From the IMG/VR virus record IMGVR_UViG_3300042465_002409, positions 1 to 27,511 of that record: a DNA stretch of 27,511 bases; one strand, given 5' to 3'. The stretch comes from a virus. The notes beneath the pieces were generated by a model, which saw only the letters and a list, made by a program, of their open reading frames with translations, had not been told where the DNA came from and searched no databases. Of the stretch, positions 1 through 27,511 are shown piece after piece. Position 1 is the first letter of the stretch; each line of letters begins with the position of its first letter. Position numbers and translations under genes: made by a program.

Positions 1-467
1 ACATACATCCGAATCGTATCGCCCGAACTCATAGGCACAACGCATTGCGAAGGAATGGAGGTTTCGCCAGCCGAAGGAATAACCGATACAAACTCCGAAC
101 AAGGGAATATCTCTGCATTTTTGAATATAGCAACGTGAATCTTTCTGCTTGACTGCCCGATTACAGCAACGATTGCGCTTGTCCTAAAATACTTTAAATC
201 ACCGGTATAAGTCACAAGTCCCGAAGCGTTCACGCTCAATCCGTTTCTATTGAATCCAGTCGTGATAGTAGCGTTAATTGGCGACCATACGTTCTCTGCT
301 AAAGTGGTAGTTCCTGAAGATGCAAAGTCAAAAAAGTTAAGCGCACTCGGTGAATCCTCGATTTGTATCGCACAATTTTGCATCCACGTTCCAACTCTCG
401 TTGCGGTGTTTGCACCTTGTGTCGTTTCGTTTTTGATGACAAGCGCATCGGTTAAAAGTTGTCCCAT
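1..467 (-). CDS. Fibre/decoration-like structural protein (3' end cut off by window)
   Basis: I do not recognise the family firmly. The gene starts with ATG at 467 (MGQLLTDALVIKNETTQGAN) and stays open to the window edge, giving about 155 residues with no stop. The visible part is rich in Thr, Ser, Gly and Val in alternating beta-strand patterns (SGTTTLAENVW, GLSVNASGLVTYTGD, RKIHVAIFKN), the texture of C1q/TNF-like or other beta-sandwich head fibres and tail-fibre tips. There is no signal peptide or membrane segment. The start overlaps the stop of the upstream gene by one base (TAATG), so the two are probably translationally coupled. Its place after the capsid and glycosyltransferase genes fits a virion surface protein. 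Function is inferred from composition and context only. Confidence 0.6.
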   Translation of the reverse strand, partial: MGQLLTDALVIKNETTQGANTATRVGTWMQNCAIQIEDSPSALNFFDFASSGTTTLAENVWSPINATITTGFNRNGLSVNASGLVTYTGDLKYFRTSAIVAVIGQSSRKIHVAIFKNAEIFPCSEFVSVIPSAGETSIPSQCVVPMSSGDTIRMY

Positions 468-949
468 TAGTTAAAGGTATAGTCAAAGGTGTTATCAAAC
501 GTGCCAGTCGATGGCTCTGCGTAAGTAATTGTATTGGTTGCGCTCACAAAGGCTTGCTCACCCATTTGTATATAAGCAAGTCCAGTTTCTACTAAAGCTA
601 TATCGCCTTCGTATGCTGTGTAGGTATATTGTCCTTTAGATAAATCACCAACCGAAATAGTAAACTTGTCGTATCTACTTAATCCTTGAGATTGATTAGA
701 CGAGCGTAAAATGCTAAACGATGTAGTTTCGGCTTTTGCCATTGACCTCAACTCAAACTCAAAAGTAGAAGGAATAAACAAGGCTTCTGCGTATCTATCT
801 ATTCCGCAAGTCACCTCAGCTGGCAGCGCACCATCTTCGTTGCATCTTAGCTGGTAGGCTGCCCACCCCTCAAAGGGGAATGTGGTCGTGCATCGGTCAC
901 TCCAAGTGACTACGATTTCATTCGACTGGTTAGATAGTAGGTAAAGCAT
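467..949 (-). CDS. Hypothetical structural-region protein, 160 aa
   Basis: A 160-residue protein with no family I recognise. It begins MLYLLSNQSNEIVVTWSDRC, contains scattered Cys (about positions 19, 36 and 48), and is mostly beta-strand-like with many Thr, Ser and aromatic residues, ending in a low-complexity TGTFDNTFDYTFN tail. It lies between the GT-B glycosyltransferase (stop 16 nt upstream) and the fibre-like gene, with which it shares a one-base TAATG overlap. The leader contains TACATTTAC seven bases before the start; the same word precedes other genes of the late region. A minor virion or fibre-associated protein is the likeliest role, by position only. Confidence 0.6.
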   Translation of the reverse strand: MLYLLSNQSNEIVVTWSDRCTTTFPFEGWAAYQLRCNEDGALPAEVTCGIDRYAEALFIPSTFEFELRSMAKAETTSFSILRSSNQSQGLSRYDKFTISVGDLSKGQYTYTAYEGDIALVETGLAYIQMGEQAFVSATNTITYAEPSTGTFDNTFDYTFN

Positions 950-965
950 CTTAAAGGTAAATGTA

Positions 966-2018
966 TCACCGAAGCGAATGATACAAATCCATCCTCTTTG
1001 CGCCCCAATAATCGATGTTAAATTCCGTTTCGATTGTTTCTTTTAAATTGGCTGCCAAGGTTAAACGCAAATCCTTTTCGTGTATTAAGGTTTTTATGTA
1101 CTTGTGCCAATCTTTACTCCTTGCCTCCCGAACTAAAAAGCCGTTTAAGCCGTGGTCGATTATAGTGTTATAAGGGTAAACATCGGAAGCAATAATAGCC
1201 TTTCCCATCGTGCCAGCTTCGACCAATTTTAACTCTGACTTACATCTATTAAAGGTCGTATCTCGCAAAGGCGCAAGACATACATCGACAAAGTTATACC
1301 CACCGACATAAGAGTAAATATCCGCAGCTTCTATTCTGCCGTAGTTCTCTTGCTTGCCGTTACTCGTAAAGATTCTCTCATACGCTTCGTACATTGGGTT
1401 TTCATTCCAGCCTCCTAAATAAAGCCGATACAAGCCGTTTAACGAACGATCGTCTGCAAGGATGCCCATACCCGAATCCATCAAGATAATGTCCTCAAAA
1501 TGCTGTGCGCCACCAAACCAGCCAAACCTAACAAACTCACTTGGTTCGGGTTTAGACTTGTACTGCTCGTAACCTGAAAAGGTGCAATTCGGGATAACTG
1601 AAACATTATGGTTTAGAATAGATACCTTTTCCTTTAAGTAGGCATTGGTGCAGATAACGTGGTCAACTACTCTAATGTGGTCACGGATTATATTTGAAAT
1701 GTTTTTTTCTCGGTAAAGAGAAAACATCGGGTGTCCTGATTCCAAAACCCAATAATCGTCAAGGTCTAAAATCAAAGTAACTTTGAACTGGTTACACTTA
1801 TCCCGAAGCCATTTAATTTGTTCGGGTGTTTCGCCCCACATCCTACTCACTAAAACGATGTCCATCTGCTCAAAGGATTCATCGGAGATTCTAAAGGGGT
1901 CAGGTGCTGAATAAAACGTAAGACCTTTGTACGCTGCATCTAAGTGAGCGTGCGGGAGTTCCAATCGGTAGAGTGCCGAACCGGTACTTTGGATGTTGTG
2001 GATTAATGCTATTTTCAT
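966..2018 (-). CDS. GT-B fold glycosyltransferase (family 4-like)
   Basis: A 350-residue protein predicted to transfer a sugar from a nucleotide-sugar donor. The N-terminus MKIALIHNIQSTGSALYRL has the first beta strand and loop of GT-B enzymes. The C-terminal half has the diagnostic donor-site region at about residues 262-297: KSELKLVEAGTMGKAIIASD followed by a Gly-rich GLNGFLV strand, which includes the E-x7-E-like glutamates of GT4 enzymes. An internal LILDLDDYW strand is typical of this GT group. The gene follows the tube-like gene after a terminator at 2048-2075 and has TACATTTAC in its leader, so it may have its own promoter. In a phage it could glycosylate virion proteins, DNA or host surface glycans. 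The acceptor cannot be read from sequence. Confidence 0.85.
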   Translation of the reverse strand: MKIALIHNIQSTGSALYRLELPHAHLDAAYKGLTFYSAPDPFRISDESFEQMDIVLVSRMWGETPEQIKWLRDKCNQFKVTLILDLDDYWVLESGHPMFSLYREKNISNIIRDHIRVVDHVICTNAYLKEKVSILNHNVSVIPNCTFSGYEQYKSKPEPSEFVRFGWFGGAQHFEDIILMDSGMGILADDRSLNGLYRLYLGGWNENPMYEAYERIFTSNGKQENYGRIEAADIYSYVGGYNFVDVCLAPLRDTTFNRCKSELKLVEAGTMGKAIIASDVYPYNTIIDHGLNGFLVREARSKDWHKYIKTLIHEKDLRLTLAANLKETIETEFNIDYWGAKRMDLYHSLR

Positions 2019-2047
2019 TGTCGTTTAGTAGTAAATGTATAAAGCAT

Positions 2048-2075
2048 AAAAAAGGCGCACCCCGTAGGATGCGCC
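2048..2075 (-). terminator. Rho-independent terminator after the 172-aa tube-like gene
   Basis: On the minus strand the stem GGCGCA/TGCGCC (6 bp, plus strand 2054-2059 with 2070-2075) closes a 10-nt loop and is followed at once by six T residues (2048-2053). It lies 27 nt past the stop of the tube-like gene and before the glycosyltransferase start. Confidence 0.85.
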
Positions 2076-2101
2076 CGTGCTTGATTAACGACAACGAAGC
2101 A

Positions 2102-2620
2102 CTATGCGTTAGTAAGCGCAGGGATGATGCTTGCTTGTACGCTAAACATCGGCTGTTCTTCCATACCAGTAAAGGTAACATCAAAGCCGTTACGATCTCC
2201 GAAGGCAGTACCGCTTTGACCAGTTCCAGCAGATAACTCCAAACCATTACGGCTTCCGAGCATCCAGTAGTTTCCGTTTCTATCAGTTACAATTGCAATC
2301 AAACGATTTTGACCTAAAAGGCGCAGTTCGTTGCGAAGGGCAGCAGTCATCTTGTTTAAGATTACCTGAAGGTCTTGCTGATAGAAAATCGTGCCGTTCT
2401 CCATAGAAGGGGTAACGGTTTCAGTAAATTGTGAGGTTTGCTTGGTTAAATCGTACTTCCAAAACTTGGTAGAACCTGAAGTGGTAATGCCTGAAACGAC
2501 ATTTCCGCTTGTTACTGCGATACCAGTTACGTTAGCAAATTCAATGAAACGAACCTCCTTAATGCCACCGACTGAATCGCGACATCCTAAAGTATATCCT
2601 TGTGTCAATGCACAGCTCAT
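2102..2620 (-). CDS. Phage structural protein, probable major tail tube-like protein, 172 aa
   Basis: A 172-residue protein beginning MSCALTQGYTLGCRDSVGG. It resembles a family of small structural proteins encoded just after the capsid gene in Bacteroidota phages, with KFWKYDLTKQTSQFTETV, a central LNKMTAALRNELRLLGQNR helix and an AIVTDRNGNYWMLGSRNGL strand pair, then a GTAFGDRNGFDVTFTGMEEQ hairpin. The beta-rich fold with one central helix fits a tail tube or tail-terminator-type protein. It is separated from the capsid gene by a GC-rich hairpin (2649-2668) and followed by a terminator. The exact role (tube, head-tail joining or decoration) is not settled. No catalytic motif is seen. Confidence 0.7.
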   Translation of the reverse strand: MSCALTQGYTLGCRDSVGGIKEVRFIEFANVTGIAVTSGNVVSGITTSGSTKFWKYDLTKQTSQFTETVTPSMENGTIFYQQDLQVILNKMTAALRNELRLLGQNRLIAIVTDRNGNYWMLGSRNGLELSAGTGQSGTAFGDRNGFDVTFTGMEEQPMFSVQASIIPALTNA

Positions 2621-2648
2621 AGTTGTATTTTTTTAAGAGGTTAGTAAA

Positions 2649-2668
2649 GGGGAGGTGTTACCCTCCCC
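2649..2668 (-). terminator. GC-rich hairpin between capsid and tube-like genes
   Basis: The stem GGGGAGG/CCTCCCC (7 bp, loop 6 nt) lies six bases past the capsid stop. Only a short TTT follows on the minus strand, so it may act as a weak or leaky terminator or a 3'-end stabiliser rather than a full stop. It would let capsid mRNA accumulate over the downstream message. Confidence 0.6.
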
Positions 2669-2674
2669 ATTAAA

Positions 2675-3607
2675 TTAGGCTAAGATAAAGTTTACGATTT
2701 CAGTTGCGTATGCAAACTGAACACCAGCTTTGAACTCGGCAACGTAACGCACCTCGTCAGCTTCTTTTGCGAAGAAGATTTCAAAACGCTCGTCCTCGTT
2801 CAACAAATCCGTTCCGAAGAACATATTGCTAAGACGCATAGCGAAGATGCGGTTTGTTCCGTTCAAGCCATTCAAAGCTACTACGGTTACGTTAGTACCT
2901 GGAAGAACTACTTCGCCTGCTGCATCAACGCTCGGGTTGTAATGGAACAAGTTCAAGTTAGTCAAGTTAGCAACCAACTTACGGAATGTGTCCCAACCGC
3001 AAACGATTTTCAAATCCTCTTTGTCCAAAATGGTTGTAGGGATTTGGTTGTAAACACCCTGCATAATTGCGAAAGCGTTAGCGTTAGTGATACCTGAAAC
3101 AGCACCAGTGTTACCTGATACGGTAGAACCTGAAGCAGCGTTAATTAATTTGATGAAGCCATCAAACTTGTTTGTGTTTGCGTTGGTGTTACCTGAAGCG
3201 GTATCGCCCTGCCAAATTGCAGTTTCGATTTGCTCGGCTGTCTTACCAGCTTTCAACTCTGCATACTGCTGCTCGAAAGGAATAGATGTGTAACGGCTGC
3301 CGATAGGAAGCTGTGTTTGCATCCAATACTCTTCAAGTTTCTTAGGGCAGATAGCCTCGTTCACTTTGATGCGACCAACGGTCAAGCTACGGTTGCTGAA
3401 GGTAGTTGTACCTGAAGCTGTAAAACCGCAGTTGTCACCGCTTTGGAATACCGCATCGGTGTCCATAAGGTTAACTGACTTTGAAGATTTGATACCAGTC
3501 ATTGGTGTCAAAATAGATGCGCTTTTTGCGCTGAACAATGACTTCACTACAAGTGGAAGTGACTGCTGCTCGGTGTAGACGGCTAAGTTGCCAAAATTGT
3601 ATGCCAT
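2675..3607 (-). CDS. Major capsid protein
   Basis: A 310-residue protein beginning MAYNFGNLAVYTEQQSLPLV. I call it the major capsid protein because it follows a protease-like and a scaffold-like gene (2-nt spacing from the latter) and has the composition of this phage class: Asn/Thr/Gly-rich loops (DTASGNTNANTNKFDG), an N-terminal arm, a long region resembling an A-domain (LKIVCGWDTFRKLVANLTN) and a C-terminal strand set (EVRYVAEFKAGVQFAYATEI). Length fits HK97-fold capsid proteins after a separate scaffold. It is followed by a strong hairpin, as expected for a highly expressed message. I cannot confirm an HK97 fold without structural prediction, but no other gene in the window is a better candidate. 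Confidence 0.85.
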   Translation of the reverse strand: MAYNFGNLAVYTEQQSLPLVVKSLFSAKSASILTPMTGIKSSKSVNLMDTDAVFQSGDNCGFTASGTTTFSNRSLTVGRIKVNEAICPKKLEEYWMQTQLPIGSRYTSIPFEQQYAELKAGKTAEQIETAIWQGDTASGNTNANTNKFDGFIKLINAASGSTVSGNTGAVSGITNANAFAIMQGVYNQIPTTILDKEDLKIVCGWDTFRKLVANLTNLNLFHYNPSVDAAGEVVLPGTNVTVVALNGLNGTNRIFAMRLSNMFFGTDLLNEDERFEIFFAKEADEVRYVAEFKAGVQFAYATEIVNFILA

Positions 3608-3609
3608 GA

Positions 3610-4194
3610 TTATTTAGTTTTTAAGTTTTTAAGGATTGATGCAACCTTGTTTAGGTTGCCTACTTCGTCTTTTTTGAACTGACCGAACATTACTTTCTGC
3701 TCTTTTACGGTTGGTTCTTCTGCGAGTGCTTCGATAAGTGCAAACATTGACTTCTCACGCTCTTGTCCAGCCATCATCTTCTTTTTCAGCTCTACAAGTT
3801 CGCTTGCCATTTCATCCAGCTTGTCCATGATCTCGCCAACTACTTCGGTTGAAATAGCAGCTACCACTTCGGCTGGCGCTTCAGGTGCAATAGTTTCTAC
3901 CGCAGATACGATTTCTTCAACCGCTTCTGCTGGTACTTCTTCAGCTTCAACTACCATTGGGGTAATTGATTCGATTACTCCGTTTGCAACTACGATAGTT
4001 CCCAATTCGGGAATAACGTGTTCACCGGTAGCATCGAGGGGGTTTCCATCGGCATCTAAAAGAGTTACAGCAGTACCAACTACTGGTTCTCCTTCGATAC
4101 GCACAGTCAATTCGCCCAACATATAGTCAGCGAATTTCAAAGAGGCTTGCTCGAAAGCTGCTCTTAGTGTTTGCAATTTTTCAAGGATGTTCAT
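3610..4194 (-). CDS. Scaffold-like capsid assembly protein, 194 aa
   Basis: A 194-residue, highly charged protein rich in Glu, Ala, Val and Lys. The N-terminal half has a small beta-rich segment (LTVRIEGEPVVGTAVTLLDA). The middle is an acidic low-complexity stretch (EEVPAEAVEEIVSAVETIAP). The C-terminal third is a predicted coiled coil (MDKLDEMASELVELKKKMM) ending in a basic tail. These are hallmarks of internal scaffolding proteins, which guide capsid assembly and are then removed by the prohead protease. It sits between the XkdF-type protease gene and the capsid gene, the canonical place for a scaffold. There is no sequence family I can name, so the call is from composition plus position. 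Confidence 0.75.
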   Translation of the reverse strand: MNILEKLQTLRAAFEQASLKFADYMLGELTVRIEGEPVVGTAVTLLDADGNPLDATGEHVIPELGTIVVANGVIESITPMVVEAEEVPAEAVEEIVSAVETIAPEAPAEVVAAISTEVVGEIMDKLDEMASELVELKKKMMAGQEREKSMFALIEALAEEPTVKEQKVMFGQFKKDEVGNLNKVASILKNLKTK

Positions 4195-4206
4195 TGCTTA
4201 TAAATA

Positions 4207-4788
4207 TTAAAGTTTAAATTGTTTGCAAAAAAGGTCAATGGCTTTTTCAAGGCGGTGCATCTCGACTTCGATAGCATCTTCTACTTTCTCCATCCCAAAC
4301 ATACCCTCAACCGAAAAGCCTTTGAATTTCCCAGTAGTGACAAAAGCATCCCATACCTCGTTGTTGTCTACCTTGTAAGAACCAAACCAACTGCCATCGG
4401 TTACATCCTCAAAGCCTTTAGGTGGGTTAATTCCACGCTCTCGGTCAATGATGTAAGACTCAAACATAAACACGCCTTCAATTGGCGTTTGGTGATAGGC
4501 GTTTACGTTTTGCGTTGAGTTCTGCTTAAAGAACTTCTGCACGATTTTGTAAACGGTGTCCTTATCAAAGACAACCATATACTCGCCCATCTTCGAATCG
4601 TTTCGGTAGATAGGCACATCGGCTAACATCAACGCTCCCGAAATAACTCTTTTAGCGGATTCTTTGAACCTTTGCTTTTGTGAGAATGCCTGAAAGTTTC
4701 TTTCGATTGCTGGCATATCGGTTAGCGCAACGTAATCAACGCCCTCGCTTTCCTCGTCTATTGTCAGTTTGTAAAGGGGTAACTCCAT
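4207..4788 (-). CDS. XkdF-type prohead protease-like protein
   Basis: A 193-residue protein resembling the XkdF family of phage head maturation proteases. Supporting segments are the N-terminal DYVALTDMPAIERNF, the ADVPIYRNDSKMGEYMVVFD strand block at about 57-76, a KFFKQNS...AYHQTP stretch with a His, FMFESYIIDRERG at about 108-120 with candidate Ser and acidic residues, and DGSWFGSYKV then GKFKGFSVEGMFG at about 132-166. In this family the protein processes the capsid or scaffold during prohead maturation. The next genes are scaffold-like and capsid, which agrees. It follows the tape measure gene after a terminator, and TACATTTT lies just before the start, so a new transcript may begin here. 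Catalytic residues are not assigned with certainty. Confidence 0.8.
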   Translation of the reverse strand: MELPLYKLTIDEESEGVDYVALTDMPAIERNFQAFSQKQRFKESAKRVISGALMLADVPIYRNDSKMGEYMVVFDKDTVYKIVQKFFKQNSTQNVNAYHQTPIEGVFMFESYIIDRERGINPPKGFEDVTDGSWFGSYKVDNNEVWDAFVTTGKFKGFSVEGMFGMEKVEDAIEVEMHRLEKAIDLFCKQFKL

Positions 4789-4819
4789 GCCTTAAAATGT
4801 AGAATAAGGCTAAGTATGC

Positions 4820-4846
4820 AAAAACCCCGTGCATCTCTGCACAGGG
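4820..4846 (-). terminator. Rho-independent terminator after the tape measure gene
   Basis: The stem CCCTGTGCA/TGCACGGGG (9 bp with one G-U pair, loop GAGA) is followed by five T residues on the minus strand (4820-4824). It lies 22 nt past the tape measure stop and before the protease gene, separating tail from head transcription. Confidence 0.9.
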
Positions 4847-4868
4847 TCAAACCTAAATTATGAAACGC

Positions 4869-6833
4869 TTAATTCCCAAAGGTAGCAAATCTTTCGGCTG
4901 CATCAACCCTTGTTGTTACTCTCCTAATATCCGATTCAACTACTATTACTCTTGTCGTTCCGTTCTGCCCTCCTTGTGGGTTTGGCTGTCCAGTTGGGTT
5001 AGTAGGTGTTACGTTAGGATTAAAGGCTGCTGGTGGCTGCTGTTGCCCTCCACCGCCAGTCGGTATTCCTCCACCGCCTCCAGTATTAGATGGTGCTGAT
5101 GTCGCACCAAATGTAGTGCTTTGTATTGCCCTTACTCGTGCCAATGAAGCAGCAATGGCTGCGCCAGCAGCAATAGGAGCAAGCACTGGTCCTACAATAG
5201 GAGTTCCGATAAGTGAGGCATACGCTTTTTGTGCGCTTAAAACACCATCAATAATTGTGGTGGCTATGTTTACTTTCTTTTGTATTTCAAACGCCTTTTT
5301 TTGTTGCGCTTCACTTTCTCCTGCGAAAAATGCAGCAAGGTCAGCAATGCCTTGCAATCCCATTTTGGCAACCTCAATACTCGCAAAAATCGCAGCTTTT
5401 TGGTTGCTTAATTTTTTATCTTCTTTTGCCTTTGCATCTTCTACCTCTTTTTCATTGGCAGCGTTACGTATCATTGCTGCCGTGTTTGATGCAAATAGCT
5501 GCAACTCTATTTCCGAAGCACCCGATGCACGCATCAACTCCATCATCTTTGCTCTCTGTGCTAAGAAATCTTCTTGCTCCCTTTGGTAGTCGGTTAGCTT
5601 GCTTCTTCTAAGCTCCTCATTGATACGAGCCAATTCTTTATTGGCTTCAACCCTTGTTTCAAATTCTTTTTTATTAGCTTCTTTTTGATCTGCTTGCCGT
5701 AATAATTCATCACGCATTAAGAACAAGCGCAACTCCGCTTGTGCTTGCATAACGCCCGTTTTGGTTAGTTCTGCATAGCGTAGTTTTTCGCGTAATATTG
5801 TTTCTTCTAAGTCAATCGACTCTTTGCCTAATTGATTGAGAAATGACAATTCTGCTTCAAGGTCTGCAATCCTTTGCTGCTTTACCTTTAGGCTGTTTTC
5901 AATCTTTTTGTCTGTTGCTTCTTTATCTAATTTGGCACGCTCTGCATTTTGTTTAGCAGCAAAAACAGTTATAGCTTGTTCGGCTTCATTAATGCCCTCT
6001 TTTGTTTCGTTTGCTAACCCTAACTTTAGATTAAGAATATCTTGCTCGATTCGTGCTGTATCTTTGCCTTTCGCTTCTAATATTTCTTTTTCTTTTTCCG
6101 CTGCCTCAATTAGCGTCTTTAGGTTTTTAACCGATTGTTTTTCTACAAAGCCAAGCGATTCTCCAATGCTTGTAAAGGTGTCACCTATAAACTTTAACAC
6201 TTTAGTCAACGCAGGCGACCCGCTAACAAAGTCGGTAACAGCCTTAGTAAGTTTATCCCAATTAGCAACCAGTGCGCCAATCGCAACTACGGCTAAACCT
6301 ATTCCAGTAGCAGCCAATGCAATTCTAAACAGCTTTAGTGCGCCAGTTGATGCACCTACTACTACATTATAAGCCGCTGTCCTTGCTGTCAATAAGGCTT
6401 GTCCTGCTGCGCTTTCTTTTCTTAGCAACTGCACGGCTTGTTCAGTTCCTTGTAATAAAGCCAGCGATGCCTGCACCTTAACGAGTGCTTCTTGCAGTTC
6501 CTCGTTACCTTCAGCAAACAAAGCAGCCGTGCCTTGTGCGATAGCAAAGCCAGCAGCGATGCCTTGAACAGCACCGGTAAAGACTTCAATCTTGTTTGCG
6601 CTCTTGCCTAATCCATCAACGGTCTGCTCAACCGATTCAATCTTACCCTTTAACGCACCAGCTTCGACAGCTAACGCCCTAAACTCCTTTGAGCCTTGCT
6701 TGCCAGCCAAAGCCAAATCAAGCATCGCCTTCTTGGCTTCGCCCAGCCTTTCCTCCGCAGACTTTAAAGCGGTTGTGGTTTGACCTACATCGGTCGTGAC
6801 CTTTAGTGCTATTTCCTTTTGTACGTCTGCCAT
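4869..6833 (-). CDS. Tail tape measure protein
   Basis: A 654-residue protein that sets tail length by lining the tail tube. The N-terminal 150 residues are Ala-rich helices with TTTALKSAEERLGEAKKAML. Around residues 165-190 is a hydrophobic segment (LALAAT...VVAIGALVANW) expected of a membrane-active tape measure region. Residues about 225-460 form a long charged coiled coil (repeats such as LEAKGKDTARIEQDILNLKL). A second hydrophobic Ala/Gly/Pro-rich stretch lies near 540-570, and the C-terminus is a Gly/Pro/Gln/Asn-rich linker. The length predicts a relatively short siphovirus tail (about 1.5 angstrom per residue is the usual rule). The start overlaps the stop of the upstream tail gene by one base (TAATG). 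No peptidoglycan hydrolase domain is seen. Confidence 0.92.
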   Translation of the reverse strand: MADVQKEIALKVTTDVGQTTTALKSAEERLGEAKKAMLDLALAGKQGSKEFRALAVEAGALKGKIESVEQTVDGLGKSANKIEVFTGAVQGIAAGFAIAQGTAALFAEGNEELQEALVKVQASLALLQGTEQAVQLLRKESAAGQALLTARTAAYNVVVGASTGALKLFRIALAATGIGLAVVAIGALVANWDKLTKAVTDFVSGSPALTKVLKFIGDTFTSIGESLGFVEKQSVKNLKTLIEAAEKEKEILEAKGKDTARIEQDILNLKLGLANETKEGINEAEQAITVFAAKQNAERAKLDKEATDKKIENSLKVKQQRIADLEAELSFLNQLGKESIDLEETILREKLRYAELTKTGVMQAQAELRLFLMRDELLRQADQKEANKKEFETRVEANKELARINEELRRSKLTDYQREQEDFLAQRAKMMELMRASGASEIELQLFASNTAAMIRNAANEKEVEDAKAKEDKKLSNQKAAIFASIEVAKMGLQGIADLAAFFAGESEAQQKKAFEIQKKVNIATTIIDGVLSAQKAYASLIGTPIVGPVLAPIAAGAAIAASLARVRAIQSTTFGATSAPSNTGGGGGIPTGGGGQQQPPAAFNPNVTPTNPTGQPNPQGGQNGTTRVIVVESDIRRVTTRVDAAERFATFGN

Positions 6834-9115
6834 TACTGAATATTGTTAGGTGTTACTATTTGTGGTTTCATTTCGCCAAGCACTAAAGTAGACGAGTCAA
6901 AGAAGGTGTTAACCTCTACTGCGCCAGTCGCTGGTTGTGCAAGATTAAGGATTCTGCGAAGGATTGCTGTGCATTTTTGAGAGCCTCCGATGGTGTAATC
7001 TCTGACCTCTAACAATCGAAATAAGATTCCTTCAATGTATATCGGCTTTCTAAAGTCAAGCTGATAGATATCAACGGGGTCAAGAATTACTGGTATCTCT
7101 ATTTGCAGCGATTCCTTTGAGGTGGTTTCTATTAGATAATTCCTCCAATAGGTATTGAATAGATTGGTATTGTCGTAATCTTCATAAGCAGCACCATCAA
7201 ACACTTTGAAATAAAGATTCTTTGGCATACCGAAAGCAAGGTCGAAGGTCGGGTCGTAAGGATTATCGATATGACTAATAAAAGGGATGCTTGTTACTCC
7301 CACTACGGTATCAGGCAATGCAGTCAAATAAATCCACGGACTATTGTTTGGAATAGATACGTAATTGTATTGTGCTATTCTATATCCGTTTGCTCTTGCT
7401 TTTGGCTTGTTGTTGGAATCAATATCGAAAGTCCTACCGATTACTAAGCCAGTACCAAACGAAGCTGGAATAACCGTAGCGCATTTGGTTTCGACTACTT
7501 GCTCGCCTTTGGCGTAGTAATTATTGGTTTCAAATATCCTTGCTCCATAGCCTTCGGGGAATGTGTCAGAATATAGATTGCCCAAGGCATCGCCCGAATC
7601 TTTGTATTTAAAAGTGATTTGCTTGCGTGCTTGTGGATCACCCATCTGCAAAAGGTGCTTGTCGGTATTGTCAACCTTCATTGTCCAATCAACGCTACCG
7701 CTTGAATAGAACGTATTAAACGGCTCAATGTAAATAAGGTCAGGGTCGGTTGGGGATTGATAGAAATAAAGATTAAACATCTTCTGCAAGTCGCTTAATA
7801 AATCGGCTTGGGTAATGTCAGGCGGTAACGCCTTTATCATATCTGCTGCGCCAGTCACATAAGGGTTGTTGGTGCAAATCATTGAAATTTCTGCACCTTG
7901 GTCGGTAATGCTTAACCTATACGGGTTTTCTACTAAATCGCTAATTCTATAAAAAATCCGCAAGTCAATCTCTTGGTCAGGATTTAAACGAATAGTTCCT
8001 TGAAAATTAAATGTCCTTGTTTCTAACGGATCTAATATTCCACTATACCAAACCTCATTTAAAGACTCTTTGTTCTCAATATAAGCTAATCCAAAATTAG
8101 GCTGGTTGATGGGCTGCCCAGTAGTTCGGTCGCAAATAGCTACATAAAAAGGAAGCTGAAAAGTTGTAAAGCTATTATTTAAAGTCAAAGTATAGCTGAC
8201 ATCCCAATTAGTGTAATAAGGTACGTTAGTAAGATAAGAGTCAGTTAAATCCCAATACGCTTGCGCATCGGTTATGGCTGTGTCAAAAGGAACAATTGCA
8301 GAATGTAAGTTAATATCATTAAGGCTTTCTATTATTGGGAAATTACCCTCATTTGCTGCAAGTGATGGCGAGGTGATATTGCTATTTTGTGCCGTTAAAT
8401 CGTTCTGCAAAAACGCACCACCAGCGTACGGAAGAACGAGTTTCTTAAATCGTGCGGAGTTAAAGAAAGTTGATTCATACCGATACCCACTTTGGGCAAA
8501 GATTAAATCAACCAACTGCTTAACGTAAAACGAAGGCGTTAAAGAAAGAAACGGAATCAACAAAGAAAGCTGCCCCAAAAAGATATTAGGGGTAACATCC
8601 GAATAACCCGATCCATCCAAGAAGCCGTACACATATCCACTACCAGCCGTGCCAGTCCAAGTACCGCTTGCAATAGCCGCTGTCACGTTATGATTAAAGC
8701 CACTAACTCCAACCGTTGCTGCTAACTTGGTTTCGTTTATCTGCCTAAAAAAAGCAATCTCCTCCGAGTATATTCCTACCTCGTAGTTGATTTGCTCATT
8801 CATCTTGGTTATACTAAGAAGCTGCAAAGTACCCGTAAATGTTTGGATGCCCTCGTTCCAAAGCGTACACCTAATTCGTTTATTCGGAGTGAAGCCACCG
8901 ACAAACGATTGAATGTTGTAGGCGTGTCCGAAGGCTTGATTGTTTGCACCAGTGCCGGGAAGGGTTATCGTCTTGCTAAACGAACCCCTCCTTTTGGTTA
9001 CATCTTGAATGTCTTGAACGGAAAAGGTCAAGCTGATATCTACCTCATCGCAGTCTAAAACATACGGCACTTCTACGTTGTCATCGTTAAGCGGATAAAT
9101 GATTAACGTACTCAT
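6833..9115 (-). CDS. Large tail protein (distal tail/baseplate type), 760 aa
   Basis: A 760-residue structural protein. The N-terminal 110 residues include DVTKRRGSFSKTITLPGTG, a motif-like block I associate with tail-tip proteins of Bacteroidota phages, followed by repeated strand-turn patterns. The body is beta-rich with many aromatic and Asn residues and no membrane segment or enzymatic motif that I recognise. It sits immediately upstream of the tape measure gene and overlaps the preceding 426-aa tail gene by ATGA, so it belongs to the tail block. A distal tail, tail-associated lysin scaffold or baseplate hub role is likely. It could equally be a receptor-binding tail component. Confidence 0.75.
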   Translation of the reverse strand: MSTLIIYPLNDDNVEVPYVLDCDEVDISLTFSVQDIQDVTKRRGSFSKTITLPGTGANNQAFGHAYNIQSFVGGFTPNKRIRCTLWNEGIQTFTGTLQLLSITKMNEQINYEVGIYSEEIAFFRQINETKLAATVGVSGFNHNVTAAIASGTWTGTAGSGYVYGFLDGSGYSDVTPNIFLGQLSLLIPFLSLTPSFYVKQLVDLIFAQSGYRYESTFFNSARFKKLVLPYAGGAFLQNDLTAQNSNITSPSLAANEGNFPIIESLNDINLHSAIVPFDTAITDAQAYWDLTDSYLTNVPYYTNWDVSYTLTLNNSFTTFQLPFYVAICDRTTGQPINQPNFGLAYIENKESLNEVWYSGILDPLETRTFNFQGTIRLNPDQEIDLRIFYRISDLVENPYRLSITDQGAEISMICTNNPYVTGAADMIKALPPDITQADLLSDLQKMFNLYFYQSPTDPDLIYIEPFNTFYSSGSVDWTMKVDNTDKHLLQMGDPQARKQITFKYKDSGDALGNLYSDTFPEGYGARIFETNNYYAKGEQVVETKCATVIPASFGTGLVIGRTFDIDSNNKPKARANGYRIAQYNYVSIPNNSPWIYLTALPDTVVGVTSIPFISHIDNPYDPTFDLAFGMPKNLYFKVFDGAAYEDYDNTNLFNTYWRNYLIETTSKESLQIEIPVILDPVDIYQLDFRKPIYIEGILFRLLEVRDYTIGGSQKCTAILRRILNLAQPATGAVEVNTFFDSSTLVLGEMKPQIVTPNNIQ

Positions 9116-10392
9116 ATCACGTTGTTTTTATAGGCTATCTTAACTTCGACTTGTAGCTGTTGTAGTTTGTCTTGCGGTCTTGTGTGGAAGGTGAATGATG
9201 AGGTGTTGACGATTGCCTCTACCAACTCCGAACCGATTTGCAGATAGACTTGCGGTGAGTAAATCAACTCCGACATCCAATTCGCATCTATAAGCCAATC
9301 ACTATTAAGAGTTAAGGTTTCCTCAAACTGCCCTGAATAAATCGTTTCGGCTACCTTAGTTCCGTAGATGTTTTGGTTCTTGCCAAAGGTCTGCTTTGAC
9401 ATTGTGCCGACCTTTCTATTTTTCATCGTAAAGGTGTAGCCATCAAAGCCACCTAACGAGTTCTTAAAGAACAAACGCTGTGGCACAAACCGCTCGCAGT
9501 CCTCGAACTCATAGTCTATCGTGTAGGCTTCGGTCGTTCTGCCCTCGCTGTAATAATCAGTAACGGATGGCTTTAAGTATTTGACCGCAACGGTATAGCT
9601 GCCATCGCTGTAAAAATCAACCAAGCCGTTAAAGATGCCAAAGGCACAAGCGTTGGAATCACTTACCGCACCATCGGCTGTTGCTCTTGCGTTGTAAAAG
9701 TCGTATTCTTTTTGATTGCTCCAAGCACCCATTTGATAGCTGCCTACTCTGCTGTCGGATGTTTGACCGCTTGCGAGTGACGATATTCCGTTAAGACCAG
9801 TATTCCACATTCCATCCAAAGGGTCGCTTACAGCTAATCCTGACGTAACTGAAAAGCTGCGAAGGTTGTTAGTTATTACCACTTGACCTGATGGCACTAC
9901 GGAAAGTATGCTGAAAAGCACCGATACAAAGTCATTCTCGCCTGCTCTTATCTTTCTTTTGGTAGGCTGCTTTGATAGTATCTTAGCCGTTGAGCCTGAT
10001 GTGTAATAGCCACTTGATACAAAATCTTCCCATTGGCGTTTGTAGCCTTGGAATACGATACCGCTTGCTGTGGTCACACCGCTTGCTACTACTGGTGGCG
10101 TTCCGTATTCCTCTTTAAATCCTACCTGATAAGTCGAAGCAATTAACGGATCTTGATAAAACGTAACTGCTGGCTTTGTGATAGGCACAAGCGTTTCAAT
10201 TACCCTCGCCACGTTAAAAAAGCCTTGGTTGTTTGGCAGCTTGTCGCACTTCAATCGGCTTAATAAAGTCGTTCCGCTTACGTCTGCGACATAGCGGTAG
10301 TTACCGCTTGCAAAGTTACTGCCTGAAACAACGAACAAAGCGTTGTCAGCGCTTAGTGTAACGCTCGGCTGTGATAGAATAGTTACGCTCAT
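9112..10392 (-). CDS. Tail structural protein, 426 aa
   Basis: A 426-residue beta-rich protein beginning MSVTILSQPSVTLSADNALF. The first 100 residues resemble an Ig-like or tail-sandwich domain (LFVVSGSNFASGNYRYVADV). Later parts include EAYTIDYEFEDCERFVPQRL and a C-terminal block ETLTLNSDWLIDANWMSELI, which resembles segments seen in baseplate or tail-tip proteins of Bacteroidota phages. No transmembrane or catalytic motif is seen. Both ends overlap neighbours by ATGA (190-aa gene upstream, 760-aa gene downstream), pointing to coordinated translation of a tail module. I cannot assign a precise position in the virion. Confidence 0.7.
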   Translation of the reverse strand: MSVTILSQPSVTLSADNALFVVSGSNFASGNYRYVADVSGTTLLSRLKCDKLPNNQGFFNVARVIETLVPITKPAVTFYQDPLIASTYQVGFKEEYGTPPVVASGVTTASGIVFQGYKRQWEDFVSSGYYTSGSTAKILSKQPTKRKIRAGENDFVSVLFSILSVVPSGQVVITNNLRSFSVTSGLAVSDPLDGMWNTGLNGISSLASGQTSDSRVGSYQMGAWSNQKEYDFYNARATADGAVSDSNACAFGIFNGLVDFYSDGSYTVAVKYLKPSVTDYYSEGRTTEAYTIDYEFEDCERFVPQRLFFKNSLGGFDGYTFTMKNRKVGTMSKQTFGKNQNIYGTKVAETIYSGQFEETLTLNSDWLIDANWMSELIYSPQVYLQIGSELVEAIVNTSSFTFHTRPQDKLQQLQVEVKIAYKNNVI

Positions 10393-10961
10393 ACTTTTAT
10401 AGAGATAGAAATGGACTTGCCGAACGCCTCGGCTACATCTTCGGTTAATACTTTTATAAGTGAATCGGGTAGTGCCTTGTCAAAGAATAGGGTTCGAGGC
10501 GTGCCAGTATTTATAATGCTTCTGCGGATTACATAAGCCAAGCCTTTGCGTGAGCCACCATCTTCGGGGACTATTGACTTTTGTTGCATCCATTTTTCAA
10601 TGCTTGCCCTTGTCGGGATAGGTGCATTTTTCCCATATTGGAATGGACTGCCTTGCGCTTTGTTGCCTGACTGCTTGCCAAGTACACCCTCGTTAAGAAA
10701 CTTCCAATAGTCAGCCATTGAAATTTCTACGGTGTACCCATTTCCCTCCTCCCTTACTTGTGATGGGTCAATAGACTGCCGAAGATTAAAAGAAGCGTTG
10801 TACTGACCAAAACGACCGCCCTTATCAAGGTTCTTTTGAGAATCTAAAACTACCTGCTTTGCAAACGCACCCAGCACCTTCTTAACGCCAGTCAGTTCGG
10901 CTGTGCTAAGACCGACAAAGTCCGTGCCTTGGATAGATTCGATTTGTAATAGCTTGTCCAT
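10389..10961 (-). CDS. Head-tail connector/tail completion-like protein, 190 aa
   Basis: A 190-residue protein with the look of HK97 gp10-like or phage virion morphogenesis proteins, which cap the tail or join it to the head. An N-terminal helix with a conserved-type AFAKQVVLDSQKNLDKGG is followed by a small beta domain (GYTVEISMADYWKFLNEGV), a basic loop (SPFQYGKNAPIPTRASIEKW), and RSIINTGTPRTLFFDKAL near 147-164. Residues such as YWKFLNEGV and the RT-LFFDKAL helix are typical of the group. It directly follows the tail assembly chaperone extension with a 25-nt gap and overlaps the next gene by ATGA. TACATTTAC lies five bases before the start. Confidence 0.65.
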   Translation of the reverse strand: MDKLLQIESIQGTDFVGLSTAELTGVKKVLGAFAKQVVLDSQKNLDKGGRFGQYNASFNLRQSIDPSQVREEGNGYTVEISMADYWKFLNEGVLGKQSGNKAQGSPFQYGKNAPIPTRASIEKWMQQKSIVPEDGGSRKGLAYVIRRSIINTGTPRTLFFDKALPDSLIKVLTEDVAEAFGKSISISIKV

Positions 10962-10986
10962 TACAAGTAAATGTAAAGACCCACTT

Positions 10987-11699
10987 TTATTGGCTTTTCA
11001 TTGCTTCGACCTCTTTCTTGTCTGCGTAATACTGAACGTAGTTTAAAAACTGCCTTGCGTTTAAATTAAAGATGGCATCCCATTTGAGAACGTCACCCAT
11101 AGCCAAAGAATCCACAACGACTATCCAGCCGTATTTCTTAGCGAGGTTAACTCCTTGTCCATCGTCTTCAGCACCGCCTCCGAATAATCCTTGATAATCG
11201 TCATAAAGCCTTCGGAGGCTAACAAGAAAAAACTAACAGCACCCCACACTTCCTTCATTGTAAGCTGCTTGAACTCCTCTGCTCTTTCGTGGTGCTTTGC
11301 CCCATCGTAAGGTAAAGTCCTAAACCACTTGCGCTCTCTCGCAAGCGTAGCCATTATTTTATGAAGGTTTTGAATGACTTGGTACTCGTCTGCCATTTCG
11401 TAACTCATCATCTCAATCAGCTGACCAGCGGTTAAAGTGTCGGTAAACAACGAAAGTTTGTAACGCTTTTTATTTAGGGTAAAGGTTTCCTTATATTGCA
11501 ACTTTGGCAAATCCTTCATCTCATCTTCGATTGCCTTGTACGCCTTGCCCACCTCGGTCATAGGTAGCTGTTTCGCTTCGTCTAAGCTAATTCCTTTGAG
11601 GACTGCAACGATAGCCACTTTCTTAATTTGCTCATCGCCAGTAGCCTCTATGGCTGCGATGCGTTGGAATTGGTCAATAGTTAGGGATGTAAATTTCAT
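10987..11699 (-). CDS. Tail assembly chaperone, -1 frameshift fusion form (gpGT-like), 237 aa
   Basis: I infer a second product of the chaperone gene. The -1 frame is open from the slippery heptamer U UUU UUC at 11232-11226 to a stop at 10989-10987, adding 79 residues after codon 158. The added sequence contains YGWIVVVDSLAMGDVLKWDA and ARQFLNYVQYYADKKEVEAM, which has the conserved pattern of gpT-type extensions (a GW...LA-GD-KWD core followed by a short helix). Upstream of the slip, the -1 frame is blocked by TAG at 11235-11233, just before the heptamer, which brackets the site. Long-tailed phages use such a rare fusion to load the tape measure protein. The slip position is the best heptamer I found, but it lies 36 codons before the zero-frame stop, further than usual. 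Confidence 0.7.
11121..11699 (-). CDS. Tail assembly chaperone, zero-frame form (gpG-like), 192 aa
   Basis: A 192-residue helical protein beginning MKFTSLTIDQFQRIAAIEAT. The pattern (an N-terminal SLTIDQFQ, a DEAKQLPMTEV helix, LPKLQYKETFTLNKKRYKL strands, and LTAGQLIEMMSYE then IQNLHKIMATL helices) matches tail assembly chaperones of Bacteroidota phages. The chosen ATG at 11699 overlaps the stop of the upstream methyltransferase by ATGA; a longer reading to 11846 would run far into that gene. The zero frame ends at TAG 11123-11121 after ELTSLRNTAG. An open -1 frame continues past it and carries a conserved-looking extension (see the fusion entry). It should act in the cytoplasm, coating the tape measure protein before tube polymerisation. 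Confidence 0.8.
   Translation of the reverse strand: MKFTSLTIDQFQRIAAIEATGDEQIKKVAIVAVLKGISLDEAKQLPMTEVGKAYKAIEDEMKDLPKLQYKETFTLNKKRYKLSLFTDTLTAGQLIEMMSYEMADEYQVIQNLHKIMATLARERKWFRTLPYDGAKHHERAEEFKQLTMKEVWGAVSFFLLASEGFMTIIKDYSEAVLKTMDKELTSLRNTAG
11226..11232 (-). other. Candidate -1 ribosomal slippery site U UUU UUC
   Basis: The zero-frame codons AGT TTT TTC form the canonical X XXY YYZ heptamer T TTT TTC. In the -1 frame an in-frame TAG lies just upstream of the heptamer, and the frame is then open for 79 codons. No other heptamer of this type was found between here and the zero-frame stop. Confidence 0.6.
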
Positions 11700-12202
11700 G
11701 GCTTGTAAAATATAGACAAGCACCTTCCACGCTCGTCTGCTGTGGTTTTGTTTTCGGGGTAGCCTAACGCTTTGATAAAGCCAGCTAAGTCTATTTGGTC
11801 GGTGTCGTGAATGATAAACGTACCGCCTGACTTTACCTTTTCCCAAAATAAAAGCAATTCAGGAACTACCGATTGTCCGTGCTGCGCATCGTGCATTATC
11901 ATTTCGACTGGCTCAATCCAATTTAGAACCTTTGCGCTCTCGCACATTGCTGCGGTGTTTACCTTGCATCCGTGACCTTCCAGCAAGTCGGTCACTTTGT
12001 CTAAGTAATCAATATGAATATCAACTAACGATACTTCCATACCAGCCAAACCCATAGCTAACGCAGAGTGACCTTGGAAGCAGCCGATGTCTAATGCGTG
12101 ACCTTTTAGCCTTTTGGCTTCGTCATACACTTGCAAAATGTGTTCCTTTGCTGTTACCCACGGATGCGAGTAGTCTAATTTCTCTAAGATCTTGCGTTCC
12201 AT
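11696..12202 (-). CDS. Class I SAM-dependent methyltransferase
   Basis: A 168-residue Rossmann-fold methyltransferase. Motif I is HALDIGCFQGHSALAMGLAG (residues about 35-54), the Gly-rich SAM loop; the next strand is MEVSLVDIHIDYL with the acidic residue that binds the ribose (D61). MIMHDAQHG at about 102-110 and SGGTFIIHDTD at about 129-139 are the later core strands, the second carrying HDTD as in the Methyltransf_24 group, which often acts on sugars or small molecules. It sits in a cassette with two glycosyltransferase-like genes and a DNA methyltransferase, overlapping the upstream glycosyltransferase by 19 nt and the tail chaperone by ATGA. Methylation of a glycan made by its neighbours is a reasonable guess; the substrate is unknown. 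Confidence 0.85.
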   Translation of the reverse strand: MERKILEKLDYSHPWVTAKEHILQVYDEAKRLKGHALDIGCFQGHSALAMGLAGMEVSLVDIHIDYLDKVTDLLEGHGCKVNTAAMCESAKVLNWIEPVEMIMHDAQHGQSVVPELLLFWEKVKSGGTFIIHDTDQIDLAGFIKALGYPENKTTADERGRCLSIFYKP

Positions 12203-12777
12203 ATTACGTGGTTTACTCGTTGAATTGGGTATTTATCTCTAAGCACTAAGTTTGTCAAAATAGCTTGGTCGTGCCTATGCTCTTTAAAATCGGGATGGTT
12301 TGGGATTTGACTGGGCGCATCGTTCACTAAATGCTCGTCTTGCATCCACTCTCTCCACTCGGTTACAAGTGCGATATTTTCATCGTTTGCCCTTAGACCT
12401 ATTAACCCAGCTTCAAGCTGATGGTCTATTCTCTCAATACAAGGCAGCATCCCCATTGCTTCTAAGCAATCGGCTTTAGTCCACTCTCTATGTAAATACC
12501 CTCTGCTGACAAATAGGTTATCCGAAACAACAACGTAGGCAGTTAGCCACTTCCAAAAGTCCTCCGTGTGGTAATCACCAGCATCAATGTAAAGGATGAA
12601 ATCTCCTTTGTATTTAGTCATGGTGTTTAAGAGTATTTCGGGCTTCCACCTCCAATAGTTATCACCCCTTCCTTTAGGGGATGGGTTGGTATAAGTTCTC
12701 AAAGGCAAGCCATTTACAAACTGCGTATTTGCAAGCTGCTCGTATTTACCGCTTCCGTAGTTTACCACTCTTATCAT
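12184..12777 (-). CDS. GT-A-like glycosyltransferase, 197 aa
   Basis: A 197-residue protein with glycosyltransferase features: YWRWKPEILLNTM (about 41-53), a DFILYIDAGDY strand (about 59-69) whose DAGD is a DxD-like metal and nucleotide-sugar site, and a C-terminal KEHRHDQAILTNLVL (about 165-179), whose HxxDQ-type segment is common in capsular and polysaccharide GT-A enzymes. No membrane anchor is present, so it should act in the cytoplasm. The start overlaps the DNA methyltransferase stop by ATGA. It may modify phage DNA, virion proteins or host envelope glycans. The acceptor cannot be told from sequence. Confidence 0.8.
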   Translation of the reverse strand: MIRVVNYGSGKYEQLANTQFVNGLPLRTYTNPSPKGRGDNYWRWKPEILLNTMTKYKGDFILYIDAGDYHTEDFWKWLTAYVVVSDNLFVSRGYLHREWTKADCLEAMGMLPCIERIDHQLEAGLIGLRANDENIALVTEWREWMQDEHLVNDAPSQIPNHPDFKEHRHDQAILTNLVLRDKYPIQRVNHVIWNARS

Positions 12778-13445
12778 GCAAAAAGGCTTAGTTGTTTTAT
12801 GTGTGAATTTACACGCTTTATTCCATCGGCAAAATAGTCATGATCAAGTTCGCAACCAGTTAAGTGGTATCCGTAGTCGTGGCAAGCTATTGCAATGCTC
12901 ATGCTTCCAAGATGCGTGTCAAGTATCTTGTCGCCTTGTTTGGCGTAGTTATGTAGCAGCCACTTATATAATTGTGTAGGTTTTTGAGTTGGGTGTATTC
13001 TTGTTTCTTTATTTTTCATGTCACCTTGTAACATTCCGTTCCATACAAAACGATATTTTTTTAATGCTTTTTCAAAACTTGTATAAGCCAATTCTCCGTC
13101 GCTAAAATCCTGAAATTCCATACCTTTATCCCAAAATATCCACCCCATTGATGGCTTTTGTATTTTATCAATCATATAATTTGCGCCCCAAATAATTTGA
13201 TTTTTAGATACTCTAAATAGTTCATTAAAATATTCTTGATTTGGGGGTTGTTTATCCCAATTTTTAGGCGTGTATTTTGTTGCTTTTGTTGCTTTTCCTC
13301 TTGAGTGATTTTTGCAGCCATCTTCACCAATACCATACGGAGGATCAACAATCGCAAGTTCAAAATGCTTGTCAGGATATTGCGCCATTAACTCCATGTT
13401 GTCGCATAGGCGCAGGTCAAGAAGGTCGGTTTTAAATTGGCTCAT
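12774..13445 (-). CDS. Site-specific DNA methyltransferase (N4/N6 type)
   Basis: A 223-residue DNA amino-methyltransferase of the N-4/N-6 family. The catalytic motif IV is DPPY at residues 34-37 (VDPPYGIG), and the SAM-binding motif I lies near the C-terminus as DTHLGSMS (176-183), so the order is the beta class. HPTQKP at 151-156 is the family hallmark beside motif X. WDKGMEFQ and a Lys/Asn-rich segment between them form the small target-recognition region. No restriction nuclease is adjacent, so it is an orphan methylase, probably protecting phage DNA from host restriction or marking it. It overlaps both neighbours by ATGA. The 223-aa length is compact but complete. Confidence 0.92.
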   Translation of the reverse strand: MSQFKTDLLDLRLCDNMELMAQYPDKHFELAIVDPPYGIGEDGCKNHSRGKATKATKYTPKNWDKQPPNQEYFNELFRVSKNQIIWGANYMIDKIQKPSMGWIFWDKGMEFQDFSDGELAYTSFEKALKKYRFVWNGMLQGDMKNKETRIHPTQKPTQLYKWLLHNYAKQGDKILDTHLGSMSIAIACHDYGYHLTGCELDHDYFADGIKRVNSHIKQLSLFA

Positions 13446-14104
13446 AGCAGTCTGTTTTTTATCTCAATGTATGATTGCCCCCTGCCTTGCGTGCCGTGGC
13501 TGTCAGCGTAAATGTGTGTAAGTCCACCAGCAGCCGTGACCTTAAACTGAAAGTATGCGCTGCAATATCTCTCCACGATGTGACCAGCTTGCTCGTGTTC
13601 GGGGTCAAGGTCGCTCTGCATTAATGTATTAATAAAGGGATGAATCTTATCAATAAACAGCGTATAATTGGACGTCATCGGTAAAGGGTCATTGCTGACC
13701 GATACATCCAGCCTCCGTAGTTCAGGCTTTATTCCGTTGTAGTTCCACCACGTATTATCAGCGTAAGGATGCCAAAAGTAAGCTGCCGAAGACATTGGCT
13801 GCTTCCATCCCAATAAGTTTACATCGTACTCAAATAGATTAACGATGTCGGCTGTGATTAGTCCGTTTCGTGCCACAGCGTACCAGCCAGTCCAAGCCAC
13901 TAAGTTCGGGAGGTGTTCGATGTTGTCGGGTAGGTTTCTCGCTACGATAACTTTCTTTTCGCCAATAAACTGGTCTAATAAGTTAATCGGTCGCTGCCCT
14001 AAAAACACATACCTTACATCGGGTAATTGGTCAAACTTGCCAGCTTGAATGTAGTCTAATACAATCTGCTGGTCGTGTACAAAAATAAAGGTCTGCGCTT
14101 TCAT
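13442..14104 (-). CDS. Glycosyltransferase-like protein, 220 aa
   Basis: A 220-residue protein beginning MKAQTFIFVHDQQIVLDYIQ. The first strand plus a VRYVFLGQRPINLLDQ segment and a VIVARNLPDNIEHLPNLVAW region look like the nucleotide-sugar half of a GT-A or related transferase. YAVARNGLITADIVNLFEYD (about 75-94) resembles a donor-binding strand ending in YDV. HIYADSHGTQGRG near the C-terminus is unusual. I cannot name the family. Its position with another glycosyltransferase and two methyltransferases supports a role in making or modifying a sugar group. The start lies 10 nt past the terminase large subunit stop, and the stop overlaps the DNA methyltransferase start by ATGA. Confidence 0.6.
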   Translation of the reverse strand: MKAQTFIFVHDQQIVLDYIQAGKFDQLPDVRYVFLGQRPINLLDQFIGEKKVIVARNLPDNIEHLPNLVAWTGWYAVARNGLITADIVNLFEYDVNLLGWKQPMSSAAYFWHPYADNTWWNYNGIKPELRRLDVSVSNDPLPMTSNYTLFIDKIHPFINTLMQSDLDPEHEQAGHIVERYCSAYFQFKVTAAGGLTHIYADSHGTQGRGQSYIEIKNRLL

Positions 14105-14114
14105 CGTTGTCGTT

Positions 14115-15294
14115 TTACGCCTGCAATATAAAATATTTTCCTGAGTTAGCCACTTTTAATTTATTGAGTGCCACATATCTAAGCGCATCAATAGCGTGGT
14201 TTTGGAAATCTACTGGCTCGTCAAGCATTTTACCATTCTTGTCTTGCTTCCACTTGTATTCTCTAAATTCCTTAATAAGATTCACGCTGTTTTTAGTAAC
14301 GTGTATCTTTTGCCTTCTTAATATGTCAATTGAGTTGCGTATGCTATCAGGCCCCTTTTTTGCTGGATGTATGTTAAACCCAAGCCTATGAACTTCTTCA
14401 ATGCTTTTTGGCTCTGCGCTGTCTGCAATTATTTCTTGGGTTCGGTTTATAGCCATTGCTTTCATTTTTGATGCTATATCTTGATTGGTCAAATTTCTTT
14501 CATAAATTAATTCTTCAACATACAAATCATCTCCCTTTTTCCATACAGCAATTAAAGCAGTTGGATCATTGGTAAATCCCCAGTCTAATCCAAGCGAAAC
14601 AAACTTGCAATTGATTCTATCAATGTCATCAACTTGTTCCCAATTCTCAAAAACAGCCCCTTGAAGCGTTCCAATTTGACCAAGCCCATACACCTTCCAC
14701 CAATTAGCCCAATATTCAGATGTCTTTGCTTTTTCCCGTGCTTGCTCTATGTCTTTTTTAATTGTGTCAGGAAGCGCCTCGTTATCTAAATAATTTAAAA
14801 CAATTAATTCGGAATCAGGCTCTTTTAAAACTTCGGTATGCGCCCAAAATTCAGCAGTTGGATTAAAGTCCAACCAAATATCTTCACTTGTTCTTATTGC
14901 TAATTGATGATATGATTCAAAAGTTATGTTGTTGCACTCATTGATATAAAGAACCTGCCTTCTTGCGCCTCGTAATTTTTCTTCTTGGTCTGCAGAAAAA
15001 AACTCAATATAACTTCCATTGCTAAATCTATAAGTCAACAATGTACTATTCCAGCCTTCATTTCTCCATCGATTTGTGGCTACCATTATTTTCTTAAAAT
15101 CCTTAATCGCACCCCGTCGAAGATGAGGTATAGATTCCGAAACAACGCTAATTTCTTTTAGCGATGCACGTGCTGCCAAATCTATTAAAATAGGCAATAT
15201 TCCAAACGTCTTTCCAATTCACCCCCTCCGTTGCCAAAGGGGGTTAACGCCCTGCAGATGTTCCACCCTGGACTACTTTCTTTCGGGCGGTCAT
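14115..15294 (-). CDS. terL: Terminase large subunit, interrupted in the Walker A motif by a 37-nt gap
   Basis: The packaging motor ATPase and nuclease. The gene starts at ATG 15294 and encodes MTARKKVVQGGTSAG, then CGT and a UAA stop. The frame resumes at AAG 15212 as KTFGILPILIDLAARA, so the two halves join into a perfect P-loop GGTSAGKT and a 380-residue protein. Other motifs are intact: Walker B VLYINEC (about 102-108), a coupling-type LDFNPT (about 129-134), and the RuvC-like nuclease aspartates in LGLDWGF (D225), IADSAEP (D279) and NHAIDALRY (D357). No complete reading frame covers Walker A, so the gene needs ribosomal bypassing, RNA processing or reinitiation to work. It is essential to a tailed phage, and its other motifs are undamaged, which argues against simple decay. 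It lies 14 nt downstream of the HNH gene. Confidence 0.85.
15213..15249 (-). other. Putative 37-nt translational bypass gap in terL (hairpin between Gly codons)
   Basis: Takeoff codon GGG (15252-15250) is followed by CGT, the stop UAA, a hairpin and then GGA (15215-15213), after which reading continues at AAG. The gap is 37 nt including GGA, not a multiple of three. The hairpin ACCCCCTT/GAGGGGGT (8 bp, last pair G-U, loop about 8 nt) fills most of it and ends a few bases before the landing codon. Takeoff and landing both encode Gly, as in T4 gene 60, where GGA hops to GGA across 50 nt. Bypassing is an inference. A palindromic element insertion that inactivated terL, or removal at the RNA level, is the alternative. 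Confidence 0.6.
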
Positions 15295-15300
15295 CTGCAG
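15252..15300 (-). promoter_or_regulatory. Hairpin sequestering the terL start codon and ending at the takeoff codon
   Basis: CTGCAGATG (15300-15292, containing the ATG) pairs perfectly with CATCTGCAG (15260-15252), whose last G is the first base of the takeoff GGG. An inner helix CCGCCC/GGGTGG (15290-15285 with 15268-15263, one G-U) extends it. The start codon is therefore buried in at least 15 bp, and ribosomes leaving the HNH gene 14 nt upstream could open it. It also forms a 5' stem directly abutting the gap hairpin. Confidence 0.65.
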
Positions 15301-15308
15301 TAGCTTGT

Positions 15309-15878
15309 TTATTGCGCTTGTGCGTATAAATGTTTGTACTCCCATTTGTATCCGTATGCTGTTTTGTATCGTTTTTCTTTTTTGCAACACTTAATAATAC
15401 CAACGGTATTATAGCCTTGTTCACGCAATATTTGCTTTATACTTCCCCATTCTTTTATAATCTTTCCATTTATATCTAACTGCAACACAGCAAGGCTTTG
15501 TGGATTGTCTTTTCCCTTTGCCTTGATATTTAAACCGGTATCAAAAGAATGTTTAATATTTTCGCTTGGTGTAGCCCACTCTAAATTAGAAACGCAATTG
15601 TTTATCTTGTTGCCATCTTTGTGATTAATTTGGCTTTTCAATTCTTTATTTGTAATAAAGGCAAATCCCACAAGCCTATGAACCATATGGTATTTTCTCT
15701 TTCCGTTTTTAAACAGCTTGACTTGATAATACCCAGCCCCCTTTAATCTTAGCGTGATTGGTTTTGCAACACAATGCTGGGGGTTTGTTGAATTTCCATT
15801 ACCCTTGCTTCTTACGTTTCCGATATTAGAAACCTCGTAAAGCCCCTCGTATCCAATTATATCTTTCCATTTTTCCAT
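15309..15878 (-). CDS. HNH homing endonuclease (NUMOD4-HNH-NUMOD1)
   Basis: A 189-residue intron/phage-type homing endonuclease. Residues 1-45 are a NUMOD4 DNA-binding module (EKWKDIIGYEGLYEVSNIGN). Residues about 62-110 are an HNH_3 nuclease (VHRLVGFAF, then QINHKDGNKINNCVSNLEWA with catalytic-type H86 and N98). Residues about 129-185 are a NUMOD1 module (LQLDINGKIIKEWGSIKQIL and a TAYGYKWEYK end). It is intact and sits between terS and terL. The terL Walker A codons lie about 60 nt beyond its stop and contain the 37-nt gap, so the gap may mark the cleavage site and protect the carrier copy. A -7 promoter box lies four bases before its ATG. I see no group I ribozyme around it. Confidence 0.93.
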   Translation of the reverse strand: MEKWKDIIGYEGLYEVSNIGNVRSKGNGNSTNPQHCVAKPITLRLKGAGYYQVKLFKNGKRKYHMVHRLVGFAFITNKELKSQINHKDGNKINNCVSNLEWATPSENIKHSFDTGLNIKAKGKDNPQSLAVLQLDINGKIIKEWGSIKQILREQGYNTVGIIKCCKKEKRYKTAYGYKWEYKHLYAQAQ

Positions 15879-15881
15879 TTA

Positions 15882-15889
15882 CAAATATA
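15882..15889 (-). promoter_or_regulatory. Bacteroidota -7 box (TATATTTG) before the HNH gene
   Basis: The minus strand reads TATATTTG, an exact TAnnTTTG, ending three bases before the ATG of the HNH endonuclease. A clear TTG -33 element is not seen 17-23 nt upstream. If used, the transcript would start at or next to the ATG and be nearly leaderless. It would give the endonuclease its own expression. Confidence 0.55.
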
Positions 15890-15919
15890 ATTGTTTTTCC
15901 GTTAACTTTTACCACCTTG

Positions 15920-16339
15920 CTAAGATTCGGGAAATAAAGGCTGTTCTTGTTTGATTTCTGTTTGTTGCTTATCTACCAAGTTGTTTAAACGCTGCGTAAT
16001 GCTCGCATTGTATTGACCTACCATGCCACCTTCAATTTGATCTTGGCGAATTGCACGCCTAATACGTGAACAGATAGCAACATATTCTAAATACCTATTA
16101 TCACGATTTTCAAAATACTGACCTAAATCTTGCGCTATTTCGTTGTCAGCACACCAATTTTCAAAGCCCTCCATTGTCAATGGGGTTTCAAGCAACTCAT
16201 AATCTTTGTTGCCATCTTTGCCAACAAACACCATTTTCTTTCGAGGGTTAGATTTAGTCTGCTTTCGGTAAGACTCAAAATGTTCCCATAACCTTTCAGG
16301 TGTTTCAATGTATTTTGTTCTTCCTGCTGCTGTTCCCAT
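15920..16339 (-). CDS. terS: Terminase small subunit
   Basis: A 139-residue DNA-packaging protein that recognises the packaging start site and recruits the large subunit. The N-terminal TPERLWEHFESYRKQTKSNP and MEGFENWCADNEI regions and the C-terminal RRAIRQDQIEGGMVGQYNAS-ITQRLNNLV stretch match the P22 gp3-like/Bacteroidota terS group, in which the C-terminal part oligomerises. A predicted helical DNA-binding region occupies about 10-85. It ends in a Gln/Glu-rich tail. The start overlaps the 46-aa gene's stop by one base (TAATG). In the usual arrangement terL would follow directly; here the HNH endonuclease gene intervenes. Confidence 0.88.
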   Translation of the reverse strand: MGTAAGRTKYIETPERLWEHFESYRKQTKSNPRKKMVFVGKDGNKDYELLETPLTMEGFENWCADNEIAQDLGQYFENRDNRYLEYVAICSRIRRAIRQDQIEGGMVGQYNASITQRLNNLVDKQQTEIKQEQPLFPES

Positions 16340-16479
16340 TATAGCTTGTCTATTAGTTCGCTTATCTTATCAATCAGCTTTTGTTTTACTTCATACGCAT
16401 TATCTACCTCCGTGTCGCAGATAGCCTCCAGCGTATTAGTTAGTATTTGAATTACGTTTGCTGCTTCGCTTGGTGACAT
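16339..16479 (-). CDS. Small helical protein, 46 aa
   Basis: A 46-residue ORF, too short for most automatic calling. It begins MSPSEAANVIQILTNTLEAI and ends KQKLIDKISELIDKL, a continuous amphipathic helix with acidic and basic residues, possibly a small DNA-packaging or regulatory factor. It starts inside the upstream 100-aa gene (44-nt overlap, different frame) and its stop TAA shares one base with the terS start (TAATG), strongly suggesting translational coupling. I do not recognise a family. It is called on the coupling plus coding-like sequence. Confidence 0.6.
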   Translation of the reverse strand: MSPSEAANVIQILTNTLEAICDTEVDNAYEVKQKLIDKISELIDKL

Positions 16480-16738
16480 TGGCTTTGACTTTAGCCTCTT
16501 GTGAAACAATTACCGGTGCGCTTTTAGTTTCGTACTTGTCAAAAGCCACCATCAATTTTGTAAGTGCTTCGATAACGCAAGCCTGACACCAATTGTTAAA
16601 CGAACCTCCGTAAAGTTCACCATGTACCTTTTGCATCATCTGCGCTACATCGTGCGGAATAGATACGCTTCCAACAGCGTGGTATTGGTCAAGGTAAGGT
16701 CGTGCTGTCCTTAGTTGTAGATATTGGTCTTGGTTCAT
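16436..16738 (-). CDS. Hypothetical protein, 100 aa
   Basis: A 100-residue protein starting at ATG 16738 (MNQDQYLQLRTARPYLDQYH), which overlaps the stop of the membrane protein upstream by ATGA. The track-style longer start would overrun that gene. The middle is SFNNWCQACVIEALTKLMVA, a helical stretch with two Cys three residues apart that may bind metal or form a helical bundle. The C-terminus is basic and low complexity (KANVTKRSSKRNSNTN). No family is recognised. It lies in the run from sigma-like gene to terminase, so it could be a late-gene regulator or packaging accessory. Confidence 0.6.
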   Translation of the reverse strand: MNQDQYLQLRTARPYLDQYHAVGSVSIPHDVAQMMQKVHGELYGGSFNNWCQACVIEALTKLMVAFDKYETKSAPVIVSQEAKVKANVTKRSSKRNSNTN

Positions 16739-16959
16739 TTTAGTAAAGTTTTTTGTGCCATTGCTGCAAACCACATTGCCCCGAACCCTACGGCTGGTGC
16801 GTAAAAAGAAGGCTCAACTAATAAAGAGGTAATCAAGCCAAACCAAAAAGCCATACAAACTTGGCAGTTCAAAGGTTTCCCTTTTAGCTTAAAGCCTGCT
16901 AACATAACAAATGAATAGCCAGCTAAGCCAGCAAGTGCGCTAATAATTAAGTGCTGCAT
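16735..16959 (-). CDS. Small membrane protein with CxxC, 74 aa
   Basis: A 74-residue protein beginning MQHLIISALAGLAGYSFVML with three hydrophobic segments (about residues 4-21, 34-48 and 54-70) separated by short loops. A loop holds the motif LNCQVCMAFWF, whose CxxC could bind metal or be oxidised. The size and topology recall phage holins or small membrane proteins, but the CxxC is unusual for a holin, and the gene lies away from the peptidase genes near 24.5 kb. The start overlaps the sigma-like gene's 3' end by 20 nt. It probably inserts in the inner membrane; the role is unknown. Confidence 0.6.
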   Translation of the reverse strand: MQHLIISALAGLAGYSFVMLAGFKLKGKPLNCQVCMAFWFGLITSLLVEPSFYAPAVGFGAMWFAAMAQKTLLK

Positions 16960-17515
16960 CCTTTAATGATTTATAGATTGTGTCTAAGTTATGACAAACG
17001 GTTCGATAAGGAATGCCAGTCAATCGGCTGACCGCTCGTTTGTTCCTTAAGGTTAAATGTAAGTCAAGTAGTTTTTGTTCGTAAGGAAACTCACTTTCGT
17101 TGTTAAGTCTAAGATAAGCCACCTCTAATCGGTCTATCTTCCCTTGGGTTTCCAAGTCCTTTTGATAGTCGTAATCGGGGGCGGTTAAGTCTATGCCGTG
17201 AGATTCAAGATAAGATTCGACTGGCATTTCGCCCACTTGACCTAAATGATTAATCGGTATGACTTCATCCCTATTTCGGTACTTCTTGTGAAAGCTGGAG
17301 TTTTTAGAGTTGGCAAAGTTCATCACAATGCGAACAACGTAAAACCGAAAATACCCTTTGTCGTGCGCTTCTAAAATCTTGGCTTCGGGTTTCTCAAAAA
17401 GACAAAGCAGCACCTCTTGACATAAATCGTCAGAGTAAGTGCTGCCTATTGACTTGCAAGCCTTCATCAGTTCGCCTGAATCATAAAGCTGCATTATGAT
17501 TTGCCTTGCCTTCAC
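16940..17515 (-). CDS. Sigma-factor-like protein, 191 aa
   Basis: A 191-residue protein resembling RNA polymerase sigma factors of the extracytoplasmic type. Region 2 is suggested by YSDDLCQEVLLCLFEKPEAK (about 27-46) and KGYFRFYVVRIVMNFANSKN (about 53-72). Region 4 is suggested by LHLTLRNKRAVSRLTGIPYR then TVCHNLDTIYKSLK, a helix-turn-helix. The GTG at 17515 is taken; an ATG at 17494 is possible. If it works as a sigma factor it would switch host RNA polymerase to late phage promoters, fitting its place after the replication genes and before packaging. Other phage transcription activators share this shape, so I am not certain. Neighbouring late genes carry a shared TACATTTA word near their starts. 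Confidence 0.65.
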   Translation of the reverse strand: MKARQIIMQLYDSGELMKACKSIGSTYSDDLCQEVLLCLFEKPEAKILEAHDKGYFRFYVVRIVMNFANSKNSSFHKKYRNRDEVIPINHLGQVGEMPVESYLESHGIDLTAPDYDYQKDLETQGKIDRLEVAYLRLNNESEFPYEQKLLDLHLTLRNKRAVSRLTGIPYRTVCHNLDTIYKSLKDAALNY

Positions 17516-17534
17516 GGCTGCTAATATAGTTATT

Positions 17535-17822
17535 TTATTTGATTTCCAACTCTTTAGCTTTTTTTTCGTACCACAAGGCTTTCTCTATATCCCTAATCGC
17601 ATCGTCTTTATGCCCTGCCCTCATTCTATATTTAAAAGAATTAAGCAAGCAGAAATAAATGACAGCTTGTTTGCCGTAAATAGATAGCATCATATCAATA
17701 ACCTCAATCGGTTGCTGGTTGTAGTGTGGTTCTTTCTCTACCAGCTTAAAATCGTTAGGGTGGTAGTTTGTATGATTAGGCTGGTCATAAAATACGCCAG
17801 TAGGAACGTGCTGATATTTCAT
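17535..17822 (-). CDS. DUF3310 protein
   Basis: A 95-residue protein whose second half matches the DUF3310 pattern: QPIEVIDMMLSIYGKQAVIY, FCLLNSFKYRMRAGHKDDAI and an RDIEKALWYEKKAKEL helix. Family members occur in many phages as a stand-alone domain or fused to nucleotide kinases. The function is not established; links to nucleotide metabolism or DNA replication have been suggested by context. Here it lies directly after the DnaA-like gene (stop and start adjacent) and before the sigma-like gene, in the early-to-middle operon. Charged residues (RAGHKDD) typical of the family are present. No signal or membrane segment is seen. Confidence 0.85.
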   Translation of the reverse strand: MKYQHVPTGVFYDQPNHTNYHPNDFKLVEKEPHYNQQPIEVIDMMLSIYGKQAVIYFCLLNSFKYRMRAGHKDDAIRDIEKALWYEKKAKELEIK

Positions 17823-18263
17823 TTACTTGGCGTTTAGTTGTTGTAATTTTAACTCCTCCAAGCTGTCAAGAAAAGACTGCCTTAACTCAATGGCGTCGTT
17901 TACAATCTTCTTGGCTTCTCCCGTGTAGCCTTTGTCCATACACTCTTTGGCTGCAAATAGCTTCTCTAAGACTTTATCTCCGTAGCCCTTTCCAAGTTCT
18001 ACATTGTTGATCCATCGAAACTGCCCATCGTTAATCGCAAGCGAATCATTGACAGCATCCCTTGCGTGGAGTAATGTAGTGCGGTCACGATTGAAAGGCA
18101 ACGCCATAGCTTCTTGTTTTAGTTTAGAGCAGTGCTTCATCACTAAATACTGCGCTCCATGTCGTGCGTTTACTATCTCTTGCTTTCTTGACTTGCCCAG
18201 CATTTGCTGGATGCTCACGCCTCGGTAGATAGCTACCCTTTCAATTATTTCATTCGGTGTCAT
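17823..18263 (-). CDS. DnaA domain IV-like DNA-binding protein, 146 aa
   Basis: Start MTPNEIIERVAIYRGVSIQQ (ATG 18263), overlapping the upstream gene by 14 nt; a longer reading to 18350 runs into that gene. Residues about 15-75 resemble the DnaA C-terminal DNA-binding domain: QMLGKSRKQEIVNARHGAQY followed by a helix, then ALPFNRDRTTLLHARDAVND, in which RD-RTTLLHA aligns with the RDHTTVLHA signature of DnaA. There is no AAA+ ATPase domain. The remaining 70 residues are helical and of unknown role. It may bind DnaA-box-like sites and modulate replication or act as a repressor/activator. Another small HTH gene (19341-19589) has a similar character. Confidence 0.8.
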   Translation of the reverse strand: MTPNEIIERVAIYRGVSIQQMLGKSRKQEIVNARHGAQYLVMKHCSKLKQEAMALPFNRDRTTLLHARDAVNDSLAINDGQFRWINNVELGKGYGDKVLEKLFAAKECMDKGYTGEAKKIVNDAIELRQSFLDSLEELKLQQLNAK

Positions 18264-18486
18264 CGTTTGTCCTTTCAGTCTTTTTGTATTTCTTGTTAAA
18301 CCACATCTCAAAGGATGCCTTTGGTGTTGATTGCCCCTCCATAAAAGCAAGGGTTAAATGCTCTCTTTCGTGTACGGCTGCTTGCTTAAGTAAGCCGATA
18401 ACGACTTGCTTTATACTCGAAGCGTTTAGCACTTCGGTCGGTAAGTCGGCAATCACTTCGATTGCTAATTCAATAGGTGTTTTCAT
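18250..18486 (-). CDS. Hypothetical protein, 78 aa
   Basis: A 78-residue protein beginning MKTPIELAIEVIADLPTEVL, helical with an acidic start and a basic C-terminal half (WFNKKYKKTERTNDDTE). No domain or family is recognised. It overlaps the DnaA-like gene downstream by 14 nt in another frame, indicating translational coupling, and follows a 114-aa unknown after 40 nt. Being in the early operon with replication-type genes, it is probably a small accessory or anti-host protein, but nothing in the sequence shows what. Confidence 0.55.
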   Translation of the reverse strand: MKTPIELAIEVIADLPTEVLNASSIKQVVIGLLKQAAVHEREHLTLAFMEGQSTPKASFEMWFNKKYKKTERTNDDTE

Positions 18487-18526
18487 ATTAGTTTTTAGTT
18501 TTGTGTTTTATGCGCCAAGCCTTTAG

Positions 18527-18871
18527 TTATAAGCCATTTAAGTCGACCATCTCCAAGCACTCATATTCGTTCTTGCTATTAGGCGTGTATTTCTGAATAT
18601 AAAGCGTTTTACAACTTATGTGCAAATTCAAATCATCAACTTTTACATTGTGCTTTGTTGCTAAATCTGAAAATAAACGGCTTATAACAGCAGTCTTGGG
18701 TAATGCGAGGTCTTGTATTTTATTCATGTTTTGATTTGATTCGCCCTCAAATGCCTTCTTTCTATTCTCTAATTCACACTGCAAATCAACAATGTACTCT
18801 TGTAATAAATTAGTAGGAATGCCCTTTAATCCATTAGACTCCCATTCGATTAATCCTTCTAAATATTTCAT
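18527..18871 (-). CDS. Hypothetical protein, 114 aa
   Basis: A 114-residue protein beginning MKYLEGLIEWESNGLKGIPT. The first half is helical (EYIVDLQCELENRKKAFEGE, possible coiled coil); the second half has strands (LNLHISCKTLYIQKYTPNSK). No family recognised. It lies one base before the small membrane protein gene's stop on the upstream side and 40 nt from the next gene, so it is in the same operon. The function is unknown. Confidence 0.55.
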   Translation of the reverse strand: MKYLEGLIEWESNGLKGIPTNLLQEYIVDLQCELENRKKAFEGESNQNMNKIQDLALPKTAVISRLFSDLATKHNVKVDDLNLHISCKTLYIQKYTPNSKNEYECLEMVDLNGL

Positions 18872-18872
18872 A

Positions 18873-19034
18873 TCAGTTAAAAATTAAGCCTATGGCTATC
18901 GTGCCAAAGAAGGCAAGGAATACACAAAAAGCACTTAATGCCAGCGCATCAATTACCCAGCAGACAAACTGATCCACTCGGTCGCTTTCGATTAGCACGG
19001 CAAAGAATGCAAGGATGAAATAAAACACCCTCAT
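18873..19034 (-). CDS. Small two-helix membrane protein, 53 aa
   Basis: A 53-residue protein starting MRVFYFILAFFAVLIESDRV (ATG 19034), chosen because the ATG overlaps the stop of the preceding gene by ATGA, while a longer reading to 19091 lies inside it. It has two hydrophobic segments (about residues 2-14 and 22-51) flanking a short charged loop ESDRVDQ, so it likely spans the inner membrane twice. A holin-like or superinfection-exclusion role is conceivable; the early position argues for the latter. No family recognised. Confidence 0.5.
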   Translation of the reverse strand: MRVFYFILAFFAVLIESDRVDQFVCWVIDALALSAFCVFLAFFGTIAIGLIFN

Positions 19035-19270
19035 AACATCTCCTCCTTCTCGGTTACAATGTAAGCTGTCACGCTGTCGTAAGATAACCAATCATCACCT
19101 AACTCGGTATCTTCCAAGTCTTGCGAAAGGTCAAGCAGGTACTGCCGTGCATCTCTCAACGAATCAAAGTTCTCGTAATACTTTAGGTCTATCCGATTCG
19201 ATAGCCTAAACCTTTGAGCAGCAACGTGCAGGTGCTGCCCTTGTAAGTCAATTCTAATTTGCGCCTTCAT
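19031..19270 (-). CDS. Hypothetical protein, 79 aa
   Basis: A 79-residue protein beginning MKAQIRIDLQGQHLHVAAQR, with a basic N-terminal half (RFRLSNRIDLKYYENF) and an acidic C-terminal half (LSQDLEDTELGDDWLSYDSV). No family recognised. It is the first gene after a -7 promoter box at 19292-19299 and overlaps the membrane protein gene downstream by ATGA. It may be a small host-takeover or regulatory protein; this is a guess from position. Confidence 0.55.
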   Translation of the reverse strand: MKAQIRIDLQGQHLHVAAQRFRLSNRIDLKYYENFDSLRDARQYLLDLSQDLEDTELGDDWLSYDSVTAYIVTEKEEML

Positions 19271-19291
19271 CTTTAGTTGTTTAATTGTTCA

Positions 19292-19299
19292 CAAATATA
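19292..19299 (-). promoter_or_regulatory. Bacteroidota -7 box (TATATTTG) before the 79-aa gene
   Basis: TATATTTG on the minus strand, 21 nt before the start at 19270, in a 70-nt AT-rich gap between the HTH gene and this one. No clear TTG -33 element is seen at the expected spacing, so strength is uncertain. It may add transcription to the second half of the early operon. Confidence 0.55.
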
Positions 19300-19340
19300 C
19301 ACTTATTCACATTAGTTGTATCTCTTTAAATAAAAATAAT

Positions 19341-19589
19341 TTAAATCAAAGATTGATACATTTCTTTTATCTCCTTGTCAATGCTTATCCAGCCTCTTGC
19401 TTTTCTTATAGCTGAATAGATGCTTTGCCTATTAGAGTATCCAAAGGCATCGGTTATCTCCTGGATGGTGTGCGTTTTACTTAGCCGGTAGATAATCAAA
19501 TACTTTTTAACCAGCACCGCATCGACTGACAGCAAATCGTCAATGCCAAAGTCTAATCGGCTGGCTAAATTGTGGATGTCTTGTTTCAT
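19341..19589 (-). CDS. Small helix-turn-helix protein, DnaA domain IV-like, 82 aa
   Basis: An 82-residue protein with a helical N-terminus and LIIYRLSKTHTIQEITDAFG followed by YSNRQSIYSAIRKARGWI (about 31-67). The pattern of a long helix, a turn with T-x-QEI-x-x-AFGY, then a recognition helix S-IYSAI-KA resembles the DnaA domain IV arrangement, and small phage HTH regulators also look like this. The gene overlaps ninG by ATGA. It probably binds DNA as a regulator or replication modulator. It is a compact, complete protein with no membrane segment. Confidence in DNA binding is moderate, and specific homology to DnaA is lower. Confidence 0.65.
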   Translation of the reverse strand: MKQDIHNLASRLDFGIDDLLSVDAVLVKKYLIIYRLSKTHTIQEITDAFGYSNRQSIYSAIRKARGWISIDKEIKEMYQSLI

Positions 19590-19960
19590 AGCTTGTTTTT
19601 GAACTCCTCTGCTATAAACTCGTAGTCAGCCTGACTTTTTTTGCACAGCATCTTTGACTTGAATAAGATTTGCTCTGCTGTACCTTCGCCCCACTTTTGA
19701 TCTATAAACTGCCCGTGTTCGTACTGGTTGCCGTTCTCGAATCTATTACACTTTAAACATTGAGCATTTGCGTTCTTCTCGTCAAACCTTGTTGCTTCAA
19801 ATCGTCTTGAGATAAAGTGACCGCAGTCAAACTCGCTTACATACTTACCGCAGGTGCAGCACTTAGCCCTTCCGTTCTCGGAATCTCTTTGCCGAATGTA
19901 CAGCGAAAAGTACTTGTCGGCTTTGGCTTTACTTAGCTTGATGTTCTTGGAAAATTTCAT
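19586..19960 (-). CDS. ninG: NinG/Rap-like recombination endonuclease
   Basis: A 124-residue protein of the lambda NinG (Rap) family. Lambda Rap is a Holliday-junction and branched-DNA endonuclease that aids phage recombination. Two zinc-type Cys pairs are visible: C34-x2-C37 (in AKCCTCGKYV) and C68-x2-C71 (in AQCLKCNRFE). Between them is the family signature DCGHFISRRFEATRFDEKNA (about 45-64) with the HFISR core. It overlaps the 259-aa gene by 32 nt and the HTH gene by ATGA. With the ERF annealase at 22489 it completes a phage recombination set. The length and order of motifs are as expected, and nothing is missing. Confidence 0.9.
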   Translation of the reverse strand: MKFSKNIKLSKAKADKYFSLYIRQRDSENGRAKCCTCGKYVSEFDCGHFISRRFEATRFDEKNANAQCLKCNRFENGNQYEHGQFIDQKWGEGTAEQILFKSKMLCKKSQADYEFIAEEFKNKL

Positions 19961-20708
19961 ATAAAAAGTCGTGTGTTAAATTGTTTTTTCGAAAGTACTG
20001 GCGAAGCAAGTCATCCCTGCAAATCTTTATCTGCTCAAATCTAAGTTCCGGTATGTCTTTTGGTCGCTGCTCAATAGCGTTTAAGAGGGACTGGATAGTC
20101 CTTGCCTCGTATCGTTCAGCGTTATCCCTTTTCGCTTTTATAGCTGCAATGGCTCTATCTTTTGACTTCTCAAACATCTCGGCTTTCTCGTCAATAGATA
20201 CATTAATCTGCCCTATCTTTTCCAGCCACAAGTACCCAGCACTGCCACCATCCAAAAAACTTTGTCCGCTTTTGAACTTGTGATACATTGTCACGAGATG
20301 CTCGATGGCTGTGTTTAGCTTTTCTTCTTCGCTCATTTCGTACGGCTGAAATGATTGGTTGTTGCGGTGCGCTGCCAATTCCATCTTGACTTTATCCAAG
20401 TAGGCATACACCCACTTTAAATAAGTAGCTGGTGCGTTAGCTGAATATACCTCTCCTGACCTCATACCTTCGTTTACAGCTATCTTAAACTGGTCAAGGG
20501 TACATCGTGTCTGCTTCAAGTCAGTTTCGATCATACGCACGATAAGATTGAGGGTGTGCTGGTCGTTCGTTACTTGCTGCCCAGCGTAAGCGCAAACCAT
20601 CTTGTACTGGTTAAGGATTTCAGGTAGCAAGTCTTGCTGTGGCATTTGAGCGCATTGCTTACCTTGGTAGGCTTGAACGGCTTGGCTGTTATTCGTTGTC
20701 GTTATCAT
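19929..20708 (-). CDS. Hypothetical replication-region protein, 259 aa
   Basis: A 259-residue protein beginning MITTTNNSQAVQAYQGKQCA. It is mainly helical, with a central stretch LDGGSAGYLWLEKIGQINVS and a basic region (AIAAIKAKRDNAERYEARTI) in the C-terminal half. I see no Walker motifs, so it is not a helicase. It lies between the replication-organizer-like gene (20-nt overlap) and ninG. By position it may be a helicase loader or primosome accessory protein of the kind encoded beside replication organizers, but this is inference; I do not recognise the family. Confidence 0.6.
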   Translation of the reverse strand: MITTTNNSQAVQAYQGKQCAQMPQQDLLPEILNQYKMVCAYAGQQVTNDQHTLNLIVRMIETDLKQTRCTLDQFKIAVNEGMRSGEVYSANAPATYLKWVYAYLDKVKMELAAHRNNQSFQPYEMSEEEKLNTAIEHLVTMYHKFKSGQSFLDGGSAGYLWLEKIGQINVSIDEKAEMFEKSKDRAIAAIKAKRDNAERYEARTIQSLLNAIEQRPKDIPELRFEQIKICRDDLLRQYFRKNNLTHDFLYEIFQEHQAK

Positions 20709-21420
20709 AAATAATCATTGAGTGAAGGTCTGCTTTTACTGCTTTTTCAAAGTTGCTTATTTTTGTGTTTAAGGTAGGAATAATAATTTCATCCTCCCAG
20801 CATTTACCATTCAGCCAAGTTAATGGATTTTTCCTAAACTGCACATCGGGAGTAGAGTGAACGTATTCATCTACCTTGTCAAGCGCAGCGTTGATTTCGT
20901 TATCCGAAAGCTTTAGCCATTTGTCCAAGCACTTCTTGCTGTCTTGCTTCTTATTGTACTTATCCCAAAAAACATCAAACCACACCTTTTTATTATCTTC
21001 TATTCTAACTCTATTTACATTTTCATTTTCATTTTCAGTAGGGTTATTTTTGGGTTTACTTTGGGTTATTAGTTGGGTTATAGTTTGGGTTTCTTTTGGG
21101 TTTTCATCCTTCTTAGGTCTTCCCCCTTTCATTCCGTTATTGCGTTGTTTATCAGCGTATTGGCTGCGCTTCTCTGCTTCTGCCTCTAAACGCTCATTGT
21201 AAATCAAACCATTTTCGTCTAAAACAAATTTTGACTTGACAATATCCGAAACCATATCCCAACCATAACCCAAAAGAAACCCAAGCCTTTTCGGGTCAAG
21301 GTGTCCGTTTTGATGCTGGGCAGCTAACAAGGTAATATATTCACCTCGTTCGTTCATGCTCATAAATTGGCAGCCAGTTAGCCAATCGCTGCTGTAAAAT
21401 AAAAATGCTGGGTCTTTCAT
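20689..21420 (-). CDS. Replication initiation/organizer-like protein (DUF1376-type N-terminus), 243 aa
   Basis: A 243-residue protein starting MKDPAFLFYSSDWLTGCQFM (ATG 21420; a longer reading to 21477 would start inside the leader hairpins). Residues about 1-75 (FMSMNERGEYITLLAAQHQN-GHL, then LGYGWDMVSDIVKSK) resemble the N-terminal winged-helix domain of DUF1376 and replisome-organizer proteins. A low-complexity linker (TITQLITQSKPKNNPTENEN) separates a C-terminal domain with FWDKYNKKQDSKKCLDKW and an FRKNPLTWLNGKCWEDEI end, a common closing segment in phage replication proteins. It probably opens the phage origin or recruits helicase. Expression appears controlled by the terminator-like leader directly before its start. 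Confidence 0.75.
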   Translation of the reverse strand: MKDPAFLFYSSDWLTGCQFMSMNERGEYITLLAAQHQNGHLDPKRLGFLLGYGWDMVSDIVKSKFVLDENGLIYNERLEAEAEKRSQYADKQRNNGMKGGRPKKDENPKETQTITQLITQSKPKNNPTENENENVNRVRIEDNKKVWFDVFWDKYNKKQDSKKCLDKWLKLSDNEINAALDKVDEYVHSTPDVQFRKNPLTWLNGKCWEDEIIIPTLNTKISNFEKAVKADLHSMIIYDNDNE

Positions 21421-21428
21421 AATTAATG

Positions 21429-21463
21429 AAAAAACCCCCAACGAGTCGCAGTCGAAGGGGGTT
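21429..21463 (-). terminator. Terminator/attenuator immediately before the replication gene
   Basis: The stem AACCCCC/GGGGGTT (7 bp, loop 17 nt) is followed by four more T residues, ending eight bases before the ATG at 21420. A terminator placed in a leader this close to a start suggests conditional termination. Its 17-nt loop contains a 10-nt stretch complementary to the loop of the hairpin at 21485-21514. Confidence 0.7.
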
Positions 21464-21484
21464 AAAGTGATTAACACTTAGGTC

Positions 21485-21514
21485 AATCGAATAGACTGCG
21501 ACTTCTATTCGATT
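21485..21514 (-). promoter_or_regulatory. 10-bp hairpin in the replication-gene leader
   Basis: A perfect inverted repeat AATCGAATAG/CTATTCGATT with a 10-nt loop. Bases 21494-21503 are fully complementary to 21444-21453 in the terminator loop, so a kissing or antiterminator pairing can form. A small AAGTG/CACTT hairpin (21465-21479) lies between them. Together they fill the 116-nt gap upstream of the replication gene. Confidence 0.7.
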
Positions 21515-21536
21515 AACTCCTACAAAAGTACAAAAA

Positions 21537-21827
21537 CTATTGGACTTTCCAAAGACTTATCGGCCTATTATGCGCTTGTTTATTTTGCGCTGTCGTATAA
21601 CCGCTGTGCTGGATCATCTTTTCTTTTTGTAGGTCTTTCACAACTGCTCCGTAAACTCTCGGCTCGGCAGGTATTAGAGTCGTTTGACTCTCGTATGCAG
21701 ACCGCAGTATCTCGGTAGTAAAATACCCATGTTCTTTTATCCATCCCTTGGAAAAATACAGGATGTTATCGTAGTAGTTGTCTATCGGTACAACTACTTG
21801 CTCAAGTGATTTAGAAAGGGAGGTCAT
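21537..21827 (-). CDS. Winged-helix-like DNA-binding protein, 96 aa
   Basis: A 96-residue protein beginning MTSLSKSLEQVVVPIDNYYD. The core (KGWIKEHGYFTTEILRSAYE, then AEPRVYGAVVKDLQKEKMIQ, then HSGYTTAQNKQAHNRP and a closing LWKV) matches the pattern of small phage winged-helix proteins found near recombination genes: helix, turn, PAEPR-V-GAV recognition helix and a beta wing. It overlaps the 77-aa gene by 17 nt. It probably binds DNA during replication or recombination, perhaps with the annealase. It sits directly before the three-hairpin leader. No enzymatic motif is present. Confidence 0.65.
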   Translation of the reverse strand: MTSLSKSLEQVVVPIDNYYDNILYFSKGWIKEHGYFTTEILRSAYESQTTLIPAEPRVYGAVVKDLQKEKMIQHSGYTTAQNKQAHNRPISLWKVQ

Positions 21828-22044
21828 TGGTTTCTAAGTTAAAGGGTTCAACTGCTTTTTGTGCGTTAGGTGTTTCCATCCTACCCGAAAAGAACTTGCC
21901 CTTTGCGCCCTCCTTTACCCATAAAGAGATTCGGTAGGTCGTTCCATCAGGTGCGATACACGTGCCGGTATACTGCGGTGCTTTTGGGTTTTCGGTGTTG
22001 TTTTTGAAGATGCTTACATCTCCAGCTTTAGATTCGTATGCCAT
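21811..22044 (-). CDS. Small protein with SSB-like acidic tip, 77 aa
   Basis: A 77-residue protein. The body (AGDVSIFKNNTENPKAPQYT, then GTCIAPDGTTYRISLWVKEG, and AKGKFFSGRM) looks like a small beta-barrel/OB-like or DUF736-like domain. The C-terminus ETNDLPF resembles the acidic tip (D-D-D-I-P-F) of bacterial SSB, which docks replication and repair proteins. It lies between a 147-aa unknown following the ERF annealase and a winged-helix gene. A single-stranded DNA-binding or partner-recruiting role is plausible. The tip is short and could be chance, so this is inference. Confidence 0.6.
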   Translation of the reverse strand: MAYESKAGDVSIFKNNTENPKAPQYTGTCIAPDGTTYRISLWVKEGAKGKFFSGRMETPNAQKAVEPFNLETNDLPF

Positions 22045-22052
22045 TTTGTTGT

Positions 22053-22496
22053 TTATTTAAATTGAATTGAAATTGAACTCTTAGCGTATTTCGGTTGAAC
22101 CTTTGGCACTACTTCGCCAGTTGTCGTGTCGGTTATCTCTGCGTCTTTAGACTTAAATGCCATCTTAAGCAGTTCCTCTCTCTGTTTGACTTGCTCTTTT
22201 AGATGCAGCCAAATAAGGTCTTGTTCGTAATCAGGAGTCACAGCACCATCTTTGTAAGTTGATTGCGCACCAAAGATTTCAACTACCTTAGTTCCATGTT
22301 CATTATGCGCATCTTGCGCTAAGTCATCAGTAGTTGTAATTACATCCGTTAAGGCTAAAATAATAGCTTTTGCTTTTATACGGGCTTCAAGGGCATTTAA
22401 ATAGCCATCCTCAATTAAGTCTATCATCTTCTTTGACCATGTCCTTAATGATTCTTTGCTAATCTCGCTTTCGGTTAGTTCGATTAGGTCAAGCAT
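22053..22496 (-). CDS. Hypothetical protein beside the ERF annealase, 147 aa
   Basis: A 147-residue, mostly helical protein (AIILALTDVITTTDDLAQDA; DYEQDLIWLHLKEQVKQREE) with a basic C-terminal segment (VVPKVQPKYAKSSISIQFK). Acidic and basic patches suit a partner of a recombinase, but I do not recognise the family. It overlaps the ERF gene by 8 nt and precedes the SSB-tip protein by 8 nt, so it is in the same recombination operon. A nuclease function is not supported: no catalytic motif is apparent. Confidence 0.6.
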   Translation of the reverse strand: MLDLIELTESEISKESLRTWSKKMIDLIEDGYLNALEARIKAKAIILALTDVITTTDDLAQDAHNEHGTKVVEIFGAQSTYKDGAVTPDYEQDLIWLHLKEQVKQREELLKMAFKSKDAEITDTTTGEVVPKVQPKYAKSSISIQFK

Positions 22497-23022
22497 TTTC
22501 CTTGATGTTTATTATTTCCAACTCTAAATCTGCCATCATATCAGGAAGTATAATGTACTTCTTTAATAGATCTTCCCACTTGCGTTGACCGCTTGCAATT
22601 GCTGGTGCTATCTTTGGGTACATCGGGTCGCTCTTTGTGAGGGTAGGTAGCTTCTGCGGTGCTTTGCTTGCTGCGTTACCATCGTCATCGTCTGCTTGCA
22701 TTGCCAATAATGATTGGAGGGTGTATCTACGATAGTAAGTCACCTCGCTGCCCTGCTTCTGCGGATCAACAATGTTAGATAGCTTCATCGAACTTTCTAT
22801 TTTCTCCCGTGATTCAGCGTGCCAAATTTGTGTAACTACGCTGCCATCGATAATCGGCTGGAGAACGAATAAGCCGTGAGCGTGTAAGATTGGTTCTACC
22901 ACCTCTAAAAGTCCGTTGATGTCAAAATACTTGGACTTAAAGAAAGGATTGCTGGAGTTCTTAGGCACTTTGCCTAACTCTTGCTTTGCGCTCAATAGTG
23001 CGGTGTGGATTGTTTTGCTCAT
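22489..23022 (-). CDS. erf: ERF-family single-strand annealing protein
   Basis: A 177-residue recombination mediator of the ERF superfamily. Such proteins anneal complementary single strands during phage recombination and circularisation. The signature region is residues about 15-120: ELGKVPKNSSNPFFKSKYFD, then INGLLEVVEPILHAHGLFVL, and QKQGSEVTYYRRYTLQSLLA followed by MQADDDDGN, with the Tyr/Arg-rich YYRRY and acidic run typical of the family. The C-terminal 55 residues are variable. It starts the recombination/replication set, with ninG downstream. The leader contains a TATATTTA stretch, a weak -7-like box at most. Confidence 0.92.
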   Translation of the reverse strand: MSKTIHTALLSAKQELGKVPKNSSNPFFKSKYFDINGLLEVVEPILHAHGLFVLQPIIDGSVVTQIWHAESREKIESSMKLSNIVDPQKQGSEVTYYRRYTLQSLLAMQADDDDGNAASKAPQKLPTLTKSDPMYPKIAPAIASGQRKWEDLLKKYIILPDMMADLELEIINIKENA

Positions 23023-23057
23023 CTTGTTTTTTGTTTATTAAATATACAATAATTATT

Positions 23058-23213
23058 TTACTTTTCGTCAATTACTTTTTCAAATTGTGTTTGATACACT
23101 TGCGGATATTTAATGTAATCCAGCAAGGAAGGGTGTACTTTGGCTGCTTCGGAGTGGATATATTGCGCCCACTCGTTAAATGCCATTTCGGTTTTTGGAT
23201 ATGTCGTTTTCAT
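23058..23213 (-). CDS. Small hypothetical protein, 51 aa
   Basis: A 51-residue ORF starting MKTTYPKTEMAFNEWAQYIH (ATG 23213) and ending QTQFEKVIDEK. It was found by reading the gap between the 77-aa gene and the ERF gene. The start overlaps the preceding stop by ATGA. Aromatic and charged residues in a helical pattern look coding. No family recognised; it may be a small early-operon accessory protein. Without it the region 23023-23209 would be a 187-nt non-coding gap in a compact operon. Confidence 0.65.
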   Translation of the reverse strand: MKTTYPKTEMAFNEWAQYIHSEAAKVHPSLLDYIKYPQVYQTQFEKVIDEK

Positions 23214-23443
23214 TCTTCTTCATCGTTTATTGTCCATTCATCATTATCATCATCCTCTAACGCACGTGTGATTGCCTCGTCAAGACTTAGCCAGCCTCGG
23301 TATTTGCCGTTTTGATAGAGGTCAGCATATTCGCTGCCAATATAAAGGTCAGTAATAAGGTCGGCAAGTTCTTCTTCTCGCTCTGCTCTTGCATCGTATG
23401 CCGAGTTATAAGCGTTCAATTCGCTATCAAATGAATCAGCCAT
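23210..23443 (-). CDS. Acidic hypothetical protein, 77 aa
   Basis: A 77-residue, strongly acidic protein (MADSFDSELNAYNSAYDARA; EEELADLITDL; DEAITRALEDDDNDEWTIND). Its charge could make it a DNA mimic, a property of many anti-restriction or anti-CRISPR proteins, but it has no recognised motif. It overlaps the upstream 54-aa gene by 8 nt and the 51-aa gene by ATGA. Early position with a strong promoter fits an anti-host protein. This is speculation from charge and context. Confidence 0.55.
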   Translation of the reverse strand: MADSFDSELNAYNSAYDARAEREEELADLITDLYIGSEYADLYQNGKYRGWLSLDEAITRALEDDDNDEWTINDEEE

Positions 23444-23600
23444 TTGCTGCCTCCTTTACTTTTGCAACCATCAGCTTTCTGCTTGCTTCGGTGCGCTTAA
23501 AGGAAGCAACACGGATGTCAATCATTTCGATTAACTCTGCTTTGATTTCATCAGGAACTCTCTTTTGAATCATTGACGTGGTGTAGGTAAGTTTTTTCAT
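23436..23600 (-). CDS. Small basic hypothetical protein, 54 aa
   Basis: Start MKKLTYTTSMIQKRVPDEIK (ATG 23600) rather than a longer reading at 23642, which overlaps the previous gene. It is 54 residues, helical and basic, with RVASFKRTEASRKLMVAKVK in the middle. Possible ribbon-helix-helix or helical DNA-binding regulator; not recognisable as a named family. It overlaps the acidic 77-aa gene by 8 nt and starts 17 nt past the preceding stop. It is the second gene after the early promoter. Confidence 0.5.
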   Translation of the reverse strand: MKKLTYTTSMIQKRVPDEIKAELIEMIDIRVASFKRTEASRKLMVAKVKEAANG

Positions 23601-23617
23601 CTTGTTTTGGTTTAAGG

Positions 23618-23791
23618 TTAATTGATAATTTTGTTTGCCCATTTAGTAGCATTCTGAATTGATGCAAAAGACTTCATTAACACTAATGATTCTTCTCCAT
23701 TGTAGATTTGAACAAATGCTGCCATTACTTGACCGCTATTTTCAGTACGAATTCGAACTGCTTTGCTTTTGGTTTGGTTAAAAATTGTCAT
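23618..23791 (-). CDS. First gene of the early operon, 57 aa
   Basis: A 57-residue protein starting at ATG 23791 (MTIFNQTKSKAVRIRTENSG), with strands (MAAFVQIYNGEESLVLMKSF) and a basic helical tail (NATKWANKIIN). The longer reading to 23908 runs through the promoter and terminator and is rejected. The first gene of the operon, it sits 22 nt below the strong -7 box TATATTTG. A regulatory, early host-takeover or autoregulator role is likely by position; no family recognised. Confidence 0.6.
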   Translation of the reverse strand: MTIFNQTKSKAVRIRTENSGQVMAAFVQIYNGEESLVLMKSFASIQNATKWANKIIN

Positions 23792-23812
23792 CGTTTCTTG
23801 TTTTTGTATATG

Positions 23813-23842
23813 CAAATATAATACCTTTTCGTAAATATACAA
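23813..23842 (-). promoter_or_regulatory. Early promoter (Bacteroidota sigma-A type)
   Basis: TATATTTG at 23820-23813 matches the -7 consensus TAnnTTTG and lies 19 nt below TTG at 23842-23840, the -33 element. Both are at normal spacing. The predicted start is near 23806, giving a short leader to the 57-aa gene at 23791. It reads through the whole early operon. Confidence 0.8.
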
Positions 23843-23861
23843 TACTCTAAGAAAAAAAATA

Positions 23862-23896
23862 AGTAAAAAAAATCCCCCGACCGTCTGCCGAGGGAT
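23862..23896 (-). terminator. Strong rho-independent terminator closing the lysis-type block
   Basis: The stem ATCCCTCGGC/GTCGGGGGAT (10 bp with two G-U pairs, loop 5 nt, 23896-23872) is followed by eight T residues (23871-23864) on the minus strand. It lies 43 nt past the stop of the membrane/coiled-coil gene and 20 nt above the early promoter's -33. It separates the two transcription units. Confidence 0.93.
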
Positions 23897-23939
23897 ACAC
23901 ATAAACAAAAAACCGAGATGAAGCGGTCTTCAAAGATAC

Positions 23940-24482
23940 TTAATAGATAATTGCCATCAAAGCAAATGCGCCAGCAGCTATCCACGCTAATCGTTTTTGG
24001 TTGCGCTGTCTTGCTACTTCTCTATTCACTTCGTCTAAATAGCCAGCTAACTCACTACGGCTGGAATCCATCTTAAGAAAGCCAGCCTCTAAGTGGTTTA
24101 TTATCTTGCCTTGAAATTCCACAACGGAATCGCAAGATGTTAATTCAGCCAAGACAATGCCTCCGACTTCTAAGCACGAATCTAATCTAACTGGGATCGA
24201 TTGGTCCGCAGGAAGGGTTTGGATAAGAGAATCCCATTTGGTTATAGTTCGGGTTCTCGTTATGTAAAGCGTATCCCTTTTCTTCTCTAATAGGCTAACC
24301 GAATCCAATAATAACTTGGCTTGCTTTCTTTCGCTGACTGCCATTTCGTAAAGGATAACGCTCTCGCTTATTTTAGTGGGCTGTGTCGCGCTATCTCTAT
24401 CGCATTGGTGTACCGCTATGCTTATAAGAATAAAAGCCGTTACAGCGAAGATTATTCGATATGCTTTCAATTCGTTTACCAT
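23940..24482 (-). CDS. Putative spanin-like protein with terminal membrane segments, 180 aa
   Basis: Start ATG 24482 (MVNELKAYRIIFAVTAFILI); a TTG at 24503 would add seven residues. Residues about 9-23 (IIFAVTAFILISIAV) form an N-terminal membrane anchor. The following 130 residues are periplasmic-type: a charged helical stretch (SERKQAKLLLDSVSLLEKKR), a TLYITRTRTITKWDSLI strand, two Cys, and a coiled-coil tail (YLDEVNREVARQRNQKRLAW). The last 15 residues (IAAGAFALMAIIY) form a second membrane segment. Directly after a peptidase, this topology fits an i-spanin or unimolecular spanin. The role is inferred, and membrane spanning at both ends is unusual for an i-spanin. Confidence 0.6.
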   Translation of the reverse strand: MVNELKAYRIIFAVTAFILISIAVHQCDRDSATQPTKISESVILYEMAVSERKQAKLLLDSVSLLEKKRDTLYITRTRTITKWDSLIQTLPADQSIPVRLDSCLEVGGIVLAELTSCDSVVEFQGKIINHLEAGFLKMDSSRSELAGYLDEVNREVARQRNQKRLAWIAAGAFALMAIIY

Positions 24483-24841
24483 CTTCTTTTTTTCAAAGAG
24501 CAATCATAATGACACCAGGTAGCGTAAGCCTTTAGTCCGCCTTGCTCCATCTTGCCTTCGCTTATCAGTCTTTCGATGATAGCAGCGACTGCGCTCGGTG
24601 CGATGCCTTGCGCTTTAAAGTCAGCAGCATCACCAACTAAATGTCGGCTAAAGGTAGCACCGCCTATCTTCTTATTATGCTCCGCAGACCTATGCCCGCT
24701 GGTGATAGTCATTGGCACTTTGAGTTCATCCCTCAAGACTTGCAGGTTCTTTGCCAGCCGTTCTATATTTGTCCGAACGCTCAAAGGCATTGGCGCGCCT
24801 GACTTGCAGGCAAATTCTTCTAACTTAAAGTTTTTAGTCAT
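24476..24841 (-). CDS. M15 D-Ala-D-Ala-type carboxypeptidase/endopeptidase (endolysin)
   Basis: A 121-residue M15 peptidase. The zinc and active-site motif is SRHLVGDAADF at residues 65-75, with H67-x-x-G-x-A-x-D74, and the third ligand is H111 in ATWCHYD near the C-terminus. SGHRSAEHNKKIGGA (48-62) is the family's upstream signature. There is no signal peptide, so it likely leaves the cell through a holin and cuts peptidoglycan cross-links at lysis. The start overlaps the phosphoesterase stop by one base (TAATG). Next come a spanin-like gene and a terminator, completing a lysis cassette. Confidence 0.93.
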   Translation of the reverse strand: MTKNFKLEEFACKSGAPMPLSVRTNIERLAKNLQVLRDELKVPMTITSGHRSAEHNKKIGGATFSRHLVGDAADFKAQGIAPSAVAAIIERLISEGKMEQGGLKAYATWCHYDCSLKKRRW

Positions 24842-26667
24842 TAGTCAGTTTTGGTAAAAGATATTTCCGCACTCAATTTCCGATAGCCTTGCTCTTGCCT
24901 TCTATTGCTTGACAAGGTCATCCAATATCCACCCAAAGGTTTTACGGGTCTGCCACGCTCAATGTGAAATCCGCCAAAGCCATCCTCATACTCCTCTTTG
25001 TAGGCTGCGGTTCTTAGCTGGTGGACTTCTTTGTGATTAATTTCAAATTTAGCCGAATCGTAAGAGTCAACCATATTAACGTGATGGTATGATTCGTGAA
25101 CGTGTCCCATCCATATAATGTCGTAGCCGTCTAATTGCGCTACCATCCTTTGGTCTTGGATTACGCCTTTAGTAACAGCACCCCCACCTCCAAAACCATG
25201 GTAGTATTTCATTACTACTTTTGTTCCTCCGTTTGCTGCGTTGGTAATCTTAAAATCTAAAACACCACCATAGCCACCGACTTGCACGTTTGTTCCGCAG
25301 GTCATATTTAAGAGGTCAACGAAGCGTTGTAAAGGATCGGTTTCAAGGTTCTTGATGATGGCGGTGTTTCCTGAAAATGCAACCTTGCCATCTATTTGAG
25401 TAACAAAACAGCCTGAAGGCATATTTAAACAATGAACCAAACCATCGTAGTCCTGCTCGCTTACGTTTATCTTTTGCGCTTTGTGCAACGCTGGCATAAA
25501 TGAAGCAAGGTATTGAGGCTTGCCGTTGGCGAATCCGCTTCTTGTTTTGTTGACTTTAACCTTAAACAACCAGCCATTCAAGATGCAAGCACGCTGCACG
25601 ATGTCAATGTTAACGCTGTCAGTTGATGACCACACAGTTAAATTGCCATCCATTGAGCCATCCGTTTTTTGGATTGTTTGTATTAAGGCATCAAATCCCT
25701 CGCCAGTTAAAGAGGCAAACGCTTCAGGTAGCTGCTTGATTCCGTTGAGGTCTTGGTTAATCTTTCTCGCCCAATCACCATAAATGCGGATATAATAAGG
25801 CTGGAGTTTATTTACGCCAGTCATTTTGCATTCAGCAAAAGTATAGTCAACGCCATAGGCATCTAAGATAGAGCGTATGTATGCAATCTTTTCAGGCTTG
25901 CTTACCTTAAATTGCACTCTTATCTTTTTGCTTGCTGGCTCGTATTTAGCGTGATCAACAATTGTGGCATCCATTACCACAGCAGTTAGTATCTCTACCC
26001 ACTTTGCATCTACTGCTGAATCGGATTTTACTTTTCTGCCGTGTGGCAAAGCCATTTCCGTTACCCTTTCGTGTGCTGCCCAGGTAGCAAAATCTTCAGC
26101 GTTTATCTTGGTCATGTCGTTTAACATAACTGCGTGCTTAGAAGATACCACTTGCTTTGTGTAGCCGCCTTCAATAGTGTACAGCTTATCTGCTGGCTTT
26201 GATACTACCGCATTCGGTTTCTCGAAATAGATATTCTCGTTGTCAAAGGTAGCCACCATATCTTCGGTCGTTACCTCGGTAATGTTTACCCAGCCTTTGT
26301 CGGTTAAAACTTTCGTGTCAGGATGGTAGCATTCGTGGTTACCATATCCAATCAATAAAATCATATCCGCATAAGGTGTCCACCACTTCACCGCATCTTC
26401 GACAACTGCATCGATATAATTGGCTTTGTTGTGTTCGGGCAGTATGTCTTTCTTACTCCGTCTTGGGTCGTACTTTCCCTGCATCATACAAAAGAAATCC
26501 CCGTTTATGACAATCTTTGCGCCTCGTTCCCTTGCTTGCTTTAGATGCCGTTTAAGAAGGTCACGCTCGCACTTAGGATTGTCCCAATGCAAATCACTAA
26601 GCAATAAAAAAAGCTGCGATTTATCAACCGCAACTTTGTGAATGTTTCTCGAAATACGTTCAATCAT
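24841..26667 (-). CDS. Metallophosphoesterase containing an in-frame intein, 608 aa
   Basis: A calcineurin-like metallophosphoesterase interrupted by an intein. The host protein carries SDLHWDN (motif I, DxH, about 24-30), NGDFFC (motif II, 55-60), GYGNHE (motif III, 107-112), KYYHGFGG (candidate motif IV, H490) and WMGHVHESYH (motif V GHxH, about 519-528). After E112 a 322-residue intein runs from C113 to N434, and T435 is the +1 nucleophile. Excision would give a 286-residue enzyme. Such phosphoesterases act on nucleic acids or small phosphates. The gene overlaps the 83-aa gene by 8 nt and M15 by one base. The intein interrupts a catalytic motif, so splicing is needed for activity. Confidence 0.9.
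   Translation of the reverse strand: MIERISRNIHKVAVDKSQLFLLLSDLHWDNPKCERDLLKRHLKQARERGAKIVINGDFFCMMQGKYDPRRSKKDILPEHNKANYIDAVVEDAVKWWTPYADMILLIGYGNHECYHPDTKVLTDKGWVNITEVTTEDMVATFDNENIYFEKPNAVVSKPADKLYTIEGGYTKQVVSSKHAVMLNDMTKINAEDFATWAAHERVTEMALPHGRKVKSDSAVDAKWVEILTAVVMDATIVDHAKYEPASKKIRVQFKVSKPEKIAYIRSILDAYGVDYTFAECKMTGVNKLQPYYIRIYGDWARKINQDLNGIKQLPEAFASLTGEGFDALIQTIQKTDGSMDGNLTVWSSTDSVNIDIVQRACILNGWLFKVKVNKTRSGFANGKPQYLASFMPALHKAQKINVSEQDYDGLVHCLNMPSGCFVTQIDGKVAFSGNTAIIKNLETDPLQRFVDLLNMTCGTNVQVGGYGGVLDFKITNAANGGTKVVMKYYHGFGGGGAVTKGVIQDQRMVAQLDGYDIIWMGHVHESYHHVNMVDSYDSAKFEINHKEVHQLRTAAYKEEYEDGFGGFHIERGRPVKPLGGYWMTLSSNRRQEQGYRKLSAEISFTKTD
25366..26331 (-). mobile_element. Intein with LAGLIDADG-type homing endonuclease remnants, 322 aa
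   Basis: The splice block A starts CYHPDTKVLTDKGWVNI. A block B-like VVSSKHAVML has S-x-x-H in place of T-x-x-H (H178). Blocks F and G are DGLVHCLNMPSGCFVTQIDG and KVAFSGN, ending in Gly-Asn without the usual penultimate His. The next residue is Thr. Between lie two LAGLIDADG-type helices: ILTAVVMDATI (about 226-236, D233) and ALIQTIQKTDGSMDG (about 327-341, D336). The first has a degenerate Gly-to-Ala position. It lies inside the GNHE motif of the phosphoesterase. Confidence 0.9.
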
Positions 26668-26911
26668 AGTTTACAATTAGACCTGCCATGAGGTCAACCA
26701 TTCCCACTTGTTTTCTTGCAGTCTTTTTTGTCCAGCCTTTCTTTTTACTGACAAAATCAACCGCCCAAATATACCACTCTTTGCTTTGCTGTTCCGTGAT
26801 GGTAATGTTATCAAATTCATCAGGTGACAAAAGTAAGGCTTGCTCCATAGTCAACCCAGCCAGCTTATACTGCTCGGCTAAGATATGAAACGCAAGTTCT
26901 TTGTTTGTCAT
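26660..26911 (-). CDS. Hypothetical protein, 83 aa
   Basis: An 83-residue protein beginning MTNKELAFHILAEQYKLAGL, with helices (MEQALLLSPDEFDNITITEQ) and a basic C-terminal half (FVSKKKGWTKKTARKQVGMV) that could bind nucleic acid. No family recognised. It overlaps the coiled-coil gene upstream by ATGA and the phosphoesterase by 8 nt, so it belongs to the same operon. The function is unknown. Confidence 0.55.
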   Translation of the reverse strand: MTNKELAFHILAEQYKLAGLTMEQALLLSPDEFDNITITEQQSKEWYIWAVDFVSKKKGWTKKTARKQVGMVDLMAGLIVNYD

Positions 26912-27207
26912 TTAGCTTCCAGCTTCTTGATGTGGTTTTCCAACACCTTGACTTTCTGCTGTAAACTTAGTATATCCGAATCTCTTTTCAAAACTTCTTG
27001 CTCATAAAAGCTGCGAAGGTCTTTGATTTCCTTGCGTAACTCATCCAATTCCGACTGACAATTATGATTTGCCTTTTCCCACAACTCAATAAGTTTAGCT
27101 GTATTATCTATTTCCGTACCTCTTGCAGCGTACTTTCCACCGCTAACCCAAGCAATGGCAGCAGCTACGATTCCAGTTATAGTTTCGCTAATAGGGAATT
27201 GGCTCAC
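26908..27207 (-). CDS. Small membrane/coiled-coil protein (holin-like), 99 aa
   Basis: A 99-residue protein starting at GTG 27207, whose GTGA overlaps the stop of the partial gene upstream. Residues about 6-24 (SETITGIVAAAIAWVSGGKY) form a short hydrophobic, probably membrane segment; the rest is a long coiled coil (SELDELRKEIKDLRSFYEQE, ILSLQQKVKVLENHIKKLEA). This is a common arrangement for small phage holins or membrane-anchored lysis accessories in Bacteroidota. It sits three genes upstream of the M15 peptidase, in line with that. A tail or scaffold role is less likely. Confidence in the exact function is low. Confidence 0.55.
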   Translation of the reverse strand: MSQFPISETITGIVAAAIAWVSGGKYAARGTEIDNTAKLIELWEKANHNCQSELDELRKEIKDLRSFYEQEVLKRDSDILSLQQKVKVLENHIKKLEAK

Positions 27208-27511
27208 AACTTCATCGGTTTAGGAGGTTGGCAATATTCAGCAGAAGGATTAACAACGCAGTAGGCTTTTGCGTACTCGGTATCTAAAGCGTAACCCATT
27301 GAAGATACGCCCGGTGGCTTGGGAAATACTAAGTAAGGCACAAAAGCTGGTAGCACCTCGTCAACCCAAACGATGTCCACAGCTACCTTTTCGCTTTGTT
27401 TAACGCACGTTTGATTGCCTTCCTTATCCTTGCCCCACTCGGTGCAGATATGTCCAACCTCGTAGACTAAAATGATTAGTTCGGGATTCCAAACAAAGGT
27501 TTTGCCTTCTG
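27204..27511 (-). CDS. Hypothetical protein (5' end outside the window)
   Basis: About 101 codons are visible, from the window edge to TGA 27206-27204. The frame reads EGKTFVWNPELIILVYEVGH, then Cys residues near CTEWGKDKEGNQTCV, a VLPAFVPYLVF segment and a Pro/Lys-rich C-terminus (SAEYCQPPKPMKL). It has no recognised family. Stop and next start overlap by GTGA, so it belongs to the lysis-type operon. The visible Cys pattern hints at an extracellular or periplasmic protein, but without the N-terminus this is open. Confidence 0.55.
   Translation of the reverse strand, partial: EGKTFVWNPELIILVYEVGHICTEWGKDKEGNQTCVKQSEKVAVDIVWVDEVLPAFVPYLVFPKPPGVSSMGYALDTEYAKAYCVVNPSAEYCQPPKPMKL

Follow-up and report, generated by a model that had tools for sequence, protein, structure and literature searches.

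Upstream of a predicted replication gene in a viral sequence (IMG/VR record IMGVR_UViG_3300042465_002409, positions 1 to 27,511; this 27,511-nt stretch is hereafter the window), the minus strand encodes a leader of three hairpins in which the loop region of the first (S1) is complementary to the loop region of a terminator-like hairpin (C). Comparisons of leaders showed that the S1:C complementarity has been maintained by selection, among close relatives of the window (the window group) as well as across a broad family of leaders from phages that carry other letters. We propose that the leader of the replication operon acts as an RNA attenuator, in which pairing of S1 with C would compete with folding of the terminator during transcription, and we give this reading a probability of roughly 0.7. 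The leader type is described by no Rfam family and by no paper found in the open-access literature.

A three-hairpin leader ahead of the replication gene

The 101 nt upstream of the replication gene folded on the minus strand into three hairpins with a free energy of -37.2 kcal/mol (z = -5.8 relative to dinucleotide shuffles, with 0/200 shuffles equally good). The 5'-terminal hairpin H1 (21482..21517), predicted by folding and by covariation, has 14 bp including one U-G pair and an 8-nt loop, AGUCGCAG (21496-21503). The initial annotation had located this hairpin correctly, although it described a perfect stem of 10 bp (21485-21514). S1 (AGUCGCAGUC, 21494..21503) comprises the H1 loop plus two stem bases, and its 7-nt core GUCGCAG occupies 21496-21502. 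H1 is followed by H2, a small spacer hairpin (21465..21479) identified by folding; the letters of H2 differ in a third leader type, where a hairpin is still predicted at that place. The last hairpin (21429..21463) resembles an intrinsic terminator, with an outer stem (21457-21463 with 21433-21439), an apical 3-bp stem, a 7-nt apical loop and then UUUUUU, ending 8 nt upstream of the ATG (21420). The complement of S1, C (GACUGCGACU, 21444..21453), lies within it, and the 7-nt core of C (CUGCGAC, 21445-21451) coincides exactly with the apical loop. Refolding thus recovered the three hairpins where they had been placed before, along with the stem, U-run and spacing of the terminator-like element, and the reported full match of 21494-21503 to 21444-21453 is perfect.

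A promoter of the Bacteroidota type lies directly upstream on the same strand, so that transcription is predicted to start near 21520, within a few bases of the beginning of H1. Its -33 element TTTG (21550..21553) lies 19 nt upstream of the -7 element TACTTTTG (21523..21530), which is kept in relatives, and the arrangement TTTG-N19-TACTTTTG (21553 to 21523) fits the -33/-7 promoter consensus described for the principal sigma factor of Bacteroidota, TTTG / TAnnTTTG (PMC7366714). In the wider family described below, a TAnnTTTG box ends 4-6 nt upstream of H1 in 54/71 loci. The hosts of phages carrying such leaders are probably Bacteroidota; an ERF scan of the genome contigs gave no clear host.

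The downstream gene (20689..21420, minus strand) encodes a predicted replication organizer or primosomal-type protein, based on a match to PHROG 9327 (primosomal protein, E 8e-24) and a weak, below cut-off Pfam match to DUF1376 (E 1e-4). Upstream, an open reading frame of 96 aa (21537..21827, minus strand) overlaps the promoter region with its end. In the wider-family loci inspected, the leader forms the head of a replication operon. Its first gene is often a small ORF; an initiator gene, DUF6291/DUF1376-like or related, comes next, and in many cases a gene that by eye looks helicase-like follows. Among the contigs checked, each contained a single such leader.

The loop match had been judged unlikely to arise by chance, and the controls agree. 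A scanner for the S1/C hairpin arrangement returned the window element as its sole match in 371 kb (window and first relatives, both strands), and a looser version gave 3 matches in 2.0 Mb of simulated sequence. Together with the shuffles, these results rule out a chance origin of the window arrangement.

Loop complementarity is kept while loop letters change

Contigs of the window group were picked by similarity of the replication or upstream protein, or by a conserved H2 region, and never by complementarity. The loop type GUCGCAG/CUGCGAC is found in the window, L002 and L003, GUAAGAG/CUCUUAC in L004 and L018/L026, and AUGCGAG/CUCGCAU in L005, L007, L022, L024 and L030. In one alignment every S1 core falls in columns 17-23 and every C core in columns 70-76, and C is the apical hairpin loop in every type. 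Over the three helices 98.9% of all cells are paired. The S1:C helix is 100% paired with 4/7 pairs altered on both sides; H1 has compensatory double changes at 6/14 pairs and 97.6% of cells paired; and the terminator stem also covaries, so that all three helices contain compensatory changes. The covariation score of 0.66 fell to at most 0.10 when the partners were slid, abolishing the signal. Covariation in related phages had been named beforehand as one check, with loss of loop complementarity on conserved stems as the outcome that would speak against the element; the opposite was seen.

The window and L026 share an identical linker, H2 and outer terminator stem, and their upstream flanks are 91% identical; they differ in S1, C, the stems around both and the 3' end of the leader. 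Among relatives the leader can be retained even though the replication protein encoded downstream has a different N-terminal part. Separately, in L005 and L024 the C-terminal part of the replication protein (window region 20689-20992) is common while the N-terminal domain and the leader type are swapped, placing a mosaic junction within the gene.

The wider family was sampled from 345 non-redundant leaders, each running from a TAnnTTTG box to an ORF in the loci gathered by that stage. A downstream hairpin loop matched the 5' region over at least 8 complementary nt in 36/345 leaders and in 7/1,725 shuffles. The commonest form reads GGTTC-[8 nt]-ATTATA-GAACC, followed by a 12-16-nt linker and a long terminator hairpin with the complement in its apical loop. 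Because loci of this form had been chosen by complementarity, pairing was retested with a pattern that fixes only the H1 stem and leaves six loop letters free. With the common stem, 66 of 71 unique loci had a perfect complement 32-37 nt downstream (64 with a T-run after it), and with the stem GTTAC/GTAAC the count was 38/40. Both pulls combined gave a perfect 8-nt complement 32-40 nt downstream in 104/111 unique loci, nearly all then followed by a T-run; the 7 exceptions are unrelated DNA or contig ends. When octamers of other phages were substituted, no perfect match was found in 1,420 and 800 trials (~2,200 in total). Each pull contained 18 distinct octamers, some reused among different contigs. 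These pulls replace alignment A3, which was chosen by complementarity and whose covariation count is not used as proof.

A model lacking the S1:C pairs still recovered new members in which the complement is kept; one weaker match to it, L099, has 6 contiguous pairs only. The new members include the leader of the cultured Tenacibaculum phage JQ (MT002873.2 35960-36057, equivalent to L037 4161-4258), which has 11 Watson-Crick pairs and one G-U. The window subtype and the common form may share descent, or may have the design alone in common.

At the gathering score, Rfam had no match for the window leader or for the 16 further family loci scanned, and no credible match emerged when the thresholds were relaxed. 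BLAST against phages returned no match for the window leader and one weak partial match for that of L022, as expected if the loop letters are free. A search of 396 genomes of one order with covariance model R1 had no match, although it is uninformative as only ~10 candidates were scored in each.

A second class of leaders lacks the T-run (L065, L066, L085, L148, L151, L162 and L168). Here C has two possible partners, the 5' S1 and another copy of S1 at the start codon, and the three segments change letters in concert. This class resembles the same switch acting at the level of translation, in which S1 would again oppose an OFF structure. There is also a subtype with a 6-nt loop, represented by L191 (GGGT-AAGCAG-ACCC / CTGCTT), L203 (GGGT-AGGCAG-ACCC / CTGCCT) and L210 (ACCT-GTGCAG-AGGT / CTGCAC); L191 and L203 have an extra copy just upstream of the ATG.

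Proposed attenuation and its alternatives

According to the proposed mechanism, S1 would pair with C during transcription of the leader, at a point when RNA polymerase has yet to make the 3' arm of the terminator. The pairing would take the form of a kissing complex in the window type and, in the common type, of an open antiterminator helix. This pairing would hinder completion of the terminator and allow the replication genes to be transcribed. If S1 and C miss each other in cis, the terminator would close and a leader RNA of ~90 nt would be released. More tentatively, released leader RNAs, which contain both loops themselves, might bind to C or S1 on newly made transcripts that share their loop type, such that more genome copies and more leader RNA would mean less replication-gene expression, and phages with other letters would not interfere.

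The window and the wider family both have the promoter, leader and intrinsic terminator near the start codon that characterize an attenuator. They also have an earlier competing structure, which in the window is available only as a kissing complex. In common-type transcripts ending just after C, S1:C pairing was the minimum-energy fold in 64/64 leaders, and in most full-length leaders the minimum flipped to H1 plus terminator. This order of events, S1:C early and H1 with terminator late, is that of a terminator/antiterminator attenuator. Even for a window transcript that does not yet include the terminator, the open antiterminator is less stable than H1+H2 by 2.5 kcal/mol, suggesting that the 14-bp H1 is too stable for it and that S1:C is likely to be a kissing complex. 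The fold order of the common type, together with the second class in which S1 would counter an OFF structure, leads us to favour S1:C pairing as the ON state. The joint change of loop letters in an otherwise constant leader suggests that specificity is under selection. Pairing in cis alone would not call for such specificity, and for this reason action of the terminated leader RNA in trans was considered. From these patterns we infer control of termination by S1:C, its direction and its action in trans; the leader is probably an attenuator tuned in trans by its own terminated RNA.

Alternatively, the terminated leader could be an identity or exclusion RNA whose main targets, in trans, are leaders with a matching loop type, in the manner of plasmid incompatibility or P4-type immunity. 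We regard this as possible, at well under even odds. It would account for the many private octamers (18 distinct per pull) and for S1 and C changing together between the window and L026 while the linker, H2 and outer terminator stem stay identical, and it has precedents in IsrK and the P4 CI RNA (PMC4825925). However, S1 and C reside on one molecule, giving cis pairing a large head start, and different contigs reuse octamers. Lysogenic immunity in particular seems unlikely: the tyrosine integrase profile PF00589, the one integrase type searched for, was absent from 40 records including leader carriers, most of them partial contigs and one a complete cultured phage. Recurrence of the octamers elsewhere in the contigs, as trans targets, was not above control level. 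A related and similarly tentative idea is a widespread, programmable self-recognition code, in which the replication-operon leader of each phage would have its own 7-8-nt loop pair and, once released, would count or exclude genomes of its own type through pairing with new leaders; such a code would be the same-strand counterpart of plasmid incompatibility RNAs.

A second possibility, which we consider unlikely, is that S1-C kissing stabilises the terminator hairpin, so that pairing is the OFF state and some factor or ribosome-related event breaks the kissing to turn the genes on. The two hairpins are compatible with the kissing pair in a single drawing, and most of the full-length folds leave the S1 and C cores in loops. 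Set against this, S1:C pairing of the common type is preferred before the terminator exists, as for an antiterminator; in the class without a T-run, S1 and the start-site copy compete for C, making S1 an ON element; and on the geometry we infer, a coaxial rod of ~33 bp would be long for 12-16-nt linkers.

The initial annotation had offered an RNA switch based on kissing loops or an antiterminator and, as the other choice, a DNA origin or cruciform. The retained loop complementarity fits the former. A DNA element, in the form of inverted repeats that a replication protein binds or of a cruciform or single-strand origin, would suit a site adjoining the replication gene but is very improbable: the promoter, U-run and ORF spacing are all strand-specific, H1 contains G-U pairs, every window-group type has C as a hairpin's apical loop, and the letters are too variable for a single DNA-binding protein. 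Chance, or an ordinary terminator with coincidental loops, has nothing beyond the short match length in its favour and is refuted by the shuffle, cross-octamer and slide controls and by the unbiased pulls.

Relation to known regulatory RNAs

One of the closest parallels to the proposed attenuator is the repC leader of plasmid pT181, likewise a hairpin leader of a replication gene with kissing loops and a choice between terminator and antiterminator (PMC3753616). In pT181-type attenuators specificity resides in loop and upper-stem letters (PMC3753616). In pT181 the partner is an antisense RNA transcribed from the other strand, whereas the phage leader has both partner loops on itself. The opposite-strand countertranscript promoter that marks pT181/pIP501 antisense attenuators was not found for the TAnnTTTG type: there is no such box on the plus strand from 21052 to 22609, this being the only promoter type searched.

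The P4 CI RNA (seqA/seqB/seqC) also belongs to an untranslated leader of phage replication genes with complementary segments and premature termination (PMC4825925). P4, however, is temperate and its CI RNA is processed from the leader, whereas here we find an intrinsic terminator, a loop-loop design and no tyrosine integrase in the 40 records. For IsrK of Gifsy-1, transcription from one promoter either terminates to give a small RNA or reads through to give an mRNA, and the two products interact; it differs in that its target is the translation of an antiterminator locus, in a prophage of Salmonella, with no octamer code described there (PMC4825925). Common to the P4 CI RNA, IsrK and the present leader are a terminated leader RNA and pairing partners located on one transcript.

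Membership of the Rfam c4 family, which would mark a P4/c4-type immunity RNA, was not supported, as the c4 model had no match at the gathering score. The c4 antisense RNA is a phage RNA with stem-loops complementary to its own transcript. Listed as Rfam RF01695 (PMC2864571), it differs from the present leaders in layout and host phylum, and Rfam returned no match to the window leader family. Lacking both an antisense promoter of the expected type and an Rfam match, the leader is not filed under pT181, P4, IsrK or c4. In the open-access literature we found no description of kissing or phage leaders of this kind in Bacteroidetes.

Control of replication by RNA attenuators is best known in plasmids, with an antisense RNA as the partner. 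In the phages described here both partners are on one leader, and the pairing letters are swapped freely within a fixed layout across a large set of phages. If the leader works as proposed, phage replication would be tuned by copy number without a protein. The natural set of loop pairs would be a ready library for RNA orthogonality tests, and Tenacibaculum phage JQ, as a cultured carrier, is a practical test system.

Two further features of the window lie on the minus strand. A NUMOD4/HNH endonuclease gene (14115-15878) directly precedes the large-terminase ORF (Terminase_3), whose profile match begins at position 68 of 201, suggesting an insertion, perhaps an intron; Rfam gave no intron match at this site. 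At 24841-26667, a calcineurin-like phosphoesterase gene has, by eye, an apparent intein-like interruption after GNHE (CYHPDTKVLTDKGWV ... FSGN).
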